Shown here in pieces: positions 1-52,002 of a stretch of DNA of 52,002 bases. The notes under the pieces were generated by a model. The model worked only from the letters and a program-made list of their open reading frames with translations. It was not told where the DNA came from and did no database searches. Each line of letters starts with the position of its first letter. Positions within the stretch are counted from its first letter, which is position 1. Source of the DNA: Malonomonas rubra (GTDB lineage Bacteria; Desulfobacterota; Desulfuromonadia; Desulfuromonadales; Geopsychrobacteraceae); the NCBI RefSeq assembly GCF_003247215.1, contig NZ_QKAP01000141.1:1-52002 (forward strand). Reading direction: 5' to 3'. A program made the position numbers and the translations under genes.

Positions 1-675
1 CAGGTTGAGCTGTTGCTCACGGAGACGAATGATGGTCGAGCGGGTCACCCCCTCGAGTAGACCGGTCGAAGCATCCGGGGTACAGACCCACTTGTCTTTG
101 GTCCAGAAGATGTTCGAAGAGGCCCCCTCGCAGATCTGGTCCTTGTTGTTGAGCATGATCACCTCGAATGCTCCGGCCGCCTTTGCTTCCAGTTTGCCGA
201 GCAGGCTGTTGAGGTTGCTGATCGATTTGATTTTCGGGTTGATCGCTTCGGGAGCGTTGCGTCGGGTCTGAGCGACCCGCAGTTCGATGCCCTGCTGATA
301 ATGCTTTGGCGCAAAGCCCTGAAATTCGCGTCCGACGACCAGACAGGTCAGATCGTTGTTCATATCCCGCTGAAAGCCGATCTCCCCCCGGCCACGGGTT
401 ATAGTGATCCTGAAGTAGGCATCATTCAGCCGGTTCCGTTTGCGCAGTTCCAGCAAGATTTTTTCCAGCTCCTGCTGACTGTAAAGAACGGGGTAATTGA
501 GCGCCTGTGCCGATTGCAGCAGGCGGGCGTAGTGCTGATCAAACTGGTAGAGCCGTCCACCGACCGAACGAAAACTCTCGAAAATGCCGTCACCGTACAA
601 AAAACCCTGATCAAAAACGGAGATCATCGCCCGATCGCCGTCGACAATCTCCCCGTTAAGATAAACGTAACTCAT
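1..675 (-). CDS. Class IV aminotransferase (BCAT / D-amino-acid transaminase / ADC lyase family), 3'-truncated by the window edge
   Basis: This is a PLP-dependent fold-type IV enzyme. It reads from an ATG at 675, preceded by a GAGGG ribosome-binding site, for exactly 225 codons to the window edge, so the C-terminus is missing. Visible family features are the N-terminal SYVYLNGEIV strand, the segment FDQGFLYGDGIFESFR, the arginine-rich ITRGRGEIGF segment, the catalytic-lysine neighbourhood NPKIKSISNLNSLLGK and the phosphate-binding region CEGASSNIFW followed by TGLLEGVTR. Class IV members use either branched-chain or D-amino acids, or cleave aminodeoxychorismate. The residues seen do not decide between these, so no gene symbol is given. 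Upstream (higher coordinates) lie only broken genes. Confidence 0.85.
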   Translation of the reverse strand, partial: MSYVYLNGEIVDGDRAMISVFDQGFLYGDGIFESFRSVGGRLYQFDQHYARLLQSAQALNYPVLYSQQELEKILLELRKRNRLNDAYFRITITRGRGEIGFQRDMNNDLTCLVVGREFQGFAPKHYQQGIELRVAQTRRNAPEAINPKIKSISNLNSLLGKLEAKAAGAFEVIMLNNKDQICEGASSNIFWTKDKWVCTPDASTGLLEGVTRSTIIRLREQQLNL

Positions 676-821
676 ACCATGCCCTCAATCGCCAAATGTT
701 ACGAAAAGCTAAACATAGCCTAATAACCTGGCAGACGAAAGTCAGATCTGTTCAGAAATGCAAACTCTGGCGATTAAATTGCTGATATATTTATAAACAT
801 TTAAACGGAAAAACAGTAGGC

Positions 822-1361
822 TGGCAACAAGATCACCAGTTACGAAACGAGGCAGGCAATTACGTCTGGGGCAGAGGCTGCGGCAAAGCCGTAAAAAGGA
901 CTGAGAACGGCTCTTCCCTCCACATGGTCGGCATCATGACCGACATCAGCGAACCGCTGCTGGCCAAAAGAGAACGGGATCCCGGTTCAACTATTCCCTC
1001 AATATCCTTTGCATTGCCAAGCCTGACGGTATTTCCCACAAATGAACCCAGCCTGTAAGAGCTCGAATATCGGGGAACCTCGTTCCATTCCAGCAGCGCC
1101 GCCTTCCAAGCATTCAGTTCCGCACCGGAAACTTTCGATGCCATCCTGACCGACCAGACCATGCCTGAAATCACCGGGCTGAACCTGGCTCAGGAAATGT
1201 CTTTGCTACGCTCGGATATCACGATCCTGCTCGGCACCGGTTACCTGGAGGGGGGCAACCAGAAGACCGCCCACCAGCATGGGGTCAGCAATCCGCTGTA
1301 CAAAGTCCTACGAAATGGAATTTATGACCGCGTCTCTCGCGCAGTTTTTCCCGCCCATTAA
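822..1361 (+). pseudogene. Remnant of a hybrid sensor histidine kinase: PAS/PAC end joined to a receiver domain
   Basis: One reading frame, interrupted by a TAA at 1056-1058, carries two recognisable pieces. The first (about 831-960) reads DHQLRNEAGNYVWGRG and then HMVGIMTDISE, the typical C-terminal (PAC) end of a PAS domain. The second (about 1059-1350) reads SSSAAFQAFSSAPETFDAIL, then TDQTMPEITGLNLAQEM, which is the phosphoacceptor Asp segment of a receiver domain, then ILLGTGY and a degraded KPL-like motif. The histidine-kinase core that normally lies between PAS and a C-terminal receiver is absent, so an internal deletion plus a stop has killed the gene. No start codon or ribosome-binding site is left. 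What is seen is sequence; the hybrid-kinase identity rests on family motifs. Confidence 0.7.
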
Positions 1362-1436
1362 AAGCCGCAACCAAAGAACCGCTAGGAGGGGCAGATAACG
1401 ACAAGGGTGAGATGTTCCCGAATGCAAGGAATAGCC

Positions 1437-2006
1437 CTATTCAGGCAGCAGAAACATATCCAGCAAAATGTGTGGATCGGGGGAGGTAGTCATCGCCGAG
1501 GGTGACCTTGATCATCGCCATTTCGCGCGGTGGGAATTTTTTCGCAACCCTCTTCCTGCCCCGCAGCGAAGATCTTCTCTTTCACCATGCAGGAAATCTG
1601 ACTCCGGTAGAGCAGCAATTCCTTGATCAGCCCCTGAATGGTGGTGGAAATGCTCGTCTGGACAACCAACAAAGCATGAAAGAGAAAATTCCGGCCTGGT
1701 CTCGATCTCTTTAGCAAATCAGCGACCGCTGTTTCGATCTTCTGTCGCGAAGGCATCTCTAGGGCGGACAACTCCAGCGCCCCACGGTTCGTCAGCTTGA
1801 AGGAAATCCGCAGCAAATTGGCGTAGAGAGCTTCCATTGAGTCAAAATAATGGTAAGCCAACACGCTAGATCGAGGCATGCTGGGCGATGTCGCTGATCT
1901 TGGTTGCCCGGAGCCCTTTGGCAGCAAACACCTGCAAACCACTGGCTAGAATCTGGGCTCTGAGATTATCCAAACCATTCTGATTCTGTTGTGCGGGCCT
2001 CGGCAT
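1437..2006 (-). pseudogene. TetR-family transcriptional regulator, frameshifted
   Basis: An ATG at 2006 opens a typical TetR N-terminus (ILASGLQVFAAKGLRATKIS, then DIAQHASI). It hits TAG near 1868, exactly inside the recognition helix. The next frame continues with SVLAYHYFDSMEALYANLL, the highly conserved TetR helix 4. The C-terminal ligand-binding part then runs to about 1520, where a second frame change is needed to reach REMAMIKVTLGDD and finally DPHILLDMFLLPE ending at 1437. At least two frameshifts therefore separate a complete ancestral gene of about 190 codons. The regulated target is unknown; the neighbouring hybrid-kinase remnant is also dead. Confidence 0.75.
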
Positions 2007-2075
2007 AGCGGCTCCGATAAAATTGAATTATTGTTCAAACTATAAGCTCGCGCGGCGGTGACAAGTTCAGGACAC

Positions 2076-2106
2076 AAAAAAGCCCCACATCCGTAGGATG
2101 CGGGGC
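2076..2106 (-). terminator. Intrinsic terminator after surA
   Basis: The stem GCCCC-A-CATCC / GGATG-C-GGGGC has eleven positions, one mismatched, and a GTA loop. On the minus strand it is followed by six T residues, 25 nt past the surA stop. It ends the mfd-ppi-surA transcript. Confidence 0.85.
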
Positions 2107-2130
2107 AGATGAAAACAAGAAGGAACCTGT

Positions 2131-3075
2131 TCAGATGCGGATATCGATGTAACTACGATCCCTCAGTTCCTGGGCCCATTCCTTAAAACGCTCGTTAGTC
2201 TTTTGCTCACGAAGTATTTGCTCGATCTCTCCCTGAACGCGATCGTATAAATTGATATCGCCGGGGTTACGTTCTGTCACCAGGAACAGATGGATCTGAC
2301 CGTTCATCTGTACCGGCTCACTGACCTGGCCGACGTCAAGCCCAGTCAACGCGTCACGCAGCACTTCGGTCAAATCCGCTTCGACCATCTCCCCCATATC
2401 GCCACCAAAAACCCCCTCGCTCTGGCCTTCAAGAACCTTATCAAAATCTTCTCCGCTACCAAGCAGGTCGCGGGTTACTTGAACCCGCTTGCGCAATTCC
2501 TGCATCTCTTTGTCACTGATGTTGGCCGGGATCTCAAAGCTGAGACTACTGACCCGCACCTTCGGTTTGGCCCGGTACTCATCGATATGCTCACGGAAGT
2601 AGTCGCGCACCTCACCACTAGTCACCTGAACCTTGTAATTCACCTCGCGACCAAGCAACTTGTAACGAAGGATCTCATCTTTGAGCTGTTGACGATAATC
2701 TTCAAAACTCATCCCCTGTGCTTCAACCGCTGTTTTGAGCATATCGGCGGTCAGTTTGTTTTTGATCTGGACGTCTTCGATAGCTGCATCCAGTTCCGAA
2801 TCGGAAACCTCCAGTCCCAACTCCTTGATCCGCTGCTCAACCAGTTTCTCGTTGATCAGGTTCTCTAGGACACTCGCCTTCAACTGATCGAACTGCTCGC
2901 TGGTTAGCTGGTTACCCTTGGACTCCTTGTTCAAAGCTTCAAGAACAGCTTTATCAAGCTGGTAGGTGCTGATCATATCGTTGTTGACGACTGCGGCGAC
3001 TTTGGTCAGGGGCTTTGCCAAAGCCGGTGCCACCATCACCATCACCAGCAGCAGGACGGGCAGAACTCTCTTCAT
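2131..3075 (-). CDS. surA: SurA-type periplasmic chaperone / peptidyl-prolyl isomerase
   Basis: The product is 314 residues long. A start at 3075 (MKRVLPVLLLVMVMVAPALA) gives a clean signal peptide and has AAGGAA upstream; the longer frame to 3138 would put 21 charged residues in front of it. Residues after the signal read KVAAVVNNDMISTYQLDKAV, the SurA N-terminal chaperone domain, with LINEKLVEQRIKELGLEVSD following. A single parvulin-like domain (about residues 170-280; KVRVSSLSFEIP, GEDFDKVLEGQSEG, FGGDMGEM, LTGLDVGQVSEPVQ) follows. E. coli SurA has two such domains. SurA escorts outer-membrane beta-barrel proteins across the periplasm. The gene lies 38 nt downstream of a second parvulin gene and is probably cotranscribed with it. 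Confidence 0.88.
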   Translation of the reverse strand: MKRVLPVLLLVMVMVAPALAKPLTKVAAVVNNDMISTYQLDKAVLEALNKESKGNQLTSEQFDQLKASVLENLINEKLVEQRIKELGLEVSDSELDAAIEDVQIKNKLTADMLKTAVEAQGMSFEDYRQQLKDEILRYKLLGREVNYKVQVTSGEVRDYFREHIDEYRAKPKVRVSSLSFEIPANISDKEMQELRKRVQVTRDLLGSGEDFDKVLEGQSEGVFGGDMGEMVEADLTEVLRDALTGLDVGQVSEPVQMNGQIHLFLVTERNPGDINLYDRVQGEIEQILREQKTNERFKEWAQELRDRSYIDIRI

Positions 3076-3113
3076 CAGTATTCCTTGTCTTTTTATTCTT
3101 GTCGATAACTCGT

Positions 3114-4049
3114 TTATTGTGTCTTCAACAGATCCCAATCCACCGAAACCTGCGCCTTATTATGCAACCCTTCCAACCATTTTTGAAAGGCATCTTCTTC
3201 CCGTTGTTGCGAAAGCTTGGCGACAATCTCGTCCTTTACCACCACATAAGGGCGAATCCCCTCTTTGCGGCGCCTCTCCACCAAAAACAAATGTACCCCG
3301 TAAGGGCTCTCAACCGGATCACTGTACTGCCCGGCACCCAAAGTAAAAAGCACTTTATCAAATTCCGGCGGCAACTGCCCTTTGGAAAAGTACCCCAGGT
3401 TACCACCGTCTTCGCGATCGGGGGAAAGGGAATGTTCGCGGGCCAAGGTCGCAAAATCACCGCCAGCCTTGAGCAGTTTCAGCACCGCTTCAGCATCTTC
3501 TCGGTTGGAAAACAGCATCTGGCGCGCCCTCAATTCGGCCGGCCGCCGAAACTCTTCCTTATGATCTAGATAGTATTTTTCCGCTTCCGTCTCACTGATT
3601 TTCGATTCCTCACCGAGAATTGCGGCACTCACCTTTTGCGTAATCAGTCGTTGCTTGAGAATCTGTTTCCAGCTCTGCTCGGTCTGCCCCGCTGCGCGCA
3701 GCACCTGTTGGTATTCCTCGGCGGTGTAGTTACCGCGCAACTCGCTCATCGCCGCGTCCAGTTCATCGGGGCTTACCTGCACATCAATCCGCTCGGCTTC
3801 TGCGTAGATCAATTCGCGCTCAACCAAGCGGCGCACCAAGTCGGCTTTCAATTGCACCTGCTCCGGGAAAGGCAAGTCAGACAGGTCAGGATAATAAACC
3901 CGCAGCTCACGTTCAAACTGCCGCAAAAACAGCTGTCGGTCACCAACTTTTAGAAGCAACGGATTTTTTTCCGGCGGCGACTGCTGACAGGCCAGCAGGG
4001 TGCTCAGCAGTAGCACGAAAAACGCCATAAACAGGGAACGGTAAAACAC
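3114..4049 (-). CDS. Parvulin-type peptidyl-prolyl isomerase, probable lipoprotein
   Basis: The start is a GTG at 4049 with TAGGTGG 5-11 nt upstream, giving 311 residues. The N-terminus (FYRSLFMAFFVLLLSTLLAC) is a lipoprotein signal with the lipobox LLAC at about residue 21, so the protein should be tethered to the membrane facing the periplasm. A SurA_N-like region (RQFERELRVYYPDL, VRRLVERELIYAEAERI) precedes a rotamase domain at about residues 165-270 (ELRARQMLFSNREDAEAVLK, GGDFATLAREHSLSPD, GGNLGYFSKGQLPPEFDKVL, SPYGVHLFLVERR). It sits between mfd and surA in the same direction, an arrangement that suggests a joint outer-membrane protein folding unit. Confidence 0.88.
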   Translation of the reverse strand: MFYRSLFMAFFVLLLSTLLACQQSPPEKNPLLLKVGDRQLFLRQFERELRVYYPDLSDLPFPEQVQLKADLVRRLVERELIYAEAERIDVQVSPDELDAAMSELRGNYTAEEYQQVLRAAGQTEQSWKQILKQRLITQKVSAAILGEESKISETEAEKYYLDHKEEFRRPAELRARQMLFSNREDAEAVLKLLKAGGDFATLAREHSLSPDREDGGNLGYFSKGQLPPEFDKVLFTLGAGQYSDPVESPYGVHLFLVERRRKEGIRPYVVVKDEIVAKLSQQREEDAFQKWLEGLHNKAQVSVDWDLLKTQ

Positions 4050-4097
4050 GCAACCACCTATAGTTAAAGCAAAAAACTGGCAAGCAAGCTAGCACAG

Positions 4098-7000
4098 TCA
4101 GAAAAAAAGTTGCAATTCTTTTCTCACCGCCTGCAACAACTCCTGCTCTTTGAGACGTCCCAGCTCGACGCTCAGTTTGAAATCGACGCCAAGACGATAA
4201 CGTTCCGGCTGCTCGGTCAACAGCCTGCGGATCAGCTCGGGGGAAACCTTGGTACTGGCATGGAAAATCAGGTGCAGCCGACGCCCATCGTATTCGAGCA
4301 GCTCGACCCTCAACTGCTTAAGCAGCACCCTCAGGCGCATGGTACCGACCAAGGTTTCACCAGCACTCGGCAATTCGCCGTAGCGATCACGCAGCTCCTC
4401 AACCAGTTCGTACAGGTCCTCGTCGCTCTCGGCCGCGGCCATCCGTTGATAGAACTGCAGACGCTGGTTCGGGTCGGGCAGATATTTCTCTGCAAAGAAG
4501 GCCGATAGCCCGAGACGGATTTCCGGATCGACCTTTTCTTCGTGCTCCAGACCACGCAGCTTGTTGATCGTCTCTTCGAGCAGATCGGTGTAAAGCTCGA
4601 AACCGATAGCGGCGATCGGACCCGACTGCTTGGCGCCGAGTAGGTCGCCGGCACCGCGCAGTTCCAGGTCGTGACTGGCAATGCGAAAGCCTGCGCCCAG
4701 CTCGGTCAACTCCTGCAACACCTTAAGCCGTTCCCGGGCATCCTTGGTCAAAGAGGCTTCGCCCGGGATCAGCAAGTAGGCGTAAGCACGCCGGTCAGAG
4801 CGCCCGACCCGCCCGCGCAGCTGGTAGAGCTGCGAAAGACCGAAGCAGTCGGCACGGTTGACGATGATGGTGTTGGCGCGCGGAATGTCGAGACCATTCT
4901 CGACGATGGTGGTTGCAAGCAGCAGATTCGATTTCCCCTCGATGAAATCGAGCATCACCTGCTCCAGTTCCTTCTCTGCCATCTGACCGTGGCCGACCGC
5001 GATGGTCGCCTCGGGAACTAGTTCTTTTAGCTGTTCGGCCATGGCGTCAATAGTCTGCACCCGGTTGTGGATAAAATAAACCTGTCCACCACGACTCAGT
5101 TCCCGCAGGATCGCCTGGCGCAACAATTCATCGTCGAAGCGGGTCACGTAGGTGCGGATCGCCAGTCGGTCAATCGGGGCGGTCTCAATTACCGACAAAT
5201 CGCGCATGCCAGCCATACTCATGTGCAGAGTGCGTGGAATCGGCGTGGCGGTCAGGGTGAGGATATCGACCTCGGCACGAAGCTGTTTCAGCTTCTCCTT
5301 GTGACCGACGCCGAAACGCTGCTCTTCGTCGACGATCACCAGCCCTAGGTCTGCAAAGCGCACATCCCGTTGCAGCAGCCGGTGGGTGCCGATCAAGATA
5401 TCGACCTTGCCGGCAGCCGCCGCCTCCAGGGTTTTCTTGTTCTCTTGCGCGGTACGGAAGCGGGAGACCATCTCGACCCGCACCGGGAAATCGGTCAGCC
5501 GCTGCCGAAAGCTTTCCCAGTGCTGCCGAGCAAGCACCGTGGTCGGCACCAGCACCGCCACCTGCTTGCTGTCGAGCACCGCCTTGACCGCCGCCCGTAA
5601 CGCCACTTCGGTCTTTCCGTAACCGACGTCTCCGCAAACCAGCCGGTCCATCGGCTTGGCCGACTGCATGTCGCTCAGGGTATCCTCGATGGCGGAGAGT
5701 TGGTCATCGGTCTCCTCATGCGGGAAGGTCGCCTCGAACTCGCGATAGAGCTGATCTGGCGCAGAAAAAGCAAACCCCTGACGCAACTCGCGTTTGGCGT
5801 ACAGTTCAAGCAGCTGGCGAGCCAGTTCCTCGACCGCGGCGCGGGCTTTCAGGCGAGCCTTTTCCCAGCCCTGTCCGCCCATCTTGTCGAGTTTCGGTGC
5901 CGCCCCTTCGCCACCGACATACTTCTGGACTTTCTCGATTCGATCAATCGGCAGGTAGAGCTTGTCGCCCCCGGCATACAACAGGTGGAGGAAGTCTCCC
6001 TCTATGGGGCCCGTCTGCAGGTGGGTCAAACCGAGGTACTGACCGATGCCGTGCTCGGTATGAACGATATAATCATTTTCCCTCAGCTCAGCGAGGCTGC
6101 TCATCAACTTGCGGGCTCGCTGCTGGCCACTCTTCTTCTGCCGGTGACTTCGCTTGCCGAAGATCTCCTCTTCGCTGATTAACAGCAGCTTCTCGTCCGG
6201 CAGACAGAATCCGCCGGAAAGCTCGCCAACGGTCAGTTGCGGGTAGCCGGGGTGCAGATTATTCATCCGCAAAGAGGGATTGATCGTCAACCTAATGTCG
6301 TGGCCGGCCAGCAGATCGCGAAGCCGCTCCGCCTGACTGGTGCGGTGGCAGACCAGCAAAATACGCCAATCGTCCTCTTCGGCCTGCCGCAGTTTCTGTA
6401 CCAACAACTCCAACCCGTCTTGCCCGTCGCCAGGATGTGCTCGCAGTTCGGCGTTGCCGGAGCAGTTGAAGTGGAAGCGCTCCCGTTCGTCGTCGAGCTG
6501 AAAAACCCTTAACTGCGAAATTTCCACCCGCCCAGTACTGGTTAGAAGGGGCTGCAGCTCACTCGGATCGAGGAACAGTTCACGACGGGCGGCATGCGGC
6601 AACCCCTGATCAAGCATCCGCGCCTCACCGTCACGCACCTCGCGGTGCATCAGGTCGATCGCCTGTTCGAGCGCCGGTGGGTCGAGCAAGACCCAGCGGG
6701 GATTGTCGAGATACGCAAACAGCGGGTCAAGGGCCGGGTAGTTGAAAGGCAACAAGAAATGCCGCCCCGGGGCGAGAATTCCCTCGCGCACCTCTTCCAT
6801 AATCGCTTCCCGATCGGTGCGCGGCAGCGACAGTTCGTCGCAGCGTTCTTTGAGCTTCTGGCCGAAGGTCTCGAGGAAGGGGCCGTGCAAGATTATTTCT
6901 TTCGACGGAATCAGCTTGATCCGCTCAAAAGTCCCTTCGCCGGAACGCTGCGTAGCCGGGTCGAAGGAGCGGATCTTCTCTATCCAGTCGCCGTAAAAAT

Positions 7001-7583
7001 CGAGTCGGTAGGGCTGCGCGGTATCGGGCGGGAACAGGTCGATGATGTCACCACGCACCGCGAAGCTGCCCCGCTCCTCGACCAGCGGTACCGGCTGGTA
7101 ACCGAGCTGCAGCAAGGTACCGGTCAACTCAGCGTGAGGATATTCCTCCTCGACGATCAGCTCCAAGGCTATATTCGTCAGCACCTGCCGCGGGATCAGC
7201 TTCTGCATCAGCGCCCGCACCGGTACCACCAGCGCCTTCAGCTCCCCACGGGTAAGCGCCGCCAGAGTGGTCAGCCGGGTCGCCTCCAACTCCGGGTGGG
7301 GCGTGAGCGGATCGTAGGGGGAGAGCTCCCAGTTCGGCAGCAGGCCGATCGCGGCCGGGCTGTGATGAAAGAACTGCAGGTCTGCGGTCAGCTGCCGGGC
7401 CTGTTGCAGTTCGGAGCAGAGGACCACCTGTAGTTTTTCCGCCTTGCCTATCAGTTGGTTCAACAGGTAGGCATCGGCCGAGCCGTAGAGGCCGAGCAGT
7501 TCACAGGTCTGGTAGCCGGGAGCAGCGGCATCAACAAAACTTTTGACCGTCGCGTGGCGGATATCTTGGTTGTCTAGTTCCAT
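4098..7583 (-). CDS. mfd: Transcription-repair coupling factor
   Basis: Mfd displaces RNA polymerase stalled at DNA lesions and recruits UvrA. The protein of about 1161 residues has the full family order: a UvrB-like N-terminal module (GLLPNWELSPYDPLTPHPEL, VEERGSFAVRGDIIDLFPPD), the RNA-polymerase-binding CarD-like domain (ENDYIVHTEHGIGQYLGL), the helicase motor (DRLVCGDVGYGKTEVALRAA Walker A, VDEEQRFGV for motif II, TLTATPIPRTL, ATTIVENGLDIPRAN, QLYQLRGRVGR) and a C-terminal TRCF domain. The longest frame starts at 7637, but that start lies inside the nadA terminator hairpin. The first ATGs beyond it are 7592 and 7583; 7583 has GGGAAAG just upstream and is preferred weakly. Confidence 0.97.
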   Translation of the reverse strand: MELDNQDIRHATVKSFVDAAAPGYQTCELLGLYGSADAYLLNQLIGKAEKLQVVLCSELQQARQLTADLQFFHHSPAAIGLLPNWELSPYDPLTPHPELEATRLTTLAALTRGELKALVVPVRALMQKLIPRQVLTNIALELIVEEEYPHAELTGTLLQLGYQPVPLVEERGSFAVRGDIIDLFPPDTAQPYRLDFYGDWIEKIRSFDPATQRSGEGTFERIKLIPSKEIILHGPFLETFGQKLKERCDELSLPRTDREAIMEEVREGILAPGRHFLLPFNYPALDPLFAYLDNPRWVLLDPPALEQAIDLMHREVRDGEARMLDQGLPHAARRELFLDPSELQPLLTSTGRVEISQLRVFQLDDERERFHFNCSGNAELRAHPGDGQDGLELLVQKLRQAEEDDWRILLVCHRTSQAERLRDLLAGHDIRLTINPSLRMNNLHPGYPQLTVGELSGGFCLPDEKLLLISEEEIFGKRSHRQKKSGQQRARKLMSSLAELRENDYIVHTEHGIGQYLGLTHLQTGPIEGDFLHLLYAGGDKLYLPIDRIEKVQKYVGGEGAAPKLDKMGGQGWEKARLKARAAVEELARQLLELYAKRELRQGFAFSAPDQLYREFEATFPHEETDDQLSAIEDTLSDMQSAKPMDRLVCGDVGYGKTEVALRAAVKAVLDSKQVAVLVPTTVLARQHWESFRQRLTDFPVRVEMVSRFRTAQENKKTLEAAAAGKVDILIGTHRLLQRDVRFADLGLVIVDEEQRFGVGHKEKLKQLRAEVDILTLTATPIPRTLHMSMAGMRDLSVIETAPIDRLAIRTYVTRFDDELLRQAILRELSRGGQVYFIHNRVQTIDAMAEQLKELVPEATIAVGHGQMAEKELEQVMLDFIEGKSNLLLATTIVENGLDIPRANTIIVNRADCFGLSQLYQLRGRVGRSDRRAYAYLLIPGEASLTKDARERLKVLQELTELGAGFRIASHDLELRGAGDLLGAKQSGPIAAIGFELYTDLLEETINKLRGLEHEEKVDPEIRLGLSAFFAEKYLPDPNQRLQFYQRMAAAESDEDLYELVEELRDRYGELPSAGETLVGTMRLRVLLKQLRVELLEYDGRRLHLIFHASTKVSPELIRRLLTEQPERYRLGVDFKLSVELGRLKEQELLQAVRKELQLFF

Positions 7584-7604
7584 CTTTCCCATATTCGGCA
7601 AACA

Positions 7605-7631
7605 GAAAGGGGCGTGCAACTCGCACGCCCC
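7605..7631 (-). terminator. Intrinsic terminator after nadA
   Basis: A perfect 9-bp stem, GGGGCGTGC / GCACGCCCC with a 5-nt loop, is followed on the minus strand by TTTCTGTTT. It lies 31 nt past the nadA stop and just before mfd, so mfd probably has its own promoter or depends on read-through. Confidence 0.75.
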
Positions 7632-7661
7632 TGGCATGTTAAATCAATTTGTCACCAAAGC

Positions 7662-8579
7662 TCAATCCCGTGGTACCGCTAGCATCCGGTCGAGGCTCAA
7701 CTTGGCCTTCTCGCGGGTCGCTTCATCTACGATGATGCGCGGCTTCATAGTCTGCAGGCACTTGAGGACATCCTCCAGCGTGGTCAGTTTCATATTCGGG
7801 CAGATCAGCGCCTTGCTCGGCAGAATGAACTCCTTCTGCGGGTTCTCTTTTTTCAGCCGCCAGAGGATTCCCATCTCGGTACCGATGATGAACTTCTGCG
7901 CCGGGTTGGTCCGGCAGTATTCATACATACCGCTGGTTGAGCAGATGTGATCGGCCAGCGCGAGGATCTCCGGGGTGCACTCCGGGTGGGCAACGAAAGG
8001 TGCTTCCGGATGCTCCGTCTTGGCCTGCTTAACCTTCTCGACCTCAAGCCGGTCATGGGTCGGGCAGTAGCCGTCCCAGCAGATGCACTCTTTTTCCGGA
8101 ACATGTTTGGCGATGTAACGCCCCAGATTGCGGTCGGGAACCATCAACAGCTGGTCGGCGTTGAGGGAGCGGGCGACGTTGACCGCGTTGGAGCTGGTGC
8201 AGCAGATATCGCTCTCCGCCTTGACCGCTGCAGTCGAGTTGACGTAGGTGACCACGGTGGCGCCTGGATGCTCGGCCTTGAACTGCCGCAGCTGGTCTGC
8301 AGTAATCATATCGGCCATCGGGCAACCTGCATCAACGCGCGGCAGCAGTACGGTCTTCTCCGGAGCGAGGATTGCCGCGCTCTCGGCCATGAAATGCACA
8401 CCACAGAAAACTATCACATCTTTATCGGTTTTCGCCGCTTCCATCGACAGGGCCAGCGAATCACCGGTAATTTCAGCAATTTCCTGCACCTCGTCGCGCT
8501 GATAGTTATGTGCCATCAACAGAGCATTGCGCTCAACGGCCAGCTGCTTGATCTGTTGTTTTAATTGTTCCTGATCCAT
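7662..8579 (-). CDS. nadA: Quinolinate synthase, 4Fe-4S enzyme of NAD biosynthesis
   Basis: NadA condenses iminoaspartate with dihydroxyacetone phosphate to quinolinate. The start at 8579 ([20 protein letters not shown]) follows GGGAGAGAG at good spacing, giving 305 residues; the longer frame has no such site. Family motifs are [86 protein letters not shown] and [13 protein letters not shown]. Three of these cysteines should bind the 4Fe-4S cluster; those in CGVHFMAE and CPNMKL are two likely ligands. It is transcribed away from tatA/B, with a compact shared upstream region. Confidence 0.97.
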
Positions 8580-8673
8580 CGAATCGTCTCTCTCCCGTCT
8601 ATGTATACGAACCGAACCCCGCATACTAGACAAAACCCCCTGTTCTGTCAATCTTTTCACCCCCTGTGAGCGC

Positions 8674-8702
8674 TTGACAGTGACCGGGGAAGGGGCTATT
8701 CT
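8674..8702 (+). promoter_or_regulatory. Sigma-70-type promoter of tatA/B-tatC
   Basis: TTGACA (8674-8679), a 17-bp spacer and TATTCT (8697-8702) lie 70 bp before the tatA/B start. The start codon itself has a strong GGGGGAGAGG upstream. Confidence 0.7.
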
Positions 8703-8771
8703 CGCCGGGTCAAATGGCTGCCTTGTGCGGCCTGGAAAAACACCAATTACCGGGGGAGAGGAAACAGATAG

Positions 8772-9200
8772 ATGTTCGGAATCGGAATGACCGAAATGCT
8801 GCTGATCGCCGCGCTGGCGTTGATCGTGCTGGGGCCGAAGAAGCTCCCCGACCTGGCCAGATCGCTCGGCAAGGGCTTTGCCGAGTTCAAGCGCGCGACC
8901 AACGAGTTTAAAAACACCATCGAGGTGGAGGCCCGCGCAGCTGAGGTTCAGCAGACCCGCGAGAAGCTTGAGAAAGAAGGAAAACTGACGCCACCGGAAG
9001 CGCTACCGGTCGAAGAACCAGCAGCCGATATCGCCTCGCAGTTCACTTCGGAAGAGGCGGCAGCAAAGGTACGCGAAGCGAAGCTGGCCCAGACAAAGTA
9101 CGCTGAAGAGGATGCCGAAATCGAACGTCAGCTGGAAGAGGACGTTATCACCGCTGCAGTCACCAAGCAGGATACCGGGGAGCAGAAACAAGATGTCTGA
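8772..9200 (+). CDS. Twin-arginine translocase subunit TatA/TatB
   Basis: The 142-residue protein begins [20 protein letters not shown], a single N-terminal membrane helix. It continues with [20 protein letters not shown], the amphipathic helix of the TatA/TatB family, and then a long Glu/Ala/Lys-rich tail ([19 protein letters not shown]). The glutamate at residue 8 and the long acidic tail favour TatB. The GPKKLP hinge and FAEFK are also common in TatA, so one bifunctional subunit is possible. It helps export folded proteins, often cofactor-bearing redox enzymes. Its last 8 bases overlap tatC. Confidence 0.9.
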
Positions 9201-9978
9201 GAACAACGACGCCATGCCCTTGGGCAACCACCTGGAGGAATTGCGCAAACGGCTAATGATCGCGGCCGGCTCCTGGCTCGTCGCCTTTCTCGGTTGCTAC
9301 AGCATCGCCGAACGACTGTTCGAGGAAATCTCCAAACCGGTTCGTTCAGCACTGCCAGAGGGCAGTTCGCTGGTTTTCATCAACGCCACCGAACCGTTCT
9401 TCACCCTGCTGAAAGTCGCCGCTCTGGCCGGACTGGTCATCGCTTTCCCGATTATTATCTGGCAGGTCTGGGGATTTATCGCCCCTGGCCTTTATGCGCA
9501 CGAGAAAAAACTTGTGATCCCCTTTGTGCTGTTCAGCAGCGCCTGTTTCGGCTGCGGCACCTACTTCGGTTTCACCCTGGTCTTCCCGATGGTCTTCTCA
9601 TTCCTGGTGCAGTACGGAACCGGCATCGGTGGCATCAACGCGATGCTCTCGATGGGCGCCTACCTGACCTTGGCCAGCCGCCTGCTGATTGCCTTCGGGC
9701 TGGTCTTCGAGCTGCCGATCGTGATCCTGTTCCTAGCCCGCATGGGAATCGTCGACCACAAATGGCTGGCGAAAAATCGCAAATTCGCCCTGCTACTCGC
9801 CTTCATCATCGGCGCGGTCCTGACCCCGCCCGACCTGTTCTCGCAGACCTCGATCGCTCTGCCGTTTATCATTCTTTATGAGGTCGGCATCATCATGGCC
9901 CGCCTGTTCGGCAAAAAGAAGGTTGTCGATGGGGAGGACAAAGAAGATGATCAGAGCAGCGCCGAAGCAGCCAGTTAA
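9193..9978 (+). CDS. tatC: Twin-arginine translocase subunit TatC
   Basis: TatC is the receptor for twin-arginine signal peptides in the inner membrane. I chose ATG 9193 ([20 protein letters not shown]), which overlaps the previous stop by 8 nt. The longer frame would only add residues translated out of frame from tatA/B. The 261 residues show the family signatures HLEELRKRL at the cytoplasmic N-terminus, six hydrophobic segments, [42 protein letters not shown] and [16 protein letters not shown] charged tail follows ([15 protein letters not shown]). Confidence 0.96.
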
Positions 9979-10029
9979 CTCAACAAACTGTCAATCTATT
10001 TTAGGACGGGACAAACAGACAGCAGAAAA

Positions 10030-10057
10030 GGCCACTCGATTTCGAGTGGTCTTTTCT
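10030..10057 (+). terminator. Intrinsic terminator after tatC
   Basis: The near-perfect inverted repeat GGCCACTCGA / TCGAGTGGTC, with one G-U pair and a very tight loop, is followed by TTTTCTGTT. It lies about 50 nt past the tatC stop. Confidence 0.8.
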
Positions 10058-10262
10058 GTTGCCACATGGTGAAGCCAACCGGACAGATTGACCAGTTGCG
10101 AAACATTTTTCGCCACAACTACAACGGTCAGCCCCAAACCACTCCCCACTCTGAAGTCCGCAATACAAAGAAATCAACATCTTAAAACGTATACGCAACC
10201 CACTGACCAAAAGGCACTTTTCTTGCTTCCCTGCAGCGCTCCTAGCCGAATTGGGAGGCATT

Positions 10263-12797
10263 GTGGAACCGTTCGAAGGTTTACTGCAAATCGAATTCCT
10301 ACAGGGGGTACCAGCCGAGGAGATCGCCAGGCTGGAGCAGTTTGCCGAAGCGCAAACCTACGCAGATGGGGCGATCATCTCCGCGCAGGGCGGGGAGGCC
10401 AGATATCTCTATCTGCTGCTGGAAGGCCAGGTGGAAGTAGTACAGACAGATGAGAGTGGCTTTGAGCACCAGATTTCCAGCCTGCAACAGGGAGAGATTT
10501 TCGGTGAACGCGCCTTGCTGATGGAGGAGCGGCGCTCGGCGGATATCATCGCTAACGGCACAGTTCGCATTGCCCGCGTTCCCTGGCCTGAGCTGCGTGA
10601 ACTGATGCAGGCGTATCCACAGCTGTACGACAACTTGTGCCGGCGACTCGCTCACCAGCTCGGCAACTGGAGCATTCGCCATCAACGGGAGGAGAAAGAA
10701 GCCCGCGAGCTTCTGACCAATCTGGTCGGCTGGCAGGTGCTTCCCGAATTCGACAATTTCCCCGGCATCAGCCACTGGGTCAAGCAGCTGAATCAACAGA
10801 TTGCACAGCTGGCGCTCGCAGAACGGCACGTTTTGGTGCAGGGGGAACGAGGCACGTGGAAAGAGCTAGTCGCCCGGCTGATCCACTATCACTGCAATGA
10901 CCCTTCGCGACCGATCCTCTACCTCAACTGTGCAGACCCGCCGCCGGTCCTGAAACAATTGGATAACCGGCGCAACCACCGCCGCGATCCGCTGCTGACC
11001 GCTCTGGCCCAAGAATCGGCGCTTTTCGGTCACGCCCCCGATACTCTGGTCTATACCGATGGAACGCGACGCGGTTATCTGGAGCTGGGCGCTGGCGGCG
11101 AACTGATCCTGGAAAATATCGAGTTCCTCGACCTGCGAGTGCAACAGATGCTGGCCGATTTCCTCTGCAGTGGCGTGTTGTTCCGCCGCGGGGAGGAACA
11201 GCCCCGCCATACCGACGTCCGGCTGATCGCTACCAGCGATGAAAACCTTGCCATGTTGGTCGAAAAAGGCCAATTCTACGCTGAGCTTTATGAGCTGCTG
11301 AAAGAAAATAATATACAACTGCTGCCGCTGCGGGAGCGAAAGAAAGACATCCCGGTTATTGCCAAACGATTGCTAGTGCAACTCAACCGCAAGCACCACA
11401 AGCAGGTTCGCGGCTTAAGTCAGGAGGCGATCAACCGGTTGGTCGATTACCATTGGCCGCTCAACGGCCAGGAGCTGCAACAGGTCATCGACCGGTCCGT
11501 GGCGGTCTGCAGCAGCGAGCTGATTCTGCCGGAGCAGATCTTCCTCAATATCAGCGCCGAGAACGACAGTCAGCGCCTCAACCTGCTGCAACTGCCGCTT
11601 GTGCGCCGCCTGTTCGATGAAGAGAAATTCCCGCAGCGTCTGCTCTGGTTGACCATTCCGGCCTTTTTTTTAATCATCCTCGGCTGCCTGTTCGGCCCGA
11701 AAGAACAGAATCCGGCGAACCTGCTAGTCTGGGGGATCTGGTGGCCATTTCTGCTGCTCTGGGTCTGGATCAGCGGCCGCAGCTGGTGCAGTTTCTGCCC
11801 GCTGGAAGGGCTGACACGATGGTGGCCCTGGGAAGGGCGCAGACAGGAACCGAAACTTCTACAGAAATACGGCTCCCTGTTGGCACTTTCCGGCTGTATA
11901 CTGCTGCTCTGGCTGGAGCAGCAGGGGCAGTTGTTTTTCCGCGCCGCCGGCACCGCTCATCTGTTGCTGGCGCTGCTCGGCATGGCTCTGCTCAGCTACC
12001 AGCTGTTCGGCAGCCGGCGCTGGTGTAAATACCTCTGCCCGCTCGGCTGGTTGATCGGCCGGGCCTCCCGTTACGGGATGCTGAAGCTGCGCAGCAATAA
12101 CAACGTATGCCTCAGCCAGTGTCAGATCGATGACTGTATCCGCGAAAAAGAGTGCCCGATGGGCCTGCACCCGACCGCTGCTGAAAAGAGCGATGACTGC
12201 ATCCTTTGTGGCTCCTGCATCCGCCACTGCCCGCACGACGCCATCCGGCTCGACTTGCGTTTCCCCTGGCAGGGGGTTCTGGCTGCGCCCTCTGCCTCAC
12301 TTCTCGATGCGCTGCTGCCGCCGCTGCTGCTGGCAATCGTTCTGGCCGTTCGCGGTGGTGAAAAAATCAGCCCCCAACCGAGCTGGGTCGAAGCGTTCTT
12401 TCTGATGACCATTTTAACCTTAGCCGGTTTCGCCCTGGCGACACGACCGCAAGAGAACCAACCATGGCATTCCCGTTTCATCCTGCTCGGTATTGCCAGC
12501 CTGCCGCTGTCGCTGTCCGGGCTGTTCGGCCTGTTCTTCCGGGAACTGCTCGTGCAGGGTCCGCTGTTGCCGCAGATGCTTTTTGGCGAAGGCAGCTTGA
12601 GCCGACTGCTGCCTGGCGGCCAACTTAACCTCGGCACCCTGCACATTTTGATGCCGGTCCTGCTGCTAATAGGCCTCGGCTTTTCCTGGTTCCTGCTCCA
12701 GCATCTACTGGCGCAAAGCGAGGAACCTCCAGCCGACTGGCGCCCAGCCAAAGCTCTGCTACTCTGCCTGGGCGGATTGCTCTTTTGGTTATTGTGA
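10263..12797 (+). CDS. Fusion: cNMP-binding domain + degenerate sigma-54-activator AAA domain + NapH/NosR-like polyferredoxin membrane protein
   Basis: The start is a GTG at 10263 with GGGAGG just upstream; an in-frame TTG at 10251 overlaps that site. About 844 residues fall into three parts. Residues about 10-130 form a cyclic-nucleotide-binding beta-roll (YLYLLLEGQVEVVQTDESGF, GEIFGERALLMEERRSADI). Residues about 145-440 align with a sigma-54 activator AAA domain but have lost the key residues: GERGTWKE replaces GESGTGKE, no GAFTGA is present (FGHAPDTLV), and LILENIEFL replaces LFLDEI. LPLRERKKDIPVIAK and YHWPLNGQELQQVI are kept. The rest is a multi-span membrane protein with SWCSFCPLEGL and WCKYLCPLGWLIG (the CxxxCP motif of NapH/NosR) and ferredoxin cysteines (CILCGSCIRHCPHDAI). 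It is probably a redox relay gated by a ligand-sensing cytoplasmic part; function unknown. Confidence 0.85.
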   Translation: MEPFEGLLQIEFLQGVPAEEIARLEQFAEAQTYADGAIISAQGGEARYLYLLLEGQVEVVQTDESGFEHQISSLQQGEIFGERALLMEERRSADIIANGTVRIARVPWPELRELMQAYPQLYDNLCRRLAHQLGNWSIRHQREEKEARELLTNLVGWQVLPEFDNFPGISHWVKQLNQQIAQLALAERHVLVQGERGTWKELVARLIHYHCNDPSRPILYLNCADPPPVLKQLDNRRNHRRDPLLTALAQESALFGHAPDTLVYTDGTRRGYLELGAGGELILENIEFLDLRVQQMLADFLCSGVLFRRGEEQPRHTDVRLIATSDENLAMLVEKGQFYAELYELLKENNIQLLPLRERKKDIPVIAKRLLVQLNRKHHKQVRGLSQEAINRLVDYHWPLNGQELQQVIDRSVAVCSSELILPEQIFLNISAENDSQRLNLLQLPLVRRLFDEEKFPQRLLWLTIPAFFLIILGCLFGPKEQNPANLLVWGIWWPFLLLWVWISGRSWCSFCPLEGLTRWWPWEGRRQEPKLLQKYGSLLALSGCILLLWLEQQGQLFFRAAGTAHLLLALLGMALLSYQLFGSRRWCKYLCPLGWLIGRASRYGMLKLRSNNNVCLSQCQIDDCIREKECPMGLHPTAAEKSDDCILCGSCIRHCPHDAIRLDLRFPWQGVLAAPSASLLDALLPPLLLAIVLAVRGGEKISPQPSWVEAFFLMTILTLAGFALATRPQENQPWHSRFILLGIASLPLSLSGLFGLFFRELLVQGPLLPQMLFGEGSLSRLLPGGQLNLGTLHILMPVLLLIGLGFSWFLLQHLLAQSEEPPADWRPAKALLLCLGGLLFWLL

Positions 12798-12829
12798 CAA
12801 CGCACTGATTTCATGCTAATCTTGGCGCC

Positions 12830-13834
12830 ATGACTCTAGAAGACTGGGGCTGGAGCCCATTTTTTGCAAAACAGTTTCGCACTTGGCAGTCCCGCGGGCT
12901 AATTCCCGCCCGGGTAATCCGCGGCGAAAAAAACTATTTTCGCGTCTGGAGCGAAAACGGCGAGCTAACCGTCCGATTTGCAGGCAAAATCCGTCATCGT
13001 GCCGACGGCCGGGCCGATTTGCCGGTGGTCGGCGACTGGGTCGCGATCGAATCGCAACCGGGCCGGCGTGGACTGATTCACGCCCTGCTGGAGCGCAAAA
13101 GCTCCTTTGCCCGCAACCTGCCAGGCCGTCGCAAAGGGAAGGGGCGCGAACGGATCGAACAGCAGGTGATCGCCGCCAACGTCGACCTGATCCTGATCGT
13201 CTGCGGTCTTGACCGCGATTACAATCTGCGCCGCATCGAGCGGTACCTGACCCTGGTCAGCGGCAGCGGCGCCGAGGCACTGGTGGTGTTGAACAAGGCC
13301 GACCTGTGTGCCGACCCGCAGTACTATCAACATGAAGTTGAAGGAATCGCCGGGAAATCAGTGGTGCAGCTCTGCATGGCCAAAGATCCGGAGCAGCTTG
13401 ACTTTCTGTTCGACTACCTGCAACCGGGCAAGACTCTGGCCCTGCTCGGCTCATCCGGGGTTGGCAAGTCGACCATCCTCAACGGCCTGCTCGGCGAACA
13501 GCGGCAGAAAATAGGCGCCGTCAGCGACGCGGTTGGCAAGGGACGCCACACCACCACCCACCGAGAACTGTTTCTGCTGCCGCTGGGCGGCATCCTGATG
13601 GACAACCCGGGGATGCGCGAACTGCACCTGTGGGGGGAAGAGGAAGATTTAAGCGAATCATTCACCGATATCGAGGAATTGGCTATCGGTTGTAAATTCA
13701 GCGATTGTGCCCACAAAAGTGAGCCGGGCTGTGCCGTCCGAGTTTCGGTGGAAAATGGCAATTTAAGCAGCTCACGCCTGGAGAACTATCACAAACTGAA
13801 AGATGAACTGACAAATCTGCATCGGCGGCGTTGA
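12830..13834 (+). CDS. rsgA: Small-subunit ribosome maturation GTPase RsgA
   Basis: RsgA is a circularly permuted GTPase that checks 30S subunit maturation. The 334 residues carry an N-terminal OB-fold (DLPVVGDWVAIESQPGRRGL), the permuted G motifs (LVVLNKADLC for G4 first, then LLGSSGVGKSTILNGLLG for G1, GKGRHTTTHRELF for G2, LMDNPGMREL for G3) and the zinc knuckle GCKFSDCAHKSEPGCAV (Cys-x5-Cys-x-His-x5-Cys). It starts 32 nt after the membrane fusion gene and may share its transcript. Confidence 0.97.
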   Translation: MTLEDWGWSPFFAKQFRTWQSRGLIPARVIRGEKNYFRVWSENGELTVRFAGKIRHRADGRADLPVVGDWVAIESQPGRRGLIHALLERKSSFARNLPGRRKGKGRERIEQQVIAANVDLILIVCGLDRDYNLRRIERYLTLVSGSGAEALVVLNKADLCADPQYYQHEVEGIAGKSVVQLCMAKDPEQLDFLFDYLQPGKTLALLGSSGVGKSTILNGLLGEQRQKIGAVSDAVGKGRHTTTHRELFLLPLGGILMDNPGMRELHLWGEEEDLSESFTDIEELAIGCKFSDCAHKSEPGCAVRVSVENGNLSSSRLENYHKLKDELTNLHRRR

Positions 13835-13936
13835 TTTCCCCCGCGACTAGCGGCATAAGGCGAAATTGTTTTACATTCTGGTCAACAACCTTTCTTTGAT
13901 TTGTAATTTGACTGACCATCCTTTGGGGAACCTCTG

Positions 13937-14083
13937 TTGTATTGGGCAATCTTCTGTATTGTTATTATCATTTTCAGTCTGCTGCTGGGCATTGCTGGAG
14001 AGATATCAGGCATCGTGAGACAGATCATGTTAATTTACAGGATCAGACTCAGGAGGTTTTTAGATGTTTTCAAAACAGCGTGA
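13937..14083 (+). pseudogene. Probable truncated DUF1328 (YtjA-like) small membrane protein
   Basis: A TTG at 13937, with GGGGAA about 10 nt upstream, opens 48 codons beginning LYWAIFCIVIIIFSLLLGIA. The LYWA start, hydrophobic helix and LLGIAG step resemble the roughly 50-residue DUF1328 proteins (usual start MLYWALVFFIIALIAAVLG). The second half (RIRLRRFLDVFKTA) no longer fits and overlaps the following transposase fragment. The gene was therefore probably interrupted or rearranged when the mobile sequence arrived. The assignment rests on a short match and is tentative. Confidence 0.4.
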
Positions 14084-14204
14084 AATAAAAAGACGTCTAC
14101 GCATTCTCGATCATGCAAAGCAAACTGGAAATGTTGCTCGAACATGCCGTTATTTAGGGATAGGAAGGGCGACATTCTATCGCTGGAAACGACGGTCTGG
14201 TTGA
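14064..14204 (+). pseudogene. N-terminal helix-turn-helix fragment of a transposase
   Basis: A short frame with a strong AGGAGG ribosome-binding site encodes 46 residues: REIKRRLRILDHAKQTGNVA, then RTCRYLGIGRATFYRWKRRSG and a stop. This is the DNA-binding N-terminus of an integrase-type (DDE) transposase. The catalytic part that should follow is absent; the next bases belong to a different transposase family. It is a left-end scar of an insertion sequence. Confidence 0.65.
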
Positions 14205-14208
14205 CGTC

Positions 14209-14442
14209 GGTTTCAACAAACATCTAAGGATCAACAAGAGCAAACATTTCGCATCAATAGGCATCCGCATCAAGGGGATCGAAACCTTCTGGATCTTCAC
14301 GAAACGCCGACTCTCTAAGTTCAACGGGATGAAGAAACACTTTGAACTTCACCACAAAAAATGTGAATGGCGGTATGGTAAATCGACTGATCAGTTACGC
14401 CATGAATTGTGGAAAATGATCGTTGATAATAAAAAGTGCTAG
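14209..14442 (+). pseudogene. C-terminal fragment of an IS1595-family transposase
   Basis: An open stretch without start codon reads IKGIETFWIFTKRRLSKFNG, then MKKHFELHHKKCEWRYGKST and DQLRHELWKMIVDNKKC. This matches the conserved end of IS1595-type transposases (ING-ESFWS-K-RL-KFNG, then ECEWR). It begins 4 nt after the stop of the unrelated helix-turn-helix fragment, so two mobile-element pieces are joined here. No terminal inverted repeats were identified by eye. Confidence 0.65.
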
Positions 14443-14478
14443 TCTAGAGCTTACACAAAATTATTTACAGGCCCCGTT

Positions 14479-14507
14479 TTGACGTATTCACTACCCTCAG
14501 TTACATT
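14479..14507 (+). promoter_or_regulatory. Possible sigma-70 promoter of the Nramp-Usp gene
   Basis: TTGACG (14479-14484), a 17-bp spacer and TACATT (14502-14507) lie about 115 bp before the start codon. No metal-regulator box or manganese riboswitch was recognised in the leader. Confidence 0.4.
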
Positions 14508-14624
14508 TACGGGGAGTTGTTTAAGTTGGCTCGGATTACTCGGGCACTAGATATAAATATTTGCAGCAAGGCTTTTGATCTTTCCTAGGACGCCCCACTT
14601 TATTGTAAGGGGAATAGCTAATAC

Positions 14625-16532
14625 ATGGGCAAGAAAAGCCAAAAGACTCTTTCCTCTGAAGATTCATCCCAAGGGAAATCCCTGGGAGAAGTTCACAGTA
14701 GCGTCAAAACCGAGCATCCAAATCTTTTCAAACGGATATTCGTGTTTGCAGGCCCGGCCTATCTGGTAAGCGTTGGGTACATGGACCCCGGCAACTGGGC
14801 AACAGATCTGGAAGGTGGTTCCCGGTTTGGTTATGCACTGATCTGGGTCATCCTGATGTCGAATGCCATGGCGGTACTGCTGCAGACCCTGTCAGCCCGT
14901 CTCGGCATTGTCACCGGAAAGGATTTGGCCCAGGCTTGTCGCTCGGAATATTCCAAGCCCGCCTCTTATGCTCTCTGGATTCTCTGTGAAATTGCCATTG
15001 CAGCCATGGACCTTGCCGAAGTCTTAGGGACCATCCTCGGCTTGAATCTGCTTTTTGGCCTCCCATTGCTCTGGGGGGCACTTATCACTCTATTCGACAC
15101 CTTCCTGCTGCTAGCGATTCAGAGATTGGGAATTCGCAAAATGGAAGCGTTCATCGTTTCGTTGATTAGCGTCATTGCCGGGGGATTCATCGTTAATCTG
15201 TTTCTCGCCAAACCGGACTGGGGGGCTGCCGCTGCAGGACTGACTCCCGCTATCCCCGAAGGCTCGCTCTACATCATCCTCGGGATCATCGGGGCGACGG
15301 TAATGCCCCACAATCTCTATTTGCATTCCTCGTTGGTGCAGACCCGCAAGGTTTCCAGAATTGTCGATTCAAAAGAGCAGGCCTGTCGATTTAATCTGCT
15401 TGATTCTGCAATTGCGCTGAATGCGGCCTTTTTTGTCAACACGGCAATACTGGTGTTGGCGGCAGCCGTATTTTACCGACACGGAATTGTCGTCACCGAG
15501 ATTCAACAAGCCGACAAGCTACTTGAGGAACTGCTTGGTTCTCAGGTCGCTCCGATCGCTTTCGGTCTGGCGCTGCTGGCTGCTGGACAAAGCTCGACCC
15601 TGACCGGAACACTCGCTGGGCAAGTCGTGATGGAGGGGTTTGTCAAAATCAGGTTACGTCCTGTCCTCAGACGGCTCATCACGCGCTCAATTGCCCTGCT
15701 TCCGGCTGTCGTGGTGATTTCCATTTCCGGAGATCAGGGAACTTACAAACTTTTGATTCTCAGCCAAGTTATTCTCAGCATGCAGTTGCCGTTTGCCATC
15801 ATTCCGCTGGTTCACTTCACCAGCGATAAATTGAAGATGGGATCCTTTGCCAACAAAACCTGGGTCAAAATTCTCGCCTGGATAACGTCGGTCATCATCA
15901 TCGGCCTTAACGGTAAACTCGTCTATGACCAGGTTTATGAATGGCTGACTGGAGGCTTATCGAACCTGTTTTCCTTCTTCGCCATTGCCCTGTCGCTAGC
16001 TATTGCCCTTTTTCTGGGGTATATCATACTCCGCCCCATTTTACGGGGCGAAAAGGGCTGGCAGGAAGAAGGTGCGAAGGGCACGGGTTCTTCTGCAATC
16101 ATCGAAGCGATTGCCTCTCATCATACCAAGCACATTGCTGCGGCACTGGGGAGAGACGTGAATGACTCGGCCATCATCAGCCGCGCCCTTTCTCTGGCAA
16201 AAGCAGAAGGGGCTCTCTTAACCCTAGTGCATGTTGTTGATTCCGCCCCTGCCCACGTTTATGAAAGCGGTGTCTATGATGAGCATACCCGCGAAGATGA
16301 GCAATATCTTGAGGAGATTGCTGACGAACTGCAGTCCTCAGGGATGCCGGTAGAAATAGCTCTTCCTCATGGGCACCCGGCTCAGGAATTGATCAAGTTT
16401 GCAGAGAAACATGGTGTTGATTTGCTGGTTATGGGATCGCACGGGCATCGTTTGATAGGCGACCTGCTTTTGGGTGAGACGGTTGACCCAGTGCGGCATA
16501 AAGTGGAAATACCGGTATTGGTTGTACGATAA
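14625..16532 (+). CDS. Nramp-family divalent metal transporter fused to a C-terminal UspA domain
   Basis: Nramp/MntH proteins carry Mn2+ or Fe2+ into the cell with protons. Residues about 35-460 hold the transporter, with the metal-binding signature GYMDPGNWATDLEGG in helix 1 and IGATVMPHNLYLHSSL in helix 6. About eleven hydrophobic segments are visible. Residues about 485-635 form a universal-stress-protein fold: IISRALSLAKAEGALLTLVH at the start, then DLLVMGSHGHRLIGDLLLGE and HKVEIPVLVVR. These include the G-x2-G-x9-G nucleotide-binding pattern, so it may bind ATP. At 635 residues it is about 220 longer than E. coli MntH, the difference being the Usp part plus an N-terminal extension. The ATG at 14625 follows AGGGGAATAGC. 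Confidence 0.9.
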   Translation: MGKKSQKTLSSEDSSQGKSLGEVHSSVKTEHPNLFKRIFVFAGPAYLVSVGYMDPGNWATDLEGGSRFGYALIWVILMSNAMAVLLQTLSARLGIVTGKDLAQACRSEYSKPASYALWILCEIAIAAMDLAEVLGTILGLNLLFGLPLLWGALITLFDTFLLLAIQRLGIRKMEAFIVSLISVIAGGFIVNLFLAKPDWGAAAAGLTPAIPEGSLYIILGIIGATVMPHNLYLHSSLVQTRKVSRIVDSKEQACRFNLLDSAIALNAAFFVNTAILVLAAAVFYRHGIVVTEIQQADKLLEELLGSQVAPIAFGLALLAAGQSSTLTGTLAGQVVMEGFVKIRLRPVLRRLITRSIALLPAVVVISISGDQGTYKLLILSQVILSMQLPFAIIPLVHFTSDKLKMGSFANKTWVKILAWITSVIIIGLNGKLVYDQVYEWLTGGLSNLFSFFAIALSLAIALFLGYIILRPILRGEKGWQEEGAKGTGSSAIIEAIASHHTKHIAAALGRDVNDSAIISRALSLAKAEGALLTLVHVVDSAPAHVYESGVYDEHTREDEQYLEEIADELQSSGMPVEIALPHGHPAQELIKFAEKHGVDLLVMGSHGHRLIGDLLLGETVDPVRHKVEIPVLVVR

Positions 16533-17032
16533 GATGCAGAATACACCGGTCAGGCCCCATTTCTTTTCCAGAATCCACTCTTTATTCTGAAAGCTTCTTG
16601 CGCTCCAAAAGATCGTTCTAAAATTCCTCGTCCGTTAAATTGACTGTCTCATATTTATAATTGTTTACAAATAGGTGAGTTTAGTAGTTAACCCCTCTAT
16701 ATTGGTGCTGTAAGCATGCAGCTTAATTTTCAACCCGGCTTCCTCCAGAACCTGCTGGAAGAAGGCCACATATTTGAGACCGAAACACATACTCCAAGCG
16801 GCACCACACACGGATCATCCAAAACCTTCATCTCTCTCCTTTACTTTGCAACCCGATCCGCAAAAAACCTCAGTATATCCCGGCGCTGGAAAACTTCAAA
16901 TCGGTTGCCCCCCCCCTTTCTTCACATGAACGGCTCACAGTATAATGAATTAAAGGTAAAGTCGGACGCAGCATCAGGCGTTACCCTTGCGACTTTCGGC
17001 CTGAAGCCGCTGTTCGCAGAAAGGAAGGGCTT
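16533..17032. other. 500-nt stretch with no supported gene
   Basis: No recognisable protein or RNA was found. An open frame at 16716-17036 ends in an ATGA overlap with the next gene. Its composition (Ser/Thr/Arg-rich, no family resemblance, no ribosome-binding site) looks non-coding, and I treat it as untranslated leader or decayed sequence. Confidence 0.5.
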
Positions 17033-17281
17033 ATGAACAGGACAGAATTTCAAGGAATGCGTCAGTTATTCGAGGACGGAAACATGATTTGGGTGGAAAA
17101 TCAGCTCAACCATCTGAAGGGACGGGTGATCGGCTTCGAGCCAGACAAGATCGAAGTCGAGATCGACAAGCATTGTGAGCGATGGGATGTCAATGTCTGT
17201 TCCGAAATGACCCACGGTTACAAGATCAAGTACGATGAGGTTCTGAAGCATCCGCACGAATTCGATACCCATCTCGACTGA
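17033..17281 (+). CDS. Small conserved-looking hypothetical protein, 82 residues
   Basis: I do not recognise the family. The ATG at 17033 has AAGGAAGGG at ideal spacing, which supports translation. The protein is soluble and acidic, without a signal peptide or membrane helix. The middle (LKGRVIGFEPDKIEVEIDKH) reads like a small five-stranded beta-barrel with alternating hydrophobic residues; ERWDVNVCSEMTHGYKIKYD follows. It is the only intact gene between 16533 and 18940. A strong hairpin follows directly. Confidence 0.6.
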   Translation: MNRTEFQGMRQLFEDGNMIWVENQLNHLKGRVIGFEPDKIEVEIDKHCERWDVNVCSEMTHGYKIKYDEVLKHPHEFDTHLD

Positions 17282-17290
17282 CCGCCTGAC

Positions 17291-17322
17291 AGCAGCGGGT
17301 TCTTATTTGCGAACCCGCTGCT
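17291..17322. terminator. 12-bp perfect hairpin after the small hypothetical gene
   Basis: AGCAGCGGGTTC / GAACCCGCTGCT with an 8-nt loop starts 10 nt past the stop at 17281. No T-tract follows on either strand, so it may be a weak or Rho-assisted terminator, or an mRNA 3'-end stabiliser. Confidence 0.5.
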
Positions 17323-17347
17323 ACTGACGATTGCCGATCAGCGCCGG

Positions 17348-17588
17348 TCAAGAGGTGTGGATGTTTTTTTGGGGCTTTGCAAAAAGTAACAGGTGACAGT
17401 CTTCAGTGGCAGGAATCACTATCCGGCCCTGCATTGAAAGGGTAAAACTGTGTCCATTAAATAACATATGACAACGATTGTCTCCCGCTTGGGTCAACCA
17501 GCAAGCTCCCGCTAGGCAAACAACTCGGCAACCAATCTAAGTTCTCCCCCAGATCGAGCAGTTCATTTTTATTCAGTAAAATTTCCAT
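17348..17588 (-). pseudogene. Probable DUF2917-like small protein, frameshifted
   Basis: On the minus strand an ATG at 17588, with AGAAGG before it, reads MEILLNKNELLDLGENLDWL, then PSCLPSGSLLVDPSGRQSLS and a stop at 17457. A one-base frame change near 17465 restores LFNGHSFTLSMQGRIVIPAT and then EDCHLLLFAKPQ to a stop at 17348. Together they resemble the roughly 80-residue DUF2917 proteins (ELL-L, SG-LWVT, G-SF-L, G-VVI-A). The match was made by eye, so the family call is tentative; the frameshift is seen directly. Confidence 0.45.
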
Positions 17589-17825
17589 AGCAACCTTCTC
17601 ACATCGTTTGCTTATGTGCTTCATATTTAAGCGCACGCCATGTTTCCACGCCAGATACAGGGTGTTTCAATTGTGACCGGCAAGATAGCCTAAACAAAAA
17701 CTATAACCATAGATGAACCACGGAACTGTATCTGACCCGCATATCGGTGAGGTGTTAAGACTGGCTAACTGATTGTGAGGGGGAGAAACCGATCCTCGAC
17801 AGCACTGTCAAACCGGAAGGGTAAT

Positions 17826-18481
17826 TGCCACTTTACGAAGAGGGAGACGGCAGGATCAGCTACCTGATCGAGCAGGACACCCAGCGCCCCGGCGACCAGG
17901 TCATTCGATCCGCAATCTGAGCAAACAGCTGCAGATCAACATCAACACGGTCAAAGAGGCCTACAGCCAGCTCAAGGATCGGCGGCTGCTTGAAGCCCGA
18001 CCATAATCGGGCTAATTAAGTGCGAGCCCGCCTGCAGGAGTTACCGGCCGAACCGGTGCTCAAGCGGCCATCCATCAACCCGACCGAGGCTAACCTAGAC
18101 AACGTCTGCCAGCTGGTGAGGTCCGACTTTCTCAATCCGAAATTGCTGCAGCTCGGCCACGCCATCCCTAATCCGCAACTACTACCGATCGAAAAGCTGA
18201 ACCGTATGCTGAGTCGAGAGACCCGCTGCTACGCCTTCCAATCGGTTTCTTATGACCTGCCTTCCGGCAACCTGCGCCTACGACAGCAAATCGCCCAGCG
18301 GCGGCTCTCCGGCGGCATCTTAATCCCAGACCAGCTCGTCAATACCTTCGGCTGCTTCGAAGCGGTGGTATTGGCACTCCAACTGCTTTGTGAACCGGGT
18401 GACGCCATCGCCATCGAAACCCCAGTCTATTTCACGAAATTCCAGCCTGAGAAATCTCTCCCCGGCTGCATACTGGAGGAA
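17826..18481 (+). pseudogene. MocR-type (GntR + aminotransferase-like) regulator, decayed
   Basis: The sequence holds PLYEE, GRISYLIEQDTQRPGDQV, then after a frame change IRNLSKQLQININTVKEAYS and QLKDRRLLEARP. This is the winged-helix DNA-binding domain of a GntR regulator. After a second break the frame from 18020 continues with VRARLQELPAEPVLKRPSIN, QLGHAIPNPQLLPIEKLN, SYDLPSGNLRLRQQIAQRR and FGCFEAVVLALQLLCEPGDA. This is the start of the fold-type I aminotransferase domain found in MocR proteins. The match ends near 18481, where AT-rich unrelated sequence begins; the PLP-lysine half is missing. Several frameshifts plus truncation make it a clear pseudogene. Confidence 0.8.
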
Positions 18482-18723
18482 ATCGATCAGTCAGCAGGAA
18501 ACTGCCTAACCAACGTTATGGTGTTCTCTATTGCGGTCCGACCTCATTTTACGTTTAATATATCTATTTTGATTGCGCCTAAATTTACACTTTTGGGATG
18601 GAAATAGGTGGAAAATAATCATTCTTAAGAGAATGTGTGCTGCGGCTAAAGGTTTTTAGGTTTCTGAAATTATAGAGATAATTCTATTTCGTATTTCCAT
18701 GTGGCACTAAGGGTGAACAGTTC

Positions 18724-18855
18724 GAGACCCTCGCACAGCAACAATTCCTGCAAGACGAAGGATAGGACGAAATACAAGGGTATTTATTCAGCCACCCGAT
18801 TCCGGCAGCTCAGTTTGCCGAGCTGTTGAGCAGCAATTCGCAGGCCACCAGATAG
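18724..18855 (+). pseudogene. C-terminal remnant of an EAL-domain c-di-GMP phosphodiesterase
   Basis: The frame reads ETLAQQQFLQDEG, a TAG at 18763-18765, then DEIQGYLFSHPIPAAQFAEL. This is the hallmark end of an EAL domain (EGVET-EQ--FL---GCDEIQGYLFS-P). The TAG occupies the position of the usual cysteine. Everything upstream of the ET of EGVET is missing. Confidence 0.8.
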
Positions 18856-18899
18856 ATCGTAACAATATAGTTACTTTTCAGCCGTCTCATGCTGGGTTA

Positions 18900-18919
18900 G
18901 TATACAAAATCACGTATAC
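18900..18919. promoter_or_regulatory. Paired GTATAC palindromes upstream of the redox operon
   Basis: Two copies of the 6-bp palindrome GTATAC (18900-18905 and 18914-18919) lie 14 bp apart, 23-42 bp before the first start codon. They could be an operator or a promoter -10 region. No matching regulator is known. Confidence 0.3.
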
Positions 18920-18941
18920 GCAATCCCAGCCTGGAGCGCGA

Positions 18942-19790
18942 ATGTCCCAGCCGAGCCAAACAGAAACCTCAATTTATTCGCCCCGCCCCTGCCGACTGCT
19001 GTCGGTCAACAAGCTAACGCCGCAGGATAAACTGTTCCGCCTGCAATTGCGCGACGGCAGCGAACTGCAACATCAGCCCGGCCAGTTTATCCAGCTGTCG
19101 ATCCCCGGCCTGACCGATGCGCCGCTTTCGGTGGCAAGCTCACCGACCCGCAACGGCTATTTCGAATTGGGCGTGCGCAAAGCCGGCATCTTGACCTCCG
19201 CCCTGCACCGGCTGCAGCCGGGTGAGCAGGTCGGTATTCGTGGCCCCTTCGGCCGACCTTTCCAATTGGATGACTTGCGCGGCAAACAACTGCTGTTGAT
19301 CGCCGGCGGCTGCGGGCTCGCCCCGTTGCGCTCACTAATCCAGTACTGTCAGGATCGACGCGACGAATTTGCCACGGTGCAAATTTTTTACGGTGCCCGT
19401 TCGCCACAAGATATGCTGTTCCAACAGGACCTCTCCGCATGGCAGACCGGCGGCAGCTTCAACTGCCGCTACACCGTCGACAAAAAACCGGTCGACTCCT
19501 GTTTCGACGGTGAAACAGGGCTGATTACTAACCTGCTGAACGATCTGCAGATCGATGCGGCAAACAGCTGTGCGGTGATTGTTGGCCCGCCGACGATGTA
19601 CCGACCGGTCATCTCCGCATTGCGCCGGCTCGGCTTAAACAGCGAAAAGCAGATCATGGTTTCCTTGGAACGGCAGATGCGCTGCGGCGTCGGCAAATGC
19701 GGCCACTGTACTATCGAGCACCTCTATTGCTGCCAGGACGGACCGATCTTCTGGCTGGAAGAGGTTGAACATCTGCGAGGGGCGCTATGA
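18942..19790 (+). CDS. FAD/NAD(P)- and 2Fe-2S-binding reductase subunit (AsrB / PyrK-like)
   Basis: This protein passes electrons between NAD(P)H and iron-sulfur partners. The 282 residues show the ferredoxin-reductase order: an FAD-binding barrel (QHQPGQFIQLSIPGLTDAPL, SVASSPTRNGYFELGVRKAG), an NAD-binding fold (LLLIAGGCGLAPLRSLIQYC, IFYGARSPQDMLF, CAVIVGPPTMYRPVISALRR) and a C-terminal 2Fe-2S loop (MRCGVGKCGHCTIEHLYCCQ). Close family names are anaerobic sulfite reductase subunit B and hydrogenase/sulfhydrogenase gamma. It overlaps the next gene by ATGA, so its partner is the formate-dehydrogenase-like protein rather than a sulfite reductase. A GGAGCG lies before the start. Confidence 0.88.
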   Translation: MSQPSQTETSIYSPRPCRLLSVNKLTPQDKLFRLQLRDGSELQHQPGQFIQLSIPGLTDAPLSVASSPTRNGYFELGVRKAGILTSALHRLQPGEQVGIRGPFGRPFQLDDLRGKQLLLIAGGCGLAPLRSLIQYCQDRRDEFATVQIFYGARSPQDMLFQQDLSAWQTGGSFNCRYTVDKKPVDSCFDGETGLITNLLNDLQIDAANSCAVIVGPPTMYRPVISALRRLGLNSEKQIMVSLERQMRCGVGKCGHCTIEHLYCCQDGPIFWLEEVEHLRGAL

Positions 19791-21817
19791 ACGCCACCCT
19801 GACCACCTGCCCCTATTGCGGCACTGGTTGTAACTTCTACCTGCTGACCAACGCACATGGCAAACTTCGGGGGATCGAACCGGCCGGGCATCACCCGACC
19901 AGCCGCGGTCAGCTCTGTATCAAGGGCTGGAACGCTCATGCCTTTGTCGATCATCCAGAGCGCTTGACCGCACCGCAAATCCGCACCAACGGAGCATTGC
20001 AAACCAGCGACTGGGCAACGGCCCTCGACCTAGTACACAGCAGATTAACCTCGCTTGCCGAGCAGCACGGGCAGGATAGTTTGATGTTCCTCTCATCAGC
20101 CAAAGTCAGTAACGAAGAAAACTACCTGCTGATGAAGCTGGCACGTGCCGGCTACAGAACCAACAACATCGATCACTGCGCCCGGCTCTGCCACTCATCG
20201 ACCGTCACCGGACTGGTCGAAACCCTCGGTTCCGGGGCGATGACCAACAGTCTGAGCTGTTTCGATGAGACCGAACTGATCTTCGTCATCGGCTCCAACA
20301 CCACCGAACAGCACCCGTTGATAGGCAGCCGCATCCTGCAAGCTGTGAGGCGCGGCGCAAAACTGATCGTCGCCGACAGCCGCAAAATCCGCTTGGCAAA
20401 ACACGCCGATCAGCACCTGCGCCACCAGAACGGCAGTGACGTTGCCCTTTTGAATGGCATGATGCAGCAGATCCTGCAGGACGGTCTGGAAGCGAGCGAC
20501 TTCATCAACGATCGTTGCGAGAACCTTGCCGCCCTGAAAACTTCACTTGCCGCATACTCTCCTGAATACGTTGCCAAAATCACCGGCATCCTTCCGGAAC
20601 AACTTGTCACTGCGGCACGTTTGTTCGCCAGTGTCAATAAAGCGATGATCATCTACGCCATGGGCATCACACAGCACAGTCACGGAGTCGATAACGTCCG
20701 CGCCGTCTCCAACCTCGCGCTATTGACCGGCAACCTCGGCCGACCCGGTACCGGCGTTAACCCGCTTCGCGGGCAGAACAATGTTCAGGGGGCCTGCGAC
20801 ATGGGTGCCTTGCCGAATGTTTACAGCGGTTACCAAAAAGTCAGCGACCCGGAGACGCGAGAAAAATTCTCGACCGCCTGGGGCGTAAGGCTGCCGGAAA
20901 CGCCCGGTCTGATGTCGACCCATGCCATCGAGGCCGCAGCAGCGGGCAGGGTTCGCGGCATGTTGATTCTCGGCGAGAACCCGCTGCTCTCCGACGCCAA
21001 TCAGGCGCTGGTGGAAAAGGCCCTGCGCAACCTTGAGTTTCTCGCTGTCATCGACATTTTTCCGACAGAAACCGCGCAATTGGCCGATGTTATCCTGCCG
21101 GCAGCCTGTTACGCCGAACGGGACGGCAGCTACACGTCGACTGAGCGACGGGTGCAGCGCGGCAGAAAAGCGGTCGACCCCCCCGGGCTGGCACTGCCCG
21201 ACTGGCAGATCATCTGTCAGCTGCTGCGTCGTTGCGGCTTGCAGGCCGACTATGCCGCTCCGAGCGAGGTCATGAAAGAGATCGCCGCGCTCACCCCCAT
21301 TTACGGTGGTATTGCCTATCCGCGGCTTGAACCGAACGGTTTGCAGTGGCCCTGCCCGAGCAGCGACCACCCCGGCACACCGATTCTGCACAGTGCCGGC
21401 TGCACACGCGGCAAAGGCCTGTTCAGCCCGGTTGCATACCGCCCGGCCAAAGAGCTGCCGGACGCGGCCTATCCTCTGTTTTTGAACACGGGGCGCAGCT
21501 ACTTCCACTGGCACACCGGTAGCATGACCCGGCGCAGTCATCTGCTCGATCGAGAAGAACGTGCCGCTTTCGTTGAAATCAACCCGGAAGATGCGCAGAA
21601 GCTAGGAATTATCGAGCGCCAGTTGGTCAGAATCAGCAGTCGCCGTGGCGCGATTCGCTGCCGTGCGCAGCTGACCGACAAGGTGCCACCGGGGCAGGTG
21701 TTCATCCCCTTCCATTTTGCCGAGGGAGCCGCCAACGCTCTGACCAACAACGCCCTCGACCCGGAAGCGGGCATCCCGGAATTCAAGGTCTGCGCAGTGA
21801 GGGTTGAGCCATGTTGA
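19787..21817 (+). CDS. Molybdopterin oxidoreductase, formate dehydrogenase H-like with cysteine at the active site
   Basis: The 676 residues match the FdhF type, with CPYCGTGCNF (Cys8, 11, 15) and QLCIKGW (Cys44) for one 4Fe-4S cluster and the molybdopterin domains after it. The active-site segment IDHCARLCHSSTVTGL has Cys135-His136 where E. coli FDH-H has selenocysteine-histidine. GQNNVQGACDMG and PGTGVNPLRGQNN are also typical. The C-terminal part (LNTGRSYFHWHTGSMTRRS, FVEINPEDAQKLGI) is the cofactor-closing domain. There is no Tat signal, so it is cytoplasmic. Lying between AsrB-like and AsrA-like genes with overlaps on both sides, it probably oxidises formate to reduce NAD(P), or runs the reverse reaction. 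The substrate is inferred. Confidence 0.88.
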   Translation: MNATLTTCPYCGTGCNFYLLTNAHGKLRGIEPAGHHPTSRGQLCIKGWNAHAFVDHPERLTAPQIRTNGALQTSDWATALDLVHSRLTSLAEQHGQDSLMFLSSAKVSNEENYLLMKLARAGYRTNNIDHCARLCHSSTVTGLVETLGSGAMTNSLSCFDETELIFVIGSNTTEQHPLIGSRILQAVRRGAKLIVADSRKIRLAKHADQHLRHQNGSDVALLNGMMQQILQDGLEASDFINDRCENLAALKTSLAAYSPEYVAKITGILPEQLVTAARLFASVNKAMIIYAMGITQHSHGVDNVRAVSNLALLTGNLGRPGTGVNPLRGQNNVQGACDMGALPNVYSGYQKVSDPETREKFSTAWGVRLPETPGLMSTHAIEAAAAGRVRGMLILGENPLLSDANQALVEKALRNLEFLAVIDIFPTETAQLADVILPAACYAERDGSYTSTERRVQRGRKAVDPPGLALPDWQIICQLLRRCGLQADYAAPSEVMKEIAALTPIYGGIAYPRLEPNGLQWPCPSSDHPGTPILHSAGCTRGKGLFSPVAYRPAKELPDAAYPLFLNTGRSYFHWHTGSMTRRSHLLDREERAAFVEINPEDAQKLGIIERQLVRISSRRGAIRCRAQLTDKVPPGQVFIPFHFAEGAANALTNNALDPEAGIPEFKVCAVRVEPC

Positions 21818-22788
21818 AGCAATTGAACTACGACAATCTGCTGCAGCTGCTTGAAACGATCTCCACCGATTACGCCTTGCAGGTGCCGACCCTGCTAGCC
21901 GACGGAACCCGCCTGCTGGCCAACTACGGCAGTGGCGAACTTTCTCTGACCGGCCCGCCGCTGCAACGCAAACCGACCAGCGCGTTTTTTCCACAAACCG
22001 AACTGTTGCTGACCATCGATGTAGAAGGTCAGGTTCACCTTCCACAACCGGAAAAACCGGTGGCTCTGTTCGGCCTCGACCGAACCGATCTGGCTGCGCT
22101 CACTTTTCTCGACCGGTTTTTCTGTGCCCCACCCGCTGATGACATCTACCAGCGCAAACGGGACAGGGCGCTGATCATCAGCTTGACCGGCTCGGCCGGC
22201 CCGGAAAGGTCATTTCTCCCCCTGACGGAGGACAACTGCGATATCGAGATGAGCGCCGTCAACGGCCAGTACCTGGCTCTGGGCCATTCTGAACTTGGTC
22301 AAGGTTTTCTTGATGGCTTTGCGGACGGCGACCCGCAACAGTTGGAAGATTTGCGCCGGGAATCTGCCCAGCAGGTCAGCCCGGCAGAACTTCTTCAGCA
22401 AGCCAGCCGCCTGTTAAGCGAAGAGCGCGTACCGGATCGTTTCTGGAAAGAAATTGCCGATAAGTGCATCCTCTGTTCCGGCTGCAACCTGGCCTGCCCG
22501 ACCTGCAGTTGCTTCGGTGTTCAGGACCGGCAATCCGGTCACGGAACGGAACGGAGCAGGGTCTGGGACTCCTGCCAGCTCGATGCCTTCATGCGGGAAG
22601 CGAGCGGTCACAACCCGCTCGGCAGCGAACAGCTCCGCACCCGCCGCCGGATTCATCACAAACTGGTTGCCGATGTGGAGCGCTGGGGTGAACTTGGTTG
22701 TGTCGCCTGCGGGCGGTGTGACCGGGCCTGCCCGGTCGGAATCGGGATGTTGGCGGTAGCGGAAGAGATCGTCAGGCGTTTTAACTGA
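21811..22788 (+). CDS. 4Fe-4S dicluster electron-transfer subunit (AsrA / hydrogenase beta-like)
   Basis: The 325 residues hold an alpha/beta N-terminal region without known motifs (LLQLLETISTDYALQVPTLL, ENCDIEMSAVNGQYLALGHS), then two ferredoxin-like cysteine clusters: CILCSGCNLACPTCSCFGV and GCVACGRCDRACPVGIGML. This layout is that of anaerobic sulfite reductase subunit A and of the beta subunit of soluble hydrogenases, which wire a catalytic subunit to an AsrB-type flavoprotein. It overlaps the formate-dehydrogenase-like gene by 7 nt, so the three products should form one complex. Confidence 0.85.
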   Translation: MLKQLNYDNLLQLLETISTDYALQVPTLLADGTRLLANYGSGELSLTGPPLQRKPTSAFFPQTELLLTIDVEGQVHLPQPEKPVALFGLDRTDLAALTFLDRFFCAPPADDIYQRKRDRALIISLTGSAGPERSFLPLTEDNCDIEMSAVNGQYLALGHSELGQGFLDGFADGDPQQLEDLRRESAQQVSPAELLQQASRLLSEERVPDRFWKEIADKCILCSGCNLACPTCSCFGVQDRQSGHGTERSRVWDSCQLDAFMREASGHNPLGSEQLRTRRRIHHKLVADVERWGELGCVACGRCDRACPVGIGMLAVAEEIVRRFN

Positions 22789-22825
22789 ACATTGCTTTAC
22801 CTTTTGGGCAAACCAGCTCTTTGCT

Positions 22826-23740
22826 TCAACGGGTGGTGATATATTCGACCTGCGAGCTCTTGCCGTCGCGATTGACAATCTGTAAACTCAACTCCTTATC
22901 CTGACCGCTGTACGGGTAGCGGTAGTAGATCAGCGTGTTGCAGTTGACGTAGTTCAAGTAGTCGCCATGTCCCCGTAGCCGGGCACCTGCGGAACCCTGC
23001 ATCACATCCCGCCCATGGATGATCCTTTGTTGCGGTGGCAGATCGCCAAACCCGCTCGGATACTCCCGCACCACTAGGGAGGAGTGGGGGTAAAAGTTTT
23101 TTCCTTCAATAATCAGCTGATAGGAACCGACGTAATCCTCCCCTTCACTGAGACTGAAAATTTTGGGGATATTGTTGAAATAGAGCGAATGCGGCAACGA
23201 GCGCTTGCCGTTCGGGTTAACCACCTGCAATCCGTAAATCCCGGCATCCAGCTGCGGCGCAACAAAGCTGATCGATTGGCTGCTATCGATACTGGCCGGC
23301 ACTGCCGATCCGTTCATCAGCAGGTTCGCGCCCGGTTGGAAATCGCCGCCGCTGACCGTCACCAGCCGCTCCTCAGGGTTAGAGCATTCATTGACGTTAG
23401 TAGGATTAATATCGGTGATCCTGGGGGCAGGCAACTCGATATACAGGCTCAGACTTTGCGCTGCGGTGACCACCCCATCGGTCAGCTGCAGGGCATAACT
23501 CCCTTCCGGCAGTTGCGGGATCAGCAACTGCAGTTGTCCCTCACTGATCAGTTGCGGCTTCAATTCCTGACCACCGAGCAACACTTGTGTGGCTGCGGAA
23601 AATCCGCTCCCTAAAATCTGCACGTTTGCTCCCGTAGGGACAACGGCGGGATTGACCGCATGCAGCTGGAGTTCCGCAGCACTGCTGAGAGGAATTATCA
23701 GTAACCAGCAACAAAGGAAAAACGACAATCTCAAAGCCAT
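22826..23740 (-). CDS. Exported protein with repeated IPT/TIG domains
   Basis: The start at 23740 ([20 protein letters not shown]) has GAGGAGG upstream and gives a classic signal peptide cleaved near SSAAE; the frame to 23776 lacks both. The mature protein of about 280 residues contains two clear IPT/TIG immunoglobulin-like repeats: [20 protein letters not shown], and [11 protein letters not shown] with [19 protein letters not shown] third, poorer copy follows ([19 protein letters not shown]). The C-terminal stretch is tyrosine-rich ([18 protein letters not shown]). Such proteins sit in the periplasm or at the cell surface. It is convergent with the redox operon and has no evident functional link to it. 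Confidence 0.8.
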
Positions 23741-23857
23741 CTGAGCCTCCTCTGCTTTTTTAACGGTTGTCTTCATTATAACCGGTGCGGAGTGCTGCTG
23801 CAGGGTTGCGCAACAAAGAGTAGAATAAAATTAAACCGGTACGAGAAGGAGAAATCA

Positions 23858-24202
23858 ATGAACGAATTGCAAAGCCAAGCTTGCGAGCCCTGCCGCAAAG
23901 GCGCCCCTTTAGCCACTGATGCGGAAGTTGAAGAAAATTTAAGGCAACTCCCTGACTGGCAAGTGATTTCGGTTGATGGCATTCAGCGCCTGACGCGCAG
24001 TTATAAATTCAAAACCTTCCGGCAAGCCCTCGCCTTTACCAACCAAGTCGGCGAGCTCGCCGAGACCCAGCAGCATCACCCGGCGATCCTGACCGAATGG
24101 GGCAAGGTGACGGTCAGCTGGTGGACGCACAAGATCGGCGGATTGCACCAGAACGATTTCATCATGGCGGCCAAGACCGATCTACTGGTTGAGAATGTGT
24201 GA
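23858..24202 (+). CDS. phhB: Pterin-4a-carbinolamine dehydratase
   Basis: This enzyme removes water from 4a-hydroxytetrahydrobiopterin, recycling the cofactor of aromatic amino-acid hydroxylases, and is also found where no hydroxylase is known. The ATG at 23858 follows AGAAGGAG. The 114 residues contain [40 protein letters not shown], the active-site [20 protein letters not shown] and [20 protein letters not shown]. The N-terminal CEPCRKGAP motif is common in delta-proteobacterial copies. It stands alone, divergent from the IPT/TIG gene. Confidence 0.95.
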
Positions 24203-24394
24203 CCACAATGCTTGCCGAACTTAACGGCTGACCTGAGGATCTGCCGAATATTAATTTATGCTGCAAGCAACGAAAGTTTTTTCGTATACCTTCCCACCGA
24301 CCGGACAGTCGCTTGTTTAGCTACAGTTTCCAGAGTAGGCTAGGATATAGTCTCCCTTTTTATCGACTATCTCCACAGCGCGCGAGGTCATTGC

Positions 24395-26068
24395 ATGCTC
24401 CTGGTCTTCTCTCTGTTGCAACAGATGTCGGTGTTCATGGTGATCGCCTACCTGTTCACCAAATCACCGGCGTTCCGCCCCTTGACTGCCGAGAACCTGC
24501 AGCCGCGGCAGAAGCTGATCCTCTATTTCGTGTTTTCCGCCTTTTCGATTTTGGGAACCTACTTCGGTCTCCCGGTCAGTGACGCCATCGCCAACACCCG
24601 CGCAATCGGAGCTGTGTTGGCCGGCCTGATCGGGGGTCCGGCGCTCGGGCTCGCGGTCGGGCTTACCGGCGGGCTGCACCGTTTTTCCCTAGGCGGCTTC
24701 ACCGCCTTTGCCTGCGGCGTTTCGACCACCACCGAAGGTTTGATCGGCGGCCTGTTTCACCTCTACCTGATGCGTCAGCAAGGGGTCCGGGATGTCTTTA
24801 ATCCGAAGATCGCTTTCGTTGCAACCCTACTGGCCGAGTCGCTGCAGATGCTGATTATTCTGGCTCTGGCACGACCGTTTGCCGAAGCGCTGGCGCTGGT
24901 CGAGGTGATCTCCCTGCCAATGATACTGGCCAATTCGGTTGGCGCCGCCCTCTTTATCAGTATCATGCGCGACCGCAAACAGATGGTCGATGAGGTCGGA
25001 GCGACCTTCTCCGCCAAGGCACTCAAAGTCGCCGAAAAGACACTGGGGCTGTTAAGTTGCGGGTTCAATGCCGAAACCGCTGGCGAGATGGTCGAAATCA
25101 TCCGCGCAGAAACTGGCGTCGGCGCGGTGGCGGTGACCGATCGGGAAAAACATCTGGCCTTCTCCGGGGCCGGTGCCGACCATCACCTGCCGGGGCTCGC
25201 AATCGCTTCCGAATACGTGCGCCGGGCGATTCAACAGCATCGGGTGGTCTACGTCGATGGGATCAATGAGCCGTTCAACTGTCCCCACAGCCGAAGCTGC
25301 CCACTCGGCTCGGCGCTGGTCGTTCCGCTGGCGGTGCATAACGAGGTGCTCGGCACCATCATCCTTTTCGAACCGAAGACCAAGCTGTTTCTCAATAACA
25401 ACCGCTCCCTCGGTGAAGGTCTGGCTAGCCTGCTGTCAGAGCAGCTGCTCCGCTCCCGTTACGAGAGCCAGCAGAACATGTTGACCAAATCGGAATTGAA
25501 GCTGGTGCAGGCCCAGGTCAACCCGCACTTTCTGTTTAATGCGCTAAACACCATCATCGCCATCATCGAACAGGACGCCCAACGGGCCAAGGAATTGACC
25601 CTGCACCTGTCCAACTTCTTCCGCAAGAACCTCAAGCGATCCGGCGACCTGGCGACACTCGAAGAGGAGCTGGATCACGTCAATTCCTACCTGACCATCG
25701 AGCGGGCCCGCTTCGAAGACCGGCTGGTGGTCGAGACCGAGATCAGCCCTGAGCTGCTGAGTATCAAGCTGCCGACCTTTACCCTGCAGCCGATCATCGA
25801 GAATTCGATCAAACATGGCATCTCGCAGATCTTCGGCACCGGCATCGTCAAGGTCCGGGCGGTACAGAGTGAAGGCCAAATCCGCATCGAAGTGGAAGAT
25901 AACGCCGGGACTTACTGCGAAAAATTGCAAAGCGACGGATTGGGAATGAATCTGGTCGACAAGCGGATCAAAAACCTCTATGGCGACCAATACGGGATCT
26001 CGGTCGCCTGCGTACCGGAGGAAAAAACCTTGATCACCATCAGCGTTCCGCAAGGAGAACGGCCATGA
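24395..26068 (+). CDS. LytS/BtsS-type sensor histidine kinase
   Basis: The 557 residues begin with a 5TM-5TMR_LYT membrane sensor (LGTYFGLPVSDAIANTRAIG, GGPALGLAVGLTGGLHRFSL, GGFTAFACGVSTTTEGLIGG). Residues about 215-350 are a GAF-like domain with NCPHSRSCPLGSALVVPL. The last part is a His_kinase/HATPase module with the phosphoacceptor segment QAQVNPHFLFNALNTIIAII, LQPIIENSIKHGI and DGLGMNLVDKRIKNLYG. It overlaps the response-regulator gene by ATGA. A CstA transporter follows, which matches the E. coli BtsS/BtsR pyruvate-sensing pair and its target transporter. Pyruvate as ligand here is inferred from that parallel. GAGGT precedes the start. Confidence 0.92.
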   Translation: MLLVFSLLQQMSVFMVIAYLFTKSPAFRPLTAENLQPRQKLILYFVFSAFSILGTYFGLPVSDAIANTRAIGAVLAGLIGGPALGLAVGLTGGLHRFSLGGFTAFACGVSTTTEGLIGGLFHLYLMRQQGVRDVFNPKIAFVATLLAESLQMLIILALARPFAEALALVEVISLPMILANSVGAALFISIMRDRKQMVDEVGATFSAKALKVAEKTLGLLSCGFNAETAGEMVEIIRAETGVGAVAVTDREKHLAFSGAGADHHLPGLAIASEYVRRAIQQHRVVYVDGINEPFNCPHSRSCPLGSALVVPLAVHNEVLGTIILFEPKTKLFLNNNRSLGEGLASLLSEQLLRSRYESQQNMLTKSELKLVQAQVNPHFLFNALNTIIAIIEQDAQRAKELTLHLSNFFRKNLKRSGDLATLEEELDHVNSYLTIERARFEDRLVVETEISPELLSIKLPTFTLQPIIENSIKHGISQIFGTGIVKVRAVQSEGQIRIEVEDNAGTYCEKLQSDGLGMNLVDKRIKNLYGDQYGISVACVPEEKTLITISVPQGERP

Positions 26069-26775
26069 TCCGCTGTCTGATCATCGATGACGAACCGAAC
26101 GCCCGCCGCGAACTGGAGAAGCTGCTGCTGGCGACTGGGAGGTTCGAAATTAACGGGCAGTGCGGCAACGCCGTCGAAGGGGTCAAAACGATCAACAAAC
26201 AGCGGCCGGAGGTGATCTTCCTCGATATCCAGATGCCGGTGATCGACGGCTTCGAGATGCTCAGCATGATCGATCACGAAATCATGCCACAGGTGGTGTT
26301 CGTCACCGCTTACGACGAATTCGCCATCAAGGCGTTCGAAGAGAAAACCCTCGACTACCTGCTCAAGCCGGTGCGGGCCGAGCGCTTGGCGGTCACGGTG
26401 GAGAAACTGCTGGAGAGGTTGCGGGCCAACAACACCCCCGAGTACGATACCGCTCGACTGACCCGCATCCCCTGCATCAAGGGTGGGAACATCAAGCTGA
26501 TCTCGGTCGCCGAGGTCGAATACGCCTTGACCGACATCAGCGGCGTTCATGTAGCGATAGCCGGACAGAGTTTTAATACCGACCTGACCCTTAAGGCACT
26601 CGAGGAACGAACCGAATTGGTCCGTTGCCACCGCAGTTACCTAGTCAATCTGGAGCAGATCGATCAAATCATCCCCGGCGAGAGTGGCGTAGCGGAAATC
26701 AAAACTCTCAGCGGGCAATTGCTACCCGTCAGCCGACGACATCTGAAAGAAGTGAAGAGGTTGATCGGCATTTAA
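26065..26775 (+). CDS. LytTR-family response regulator (BtsR-like)
   Basis: The 236 residues have a receiver domain (CLIIDDEPNARRELEKLLLA; phosphoacceptor Asp in EVIFLDIQMPVIDGFEML; VFVTAYDEFAIKAFEEKTLD; YLLKP) and a C-terminal LytTR DNA-binding domain (RIPCIKGGNIKLISVAEVEY, HRSYLVNLEQIDQIIPGESG, LLPVSRRHLKEVKRLIG). It is translationally coupled to the kinase by an ATGA overlap. Its most likely target is the cstA gene 132 bp downstream. Confidence 0.94.
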   Translation: MIRCLIIDDEPNARRELEKLLLATGRFEINGQCGNAVEGVKTINKQRPEVIFLDIQMPVIDGFEMLSMIDHEIMPQVVFVTAYDEFAIKAFEEKTLDYLLKPVRAERLAVTVEKLLERLRANNTPEYDTARLTRIPCIKGGNIKLISVAEVEYALTDISGVHVAIAGQSFNTDLTLKALEERTELVRCHRSYLVNLEQIDQIIPGESGVAEIKTLSGQLLPVSRRHLKEVKRLIGI

Positions 26776-26802
26776 CAGCTAAACCATTCAACCCCGCCTA
26801 TT

Positions 26803-26827
26803 GACCGTTTAGCAATCGATACGACCG
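26803..26827 (+). promoter_or_regulatory. Possible LytTR binding repeats before cstA
   Basis: The pentamer GACCG recurs at 26803-26807 and 26823-26827 (20-bp repeat) in the gap between the LytTR regulator gene and cstA. LytTR proteins usually bind two direct repeats about two helical turns apart. The match is short. Confidence 0.25.
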
Positions 26828-26907
26828 CCGGCAGGTATCGGCTGGCAGATTGAATGACTCTTCCTTTAGGGTGAAACTAAAGCTAACCCATGAAGTGGAG
26901 GTGTCCC

Positions 26908-28344
26908 ATGCTGTATTTCTTTGCCTGTATCGCGCTGCTGGTGATCGGGTACTTCTTTTACGGAACCCTGGTCGACCGCATTTTCGGCCCCGACCCGACC
27001 CGTCCTACGCCTGCCATCACCATGCAGGACGGTGTCGATTATGTTGAGATGTCGCCGCGCAAAATCTTCCTCGTTCAGCTACTCAATATCGCCGGACTGG
27101 GGCCGATCTTCGGTCCGATCCTCGGCGCGCTGTATGGCCCTTCGGCACTGATCTGGATCGTCATCGGCAGCATCTTCGGCGGAGCCGTGCACGATTATTT
27201 TTCCGGAATGTTGTCGGTCCGCTCCGGCGGCAAGAGCATCCCCGACGTGGTCGGCGGCCAGCTCGGCGGCGGCTTCAAGCAGTTCATGCGTCTCTTTTCC
27301 ATCGTTCTGCTGCTCCTGGTCGGCGTGGTCTTCGTGCTCGGCCCGGCCAAGCTTCTCGGCAACCTGACTGGCCTCGCGGTCCCGGCTTGGGTGGCGATCA
27401 TCTTCGCGTATTACTTCCTGGCCACCATTCTGCCGATCGATAAGATTATCGGTCGCCTCTACCCGATCTTCGGCGCGGTGCTAATCTTCATGGCGGTGGG
27501 TCTGAGCGTTGCCCTGATCGCCAAGGGATACCAGTTCTTCCCGGAAATGACCTTAGCCAACCTGCATCCGAAGGAATTGCCACTCTGGCCGCTGATGTTC
27601 ATCACCATCGCCTGCGGTGCGATCAGTGGTTTCCACGCCACCCAGTCGCCACTGATGGCCCGCTGTATTGGCAATGAGAAGCATGGCCGCCCGCTGTTCT
27701 ATGGCGCCATGATCGGTGAGGGGATCATCGCCCTGATCTGGGCGACTCTGGGGATGTCTTTCTACCAGGGTGCCGAGGCGCTCAACGCCGCCCTCGGCCA
27801 AGGTGGGCCGGCCTTTGTGGTCAACGAGATCTCCACCACCCTGCTAGGTCCGGTCGGCGGCCTGCTGGCGATCATCGGCGTGGTCATCCTGCCGATCTCC
27901 TCCGGCGATACCGCTTTCCGCAGCGCCCGGCTGATCATCGCTGATTTTGTCAACCTGCCGCAGAAGCAGGCGGTCAAGCGGCTGGCACTAGCGATCCCCC
28001 TGTTCGCCATCGGCTTCCTGGTTTCGCGCGGCGACTTCGGCGTGATATGGCGCTACTTCGGCTGGGCCAACCAAACCCTGGCGACCATCGTCCTCTGGGC
28101 CGGCGCGGCCTACCTGATCAAGGAAGCCAAGTGCCACTGGATCGCCACACTGCCGGCGACCTTCATGACCGCCGTCGCCGGCACCTACTTGGCTTACGCC
28201 AAGATCGGTTTCGGCCTGAAACTGCCGGTGGCCACCTCGATCGGTATTGCCGTGGCCGTGTTGAGCCTTGGCCTGTTCCTGATCAAGTTCCGCCAGCAAC
28301 CGGAAGAGTTGCCGGAACCACTCGGGGAAAGCAGTGAAGCCTAA
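26908..28344 (+). CDS. cstA: CstA-family carbon-starvation / pyruvate-peptide transporter
   Basis: CstA-family proteins import pyruvate or peptides. The ATG at 26908 has GGAGGTG at good spacing and starts straight into the first helix (MLYFFACIALLVIGYFFYG). The 478 residues hold family segments VEMSPRKIFLVQLLNIAGLG, PIFGPILGALYGPSALIWIV, GSIFGGAVHDYFSGMLSVRS, GGKSIPDVVGGQLG, ISGFHATQSPLMARC and the late LPISSGDTAFRSARLIIAD. It is shorter than E. coli CstA (about 700), as is usual for the single-module type. The upstream LytS/LytTR pair is its likely controller, and a strong bidirectional terminator follows. Confidence 0.93.
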   Translation: MLYFFACIALLVIGYFFYGTLVDRIFGPDPTRPTPAITMQDGVDYVEMSPRKIFLVQLLNIAGLGPIFGPILGALYGPSALIWIVIGSIFGGAVHDYFSGMLSVRSGGKSIPDVVGGQLGGGFKQFMRLFSIVLLLLVGVVFVLGPAKLLGNLTGLAVPAWVAIIFAYYFLATILPIDKIIGRLYPIFGAVLIFMAVGLSVALIAKGYQFFPEMTLANLHPKELPLWPLMFITIACGAISGFHATQSPLMARCIGNEKHGRPLFYGAMIGEGIIALIWATLGMSFYQGAEALNAALGQGGPAFVVNEISTTLLGPVGGLLAIIGVVILPISSGDTAFRSARLIIADFVNLPQKQAVKRLALAIPLFAIGFLVSRGDFGVIWRYFGWANQTLATIVLWAGAAYLIKEAKCHWIATLPATFMTAVAGTYLAYAKIGFGLKLPVATSIGIAVAVLSLGLFLIKFRQQPEELPEPLGESSEA

Positions 28345-28371
28345 GTACGAGTCATCGCGACCGGAACATAA

Positions 28372-28405
28372 AAAAGCGGCCTTCCGATTCCGGAAGGCCG
28401 CTTTT
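28372..28405. terminator. Bidirectional intrinsic terminator between cstA and the rubrerythrin gene
   Basis: A perfect 15-bp stem (AAAAGCGGCCTTCCG with its complement, 4-nt loop) is A-flanked on one side and T-flanked on the other. It can end transcripts arriving from either convergent gene. Confidence 0.92.
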
Positions 28406-28428
28406 CTTTCTGCTCTGCTCTGTGTCGA

Positions 28429-28974
28429 TCAACCGAAGTAGCGCTTCAGGAGACCGGCGAAAGCCTGACCATGGCGGGCTTCATCCTTACACATCTCGTG
28501 GACGGTGTCGTGGATGGCATCCAGGTTAAGCTGCTTGGCCTTGGTCGCCAAGTCTTTCTTGCCCTGGCAGGCACCATGCTCAGCATCAACCCGGACCTGC
28601 AGGTTGGCTCTGGTGTCGGCCTGCAGAACGTCACCCAGCAGTTCGGCGAACTTGGCAGCGTGCTCAGCTTCTTCAAAAGCAATCCGCTTGTAGGCTTCGG
28701 CGATCTCCGGGTAGCCTTCACGGTCAGCCTGACGGCTCATCGCCAGGTACATACCGACTTCGGTGCACTCGCCGGTGAAGTTCATCTTCAGTCCTTCGAT
28801 GATCTCTGGGTCGACATCCCTGGCCACGCCGATACGGTGCTCATCGGCCCAGGCCATGTCGCCGGCGGTTTGCTCAACGAATTTTTCCGCAGGAGCTTTA
28901 CAGGTCGGGCAGAATTCCGGTGGGCAGGCCCCCTCATGAACATAACCACAGATGGTGCAGACAAATTTTTTCAT
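28429..28974 (-). CDS. Reverse rubrerythrin (rubredoxin-diiron peroxidase)
   Basis: Rubrerythrins reduce hydrogen peroxide with electrons from NAD(P)H or ferredoxin partners. In this protein the rubredoxin domain comes first ([12 protein letters not shown] and [10 protein letters not shown], two Cys-x2-Cys pairs), which is the reverse order described for clostridial Rbr. The ferritin-like four-helix domain follows with the iron-binding motifs [54 protein letters not shown] and [18 protein letters not shown]. It is 181 residues long and begins after a GGAGAGGA site. The promoter upstream is nearly consensus with operator-like repeats, as expected for an oxidative-stress gene. Confidence 0.93.
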
Positions 28975-29025
28975 CGGATCCTCTCCTTTTAAGTGACAGG
29001 CTTATTGGTTACCAAAACGGTCACG

Positions 29026-29053
29026 ATTATACAGCTCTATTTTTTTGTGTCAA
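29026..29053 (-). promoter_or_regulatory. Consensus sigma-70 promoter of the reverse rubrerythrin
   Basis: On the minus strand TTGACA (29053-29048), a 16-bp spacer and TATAAT (29031-29026) both match consensus exactly. Transcription would start near 29019, leaving a leader of about 45 nt. Confidence 0.85.
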
Positions 29054-29079
29054 GAAATGTTTTCACACAAATAATTGTG
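29045..29079. promoter_or_regulatory. TTGTG/CACAA operator-like repeats over the rubrerythrin promoter
   Basis: CACAA-ATAA-TTGTG (29066-29079) is a perfect 5-4-5 palindrome just upstream of the -35 box. A further TTGTG (29045-29049) overlaps the -35 box and forms a longer inverted repeat with CACAA. It fits a dimeric redox or peroxide regulator; it is not an exact PerR, Rex or FNR box. Confidence 0.5.
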
Positions 29080-29143
29080 ACAACAGGAGCGATGAGAGTA
29101 GGATACTGCGGAAGACAAGAGATGCAAGCTGTTTGGAGAGCGT

Positions 29144-29626
29144 ATGACTAGGGTCGGATTGGTATACCTGCTGCTGATCGGCAGCGCATACCTGCTGCTG
29201 ACACTGCGTGATCGGCAAAAAACCGGGCAGTCCCTGAAAATGGCCGGAAAATCACTGCTGAAGATGATGCCACTGCTGGTGGCTGTGTTCGGGCTGGTGG
29301 GACTGTTTCAGGAATTTTTACCGGCAGAACTGGTCTCACGCTGGCTTGGGGAATCGAGCGGTCTGGTCGGGCTGCTGATCGGTGCGGGGGCAGGCGCAAT
29401 AGCGATCGGGCCGCCGCTGGCCGCCTATCCGCTGGCCGGTTCGCTGCTTGATGCCGGGGCCTGGCCACCGGCGATCGCCGCCTTTATCGTTAGCTGGATT
29501 TCGGTCGGCATTATCACCATAACCTTCGAAGCGCAAATTTTCGGCGCGCGCTTTGCGCTGTTGCGCAACAGCATCAGCTTTGTCGCAGCGATGCTCTGCG
29601 GGCTTCTGCTTGGACTGCTGTTATGA
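29144..29626 (+). CDS. Half-size permease (COG0701 / ArsP-like), first of a pair
   Basis: The 160 residues form four or five hydrophobic segments (LVYLLLIGSAYLLLTL, MMPLLVAVFGLVGLFQEFLP, GLVGLLIGAGAGAIAIGPPL, SFVAAMLCGLLLGLLL). GLLIGAGAGAIAIGPPLAAY and PLAGSLLDAGAWPPAIAAF resemble the repeat unit of the DUF318/ArsP permeases, in which one polypeptide normally carries two such units. The stop overlaps the start of the next half by ATGA. The substrate is unknown. Its upstream region is shared with the rubrerythrin gene, and a weak TTGTGA-18-TAGGAT promoter lies there. Confidence 0.75.
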   Translation: MTRVGLVYLLLIGSAYLLLTLRDRQKTGQSLKMAGKSLLKMMPLLVAVFGLVGLFQEFLPAELVSRWLGESSGLVGLLIGAGAGAIAIGPPLAAYPLAGSLLDAGAWPPAIAAFIVSWISVGIITITFEAQIFGARFALLRNSISFVAAMLCGLLLGLLL

Positions 29627-30111
29627 TTCGCCAGTGGTTACTGCTACTTACCGCGGGTCTCTATGGCTACGCCTTCTGGGCGTCCCCTGGGCGTACCGCC
29701 CATGCCTTACAGATCGGTGCAACCACCTTGGGTTCGGTCCTTCTGCTGATCATCTCGGTCTTCGGCTTGGTCGGCCTGCTGCAGGTCTGGATCAGCCGCG
29801 AGTTGATCGTCAAACTGCTCGGTCGCGAAGGAGGCGTTAAGGGCCTGTTGATTGCCACTTTCTGCGGCACGGTGTTGATCGGTCCGGCCTACATCATCTT
29901 TCCGCTGTTGATGAGTCTGCACAAGCATGGCGCACGCTGGGCGGTGGTGACGATCGTTTTGACCAGCTACGCGGTCAAAATTCAGATGATCCCGATCGAG
30001 GTCGGTTTTCTCGGTTGGCCGTTCTCCCTGGCCCGCGCGCTGATCACCATCGCGCTGGCAATCCCGACAGGCCTGTTGGTCGAAGCGTTTATGGAAAAAC
30101 GCGGTCTGTAA
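29623..30111 (+). CDS. Half-size permease (COG0701 / ArsP-like), second of a pair
   Basis: The 162 residues repeat the topology of the preceding gene: a first helix, LLLIISVFGLVGLLQVWISR, ELIVKLLGREGGVKGLLIAT, FCGTVLIGPAYIIFPLLMSL, HKHGARWAVVTIVLTSYAVK and a final pair of helices. GLLIATFCGTVLIGPAYIIFPL aligns with GLLIGAGAGAIAIGPPLAAYPL of the first half. The two products should form a heterodimer equivalent to one full-length permease. Translation is coupled through the ATGA overlap. Cargo unknown. Confidence 0.75.
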   Translation: MIRQWLLLLTAGLYGYAFWASPGRTAHALQIGATTLGSVLLLIISVFGLVGLLQVWISRELIVKLLGREGGVKGLLIATFCGTVLIGPAYIIFPLLMSLHKHGARWAVVTIVLTSYAVKIQMIPIEVGFLGWPFSLARALITIALAIPTGLLVEAFMEKRGL

Positions 30112-30171
30112 TGAGAGCGAGCAAGAACTTTCCGCTTCCGCGGAGTGCACAAACTGGCTAGACTGCCCAGC

Positions 30172-30885
30172 ATGAACCTGATCCTGTTAGAAGAAAACGA
30201 TTTTTCAGCGCCCCAGCGTGTCACTTTAAGAGACCGGCGTTTTCAGCACCTGCTGGCAACCGGCCAGTTACAGACCGGTAAACCCCTGAAAATAGGAATA
30301 ATCAATGGGCGGATCGGTTCAGGCACCATCATCGTTTTCGATGAACAATCCCTCGACCTCGAAATCGAGTTACACCAGGCACCCCCGCCGCCATTGCCGG
30401 TCACTCTGCTGCTGGCACTGCCGCGGCCCAAAATGCTCAAACGGGTCTTGCAGGGGGTCACTTCGCTGGGGGTCAAGCAGATCTACCTGATCAACAGCTA
30501 CCGGGTGGAAAAAAGTTTCTGGGGCAGTCCGCTGTTGCAAACCGAAAAGCTGCGCGAGCAGTTGTTGCTCGGGCTGGAGCAGGCACGCGACACCATTCTG
30601 CCGCAAGTGCACCTGCGCAAACGTTTCAAGCCGTTTGTCGAAGACGAGCTACCGGGGCTCTGCAAGGGTACAACCGCCCTGGTCGCACATCCGACCGCTG
30701 ACAGGTTGGGGGCTCTGCAGCCGAACCGCCCAACAACCCTAGCGATAGGACCGGAAGGCGGCTTTATTCCCTACGAAATCAACAAACTGGCCGAATGTGG
30801 GTTTACAGCGATAAGTCTGGGCGAGCGCATTCTGCGGGTGGAAACAGCGGTTCCGGCGCTGTTGTCCCGTCTGTTGCCGGGCTGA
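30172..30885 (+). CDS. rsmE: 16S rRNA (uracil1498-N3)-methyltransferase
   Basis: RsmE methylates U1498 of 16S rRNA. The ATG at 30172 (MNLILLEENDFSAPQRVTLR) fits the family N-terminus; the frame from 30145 adds nine unconvincing residues. The 237 residues carry a PUA-like N-terminal domain (RRFQHLLATGQLQTGKPLKI) and a knotted SPOUT methyltransferase domain: LPRPKMLKRVLQGVTSLGVK, SERVEKSF-like SYRVEKSFWG, QARDTILPQVHL, TLAIGPEGGFIPYEINKL and SLGERILRVETAVPALLSRL. GPEGGF and LG-RILR-ETA are diagnostic. Confidence 0.95.
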   Translation: MNLILLEENDFSAPQRVTLRDRRFQHLLATGQLQTGKPLKIGIINGRIGSGTIIVFDEQSLDLEIELHQAPPPPLPVTLLLALPRPKMLKRVLQGVTSLGVKQIYLINSYRVEKSFWGSPLLQTEKLREQLLLGLEQARDTILPQVHLRKRFKPFVEDELPGLCKGTTALVAHPTADRLGALQPNRPTTLAIGPEGGFIPYEINKLAECGFTAISLGERILRVETAVPALLSRLLPG

Positions 30886-30959
30886 GGGAGCTGGGGCTTG
30901 ACAATGTCCTGCCCGCACAGCAGGATAAAGTAAATTTCCTTTTCTGACCGGGTTCGAAG

Positions 30960-32438
30960 ATGCGCCTGACAGTTAAAATCACTGTAGCGGTCCTTCTGGG
31001 CATTGCCCTGATTTTTTCGATTTTCAGCTACTACTCGATCCAGCGCGAGCGCGAGCAACTGAAGACAAGTCTCAGCCGCGAAGCCCGCCATCTGGGCGAG
31101 AGCCTACGCGTTATGGTTACCGAGATCTGGCAGCAGCGCGGTGAACGGGAAGCACTTGCCTTTCTCCAGCGTGCTAATCAGGTGCATGGTGAAACCCTGG
31201 TCCGCTGGGTTTGGGTCGAAAAGGAGGCCCCGGAAAAATATCTGCCACGGGTGCCGATCGACCAGCTGGATGATCTGTACGACGAGGAAACCGTCGCCCT
31301 GCTGGCCGCCTCCGCCGAAGGGCGCGACTACCTGCTGACCTACCTGCCGCTGGTGATCGACGGGCATCGGATCGGTGCCATCGAGCTATCGGAATCGATG
31401 GACGAAATGCACGATTACGTCGAAGAGAGCCTGCGTCGCTCGGCAATGGTGATCGGGGCCATGGTCATCTCCAGCCTGCTACTGATGGGCGTACTCGGCA
31501 GCCTCTGGGTCAACCGGCCAATGCGCCGTCTGCGCGCCCAGGCCGAACGGATTGGCACCGGCGACTTCAGTACCAGTCTCAACCTTTCCGGCGGTGACGA
31601 GCTGGCCGACCTGGGAAACACCATAGAGCGGATGCGCGCCCAGCTGGCTGAGGCGCGGGAAGCGGAGCAGGCCGCAAACCAGGCCAAAATCGAAGCGCTG
31701 GAAAAACTGCGCCACACCGAGCGGCTGGCGACACTGGGAAAACTGTCGGCCGGCATGGCCCACGAACTGGGTACGCCGCTCAACGTCATCAGCGGCCGCG
31801 CGAAACTGATCAACTCTGCAAATTTGCCCGCCGAGGATGTTACTCGCTCGGCGAAGATCATCGGCGAGCAGGTCGAGCGGATGACCAACATCATGCGCCA
31901 GCTGCTCAGCTTCGCCCGCCGTGGCGAAGCCCGGAAACAACAGGTGGAACTGAACACAGTGCTGCGCAGCGTTACCCCACTGCTGGAACCTAGTCGTAAA
32001 GAGAAAAAGGTCGAAGTCATTTTGCATGAAGCGAAGCAACCTCTATACGTGAGCGCCGACCCGGGGCAGTTGCAACAGGTTCTGCTCAATCTCGCTCTCA
32101 ACGGTATCCAGGCGATGAACGACGGTGGTCGACTGGAACTGGAAGCCTGTTCGGAACGAGAGGTAAAACCACCGGAAACGGTGAACAGCACTGTTGAATC
32201 CTGGTACTCGCTGCTGATCCGAGACCAGGGGAGCGGCATCAACACAGAAGATCTAGCGCATATCTTCGATCCCTTTTTCACCACCAAGGAGGTTGGGCAA
32301 GGTACCGGTCTCGGTCTGTCGATCGCCTACGGCATTATCGAAGAACATGGAGGCTGGATCAATGTCGAAAGTAGTTTGGGCAAAGGCAGCTGCTTTACCG
32401 TTTACCTGCCTGCCGCGGAAGCTGGAGAAAACCAATGA
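30960..32438 (+). CDS. Membrane sensor histidine kinase (NtrB/ZraS-like)
   Basis: The 492 residues show a first membrane helix (about 7-26), a periplasmic loop of about 130 residues, a second helix (about 162-182) and HAMP (VNRPMRRLRAQAERIGTGDF). A dimerisation/phosphoacceptor domain follows with His about 268 in LSAGMAHELGTPLNVISGRA. The ATPase domain has DPGQLQQVLLNLALNGIQAM, DQGSGINTEDLAHIFDPFFT and GTGLGLSIAYGIIEEHGGW. The HELGTPLN box is typical of kinases paired with NtrC-type regulators. It overlaps the regulator gene by ATGA. The signal is unknown; control of degP suggests envelope stress. A TTGACA lies at 30898 without a convincing -10. Confidence 0.94.
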   Translation: MRLTVKITVAVLLGIALIFSIFSYYSIQREREQLKTSLSREARHLGESLRVMVTEIWQQRGEREALAFLQRANQVHGETLVRWVWVEKEAPEKYLPRVPIDQLDDLYDEETVALLAASAEGRDYLLTYLPLVIDGHRIGAIELSESMDEMHDYVEESLRRSAMVIGAMVISSLLLMGVLGSLWVNRPMRRLRAQAERIGTGDFSTSLNLSGGDELADLGNTIERMRAQLAEAREAEQAANQAKIEALEKLRHTERLATLGKLSAGMAHELGTPLNVISGRAKLINSANLPAEDVTRSAKIIGEQVERMTNIMRQLLSFARRGEARKQQVELNTVLRSVTPLLEPSRKEKKVEVILHEAKQPLYVSADPGQLQQVLLNLALNGIQAMNDGGRLELEACSEREVKPPETVNSTVESWYSLLIRDQGSGINTEDLAHIFDPFFTTKEVGQGTGLGLSIAYGIIEEHGGWINVESSLGKGSCFTVYLPAAEAGENQ

Positions 32439-33799
32439 CCGAAACCAAGCTGCCCGGCCGAATCCTGGTCATCGATGACGACCAGGACCTCTGCGAACTC
32501 TTAGAAGAGGACCTGCGGCGGCGCGGCCATACCGTCACCAGTGCGCTACGCGTCAACGCTGCGCGGGAAATCCTGCACAGCGAAGAGATCGACGTGGTGC
32601 TGACCGACCTGAACATGCCCGGTACCAGCGGCATCGATTTGTGTGCAGAGCTGCAGGAGAACCGACCCGATCTACCGGTGGTGATCATGACCGCCTTCGG
32701 CAGCTTGGAAACTGCCATCGCCGCCCTGCGCGCCGGGGCTTACGACTTTGTCACCAAGCCGGTCGATCTCGATCTGCTGAGTATTTCGCTCAACCGCGCC
32801 TTGCAACACCGGCATCTGCAGGAAAAGGTTCGTCTTCTCAAGGATCAGGTTCGTCGCCAGCAACCAGATGATGAGCTGCTCGGAGAAAGCCGCGCCCTGC
32901 AGCAGATCAAGCAGCAGATCGTGCGGGTAGCTGAACTCGACACTTCGGTGCTGATCAGCGGCGAAAGCGGCACTGGTAAGGAACTGGTCGCCCGGGCCCT
33001 GCACCGGCAGAGCAAACGCAGCGATGGCCCGTTCGTCGCCATCAATTGCGCAGCTCTGCCGGAAACCCTCCTCGAAAGCGAGCTGTTCGGCCATGTGCGA
33101 GGCGCCTTCACCGATGCGCGGGAAGGGCGCAAAGGACTGTTTCTGGAGGCGAACGGCGGCACCTTGCTGCTCGATGAAATTGGCGAGCTGCCTCTCGCCC
33201 TGCAACCGAAGCTGCTGCGCGTGTTGGAAGATCATAAAGTCCGCCCCCTTGGCGGGTCGCAGGAGATCAACTGCGACGTACGAGTCATTGCCGCAAGTCA
33301 CCGCGACCTGAGCGAAGCGGTCAGCCGGCAGGATTTCCGCAGCGACCTCTACTACCGGCTCAACGTTATTAACCTGCACCTGCCTCCGCTGCGCGAGCGG
33401 GGCAATGACATTCTGCTGCTGGCACTCGAATTTATCCGCCAGCTGAGTAAAAAGTTCGGCAAGTCGATCACCGGTTTGGCCCAGCCGGCTGCCGCCTGCC
33501 TGCTCGGCTATCACTGGCCGGGCAACGTTCGCGAACTGCACAACATCATCGAGCGGGCTTTAGCGCTAAGTGTGCATGACCTGTTGACCGTCGAAGATCT
33601 GCCGGAACAGGTCAAGCACCCGAGCGGTGAGGCACCACTCCCGACCAGCTTGGTCGATCCCGGCACCATCCTGCCGCTGGAGGAAATGGAACGACGCTAT
33701 ATTCACCAAGTACTCGAGCAACTGGACGGCAACCGCACCCTGGCGGCCAAAATGCTCGGTGTCGATCGAAAGACCCTCTACCGCAAACTCAAAGAGTGA
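32435..33799 (+). CDS. NtrC-family sigma-54-dependent response regulator
   Basis: The 454 residues hold a receiver domain (phosphoacceptor Asp about 58 in VVLTDLNMPGTSGIDL; MTAFGSLETAIAAL; FVTKP). The AAA activator domain follows with SGESGTGKELVARALHRQ for Walker A, HVRGAFTDAREGRKG as the sigma-54 contact loop (GAFTDA in place of GAFTGA), GGTLLLDEIGELPLALQPKL for Walker B, FRSDLYYRLNVINLHLPPLR and YHWPGNVRELHNIIERAL. A C-terminal Fis-type helix-turn-helix (NRTLAAKMLGVDRKTLYRKL) ends the protein. It is the obvious activator for the two sigma-54 promoters that follow, whose palindromic upstream boxes start just past its stop codon. Confidence 0.95.
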   Translation: MTETKLPGRILVIDDDQDLCELLEEDLRRRGHTVTSALRVNAAREILHSEEIDVVLTDLNMPGTSGIDLCAELQENRPDLPVVIMTAFGSLETAIAALRAGAYDFVTKPVDLDLLSISLNRALQHRHLQEKVRLLKDQVRRQQPDDELLGESRALQQIKQQIVRVAELDTSVLISGESGTGKELVARALHRQSKRSDGPFVAINCAALPETLLESELFGHVRGAFTDAREGRKGLFLEANGGTLLLDEIGELPLALQPKLLRVLEDHKVRPLGGSQEINCDVRVIAASHRDLSEAVSRQDFRSDLYYRLNVINLHLPPLRERGNDILLLALEFIRQLSKKFGKSITGLAQPAAACLLGYHWPGNVRELHNIIERALALSVHDLLTVEDLPEQVKHPSGEAPLPTSLVDPGTILPLEEMERRYIHQVLEQLDGNRTLAAKMLGVDRKTLYRKLKE

Positions 33800-33801
33800 T
33801 C

Positions 33802-33834
33802 GGGGCATTTTGCCCCGGCGGGGAAGAATGTCCC
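33802..33834 (+). promoter_or_regulatory. Upstream activator sites, pair 1
   Basis: Two adjacent dyads lie 18 bp apart: GGGGCATTTTGCCCC (33802-33816) and the imperfect GGGGAAGAATGTCCC (33820-33834). The same pair recurs at 34090-34122. Each pair is about 60 bp before a sigma-54 promoter, as expected for the enhancer of the NtrC-type regulator encoded just upstream. Confidence 0.8.
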
Positions 33835-33877
33835 TCCACACAGAGCCCTAAGTTCCCTTTTTCTGGCACTTTCATTT

Positions 33878-33893
33878 TGGCACGTTGATTGCT
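33878..33893 (+). promoter_or_regulatory. Sigma-54 promoter P1 (small RNA)
   Basis: TGGCAC-GTTGA-TTGCT matches the -24/-12 consensus TGGCAC-N5-TTGCW at every position. The expected start is near 33904. No protein gene follows before the terminator at 33987-34020. Confidence 0.88.
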
Positions 33894-33903
33894 AAATTAA
33901 CTT

Positions 33904-34020
33904 GTCAACAATACATGACCGGACATTGTCGTACTGCTCAGCGACGCTTTCCGGTTATACCGAGTGGGCGTTACCTCCTACGCTCGAAAACGGGGAATCA
34001 GCAGGGTTCCCCGTTTTCTT
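33904..34020 (+). ncRNA. Candidate sigma-54-driven small RNA, copy 1 (three hairpins)
   Basis: From the predicted P1 start to the terminator, about 117 nt fold into three hairpins. H1 (33918-33955) has an outer stem ACCGGA/TCCGGT, an internal loop, an inner stem GTCG/CGAC and the loop TACTGCTCAG. H2 (33966-33985) has a stem GGGCGT/ACGCTC and a loop containing ACCTCC (33973-33978), complementary to a Shine-Dalgarno sequence. H3 (33987-34017) is the intrinsic terminator: an 11-bp stem AAAACGGGGAA/TTCCCCGTTTT, the 9-nt loop TCAGCAGGG, then CTTTTG. The longest reading frames across it resemble nothing. All three loops recur in copy 2 at 36094-36197. The structure was read by eye; expression is inferred. 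Confidence 0.75.
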
Positions 34021-34089
34021 TTGCCTTTTTCACGCCATTTCCACCCCGATTTTTGCCTACATTTTTTCACTTATGTACGATCTGCATTT

Positions 34090-34122
34090 GGGGCATTTTG
34101 CCCCAATGGGGAACTATGCCCC
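34090..34122 (+). promoter_or_regulatory. Upstream activator sites, pair 2
   Basis: GGGGCATTTTGCCCC (34090-34104), identical to the box at 33802, is followed 18 bp later by GGGGAACTATGCCCC (34108-34122). The spacing to sigma-54 promoter P2 is the same as at P1. Confidence 0.82.
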
Positions 34123-34165
34123 GGCACATACCAAGCTAAATGACCGTTTTTTCTGTCTGAAATTT

Positions 34166-34181
34166 TGGCATACTGGTTGCG
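34166..34181 (+). promoter_or_regulatory. Sigma-54 promoter P2 (receiver protein-degP operon)
   Basis: TGGCAT-ACTGG-TTGCG keeps the essential GG and GC at -24/-12 with correct spacing. Transcription should start near 34192, 30 nt before the receiver-protein gene. Confidence 0.82.
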
Positions 34182-34221
34182 TAATAAGTGAGTAAAACAT
34201 ATCTATGGAGACTTTTATTCG

Positions 34222-34629
34222 ATGGAAGCTGTCTGTCTCGACACTCATCCGCATATTTTGCTTGCTGAAGACGATGAAGCGTTGCGCGATTTGCTCGATT
34301 TTACCCTGACCCGCGCCGGCTACCTGGTCAGCTGCTGCACCAACGGCCTCGATCTGCTAGAGCGGTTGGCGGAAGGTGACCCCTTCGATCTGGTGATTAC
34401 CGATCTGCGAATGCCCGCCCTGACCGGACTGGAAGTTCTGGAAAGTCAGCTGGATAACCAGCAGTCGGTACCCTTTATTTGCATGACCGCTTTTGGCGAC
34501 CGGAAAACACACGAGCAAGCCGAGCTCTTCGGAGCGGCCGCGATCATTGACAAGCCGTTTGATCTGGATGAGATGATTGAGCTGGTTCGTACCACCAGCC
34601 TCCGTAATCCACACCAAGCAAAACCCTAG
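34222..34629 (+). CDS. Single-domain response regulator (receiver only)
   Basis: The 135 residues consist of one receiver domain without output domain: ILLAEDDEALRDLLDFTLTR, phosphoacceptor Asp about 61 in DLVITDLRMPALTGLEVL, FICMTAFGDRKTHEQAELFG and AAIIDKPFDLDEMIEL (conserved Lys). TGGAGAC precedes the start. It is the first gene behind sigma-54 promoter P2 and lies 11 nt before degP. It may act as a phosphate sink or adaptor that feeds back on the kinase encoded upstream; this is inferred. Confidence 0.93.
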   Translation: MEAVCLDTHPHILLAEDDEALRDLLDFTLTRAGYLVSCCTNGLDLLERLAEGDPFDLVITDLRMPALTGLEVLESQLDNQQSVPFICMTAFGDRKTHEQAELFGAAAIIDKPFDLDEMIELVRTTSLRNPHQAKP

Positions 34630-34640
34630 AGGAGCTGATC

Positions 34641-36086
34641 ATGAAACTATTGAAGTTGCTTACCTTTTTGTTACTCCCACTGTTACTGGTCATTACTGCA
34701 ACGTTGCCGGCTGTAGCTCAAGATGTCGGGCTAGAAAGCCTGCGCGAAAGCGGCAAGGCCTTCCGCAGTGTCGCCAAGCAGGTATCACCAGCGGTGGTCT
34801 ATATTCAGGTCGAAAAGGAGGTCGAACAACAGAACTTCAGCAATCCGTTCGGCAACACCCCGTTTGGTGACGAATTTTTCCGGCGCTTCTTCGGCCAACC
34901 AGACCAGAAGCAGAGCCCGCATAATACCCCACGTAAACACCAGTCGGTGGGGCAGGGATCCGGCTTCATCATCTCTGCTGACGGCTATATCATGACCAAC
35001 AACCACGTAGTCGGTGATGCCGACCGGGTCACGGTGCGCTTGCTGGACGGCCGCGAATTCACCGCCAAAACGATCGGCACTGACCCACCGACCGACGTGG
35101 CACTGATCAAGATTGAAGCCGATGAAAAACTTCCGTTCCTCAAACTCGGCAACTCCGACCAGATGGAGGTCGGCGACTGGGTGTTGGCGTTCGGCAATCC
35201 GTTCGGCCTTTCCCACACCCTGACAGCCGGAATCGTCAGCGCCAAAGGGCGCAGTGGGATCGGCCTGAGCGATTACGAGAACTTCATTCAGACCGACGCA
35301 GCGATCAACCCGGGCAACTCAGGCGGTCCGCTAATCAATCTGGACGGCCAGGTGATAGGCATGAACACCGCCATCTTCAGCCGTAGCGGAGGCTATATGG
35401 GGATCGGCTTCGCCATTCCGATCAACATGGCAAAAAACATCCGCGATCAACTGGTTGAGCATGGCACGGTCACCCGCGGCCGCCTAGGTATTTATATCCA
35501 AGATATCAATAAGGATCTGGCCGATTCCTTCGGCCTCGAGCAAATCGATGGGATTCTGGTCGCTCAAGTCATTGAAGATTCTCCAGCGGCAAAGGCCGGC
35601 CTCCGACAAGGGGATGTAATCCTCGAACTGGACGGCATAAAGGTCGACAAGGTTGCCAAGTTCCGCAACCAAATCGCCCTGACCCGCCCCGGCACAGAGA
35701 TCAAATTGACCGTGCTGCGCGACGGTGAGGAGAAGCAGATCAAAGCAACGATCGGTTCGTTGGAAACCGATGAGCAGGGCAAACCGGTCAGCGCCGACAA
35801 GCTGCCCAAACTCGGGATGAGTCTGCAGAAACTAACCGATGAATTGGCCGGTCAGTTCGGCTATGAAGGAGAGAAAGGTGTTCTGGTAACCGCCGTTGAG
35901 GCTGATTCGATCGCCGACCGAGCCGGTATCAAGCGGGGAGACCTGATCGAAGAGGTCAACCGTAAAGCGGTCACCGAACCACAACAGGTAAAGGAAATGA
36001 TCAAGGAATCGGATAAAAAAACCGTCCTGCTTCTGGTCCGACAGGGCGAAGCCAGCCGCTATCTGGCACTGAAACTGACTGACTGA
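34641..36086 (+). CDS. degP: Periplasmic serine protease/chaperone Do (DegP/HtrA)
   Basis: DegP degrades or refolds damaged envelope proteins. The 481 residues start with a signal peptide ending near LPAVAQD. The trypsin-like domain has the triad His122 (YIMTNNHVVGDA), Asp152 (DPPTDVALIKIE) and Ser227 (DAAINPGNSGGPLINL), with a Q-rich N-terminal insert (NPFGNTPFGDEFFRRFFGQ) typical of DegP. Two PDZ domains follow (GRLGIYIQDINKDLADSFGL, EDSPAAKAGLRQGDVILELD; then LGMSLQKLTDELAGQFGY, DSIADRAGIKRGDLIEEVN). GGAGC precedes the ATG. It is cotranscribed with the receiver gene from a sigma-54 promoter, unlike the sigma-E/Cpx control of E. coli. A structured RNA begins 7 nt after its stop. Confidence 0.96.
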   Translation: MKLLKLLTFLLLPLLLVITATLPAVAQDVGLESLRESGKAFRSVAKQVSPAVVYIQVEKEVEQQNFSNPFGNTPFGDEFFRRFFGQPDQKQSPHNTPRKHQSVGQGSGFIISADGYIMTNNHVVGDADRVTVRLLDGREFTAKTIGTDPPTDVALIKIEADEKLPFLKLGNSDQMEVGDWVLAFGNPFGLSHTLTAGIVSAKGRSGIGLSDYENFIQTDAAINPGNSGGPLINLDGQVIGMNTAIFSRSGGYMGIGFAIPINMAKNIRDQLVEHGTVTRGRLGIYIQDINKDLADSFGLEQIDGILVAQVIEDSPAAKAGLRQGDVILELDGIKVDKVAKFRNQIALTRPGTEIKLTVLRDGEEKQIKATIGSLETDEQGKPVSADKLPKLGMSLQKLTDELAGQFGYEGEKGVLVTAVEADSIADRAGIKRGDLIEEVNRKAVTEPQQVKEMIKESDKKTVLLLVRQGEASRYLALKLTD

Positions 36087-36093
36087 TCCACCC

Positions 36094-36197
36094 GGCCGCT
36101 CAGCGTTCTGCTCAGCGCTGAGCGGCCACCACAGCACATTTTGGGCGTTACCTCCAACGTCCGGTTTTGGGGAATCAGCAGGGTTCCCCATTTTTTT
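36094..36197 (+). ncRNA. Candidate small RNA, copy 2 (degP 3'-UTR, three hairpins)
   Basis: About 104 nt directly after degP repeat the architecture of the RNA at 33904-34020. H1 is a perfect 12-bp stem GGCCGCTCAGCG/CGCTGAGCGGCC with the 10-nt loop TTCTGCTCAG (copy 1 TACTGCTCAG). H2 (36143-36162) is GGGCGTT/AACGTCC with the loop ACCTCC. H3 (36168-36190) is TGGGGAA/TTCCCCA with the loop TCAGCAGGG, then seven T residues as an intrinsic terminator. The stems differ from copy 1 while pairing is kept and the loops are conserved. No promoter is evident in front, so it would be released from the receiver-degP mRNA or act as its 3' end. Confidence 0.72.
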
Positions 36198-36212
36198 AAC
36201 TGCACACCCTAT

Positions 36213-36242
36213 TTGACAGCAAACATCGTTCTGGCGTATACA
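36213..36242 (+). promoter_or_regulatory. Sigma-70 promoter of the DUF815 ATPase gene
   Basis: TTGACA (36213-36218), an 18-bp spacer and TATACA (36237-36242) start 16 nt after the T-tract of the preceding RNA. A leader of about 140 nt would result. Confidence 0.6.
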
Positions 36243-36391
36243 GTCGTTCACTGGAAGCTGCAGGATGGTTTCAATGCTTGTCCCGCCTATCGCGTAGTGA
36301 CTCCCCATTTGTGACAGATTGTTTCCGGTTACCTTTCCCGATTAGAAAACTGTTGCGCATATTTGTATCTAACAAAAGAGAGAGCAAGAAG

Positions 36392-37273
36392 ATGATGAAC
36401 CTGAAACCTGAAGTAGTCGCCCAACTCGAACGTGTGCTCGGCTCGGTGGAGATGTTGTTGCCAAAAGCAAGCAAACCGGTCGATTGGGCCAAGTGCCACG
36501 CCGCCAACTGGCGCCGCCACTCTTTCTCCGGCTACTTGGAGCCCGTCAAGGTGACCGACAACACCCGGCTGGAAGAACTGCTCGGCGTCGAGGAGCAGAA
36601 AGAGACCATGGTCAATAACACCAAACAGTTTCTGCAGGGGCTGCCGGCCAACAACGCTTTGCTCTGGGGGTCGCGCGGCACTGGCAAATCCTCCATCGTT
36701 AAGGCGCTGCTCAATGAATACGCAGACCAAGGCTTAAGAATCATCCAGGTGGAAAAGGAGGATCTGATCTACCTGTCAGAGATTTTCGCGGCGATCGAGG
36801 ACCAACCCTACCGCTTCATCCTGCTCTGCGACGATCTCACCTTTGAAACCGGCGAATTGGCTTACAAGATGCTGAAGAGCGCACTTGATGGTTCCGTCTA
36901 TTCGGCGCCTGACAACGTGCTGATCTACGTCACCAGTAATCGCCGCTACCTGCTGCCGGAGTACGACGGCGACCACCTGGGCGGCAAATACGTCAAAGGC
37001 GAGCTGCAGCAGAGTGAAATTCAGGAGGAAAAGAGCTCGCTGTCCGATCGCTTCGGACTCTGGGTACCGTTCCATGTCTTCTCGCAGGAGCGCTATCTGG
37101 AAGCGGTCAAGCTCTGCATTGAGCGCTGGAGCAAAGACCTCGGCCGCCCGGTCCCCTGGAGCAATGACCTGCAGCAGGCAGCGATCAAATGGAGTCATCA
37201 AAAGAGTAAACGCTGCGGCCGAACCGCCTATCAGTTTTCCAAAAACTGGGTCGGCAAATACCTGATGAAATAG
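36392..37273 (+). CDS. DUF815-family AAA ATPase
   Basis: The start at 36392 (MMNLKPEVVAQLERVLGSVE) follows AGAGAGAGCAAG; the longer frame to 36278 has no ribosome-binding site and a non-coding look. The 293 residues contain Walker A in NNALLWGSRGTGKSSIVKAL, a Walker B-like FILLCDDLTFETGELAYKML and the sensor region VLIYVTSNRRYLLPEYDGDH. SDRFGLWVPFHVFSQERYLE and SKRCGRTAYQFSKNWVGKYL follow. These are the conserved blocks of DUF815, a soluble ATPase family of unknown function that is widespread in Proteobacteria. A strong terminator follows. Confidence 0.9.
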   Translation: MMNLKPEVVAQLERVLGSVEMLLPKASKPVDWAKCHAANWRRHSFSGYLEPVKVTDNTRLEELLGVEEQKETMVNNTKQFLQGLPANNALLWGSRGTGKSSIVKALLNEYADQGLRIIQVEKEDLIYLSEIFAAIEDQPYRFILLCDDLTFETGELAYKMLKSALDGSVYSAPDNVLIYVTSNRRYLLPEYDGDHLGGKYVKGELQQSEIQEEKSSLSDRFGLWVPFHVFSQERYLEAVKLCIERWSKDLGRPVPWSNDLQQAAIKWSHQKSKRCGRTAYQFSKNWVGKYLMK

Positions 37274-37296
37274 GAAAAACCTTTTTGCCACAAGCA

Positions 37297-37329
37297 ACGG
37301 GCGGGAATGATTCCGCCCGTTTTTTTTTT
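37297..37329 (+). terminator. Intrinsic terminator after the DUF815 gene
   Basis: An 8-bp stem ACGGGCGG / CCGCCCGT with loop GAATGATT is followed by ten T residues. Confidence 0.92.
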
Positions 37330-37414
37330 GCCCCGATTCGGCAAATCCCCTCCGACTATGTTAAAACTAGAGACGTTTCGTCTCAACAACAGACCTTCTT
37401 TCCCGGAGGGAAAC

Positions 37415-38230
37415 ATGCTCGACTCCTTTCTTCAGCTCAGTCCGATCACTCAAGCATTGCTAGCCACTCTCTTTACCTGGGGGGTCACTGCCGCCGGAGC
37501 CGCTGCCGTTTTTGTAAAGAACGAGATCAACCCGAAACACCTCGACGCAACTCTAGGTTTCGCCGCCGGGGTGATGATCGCCGCCAGTTTCTGGTCGCTG
37601 CTCAGTCCCGGCATAGAAATGGCCGAACAGATGGGCCAAATTCCTTGGCTGACTGCAGTGATCGGTTTTCTCGGCGGTGGTGTCTTCATGCGCTTGACCG
37701 ACAAGTTCCTACCGCATCTGCATCCGGGGTTGAAAATGAACCAAAGTGAGGGGGTCAAGACCTCCTGGCAGCGCAGCACCCTGCTGGTGCTAGCGATAAC
37801 GTTGCATAATTTCCCGGAAGGGTTGGCGGTCGGCGTCGCTTTCGGTGCGATTGATGCGGGGCTTCCGTCGGCAAATATCGGCGGGGCGATTGCCTTGGCA
37901 ATCGGCATCGGCATTCAGAATTTTCCGGAGGGAACAGCGGTGTCGATGCCTCTGCGACGGGAAGGGCTGAGCCGCGGCAAGAGTTTTATGATGGGACAGG
38001 CATCCGGCATCGTCGAACCGATCGCTGGAGTTATGGGCGCGATGTTCGTGATCGTGATGCAGCCGATATTGCCCTACGCTCTCTGCTTTGCCGCCGGGGC
38101 GATGATCTTTGTGGTGGTTGAAGAACTGATCCCGGAATCGCAGCGGGTTCAGGGCAACATCGACCTAGTCACCATGTCTACGATGATCGGTTTTGCGGTA
38201 ATGATGCTGCTCGACGTCGCCTTGGGCTGA
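37415..38230 (+). CDS. ZIP-family metal transporter (ZupT/GufA type)
   Basis: ZIP proteins move Zn2+ and related metals into the cytoplasm. The start at 37415 has CCGGAGGG upstream and yields 271 residues with eight membrane segments. The metal-site motifs are [19 protein letters not shown] in helix 4 and [18 protein letters not shown] in helix 5. Other family blocks are [49 protein letters not shown] and [19 protein letters not shown]. The histidine-poor central loop fits the GufA subgroup. No metal-regulator box was recognised in front. It converges with the NlpC/P60 gene. Confidence 0.94.
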
Positions 38231-38233
38231 TCG

Positions 38234-38728
38234 TTAAAACCGGCCTGCGCCGATCAGATGCTCGCGCCAGTACGGATTATCCAGGGAAGCGTAACTGACT
38301 TGTTTTCCAGAAGATGACGCATGAATGAAACGCCCGTCACGATCGTAAATACCGACATGCGACACCTCCAGTGGACTGAGACGGAAAAAGAGGATGTCGC
38401 CCGGCTGCAGATTCTGTAACGGAACCCGGTTCGACTGACGGAATTGCTCGCTTGAGGTTCTCGGAGCCTGAACACCGCCACTACGGTAGGCATAACTGAC
38501 CAAGCCGCTACAGTCGAAACCACTTGGCCCAGCCCCCCCATAACGATACGGCGCACCGAGCATCTTGCGCGCAGTACCGACAACCGACTCCTGCGTCGTT
38601 TGAGACAGCGCTGGAGCAGTAACGGCTGGTGTCTGTTCAACCCGAACTTGCTGTGACTTCTGCGGTCCCGCGCAGGCCGCCAGCAGGACTATCCCAGCCA
38701 CAAGCGGGGCTGATTTGAGTTTTCGCAT
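38234..38728 (-). CDS. NlpC/P60-family lipoprotein, probable peptidoglycan endopeptidase
   Basis: The start at 38728 (MRKLKSAPLVAGIVLLAACA) has GGAGGTG upstream and gives a lipoprotein signal with lipobox LLAAC (Cys about 19). The 164 residues end with an NlpC/P60 cysteine peptidase domain: MLGAPYRYGGAGPSGFDCSG with the catalytic Cys, RVPLQNLQPGDILFFRLSPL, EVSHVGIYDRDGRFIHASSS with the catalytic His and third residue. Such enzymes (Spr/MepS-like) cut stem-peptide cross-links to allow wall growth. The short linker after the lipidation site (QKSQQVRVEQTPAVTAPALS) is flexible. Confidence 0.93.
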   Translation of the reverse strand: MRKLKSAPLVAGIVLLAACAGPQKSQQVRVEQTPAVTAPALSQTTQESVVGTARKMLGAPYRYGGAGPSGFDCSGLVSYAYRSGGVQAPRTSSEQFRQSNRVPLQNLQPGDILFFRLSPLEVSHVGIYDRDGRFIHASSSGKQVSYASLDNPYWREHLIGAGRF

Positions 38729-38913
38729 CACGCACCTCCATCTTTTCACCAATATTAGCTTCAGCAAATCCTATTCCACCTGCGACCTACTCTGATGGTA
38801 AAATGAATTCAACCCCTTAGCGATTGTAGTCAGAAACTGCTAAAGTAATTTGCAATGCAAAAATTACCGACTCGATGCATTAACTGACAAAAATTGACAC
38901 TGAGAGGTGACGG

Positions 38914-39819
38914 ATGCGGATCGGGATCGACCTGGGAGGAACCAAGACCGAAATTATTGTGCTCGACGAACAGGGCGAGATACGCCTGCGTCGCCGGGTG
39001 CCGACCATCCGCGGTGATTACGATGCCACGCTACGTTCCCTCCATGAACTGGTCACATCAGCAGAAACCGAGATCGGCCACCGGTGCAGTGTCGGTATCG
39101 GCATCCCTGGGGTCACATCTCCAGCAACTGGACTGATCAAAAACGCCAATTCGACCTGGCTGATCGGCAAGCCGTTTGAAGAGGATCTGCAAAAGCTGCT
39201 GCAGCGCCCTCTGCACCTGGCCAACGACGCCAACTGTTTCGCCCTCTCCGAGGCCGTCGACGGTGCGGCAGCGGGTGCACAAAACGTATTCGGTGTCATT
39301 CTCGGTACGGGCGTCGGCGGCGGCATAGTTATCGACGGTAAGGTTTTGAACGGCTGCAATGCTATTGCCGGGGAATGGGGACATAACCCGCTCCCTTGGC
39401 CACAAGCGGAAGAGCTGCCGGGGCCGAAATGCTATTGCGGCCGCTGCGGCTGTATCGAAACCTTCCTGTCCGGCCCAGGGTTAATGGCGGACCACCTGCT
39501 CCACACCGGTCAGAAGAGAAGTGGAGAGGAAATCGCCACCCGCACGGAGGGAGCGGCAAGCCTGCGCCGTCACGCGCATCGACTGGCGCGGGCACTGGCA
39601 TCGGTCATCAACCTGCTTGACCCGGACTTTATTGTACTTGGCGGCGGCCTTTCGAACATCGAATCGCTCTACAGCGAAGTGCCGAAGCTCTGGCAAATGT
39701 ATGTATTTTCCGACCAAGTCACCACCCGGCTGGTCAGAAACCTCCACGGTGACTCGAGCGGCGTTCGCGGAGCCGCCTGGCTTTGGCCTTCCGGATCAAC
39801 CTCGAACAACCGACGGTGA
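38914..39819 (+). CDS. ROK-family sugar kinase (fructokinase/NagK-like)
   Basis: The 301 residues match ROK kinases: MRIGIDLGGTKTEIIVLDEQ for phosphate 1, GIGIPGVTSPATGLIKNANS, ANDANCFALSEAVDGAAAGA with the catalytic Asp, FGVILGTGVGGGIVIDGKVL for phosphate 2, and GEWGHNPLPWP followed by the zinc motif CYCGRCGCIETFLSGPGL. VLGGGLSNIESLY ends the adenosine site. The family phosphorylates fructose, mannose, glucose or N-acetylglucosamine; which sugar is used here cannot be told. GAGAGGTGACGG lies before the ATG. It precedes an SDR gene by 43 nt. Confidence 0.9.
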   Translation: MRIGIDLGGTKTEIIVLDEQGEIRLRRRVPTIRGDYDATLRSLHELVTSAETEIGHRCSVGIGIPGVTSPATGLIKNANSTWLIGKPFEEDLQKLLQRPLHLANDANCFALSEAVDGAAAGAQNVFGVILGTGVGGGIVIDGKVLNGCNAIAGEWGHNPLPWPQAEELPGPKCYCGRCGCIETFLSGPGLMADHLLHTGQKRSGEEIATRTEGAASLRRHAHRLARALASVINLLDPDFIVLGGGLSNIESLYSEVPKLWQMYVFSDQVTTRLVRNLHGDSSGVRGAAWLWPSGSTSNNRR

Positions 39820-39862
39820 AAGCAAAGGAAATATCCCCTGCTAAAAAAGATGGAGTGTAAAC

Positions 39863-40606
39863 ATGCCCAAAACAATTCTGATTACCGGCGCGACGTCCGG
39901 ATTCGGTACCGCTACTGCCAGAAAGTTCGCTGCCGAGGGCTGGAAATTAATTATCACCGGTCGCCGCGAAGAGCGGTTGCAGCAACTACAGAAAGAACTG
40001 GGAGCTGCTGTTCAACAAGCAATTCCCCTCGATGTCCGTGATCGCCATCTGGTTTTTGATAGGCTGGGGGCGCTGGAATCGATCGACCTGCTGCTAAATA
40101 ATGCTGGCCTCGCCCTTGGCCTAGAACCGGCCTGGGATGTCAATATCGATGACTGGGACACGATGGTCGACACCAACATCAAGGGATTGATGTACTGCAC
40201 ACGCGCGGTTCTGCCCAAGATGGTCCAGCAGAACAGCGGTCATATAGTCTGCGTCGGCTCAACCGCCGGTGCCTGGCCCTATCCCGGCGGCAACACCTAT
40301 GGCAGCACCAAAGCCTTTGTTCAGCAATTCTGCCGCAACCTGCGCGCCGACCTGCTTGGCAAAAAGGTGCGGGTCACCAATATCGCCCCCGGCATGGCCA
40401 AAAGCGAGTTTTCCGACGTGCGTTTCAAGGGGGATAAAGAAAAAGCCGCCAGAGTCTATCAAGGTGCGGAGCCGCTTCGCCCAGAGGATATCGCCGAAAT
40501 GGTCTGGTGGGTCACCAGTCAGCCGCCCCACCTCAACATCAACATGATTGAGGCGATGTCGATCGATCAGAGCTGGGGGCCTCTAGCTGTTCATCGCGAA
40601 GGCTAA
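39863..40606 (+). CDS. Short-chain dehydrogenase/reductase, YdfG-like
   Basis: The 247 residues hold the SDR pattern: ILITGATSGFGTATARKFAA as the nucleotide-binding Gly-x3-Gly-x-Gly, GRREERLQQL, LLNNAGLALGLEPAWDVNID, VCVGSTAGAWPYPGGNTYGS with the catalytic Ser, and Tyr-x3-Lys in TYGSTKAFVQQFC. The Arg after the second strand favours NADP(H). The block RVTNIAPGMAKSEFSDVRFK is close to that of E. coli YdfG, an NADP-dependent 3-hydroxy-acid dehydrogenase acting on serine, allo-threonine or malonic semialdehyde. Substrate here is inferred. Confidence 0.9.
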   Translation: MPKTILITGATSGFGTATARKFAAEGWKLIITGRREERLQQLQKELGAAVQQAIPLDVRDRHLVFDRLGALESIDLLLNNAGLALGLEPAWDVNIDDWDTMVDTNIKGLMYCTRAVLPKMVQQNSGHIVCVGSTAGAWPYPGGNTYGSTKAFVQQFCRNLRADLLGKKVRVTNIAPGMAKSEFSDVRFKGDKEKAARVYQGAEPLRPEDIAEMVWWVTSQPPHLNINMIEAMSIDQSWGPLAVHREG

Positions 40607-40609
40607 AGA

Positions 40610-41842
40610 CTAAAACATCTGGCGTCGGATAGCCTTTTCCAATTCTTTGGCGGGAACAAAATCGGCCTGCAGGCTGAGTACCTTTTCGCAATCGCTCAAA
40701 GCTCGGCTGTAGAGCTGCATCTCAAACCATGTCTGCGCCCGTCCCCAGTAGCTTTCGAAAGGAGCGCTATCTATCTGAATCGCCCGCTGATAATCTTCAA
40801 GCGACTGGTCATAACGGCCCAGCACCCGGCAGACCAGCCCACGATTGCAACAGGCACGGGCATTCTCGACATTGTAGTGCATCGCCTTGCTAAAATCATC
40901 GATCGCCTTCTGGTAATCGGCCAGCGCAAACAGGGCCATCCCGCGATGGTTATAAACCAGTGAGCGAATCGGCGCCTCCAGCTTCATCCGCAGAATCTGC
41001 CCATATATTTGTATAGCCAGAGAGAAGTTCTTGTTACTGTGCGCTTCTAACGCCTTGAACATCGATTTTTCCAGCCCGCGCGGCGAGGCCTCCAGGTCGG
41101 TCAGCGGATCTTCTTCGGCTGAGAATTCGATTCCGCCAAGGCCGGCAATCTCCAGCGAGCGATCTTGGGTCAGCAACTGTTCGATACTCTGACGTCGCTT
41201 GATACCTCTTTGCCGTAGCTCTTTCTGATAGTCACGGATTTCCTGGAAAATCAAATCGGAAAGCGCCAAAGAGGCATTAAGTGAAGCCAGCTTGCGCTTG
41301 ATCGATTCGTTGGGAAAACCAAGGTCTGATTTATAGACCAATTCATGTTCGACTTCCGCCCAAGCATCCTGCAAAATGGTGCGCAGCTGAACTTCGCAAA
41401 AAGACTCGGCATAGGGCAGACCTTCCGGCCATTTTTCGAGACGGAGCAGGAGATGAACCGAATCGTAACCGAACTCACGGAAAGAATGCTGCTCGCCTTT
41501 ATGCTCCAGCTCAACAACCTCGAAGTTAGCCAGAATTAATTGTTCAATCTGGTCAAGATCTTCGATAAACGGACAGATAACCCGCAGCCCGAGCAGATCA
41601 CTGATCAGCGGCCGAACTTGCGGCCTTTTTCGCAAAAGCTTAGTTAACTTGTCGAAATAGTTATCGAATCCCTTGACCCGGTATTTGATGGTGGGGGAAT
41701 AGCCACGCGACTCCAAAAGTTCGTGCAGCAGATGACACTGCTCCTGTAACCGGCTGTCCAGTTTCGGTTTCAGGGCTTCATACTGCTCCCGTGTCTTACC
41801 TCGATCAGGGCAAGGATAATTCATCATCCGTTTTTTGTTCAC
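40610..41842 (-). CDS. RelA/SpoT-type alarmone synthetase domain fused to C-terminal TPR repeats
   Basis: The GTG at 41842 (VNKKRMMNYPCPDRG) has AAGAGGT at ideal spacing and yields 410 residues. Residues about 25-230 form a (p)ppGpp synthetase-like domain: IKYRVKGFDNYFDKLTKLLR, ISDLLGLRVICPFIEDLDQI, FGYDSVHLLLRL and CEVQLRTILQDAWAEVEHEL, which contains the E-Q-RT-AW-H signature. There is no HD hydrolase, TGS or ACT domain. A helical linker follows, then residues about 285-410 carry three or four TPR units (NHRGMALFALADYQKAIDDF, CNRGLVCRVLGRYDQSLEDY, YWGRAQTWFEMQLYSRALSD). TPRs usually bind peptides or proteins, so synthesis may be gated by a partner. It ends 3 nt from the convergent SDR gene. 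Confidence 0.88.
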   Translation of the reverse strand: MNKKRMMNYPCPDRGKTREQYEALKPKLDSRLQEQCHLLHELLESRGYSPTIKYRVKGFDNYFDKLTKLLRKRPQVRPLISDLLGLRVICPFIEDLDQIEQLILANFEVVELEHKGEQHSFREFGYDSVHLLLRLEKWPEGLPYAESFCEVQLRTILQDAWAEVEHELVYKSDLGFPNESIKRKLASLNASLALSDLIFQEIRDYQKELRQRGIKRRQSIEQLLTQDRSLEIAGLGGIEFSAEEDPLTDLEASPRGLEKSMFKALEAHSNKNFSLAIQIYGQILRMKLEAPIRSLVYNHRGMALFALADYQKAIDDFSKAMHYNVENARACCNRGLVCRVLGRYDQSLEDYQRAIQIDSAPFESYWGRAQTWFEMQLYSRALSDCEKVLSLQADFVPAKELEKAIRRQMF

Positions 41843-42011
41843 CGCAACCTCTTGATAATGAAAACATTTTAGCAAAAACTGGGAAATTGTTTTAGGAATT
41901 CCCAACCACAGAGAAGACAATCCACATTGCAAGGTGCTTATCCCGCTGACAGGATTGTAAAAGCCTGAGATCCATAGTTAGCAAAATTCCACATCCACAC
42001 GCAGACGGTAA

Positions 42012-42194
42012 GGTGCTTCTGTAAAGAATATTGCCGGTTTTTGTTCCGTACTCGACCAGCAACTGGGGATTACCTCCCAGGGAAAAAGGATTCCGCTGGC
42101 CCGTAAGATGTTGAGAAAAGCCCTCAATGTCGGCAGTTATGCTATTCCCCTACTCTATTATGATGAGCAACGCGAAGAATTAAGCGTCCTCTGA
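42012..42194 (+). pseudogene. Unrecognised coding-looking fragment
   Basis: A 60-codon stretch without a start codon or ribosome-binding site reads IAGFCSVLDQQLGITSQGKR, IPLARKMLRKALNVGSYAIP and LLYYDEQREELSVL before a TGA. Its amino-acid makeup looks like real protein, but I do not recognise the family. The upstream in-frame stop (42009) shows the 5' part is missing. It lies next to another dead gene. Confidence 0.3.
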
Positions 42195-43140
42195 CCAGAG
42201 AAGCTGAAACCATTTGGGAAAATTTCGCTCAATGCGAAAAGCTCTCTGGTTGCAAAAATCCTGCGGGAGAAGAAGGCTTACGTTGATAGCCGTTTCTCCA
42301 AATCCTCCCTCGGGGTGATTTTCAAAGCAGCCGTCGGCAGTGTAAATAAGGCGCGCAGCTTGTCCAGAAACTCTGCTTGTCATTCCGTCCCCACCCCGCC
42401 AAGTCCATTCCGCCGAAAGTCCACCGGTAGCCAGATACTGTTCATCATCCAGGGTGATATAGTTCACAGTTTGAATTGCAGTTTGCTCTGTAATGAACCC
42501 CGTTGCCAGGCAGGCTCGGCACTAAGGCTAACTAAATTCATTGAGTTCTTCTGTCGTGGAATAGAGCTCATTGTACAGCAGCAAAGAGGGGCGCCAGCCG
42601 ACCTCTTGAAATGACTGGGATAGAGATGGTTGAACTGCAAACTGTTCTGACTGATCAGATCATCTCTCGGCGTGGCGCCATCGCCAGGCAGAATGATTGT
42701 CCCGAGTAGGATGAGCATCGATCTGCTCATCGAGAGGAGAAGCGTAGACATCGTCATCATAGCTAAGTCCCAAGGACACACTGCCGCTCCAAATATGTCT
42801 TTGCGCTGCGGTACTGATTAATTCGAGAGAACTCTTAATGTGCACCATCGCCGGGGGATGATTCGCCAACACCTGGTTAAACTGGCTACGCGCCGCTTCC
42901 AAATCACCGATGGAGAACTGACTGCGCGTCAGTTCCAAGCGGTCCCGGTCGGCCTCCGGCTGGCTGATCAGCACCCGCTCGAAAGCGAAAATCCCTGCTT
43001 CAAAATCCCCGGCTCAAAAGCGCTACACCCGAGCAGAAAGTCAGTTTCCGGGGCGTCCGGATGTTGCGGATCTAGGCCTGGAAGATTCCATAGGCGGTAG
43101 AGAAATCACCTTTGTCGAAGGCTATGTGGCTGACTTGGAA
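42180..43140 (-). pseudogene. Remnant of a TPR/beta-barrel outer-membrane protein (Slam/DUF560-like)
   Basis: Reading down the minus strand, AFDKGDFSTAYGIFQA, then after a frame change DPQHPDAPETDFLLGC and FEAGIFAFERVLISQPEADR, then LELTRSQFSIGDLEAARSQF and NQVLANHPPAMVHIKSSLEL give TPR-like units. SGSVSLGLSYDDDVYASP begins a barrel-like part in the style of surface lipoprotein assembly modifiers (GDL--AR--F--VLA--PP, then DD-V). Three reading frames (breaks near 43060, 42660 and 42465) and a stop at 42180 show it is dead. Family call by motif only. Confidence 0.5.
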
Positions 43141-43260
43141 ACTGATCGGATCAGCACCAGCGGTGAAAGAGAGCTAACACTCCACCAATAGGAACGTGAA
43201 CTTTAAAATCGAAGCAAGCTGCTGCATGCACCCTCCTGTCAAACAAATTTCATCATCACT

Positions 43261-44304
43261 TCAAGCACTTTTAACCCCATTACGGGAGTTACGTTTCACT
43301 TCGTACATCGCCTCATCCGACAGTTTAATCAGCTCCTGCAGACAGTAGGCATTGGTCGGGTAGGTGGAAACGCCGATGCTGGCGGTTATCTTCATCGTCT
43401 GACCACAGTCCGACCTGAATTCGGCAGAGCGCAGCTGGGCCAGAAGATTATTGGACATTGCCAAGGCACCCTTTTTATCGGTAGAAGGAAGCAAAAAAAC
43501 AAACTCATCTCCGCCGTAACGAGCAGCGTAGTCGACCACCCGGATCGCCTTTTTGAACAGGAGTCCTACTTCTTTGAGCAGGCGACTACCGGTCTGGTGA
43601 CCGTATTTATCGTTGACCAGTTTAAAATTATCAAGGTCCAGAAACACCATCGATAGTTCAGTACCGTATCGACTGGCCCGTTCCATCTCATATTCACAGA
43701 GGTTCAGAAAATGACGAGAATTGAAAAGTCCGGTCAGTTCATCGGTAATGGTCAGATCGCTGACCTTCTGATGCAAGCGGGAGTTTTCAATGGCGATGGC
43801 GGAAAAATCGGCAATCGTCGATAGAATCCGCTGGTCCTGCTCGGTGAACTGGCCATGGCCAAGGCCGTTTAACAGCTGAATCACGCCGATGATCCGATCA
43901 TTGGAAACCAAGGGCACACAGACTACCGAATGGGTCACGAATCCGACCCGCTTATCTATCCGGCTGTAAAAACGGGCCTCTTTGCTGATATCAGGTATCA
44001 GCAGCGACGCACCCGACTCGGCCACCCAGCCAGCAATCCCTGTCCCCAGTTGCAGGCGGGTTCCGGTCAATTGATCGGTGGCCGGAGAAACAACTATCTC
44101 GAAGCACAGCTCTTTGGTATGTTCATCCAGAATCAACAATGACCAGGCCTGAGGGCGCAGCAAATTGCCGACTTTTTCCATGACCACCCGATACACATCT
44201 TCTCGTGTCAGGTGAGAGGTCAATGCCTTGCCGATATCGATCAGTGTCTCCAATTCATCGGAGAGGCGCCCCGATTCGATCAGTTCCACTCGTTCAATCC
44301 CCAT
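43261..44304 (-). CDS. GAF-domain diguanylate cyclase
   Basis: The 347 residues have an N-terminal GAF domain (about 20-165: LIDIGKALTSHLTREDVYRV, IAGWVAESGASLLIPDISKE, SVVCVPLVSNDRIIGVIQLL) and a GGDEF domain (DELTGLFNSRHFLNLCEYEM, FLDLDNFKLVNDKYGHQTGS, YAARYGGDEFVFLLPST, ITASIGVSTYP). The active-site GGDEF is intact, so it should make cyclic di-GMP from GTP in response to a small ligand or redox cue bound by the GAF domain. There is no membrane segment. No RxxD inhibitory site is evident before GGDEF. It is divergent from the next gene. Confidence 0.94.
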   Translation of the reverse strand: MGIERVELIESGRLSDELETLIDIGKALTSHLTREDVYRVVMEKVGNLLRPQAWSLLILDEHTKELCFEIVVSPATDQLTGTRLQLGTGIAGWVAESGASLLIPDISKEARFYSRIDKRVGFVTHSVVCVPLVSNDRIIGVIQLLNGLGHGQFTEQDQRILSTIADFSAIAIENSRLHQKVSDLTITDELTGLFNSRHFLNLCEYEMERASRYGTELSMVFLDLDNFKLVNDKYGHQTGSRLLKEVGLLFKKAIRVVDYAARYGGDEFVFLLPSTDKKGALAMSNNLLAQLRSAEFRSDCGQTMKITASIGVSTYPTNAYCLQELIKLSDEAMYEVKRNSRNGVKSA

Positions 44305-44492
44305 AAATTAATCCGCCTAATCAGCCACATTTAATCCTGCTAATTTAAGCAACAGGGCAGGTAAATGTCAATCTTCTCTAAGAAAATCCCTTGATTCATT
44401 AAACTTTTTCACCAACAGTAACGATAATTGAGAAGAGGACTGCTTTTCTCCATTGATGGCGAAAAAGGAAAAACGCCACGGAGGGGCATCTC

Positions 44493-45230
44493 ATGTTGGA
44501 AGAAGTCAAAAGATACGGAGCCTACCAGCTGGTCGGTGACCAGCGGGATGTGGCACCGATCAATCCTATCCTCGAATTGAGCCGCAGCAAGAGCGGCAGG
44601 AAGAGGAACGGCAGCAGGAACCTGAAAAAGCCCCCCCCCCAGCAACACTCGAGACGGCGCTTTACAGCCATGCGCGATCTGATCAACGAATTGAAAAACA
44701 GGGTTCAGATCAGTCACGTCGATTTCATCACGGCGAATCAGGAACTGATCGACCTGGGGGTATCAATCGCTAAAGAGGAGCTTCTCGCGGAACTGCTACT
44801 CCTGAAGGTTCCCCTCGGCAGCATTAAAGAACTCAGTCGACAAATTCTCAAAAAAAGTTACAATCCACATCTGGGCAGCGGACGCGACATAACGCCGGAA
44901 ACAAACCTGTTTCCAGTCTATGTGGAGGACCTGTCAGAGTACCTGCTCCGCTTTGTGGAGCTGCGTATTGTAATGAGCCAGAAGCACAACAATATTTTTG
45001 CCGAAATCAACAACAACGGACGCTTTTTTACTGAACACAATCGGGTGAGGTTGAGTTTCACCCGCAGCTCGGCACTGCCGACTGATTTCGGGGCCAAACT
45101 GGAATTGACCATCAGTATTCAGGTGGGTGCGGTGGAAATCGACGAAAATGGCCGTCGGGCAATCTTATATCAACGTCCCGACCAGAGCTTCGGGCTCTAT
45201 TCGGATAAGCTGATCAACCTGTCGATCTGA
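44493..45230 (+). CDS. Unknown protein with a suspicious low-complexity, poly-C-containing N-terminal region
   Basis: I do not recognise the family. The ATG at 44493 has GGAGGGG and opens with MLEEVKRYGAYQLVGDQRDV. From about 44570 to 44640 this frame turns into a basic string (SRSKSGRKRNGSRNLKK) rich in AGG codons, while another frame reads an acidic Gln/Glu/Arg linker (EPQQERQEEERQQEPEKAPP) in ordinary codons. A run of ten C (44631-44640) lies at the end. From ATG 44670 on, the main frame is convincing: MRDLINELKNRVQISHVDFI, EELLAELLLLKVPLGSIKEL, DLSEYLLRFVELRIVMSQKH. The reading frame may have shifted twice, with compensation. The soluble C-terminal part of about 185 residues looks intact. 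Confidence 0.55.
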   Translation: MLEEVKRYGAYQLVGDQRDVAPINPILELSRSKSGRKRNGSRNLKKPPPQQHSRRRFTAMRDLINELKNRVQISHVDFITANQELIDLGVSIAKEELLAELLLLKVPLGSIKELSRQILKKSYNPHLGSGRDITPETNLFPVYVEDLSEYLLRFVELRIVMSQKHNNIFAEINNNGRFFTEHNRVRLSFTRSSALPTDFGAKLELTISIQVGAVEIDENGRRAILYQRPDQSFGLYSDKLINLSI

Positions 45231-45238
45231 TCGACACC

Positions 45239-46507
45239 TCACAAGCGAAACCGATTGCCATTCAGCACGGCTTCGCCGCGGTCGATCGAAAAGTCGAGCC
45301 GATACCCTCCATCGTTGCGGGAAAAGATCCCCTTTTGCACCAACCCACCGGCCAATTGTCCTGCCAGCTCATCCAGCACTGTAGCGTTATTCTTTCGTTG
45401 CGGGTTTTGTAAATAATTCCAGGCCCGAAAACCTGCGGCAAAAACAGGCTTATCCAACTCGAATTGAAAACTACCTGTCAGCTGTTCGAATGCCGGCAAG
45501 CTACCGCCGGTCAGATCGATCCCCTGCAAGGTCAATCTTCCGCTCCCTTGCAAACGTCCCTCCGCAGTCCGCAATGCTAACTGGGGCAGGGAAAGTGTTA
45601 CCCCCTTTTCCAGCAGCCGAGAATAGAGTCCCAAGAGCTGTAACTGCAGGATCAGCGGATCGATCTGCTGACCGATCAGTTCGGCCTGCAACTGACGGAC
45701 ACTGGCCTGAACCTGGCGGATCGTTGCGACATCCAGCTCCCCAACCTTTAGCTGTAATCGGCCGTCGGTAAAGGTTTCCCCACCCAGTTTCAGCTCCCCC
45801 AGGAGCAATTCAAGGCTACTGGACAACGTTTCCTGTTCCAGACGGCTGTCAGCCCTATAGGTCAAATCTTTCAGTTCGAACCCAGGCCGCCCATCCGCCT
45901 GCCCGGCGAGTCGCCCTACCATAAGCTCCCCCGCGCCGCGCGGCACACCCTGCAGATCAAAAAACTGGCTTTTAAGCTTGATCCCAGAGATGGCAAACCT
46001 AGCTCCCGGCTCCGAAATATCCAAGCCGTCCAGCCGCGCAACGATTTCTCCTGCGGAGAGTTCTCCGTCCAGCCGGCAATCGAGCCTCAAACCCTGGAGT
46101 TGCAGTTCGACCTTGCCATCGGTAAATTTTACCTCCGGCCAAACCAGATGAGTTTGCGAATTCCCATCAAGGGTCACATCAGTATGAAGCTGCAGCTTTT
46201 CCATTATAGTTGCCTGCTCAGAACCCTCGCCGAAGACGGTCAGCATACTGACCTTCCAGGGGAAGTGACGGATCTGATGCTGCAGTGGAAAAACCTGCTG
46301 CTGTAGCGTGAGCTGGGTCTTGGCCTTGGAGACAAATAAACCACGCTGATAATCAAGCAACTCCACCTGCAGCAAGCCAGCATAAATGTTATTGAGCTCT
46401 TCGACCTGCGCCTTGAACACCTGCTCCGTCTTGCTGCTGCAAAGGTAAGTGGTAGCAAACAGAACAACCAGCATCAAGATCATCAGACCGGAAAGAATTT
46501 TCCTCAT
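45239..46507 (-). CDS. DUF945 (YdgA-like) family protein
   Basis: The 422 residues begin with a single N-terminal membrane anchor (KILSGLMILMLVVLFATTYL). A large beta-rich periplasmic part follows: TEQVFKAQVEELNNIYAGLL, LLDYQRGLFVSKAKTQLTLQ, IRHFPWKVSMLTVFGEGSEQ, LTGSFQFELDKPVFAAGFRA and YRLDFSIDRGEAVLNGNRF at the end. The order and the closing VLNGNRF resemble DUF945 (E. coli YdgA, a partially characterised inner-membrane protein). It overlaps the small HTH gene upstream by ATGA. Function unknown. Confidence 0.75.
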   Translation of the reverse strand: MRKILSGLMILMLVVLFATTYLCSSKTEQVFKAQVEELNNIYAGLLQVELLDYQRGLFVSKAKTQLTLQQQVFPLQHQIRHFPWKVSMLTVFGEGSEQATIMEKLQLHTDVTLDGNSQTHLVWPEVKFTDGKVELQLQGLRLDCRLDGELSAGEIVARLDGLDISEPGARFAISGIKLKSQFFDLQGVPRGAGELMVGRLAGQADGRPGFELKDLTYRADSRLEQETLSSSLELLLGELKLGGETFTDGRLQLKVGELDVATIRQVQASVRQLQAELIGQQIDPLILQLQLLGLYSRLLEKGVTLSLPQLALRTAEGRLQGSGRLTLQGIDLTGGSLPAFEQLTGSFQFELDKPVFAAGFRAWNYLQNPQRKNNATVLDELAGQLAGGLVQKGIFSRNDGGYRLDFSIDRGEAVLNGNRFRL

Positions 46508-46755
46508 TGCTCCTCCAAAACTTTCCGCAAACGCTGCCGCTCCCGTTCGCTCAAACCATCGACCAGTGAGAGTTGGTCAAGGTCCGGATCGCCAGCCGGC
46601 AAACCGGCCTTTAGCCAGGAGGTCAGCGTTCTGTGACTGACCTGCAACTGCAGACGGACTTCCGCAAAGCTCATCCCCTCGGAGAGCATCCGCAGAGCCT
46701 TTTCTTTGCGCAAATCAACTCCCGGTTGATATGTAAACAGAAAGTCCTTACTCAT
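46504..46755 (-). CDS. Small helix-turn-helix protein, 83 residues
   Basis: The protein reads GVDLRKEKALRMLSEGMSFA, EVRLQLQVSHRTLTSWLKAG and ends SLVDGLSERERQRLRKVLEE. The middle is a helix-turn-helix of the transposase/IS3-OrfA or resolvase type (A-R-L-EGMS--EV---L-VS--TL--WL). It is compact, carries no transposase catalytic part and overlaps the DUF945 gene by ATGA. It may therefore be a domesticated DNA-binding protein rather than a mobile-element scrap. No terminal repeats were seen. Confidence 0.6.
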   Translation of the reverse strand: MSKDFLFTYQPGVDLRKEKALRMLSEGMSFAEVRLQLQVSHRTLTSWLKAGLPAGDPDLDQLSLVDGLSERERQRLRKVLEEQ

Positions 46756-46814
46756 CGCAGAGAAATTAGGGCAGTTTTCCCCTGACGTCCAGCAATTTCA
46801 AACCCCGGGCAAAC

Positions 46815-49343
46815 TTACTCGCTGCGCAAAAGAGCCGCGGGCTTTTTCCCCAACGCTTTCCAGGTGCCGAGCAAACCGAACAGCAAGGTCAAGACGATCC
46901 CCGCCAGCAAGGTTACTAAAATTACTTGCGGATGAAGATGAAATGGCGCTTCGAGCGGGCCTTTGAGGATGGAAAACGCCGCTAGCCCCCCGGTCAGTGC
47001 GCTGAGCAACCCGGCAATCAGGCCGAGCAGGGCGAACTCGGTAGAAAAAGTCATTAGGATATCGCGGCGCGTGGCACCGCAGACCTTGAAAATCACTGCA
47101 TCCAGAATACGCCGATGCTGGTCGGCCGAAACCGCGCCAGCCAAAACCAGAAAACCGGTCAATAACGCGACCCCCGCCATCCCCTGGAAGGCAGCTCCGA
47201 TTCGCCCCAAGGTGTTAGAGACGTTTTTCAGTACTTCACGCGTGCTGATCACGGAAATGTTGGGAAAGTTTTTCGTCACCGCTCGGTAAACCTGCTCCTC
47301 CCGCTGCGGGTCGACATAGACTGCCGCCAAATGGGTTTGCGGCGCCTTCTCCAGCACCCCGGGGGAAAACAACAGGGCGAAGTTAAGGTTTAACGACGAC
47401 CAATCTACATTTCTCAGGTTGGCGATTTCAGCGGTCACTTCGCGGCCGAGCACATTAACGCTGAGACTGTCGCCGATTCCGATCCCGAAACCTTCAGCCA
47501 AATCGGCGGTTAGCGATAACTTCGGCGGGCCACTGTAATCCTTCGGCCACCAGTCACCGGCTGACAGTTCTGTCCCTGCAGGCAGCTTGCCGCTGTAACT
47601 TAAAAACCGGTCGCCGCGGATCGCCCAGCGCACTTTCGGATCCACCTTTGCATCTGCAACCGGTACCCCGTCAATCGCTGTAATCCGGCCGCGCAAGGTC
47701 GGTGAACGTTCGACCCGTACATCGGAGAACTCTACCAGCGTGGCCTCGAACGGCTCCACCTGCTGCGGTTGAATGTCGAGGAAGAAAAAAGCCGGTGCCT
47801 CTTCCGGGATCGTATCGCTAACCATGTCATTCAGATTGGCCTGCACCAAAGCGATCATCACCAGCGCCGTCAAACCGAGGCCCAAAGAGAAGATAATGCT
47901 TGCAGCCGGAGCTCCGGGACGCTTGATATTTGCCAGGGCCAAACGCATTCGCGGATTTTGAGGTGGCGGCAGCCTTCTGACAAACCAGATAAACCCCAAG
48001 GCTAGCAGTCGAAACAACAAAAAACAGAGCGCTGCACCAAAGATAAACCAGCAAGCAAGCCGCTTATCACTGCTATTGAGCAGTGCCAGCAGGGCCAATA
48101 GCAGTCCACTGACGACAACCGCCAACCAGATTTTTCGGCCCGGACTTTTGCGACCGGTGTCGGCATAGCCTCGAAACAACATTGCTGGTGGCACCCTGCG
48201 CGCAATCCCCAGTTCTTTGAGAGAAAAGAGCAGGGCGATCAACATTCCGAAAAGGCCCGCCACCAGCAGCACCTGAGGATAAAATCCCGGTTGCAGGGGT
48301 ATCGGCAAAATCGAGCCGAAAAGCTGCGCCACCACCCAGGGAGTCAATGCACCGAGTAATAATCCAGAGGCCGAACCCAAGATCCCAAGGATCAGTATCT
48401 GCAGCAGGTAAGCGGTAAAAATCACCCGACTGGAAGCACCGAGGCATTTCATGGTCGCGATATGTACAAGCTTGCCGTTCAGATAACCACGCACCGCTCC
48501 CGCGACCCCCAAACCACCCACCAGCAGGGCACAAAGTCCAAGCATCGTCAGGTTGGTGCTCATCCGATCGAGGAAATAACGAACCCGCGGAGTTGCCTGC
48601 CGCCAACTACGCAGCCGCCAGCCCGAATCGGTAAAGCGCTGCAGCAGCAACTGTTGCAACTTCTCTACTTGTTCCCTGTCGGGCAACTTCAAGCGGTAAC
48701 GGTAGGTAACAAGGCTCCCAGGCTGGAGCAAACCCGTTGCGTCCAACCCGCTCCGACTTACCAGCAACCTTGGCCCGAGATGAAACGCGCGCACGGTCCG
48801 GTCAGGCTCATGATGCAGCACCCCACGAAGAGTAAATATAACCTTGCCGACCTGAACCTGTTCTCCTATTTTCATGCCAAAACGCTCGAGGAAACTCTCT
48901 TCGACCAAGGCGCCGAACTTCTGGTCGGCCCCACCTAGCGCGACATTTATCGGCTGGCTAGGCTCGACCTCCAGTTGCCCATATAAAGGGTAGGGGGCAT
49001 CGACCGCTTTTAGCTCGACAAGCGCCCGCTGTTCACCATTGAGGGTTGCCGCCATGGTACGTAATTCTAGAATTTCGGAGAGCTGCCCCTGACTTTGGAG
49101 AAACGCCCGCTCCACGTCAGTGACCGGGCGCTGTGAAAGCCGGAGCTCCAGATCGCCACCGAGCAGGGCGCTGGCATCCGTCAACAGCCCGGAACGGGCG
49201 GCAGCGCTAAAACTGCCGATCGCGCTGATGGCGAACACACCGAGCAGCAGACAGGCGAGAAAAACCCCGAAACCACGTACCCCACCGCGCAGTTCCCGCC
49301 GCACCAAACGCGAGGCCTGTAGCAATACCGATGACCGGTTCAC
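46815..49343 (-). CDS. ybbP: FtsX-like ABC transporter permease, YbbP type
   Basis: The 842 residues have the duplicated layout of YbbP: an N-terminal helix (FGVFLACLLLGVFAISAIGS), a MacB-like periplasmic domain (GGDLELRLSQRPVTDVERAF, ALVEESFLERFGMKIGEQVQ), FtsX membrane bundles (GLCALLVGGLGVAGAVRGYL, GLGLTALVMIALVQANLNDM) and a second periplasmic domain. The last three helices (MAGVALLTGFLVLAGAVSAD, FALLGLIAGLLSALTGGLAA, LLAGIVLTLLFGLLGTWKAL) complete it. YbbP with YbbA is thought to handle lipids or lipoproteins rather than import solutes. It overlaps the ATPase gene by ATGA; tesA lies divergently next to the pair, as in E. coli. Confidence 0.9.
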   Translation of the reverse strand: MNRSSVLLQASRLVRRELRGGVRGFGVFLACLLLGVFAISAIGSFSAAARSGLLTDASALLGGDLELRLSQRPVTDVERAFLQSQGQLSEILELRTMAATLNGEQRALVELKAVDAPYPLYGQLEVEPSQPINVALGGADQKFGALVEESFLERFGMKIGEQVQVGKVIFTLRGVLHHEPDRTVRAFHLGPRLLVSRSGLDATGLLQPGSLVTYRYRLKLPDREQVEKLQQLLLQRFTDSGWRLRSWRQATPRVRYFLDRMSTNLTMLGLCALLVGGLGVAGAVRGYLNGKLVHIATMKCLGASSRVIFTAYLLQILILGILGSASGLLLGALTPWVVAQLFGSILPIPLQPGFYPQVLLVAGLFGMLIALLFSLKELGIARRVPPAMLFRGYADTGRKSPGRKIWLAVVVSGLLLALLALLNSSDKRLACWFIFGAALCFLLFRLLALGFIWFVRRLPPPQNPRMRLALANIKRPGAPAASIIFSLGLGLTALVMIALVQANLNDMVSDTIPEEAPAFFFLDIQPQQVEPFEATLVEFSDVRVERSPTLRGRITAIDGVPVADAKVDPKVRWAIRGDRFLSYSGKLPAGTELSAGDWWPKDYSGPPKLSLTADLAEGFGIGIGDSLSVNVLGREVTAEIANLRNVDWSSLNLNFALLFSPGVLEKAPQTHLAAVYVDPQREEQVYRAVTKNFPNISVISTREVLKNVSNTLGRIGAAFQGMAGVALLTGFLVLAGAVSADQHRRILDAVIFKVCGATRRDILMTFSTEFALLGLIAGLLSALTGGLAAFSILKGPLEAPFHLHPQVILVTLLAGIVLTLLFGLLGTWKALGKKPAALLRSE

Positions 49344-50029
49344 TCGTGCGCCTCCGCCAACTCGAACAGCTTCCCATCAAGCATCTGTAATTTGCGCCGG
49401 CAACGTGCCGCCAACTGCGCGTCGTGGGTTACCAGAATCAGCGTGGTCCCGAATTCCTGCTGAAGTTCAAACAGCCGCTCCATAACGAACTCACCGGTTT
49501 CCTGGTCGAGATTCCCGGTCGGTTCATCAGCCAAAATCAGTTTCGGCCGTGCAACGAACGCCCGGGCCAGCGCCACACGCTGTTGTTCCCCGCCGGAAAG
49601 TTGCCCTGGGAAATGCGCCTGCCGTTGTCGCAGACCTGTTGCAGCCAGTGCCTCTTCCGCCCGCTCGAAAGCATTCTCAATTCCGGCGAATTCAAGCGGC
49701 AGAGCGACATTTTCCAACGCCGTCATGGTCGGTACCAAATGGAACGATTGGAAAACAATGCCAACCTGCAGGCGCCTGAAACGCGCTAAGTCATCTTCAT
49801 CCAATTCGCGCAGATCAACTCCAGAAATCCTGAGCACCCCTGAATCGGCCTGTTCCAGCCCGGAGAGAACCATCAGCAGGCTGGTTTTTCCGGCACCAGA
49901 AGGGCCAACAATACTGAGGGTTTCCCCTGCCTCCACCTGCAGGTCGATACCACGCAGGATATTGACCGGTCCGGCTCCTCCCACTAAACTTAACTGCAGG
50001 TTCTTAATTTCAACTATTGGATCGGTCAT
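49340..50029 (-). CDS. ybbA: ABC transporter ATP-binding protein, YbbA type
   Basis: The ATG at 50029 (MTDPIVEIKNLQLSLVGGAG) has GAGG upstream; the longer frame to 50251 would run through tesA on the opposite strand. The 229 residues have Walker A (LSIVGPSGAGKTSLLMVLSG), Q-loop (GIVFQSFHLVPTMTALENVA), signature (QLSGGEQQRVALARAFVARP), Walker B (KLILADEPTGNLDQETGEF) and H-loop (TTLILVTHDAQLAARC). It is a LolD/MacB-type ATPase paired with the YbbP permease by a 4-nt overlap. Its start codon shares bases with the start codon of tesA. Confidence 0.93.
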   Translation of the reverse strand: MTDPIVEIKNLQLSLVGGAGPVNILRGIDLQVEAGETLSIVGPSGAGKTSLLMVLSGLEQADSGVLRISGVDLRELDEDDLARFRRLQVGIVFQSFHLVPTMTALENVALPLEFAGIENAFERAEEALAATGLRQRQAHFPGQLSGGEQQRVALARAFVARPKLILADEPTGNLDQETGEFVMERLFELQQEFGTTLILVTHDAQLAARCRRKLQMLDGKLFELAEAHE

Positions 50030-50666
50030 GAAATCCTCGGGGATAATATTCTGTCTGCTGCTCTTATTGTTCTGCTCCGCAAACACCTTATTCGCAACAG
50101 AGATTCGCATTGTGGTTCTGGGAGACAGTTTAACTGCCGGATACGGACTTTCACAACCGGCCGCGTTCCCAGCCCGGCTTGAAGAAGCTCTCAAAAAAAA
50201 GCATCCGAAGGTGAAAGTTTTTAACTCGGGAGTTTCAGGCGACACCAGCATGGGGGGGCTTGCCCGACTCGATTGGGCATTGGCGAATCAACCCAACCTG
50301 ATGATTATCGAGCTGGGTGCCAATGATGCCTTGCGTGGCTTGAACCCGCAGCAGACCGAACAGAACCTTAGCAGCCTCCTCCACCGGCTGCGTGACAAAG
50401 GGGTGCAGGCGCTGTTAACCGGCATGAAGGCCCCGCGCAATCTGGGTGAAGAGTATTATAGCAAATTTGACCGTATCTATCCCAAACTGGCCATACAGCA
50501 CCAAGTACCATTCTATCCCTTCTTCCTCGACGGAGTAGCTGGAGTGCCGGGACTCAATCAACCTGACGGGATCCACCCTAATCCAGCCGGAGTCGACAAA
50601 ATTGTCTCGGGGATTTTGCCCCTTGTCGAAGAGTTGTTACAAAGAATACACCCAGATCAAAACTAA
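50028..50666 (+). CDS. tesA: GDSL-type arylesterase / multifunctional acyl-CoA thioesterase I
   Basis: TesA is a periplasmic hydrolase of acyl-CoA, aryl ester and lysophospholipid substrates. The ATG at 50028 gives a signal peptide (MKSSGIIFCLLLLLFCSANT) and a 212-residue protein; the longer frame to 49725 is the antisense of ybbA. The four SGNH blocks are all present: VVLGDSLTAGYGL with the nucleophile Ser, GVSGDTSMGGL with Gly, ELGANDALRG with Asn, and DGIHPNPAGV with the Asp-x-x-His pair. Its start overlaps the divergent ybbA start, and its stop overlaps the next, convergent gene by 4 nt. Confidence 0.94.
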   Translation: MKSSGIIFCLLLLLFCSANTLFATEIRIVVLGDSLTAGYGLSQPAAFPARLEEALKKKHPKVKVFNSGVSGDTSMGGLARLDWALANQPNLMIIELGANDALRGLNPQQTEQNLSSLLHRLRDKGVQALLTGMKAPRNLGEEYYSKFDRIYPKLAIQHQVPFYPFFLDGVAGVPGLNQPDGIHPNPAGVDKIVSGILPLVEELLQRIHPDQN

Positions 50667-51538
50667 GGAAACCTGATATCGACCTGTGGCAAGAAGGCGG
50701 CCAGTTCGTCCGGCAGTGGAGCTTCAACCGCAACCTGCGCGGCACTGAATGGATCGATAAAGGCCAGCCGGAAGCAATGCAGGAACATGCGGGGCAAGCC
50801 GGGCGGACAAGGCCCACGGTAGCGGCGATCGCCAAACAACTGATGCCCCTGCTCCGCCAGTTGCCGACGAATCTGATGCTGCCGACCGGTCTGTAGCTGC
50901 AGTTCTACCAAAGAGGCCTGTTCGTTGCGTACCAGAGCACGAAAATCAGTACAGGCCTGCTTTTTCTTCCCCTTGGCGGTCAACTGCGACTCCAAGCGTC
51001 CGCTTCCAGCGATCTTTCCTGCCACCAGTGCTAGATAGTACTTTTCTACCTCCTGGCGCATGAACATCTGTCCCAATTGACTGCAAGCCCGTTTCCCCTT
51101 GCCAAATAACACCGGCCCGGAGGTTTCCAGATCGAGTCGATGCACAGGGGCGACTGCATACTTAGCCCCCCTTTCTGCCAATAGCTGCGCGACCCGCAGA
51201 GTGAGATTATCCTGCTCATGGCCCTGACTGCTATGGATTACCAAGCCAGCTGGCTTATCGACCACTAGGATCTCTCTCGTCTCATAGAGAATCGAGAGAG
51301 ATTGAAACAGCGGTACTGGAACTGAGAGCAGTTCCAACAATCGACTACTATCAGGCAACCGGATTCTGTTCCCAACCTTTAGCAGCTCGTCGCCGTGCAG
51401 TACTCCTTGTATCCCTTTGACCTTTCCCTTATTCAAGAGTTGCTTCAGATAAGCCGGGGGAGCAGCAGGGAGTTTTTTCTGTAAAAAATCGTAGGTGGAA
51501 ATCCCTGTTTCGGTCTTTTTAACAATAAAAATCGGCAT
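50663..51538 (-). CDS. RluC/RluD-family 23S rRNA pseudouridine synthase
   Basis: The protein of about 291 residues begins at an ATG at 51538 (MPIFIVKKTETGISTYDFLQ) without a clear ribosome-binding site, so the start is uncertain. An S4-like RNA-binding part (FLQKKLPAAPPAYLKQLLNK, GVLHGDELLKVGNRIRLPD) precedes the catalytic domain: ILVVDKPAGLVIHSSQGHEQ, APVHRLDLETSGPVLFGKGK with the catalytic Asp, VELQLQTGRQHQIRRQLAEQ and HQLFGDRRYRG. The family makes pseudouridines in 23S rRNA. The target uridines cannot be told. Confidence 0.9.
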   Translation of the reverse strand: MPIFIVKKTETGISTYDFLQKKLPAAPPAYLKQLLNKGKVKGIQGVLHGDELLKVGNRIRLPDSSRLLELLSVPVPLFQSLSILYETREILVVDKPAGLVIHSSQGHEQDNLTLRVAQLLAERGAKYAVAPVHRLDLETSGPVLFGKGKRACSQLGQMFMRQEVEKYYLALVAGKIAGSGRLESQLTAKGKKKQACTDFRALVRNEQASLVELQLQTGRQHQIRRQLAEQGHQLFGDRRYRGPCPPGLPRMFLHCFRLAFIDPFSAAQVAVEAPLPDELAAFLPQVDIRFP

Positions 51539-51783
51539 AAAAAGTAAATAAGTCCTCGCCAAAACAACAGACAAGCGGAAAAATCGACCTGTTGTAAGGA
51601 TTAATTTCAAACTATCGATCTACTCAGTAAACCCGCATTCTTCGGCATTTTACGCAAGATCGAAACAATTATTTTTATTTTTCATCGTATACGGCCTAGC
51701 CACAATTAAACCAGCGGTCTACTCAGCAAAACATAGACGATCAATAACTTACTGTTTTTTCGATGTTTTTTTTATTTTTAGCA
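51539..51783. other. AT-rich intergenic stretch with a spaced repeat
   Basis: No gene is seen between the pseudouridine synthase and the terminal promoter. The nonamer TCTACTCAG followed by YAAA occurs at 51619 and again at 51718, 99 bp apart on the same strand. Several T-runs lie near 51755-51780 without a stem. Confidence 0.4.
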
Positions 51784-51811
51784 TTGCAAATTGATTCAAA
51801 GGGAGTATAAT
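51784..51811 (+). promoter_or_regulatory. Sigma-70 promoter of the terminal zinc-ribbon gene
   Basis: TTGCAA (51784-51789), a 16-bp spacer and the consensus TATAAT (51806-51811) would start transcription near 51818, about 53 nt before the start codon. Confidence 0.7.
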
Positions 51812-51870
51812 CCTACCCATTAACCACTAGGTGTTATTTTTAAACATATCTGTTTTACAGGAGTAAAGTT

Positions 51871-52002
51871 ATGGAGTGCCCCGTCTGCAAGCATTGTAAT
51901 CACAACGAGTTGGATCTGCATTCTGACGGTTACGCAAAGGACATCATCGAATGTAGCGACTGCGGTACCATCTGGTTGGATGTGGATGGTATGGCCAACA
52001 TC
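51871..52002 (+). CDS. Small zinc-ribbon protein, 3' end beyond the window
   Basis: The ATG at 51871 follows AGGAGTAAAG. The 44 visible codons read MECPVCKHCNHNELDLHSDG and YAKDIIECSDCGTIWLDVDG. Two Cys-x2-Cys pairs (CPVC, CSDC) separated by about 26 residues predict a single zinc ribbon. The frame is open to the window edge, so length and further domains are unknown. Family not recognised. Confidence 0.75.
   Translation, partial: MECPVCKHCNHNELDLHSDGYAKDIIECSDCGTIWLDVDGMANI

Follow-up and report, generated by a model that had tools for sequence, protein, structure and literature searches.

A candidate sigma-54 two-component circuit coupling DegP to a small RNA predicted to silence porins in Malonomonas rubra and its relatives

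Results

Genes and paired sigma-54 promoters at the locus

The window is the whole stretch of 52,002 nucleotides of Malonomonas rubra DNA that was analyzed, and the features described here all lie on its forward strand. A membrane histidine kinase with HAMP, HisKA and HATPase_c domains (30960..32438), assigned by Pfam and by 17 orthologous loci, is followed by a response regulator (32435..33799) in which Pfam finds a receiver, a sigma-54 AAA+ domain and a Fis-type HTH, the domain set of an NtrC-type sigma-54 activator. The window's copy of the activator contains GAFTDA. The original prediction had placed a kinase and a sigma-54 activator directly upstream of the promoters discussed below, and Pfam agrees. 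The activator scores 393.9 bits, below the ZraR equivalog cut-off of 760, and also falls under the AtoC and NtrC equivalog cut-offs; the kinase scores 168.3 bits, below the ZraS equivalog cut-off of 479.

Downstream lie a receiver-only response regulator (34222..34629, Pfam Response_reg) and a periplasmic protease of the DegP/HtrA Do family (34641..36086), which scores 530.1 bits on NCBIfam TIGR02037 (cut-off 416.2) and contains a trypsin-like domain and two PDZ stretches by Pfam. The receiver-only protein may tune the kinase, and it is not essential, because its gene is missing in several relatives, where the promoter runs straight into degP. A DUF815 ATPase is encoded 3′ of the RNA that follows degP (window 36389-37273), as it is in locus L079, and was not seen in most of the other degP loci fetched.

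Between the activator gene and the receiver gene are two enhancer box pairs found by box search (33802..33834 and 34090..34122), each made of two 15-bp dyads separated by a 3-bp gap. The first dyad, GGGGCATTTTGCCCC, is exactly the same at 33802-33816 and 34090-34104, and the second dyads begin 18 bp further on, reading GGGGAAGAATGTCCC at 33820-33834 and GGGGAACTATGCCCC at 34108-34122. Each pair precedes a −24/−12 element, one at 33878..33892 with a predicted RNA start at about 33904 and the other at 34166..34180 with a predicted start of the receiver-degP operon at about 34192, both starts being derived from motif spacing. An exact TGGCAY-N5-TTGC occurs in the window only at these two positions (TGGCAC at 33878, TGGCAT at 34166), so the positions and sequences of two promoters with the same dyad pair, as originally described, are borne out. 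The boxes had also been placed about 60 bp before the promoter. This fits the first box, whose end is about 61 bp upstream of the −24 element, but not the second, which ends 43 bp before the TGG of that element at both promoters.

With up to three mismatches, the box has nine matches in the window, some of them a single palindrome read on both strands, against a mean of 2.59 in shuffled sequence, and none of 100 shuffles reached nine. The −24/−12 motif alone, with one mismatch allowed, occurs in the window no more often than by chance (11 matches against 8.94 expected, a count reached by 28 of 100 shuffles). A genome-wide search for the box pair, which had been proposed as a way of defining the regulon, returned exactly two sites in the organism's own 3.1-Mb genome at up to three mismatches, both of them at these promoters, and a reversed-pattern control returned none.

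Conservation of the box-promoter arrangement in relatives

A kinase scan of named genomes gave 21 loci, among them 17 clear orthologues (61-79% identity, L017-L033), 16 of which are labeled Desulfuromonadales, Desulfuromusa or Deltaproteobacteria and one Chloroflexi. Read by eye, the dyad pair and −24/−12 element come directly after the activator gene in 16 of the 17 loci; the remaining one, L021, ends inside the activator gene. What follows the box pair and promoter in relatives is receiver-degP, degP alone or the RNA. Because the named loci overlap with the family genomes considered next (L031 and G049, for example), the two sets of counts were not summed.

The box pair, again with up to three mismatches, is present in 39 of the 44 genomes of the window's family, against seven matches overall in the reversed control, and some of the three-mismatch rows are probably chance matches. 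In fetched related loci, 41 box pairs of distinct sequence (identical box sequences were counted once) have a −24/−12 element 41-45 bp further on, with 3, 4, 27, 6 and 1 pairs at 41, 42, 43, 44 and 45 bp, in a search open to spacings of 38-50 bp and to a single mismatch within the element. At the level of sequence, comparison raises the predicted box pair and promoter well above chance. Eight loci of genus g4 (L133-L140) carry, ahead of receiver-degP, box pairs together with a CGGCAY-N5-CTGC element, and no RNA was found there by the covariance model, among low-score matches or with a strict loop and terminator pattern.

Genomes of this kind hold several sigma-54 activators, so that the boxes might be bound by a regulator other than the neighboring one. 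We regard this as very improbable, because the boxes lie directly after the activator gene in every named locus that is not cut, and all 36 loci that include the C-terminal part of the activator retain the helix DRKTLYRKL.

Two further sites deserve mention. In G049, a near-perfect double dyad (L142 3693-3725, G049:C11:57692-57724) with a −24/−12 element at 41 bp precedes a 138-aa frame of unknown nature and an operon that was named, by eye, MoxR-like ATPase - DUF58-like; this site is a possible further member of the regulon. In Desulfopila aestuarii, several GGGGCA..TGCCCC-like dyads and TGGCAY-like elements (L034, about 9880-10190) follow a distant kinase-activator pair whose kinase is 39% identical; a related box system may extend beyond the family.

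A structured RNA family with copies in two settings

The stretch after the first promoter folds as three hairpins, and we assign to it a stand-alone sRNA at 33904..34025 (fold z −4.71, covariance-model match 33919-34023). It consists of hairpin H1 (33915-33958, loop 33933-33940), hairpin H2 (33966-33985, loop UACCUCCU at 33972-33979) and a terminator (33986-34018). A second copy lies in the degP 3′ UTR at 36093..36200 (fold z −7.05, also matched by the model), with H1 at 36094-36127, H2 at 36141-36164 (loop ACCUCC, 36150-36155) and a terminator at 36168-36190. The two copies share a 56-nt repeat that is 82% identical. They differ in H1 and in the terminator base and have the same terminator loop, AATCAGCAGGGTT (33981-34025, 36165-36200).

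An alignment of 16 sRNA sequences, drawn from the window as well as the named loci, contains conserved blocks, and 92.1% of its cells pair in the three-hairpin structure. The whole structure contains 60 double-changed cells, compared with 20.0 in shuffles, and has a covariation score of 0.380, compared with 0.172 (neither reached by any of 500 shuffles), values that can be inflated by relatedness of the sequences and that include an uninformative helix between the H1 loop and the terminator loop, entered one column out of register. Pairs changed on both sides amount to 12 of 13 in H1, 1 of 7 in H2 and 1 of 7 in the terminator. An sRNA family with covariation is thus supported by sequence comparison, and no Rfam covariance model matches window positions 33600-36400 up to E=1. 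A kissing interaction of the H1 loop (CUGCU) with the terminator loop (AGCAG) was considered and dropped, because the terminator loops vary in L070, L073, L080 and L081, mostly without a matching change in H1.

At E ≤ 0.01, our covariance model matched 31 of 136 genomes of the order, 29 of them within the window's family of 44. The two outside it, G029 and G097, gave weak matches (E 0.0019 and 0.0062) with no degP, box pair or promoter nearby, and their rows were left out, so that 36 of the 38 model rows were kept. These are 36 strong copies in 29 of the 44 family genomes. In the other 15, of which three are only 63-81% complete, the strict pattern for the two loop cores plus a terminator picked out none of the 28 low-score rows (E up to 5).

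The 36 copies occur in two settings. Twenty-nine start 5-65 nt past the end of a degP match, and none of these has a box pair within 320 nt upstream. The other seven stand alone, each behind its own box pair and promoter. Three stand-alone copies (G055:C135, G084:C143, G049:C18) are on contigs other than that of the degP copy, and therefore proximity to degP does not by itself account for the association of box pair and RNA. The stand-alone copy of G081 sits after the activator on a contig that ends 584 bases on. No sigma-70-type promoter was seen around the window's degP 3′ copy, and at two other degP 3′ copies a −24/−12 match with one mismatch lies inside the end of degP, without boxes. The proposal that the kinase-regulator pair activates an RNA and the receiver-degP operon together gains from this comparison, at the 16 named loci and the seven stand-alone copies. 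What the original prediction missed is that most copies of the RNA are directly 3′ of degP and that its loops match porin starts, as described next.

Loop complementarity to porin-like translation starts

The most conserved single-stranded parts of the sRNA are its loops, with CUGCUCA kept in 31, ACCUCC in 34 and GUUACCUCC in 31 of the 36 copies; deviating loops include CCGCUCA in G081, CUGCUCU in G055:C135 and GCCUCC in G079 and G062. In folds of four RNAs, the loops are predicted to be unpaired except for bases at the loop edge. At porin-like genes, the H2 loop is complementary to the Shine-Dalgarno site and the H1 loop to the start codon. This came from a search of the 44 genomes that used no gene reference, only the antiparallel complement of both loops (AGGAGGT-N5-35-TGAGCAG), and that returned 84 rows against 15 in a reversed-pattern control. 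Fourteen of the 84 are the RNA's own antisense strand. From the other 70 we translated 13, picked because the majority of them resembled a Shine-Dalgarno site and start, and 10 of the 13, from nine genomes, are porin-like starts and three are not. The ten read AGGAGGTAA-N-ATGAGCAG and begin genes that encode a signal peptide ahead of a mature part that looks barrel-like. The label "porin" is partly a reading, because among nine of these proteins scanned with Pfam, only three pass the Porin_4 cut-off, two have sub-threshold matches only (Alginate_exp; YfaZ) and four have none.

A tighter pattern, GGAGGT-N3-9-ATGAGCA, gave 54 rows against 5 in the control. All 17 rows reading GGAGGTAA begin signal-peptide, barrel-like genes, one of which (G050) is cut by the contig end after 112 aa, and the other translated rows are mixed or not genes. 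A long complement, TAGGAGGTAAC-N1-9-ATG, was rejected as a search pattern: it matched in only 5 of the 44 genomes, and two of the matches were the antisense strand of the RNA itself. For most starts, the predicted pairing runs to 9-11 bp for the Shine-Dalgarno site and 6-8 bp for the start codon, with the H1 pairing lines for L078, L079 and L080 left out, and it is imperfect at the Shine-Dalgarno site of the G075 starts. We scored starts by contiguous complement to the consensus loops, giving other genes the best of up to eight in-frame starts. The 14 porin-like starts of genomes that carry the RNA obtain 12-19 (12 only for G075b) and the 332 other gene starts score at most 12 (12 being reached by two), a contrast that is inflated because the porin starts had been collected with the seeds or through DNA similarity to one such start, and only those of G072 and G084 were also reached by protein profile.

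When four porin leaders were folded, the Shine-Dalgarno site was largely paired in a small hairpin, a hairpin loop exposed GAGCAG of the start region in G077 and G049, and the start region was partly paired in G082 and G089. Because the leader folds differ, loop-loop pairing of sRNA and leader is possible but not uniform.

Porin-like genes with unlike mature parts (L179-L187, L245-L264, L271, L272) have a nearly identical leader, comprising a GCCGAA..TTCGGC hairpin, AAGGAGGTAAC and identical signal-peptide DNA. An identical 47-bp dual-seed match occurs six times in G079 (C8, C40, C43, C47, C48, C57), four times at contig ends, and probably lies in a mobile element.

Complementarity at a porin start was found in 13 of the 29 RNA-bearing genomes; in the other 16, the window's own included, we found no readable module porin start. 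A search of the window's genome with a single porin protein gave nothing, and a profile search gave a porin-like frame that is truncated where contig C111 ends, which is why its start is unreadable. Genomes without the RNA keep the module in part, with scores of 18 in G067, 16 in G068 and G048, and 14 in G047, and among those scored only G063, G069 and G070 drop to 10. All 14 starts of RNA-bearing genomes contain ATGAGCA, compared with 3 of the 7 from RNA-less genomes (incomplete G078 left out). Among starts found by similarity rather than by the ATGAGCAG seed, the counts are 6 of 6 against 2 of 6, the six coming from lineages that are not independent (G050, G052, G053, G072 and G075 twice).

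Complementarity to a Shine-Dalgarno site is by itself cheap. The 3′ end of 16S rRNA carries an anti-Shine-Dalgarno sequence like UACCUCC, and the UACCUCC loop of H2 holds this core, so the same sigma-54 regulon might instead produce a general anti-Shine-Dalgarno RNA that damps many well-initiated mRNAs, porins being one group. The persistence of the RNA in the 16 genomes without a found module porin points the same way. We nevertheless hold this to be unlikely, because the H1 loop is about as conserved as the H2 loop and has no role in such a model, and because searching with the complements of the two loops together ends at a single class of genes.

It is also conceivable, if quite unlikely in our judgment, that the element 3′ of degP is only a terminator or mRNA stabilizer, that the stand-alone copies are its duplicates and that the porin complementarity is a coincidence of strong starts. 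This would suit the 29 copies that follow degP and the matching porin modules of RNA-less genomes, but a terminator would not require the H1 and H2 loops to be conserved in sequence, and every stand-alone copy has its own box pair and sigma-54 promoter.

Discussion

The reading that we prefer is that a sigma-54 two-component response probably controls DegP together with a porin-silencing sRNA that is made by two routes. The genes, boxes, promoters, covarying RNA family, its two settings and the porin-start complementarity are what sequence and comparison provide, and from these we infer activator binding, transcription, release of the 3′ copy, repression and an envelope-stress signal. In the circuit we propose, the kinase would sense envelope trouble and activate the NtrC-type regulator, which would bind the box pair, 33 bp long and located at about −102 to −70, and fire the two sigma-54 promoters. 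The first would give an sRNA of roughly 120 nt and the second a receiver-degP transcript ending in the second sRNA copy, so that the sRNA could arise by both routes. The H2 loop region, GUUACCUCCU, would pair with the Shine-Dalgarno region of porin mRNA, AGGAGGUAAC, and the H1 loop, UCUGCUCA, with its start region, UGAGCAGA. This order of sites on the mRNA fits antiparallel pairing because H1 lies 5′ of H2. Translation of porins would then be blocked while DegP clears damaged envelope proteins.

In its fullest form, this is a dedicated sigma-54 envelope-stress response doing the work of sigmaE, with DegP and a two-route, two-loop sRNA from an undescribed family that silences porins at the Shine-Dalgarno site and the start codon at once. 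We give this form somewhat better than an even chance. Our confidence in the preferred reading above is slightly reduced because the start codon was exposed in only two of the four folded leaders and the dual-seed matches were translated only in part.

Several known systems resemble parts of this circuit. Two reports on Streptococcus describe the CiaRH two-component system as controlling HtrA and several related csRNAs, which have CiaR promoters and carry anti-Shine-Dalgarno and anti-start-codon sequences, the latter unpaired between stem-loops, with comC as a target (PMC3091779, PMC4507080). The likeness is in working only, one two-component system governing HtrA/DegP and sRNAs with anti-Shine-Dalgarno and anti-start sequences. 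Unlike CiaRH, the present circuit would use sigma-54 promoters, hairpin loops, an RNA copy after degP and predicted porin targets.

The sigmaE regulator drives periplasmic proteolysis as well, and the sigmaE-dependent sRNAs are MicA and RybB. Repression of outer-membrane protein mRNAs by sRNAs is part of the sigmaE response (PMC1804206). There, and by prediction here, an envelope-stress regulator couples periplasmic proteolysis with such repression, but sigmaE is an ECF sigma factor whereas the system described here is an enhancer-dependent sigma-54 two-component system. We know of no relation between this sRNA and MicA or RybB. The original view that the circuit is unlike the sigma-E and Cpx control of degP therefore stands for the wiring, whereas its predicted output, DegP up and porins down, resembles that of sigmaE.

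The glnA mRNA is sigma-54-controlled. Known 3′-UTR sRNAs are one from the glnA 3′ UTR (PMC9731577) and CpxQ from the cpxP 3′ UTR (PMC4817254). As in those cases, an sRNA would come from the 3′ end of an mRNA that is stress-induced or under sigma-54 control, its release from degP mRNA being our proposal; unlike them, the family described here also includes RNAs with a promoter of their own behind the same box pair.

ZraSR and PspF are sigma-54 activators linked to envelope stress (PMC4987338 and others). The activator described here is likewise of the NtrC type, but it differs from ZraSR in that activator and kinase lie below the ZraR and ZraS cut-offs. To our knowledge, neither ZraSR nor PspF controls degP with an sRNA. 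In the OxyS-fhlA pair, two sRNA loops pair with two sites around a translation start, as predicted here, but the RNA, regulator and target are all different. By regulator and RNA, the circuit belongs to none of the CiaRH, sigmaE and CpxQ systems. In a search of open-licence PMC text, no title or abstract opening among the results describes this RNA or circuit, which does not establish that it is unpublished.

If the proposal is true, a sigma-54 two-component circuit in this group of sediment bacteria joins DegP induction to sRNA silencing of porins, an independent solution alongside sigmaE-MicA/RybB and CiaRH-csRNA. An RNA family absent from Rfam would gain a candidate regulator, promoter and target class along with predictions at the level of single bases. 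The start module common to unlike barrels would also suggest that translation starts can be kept alike as a shared docking site for an sRNA.
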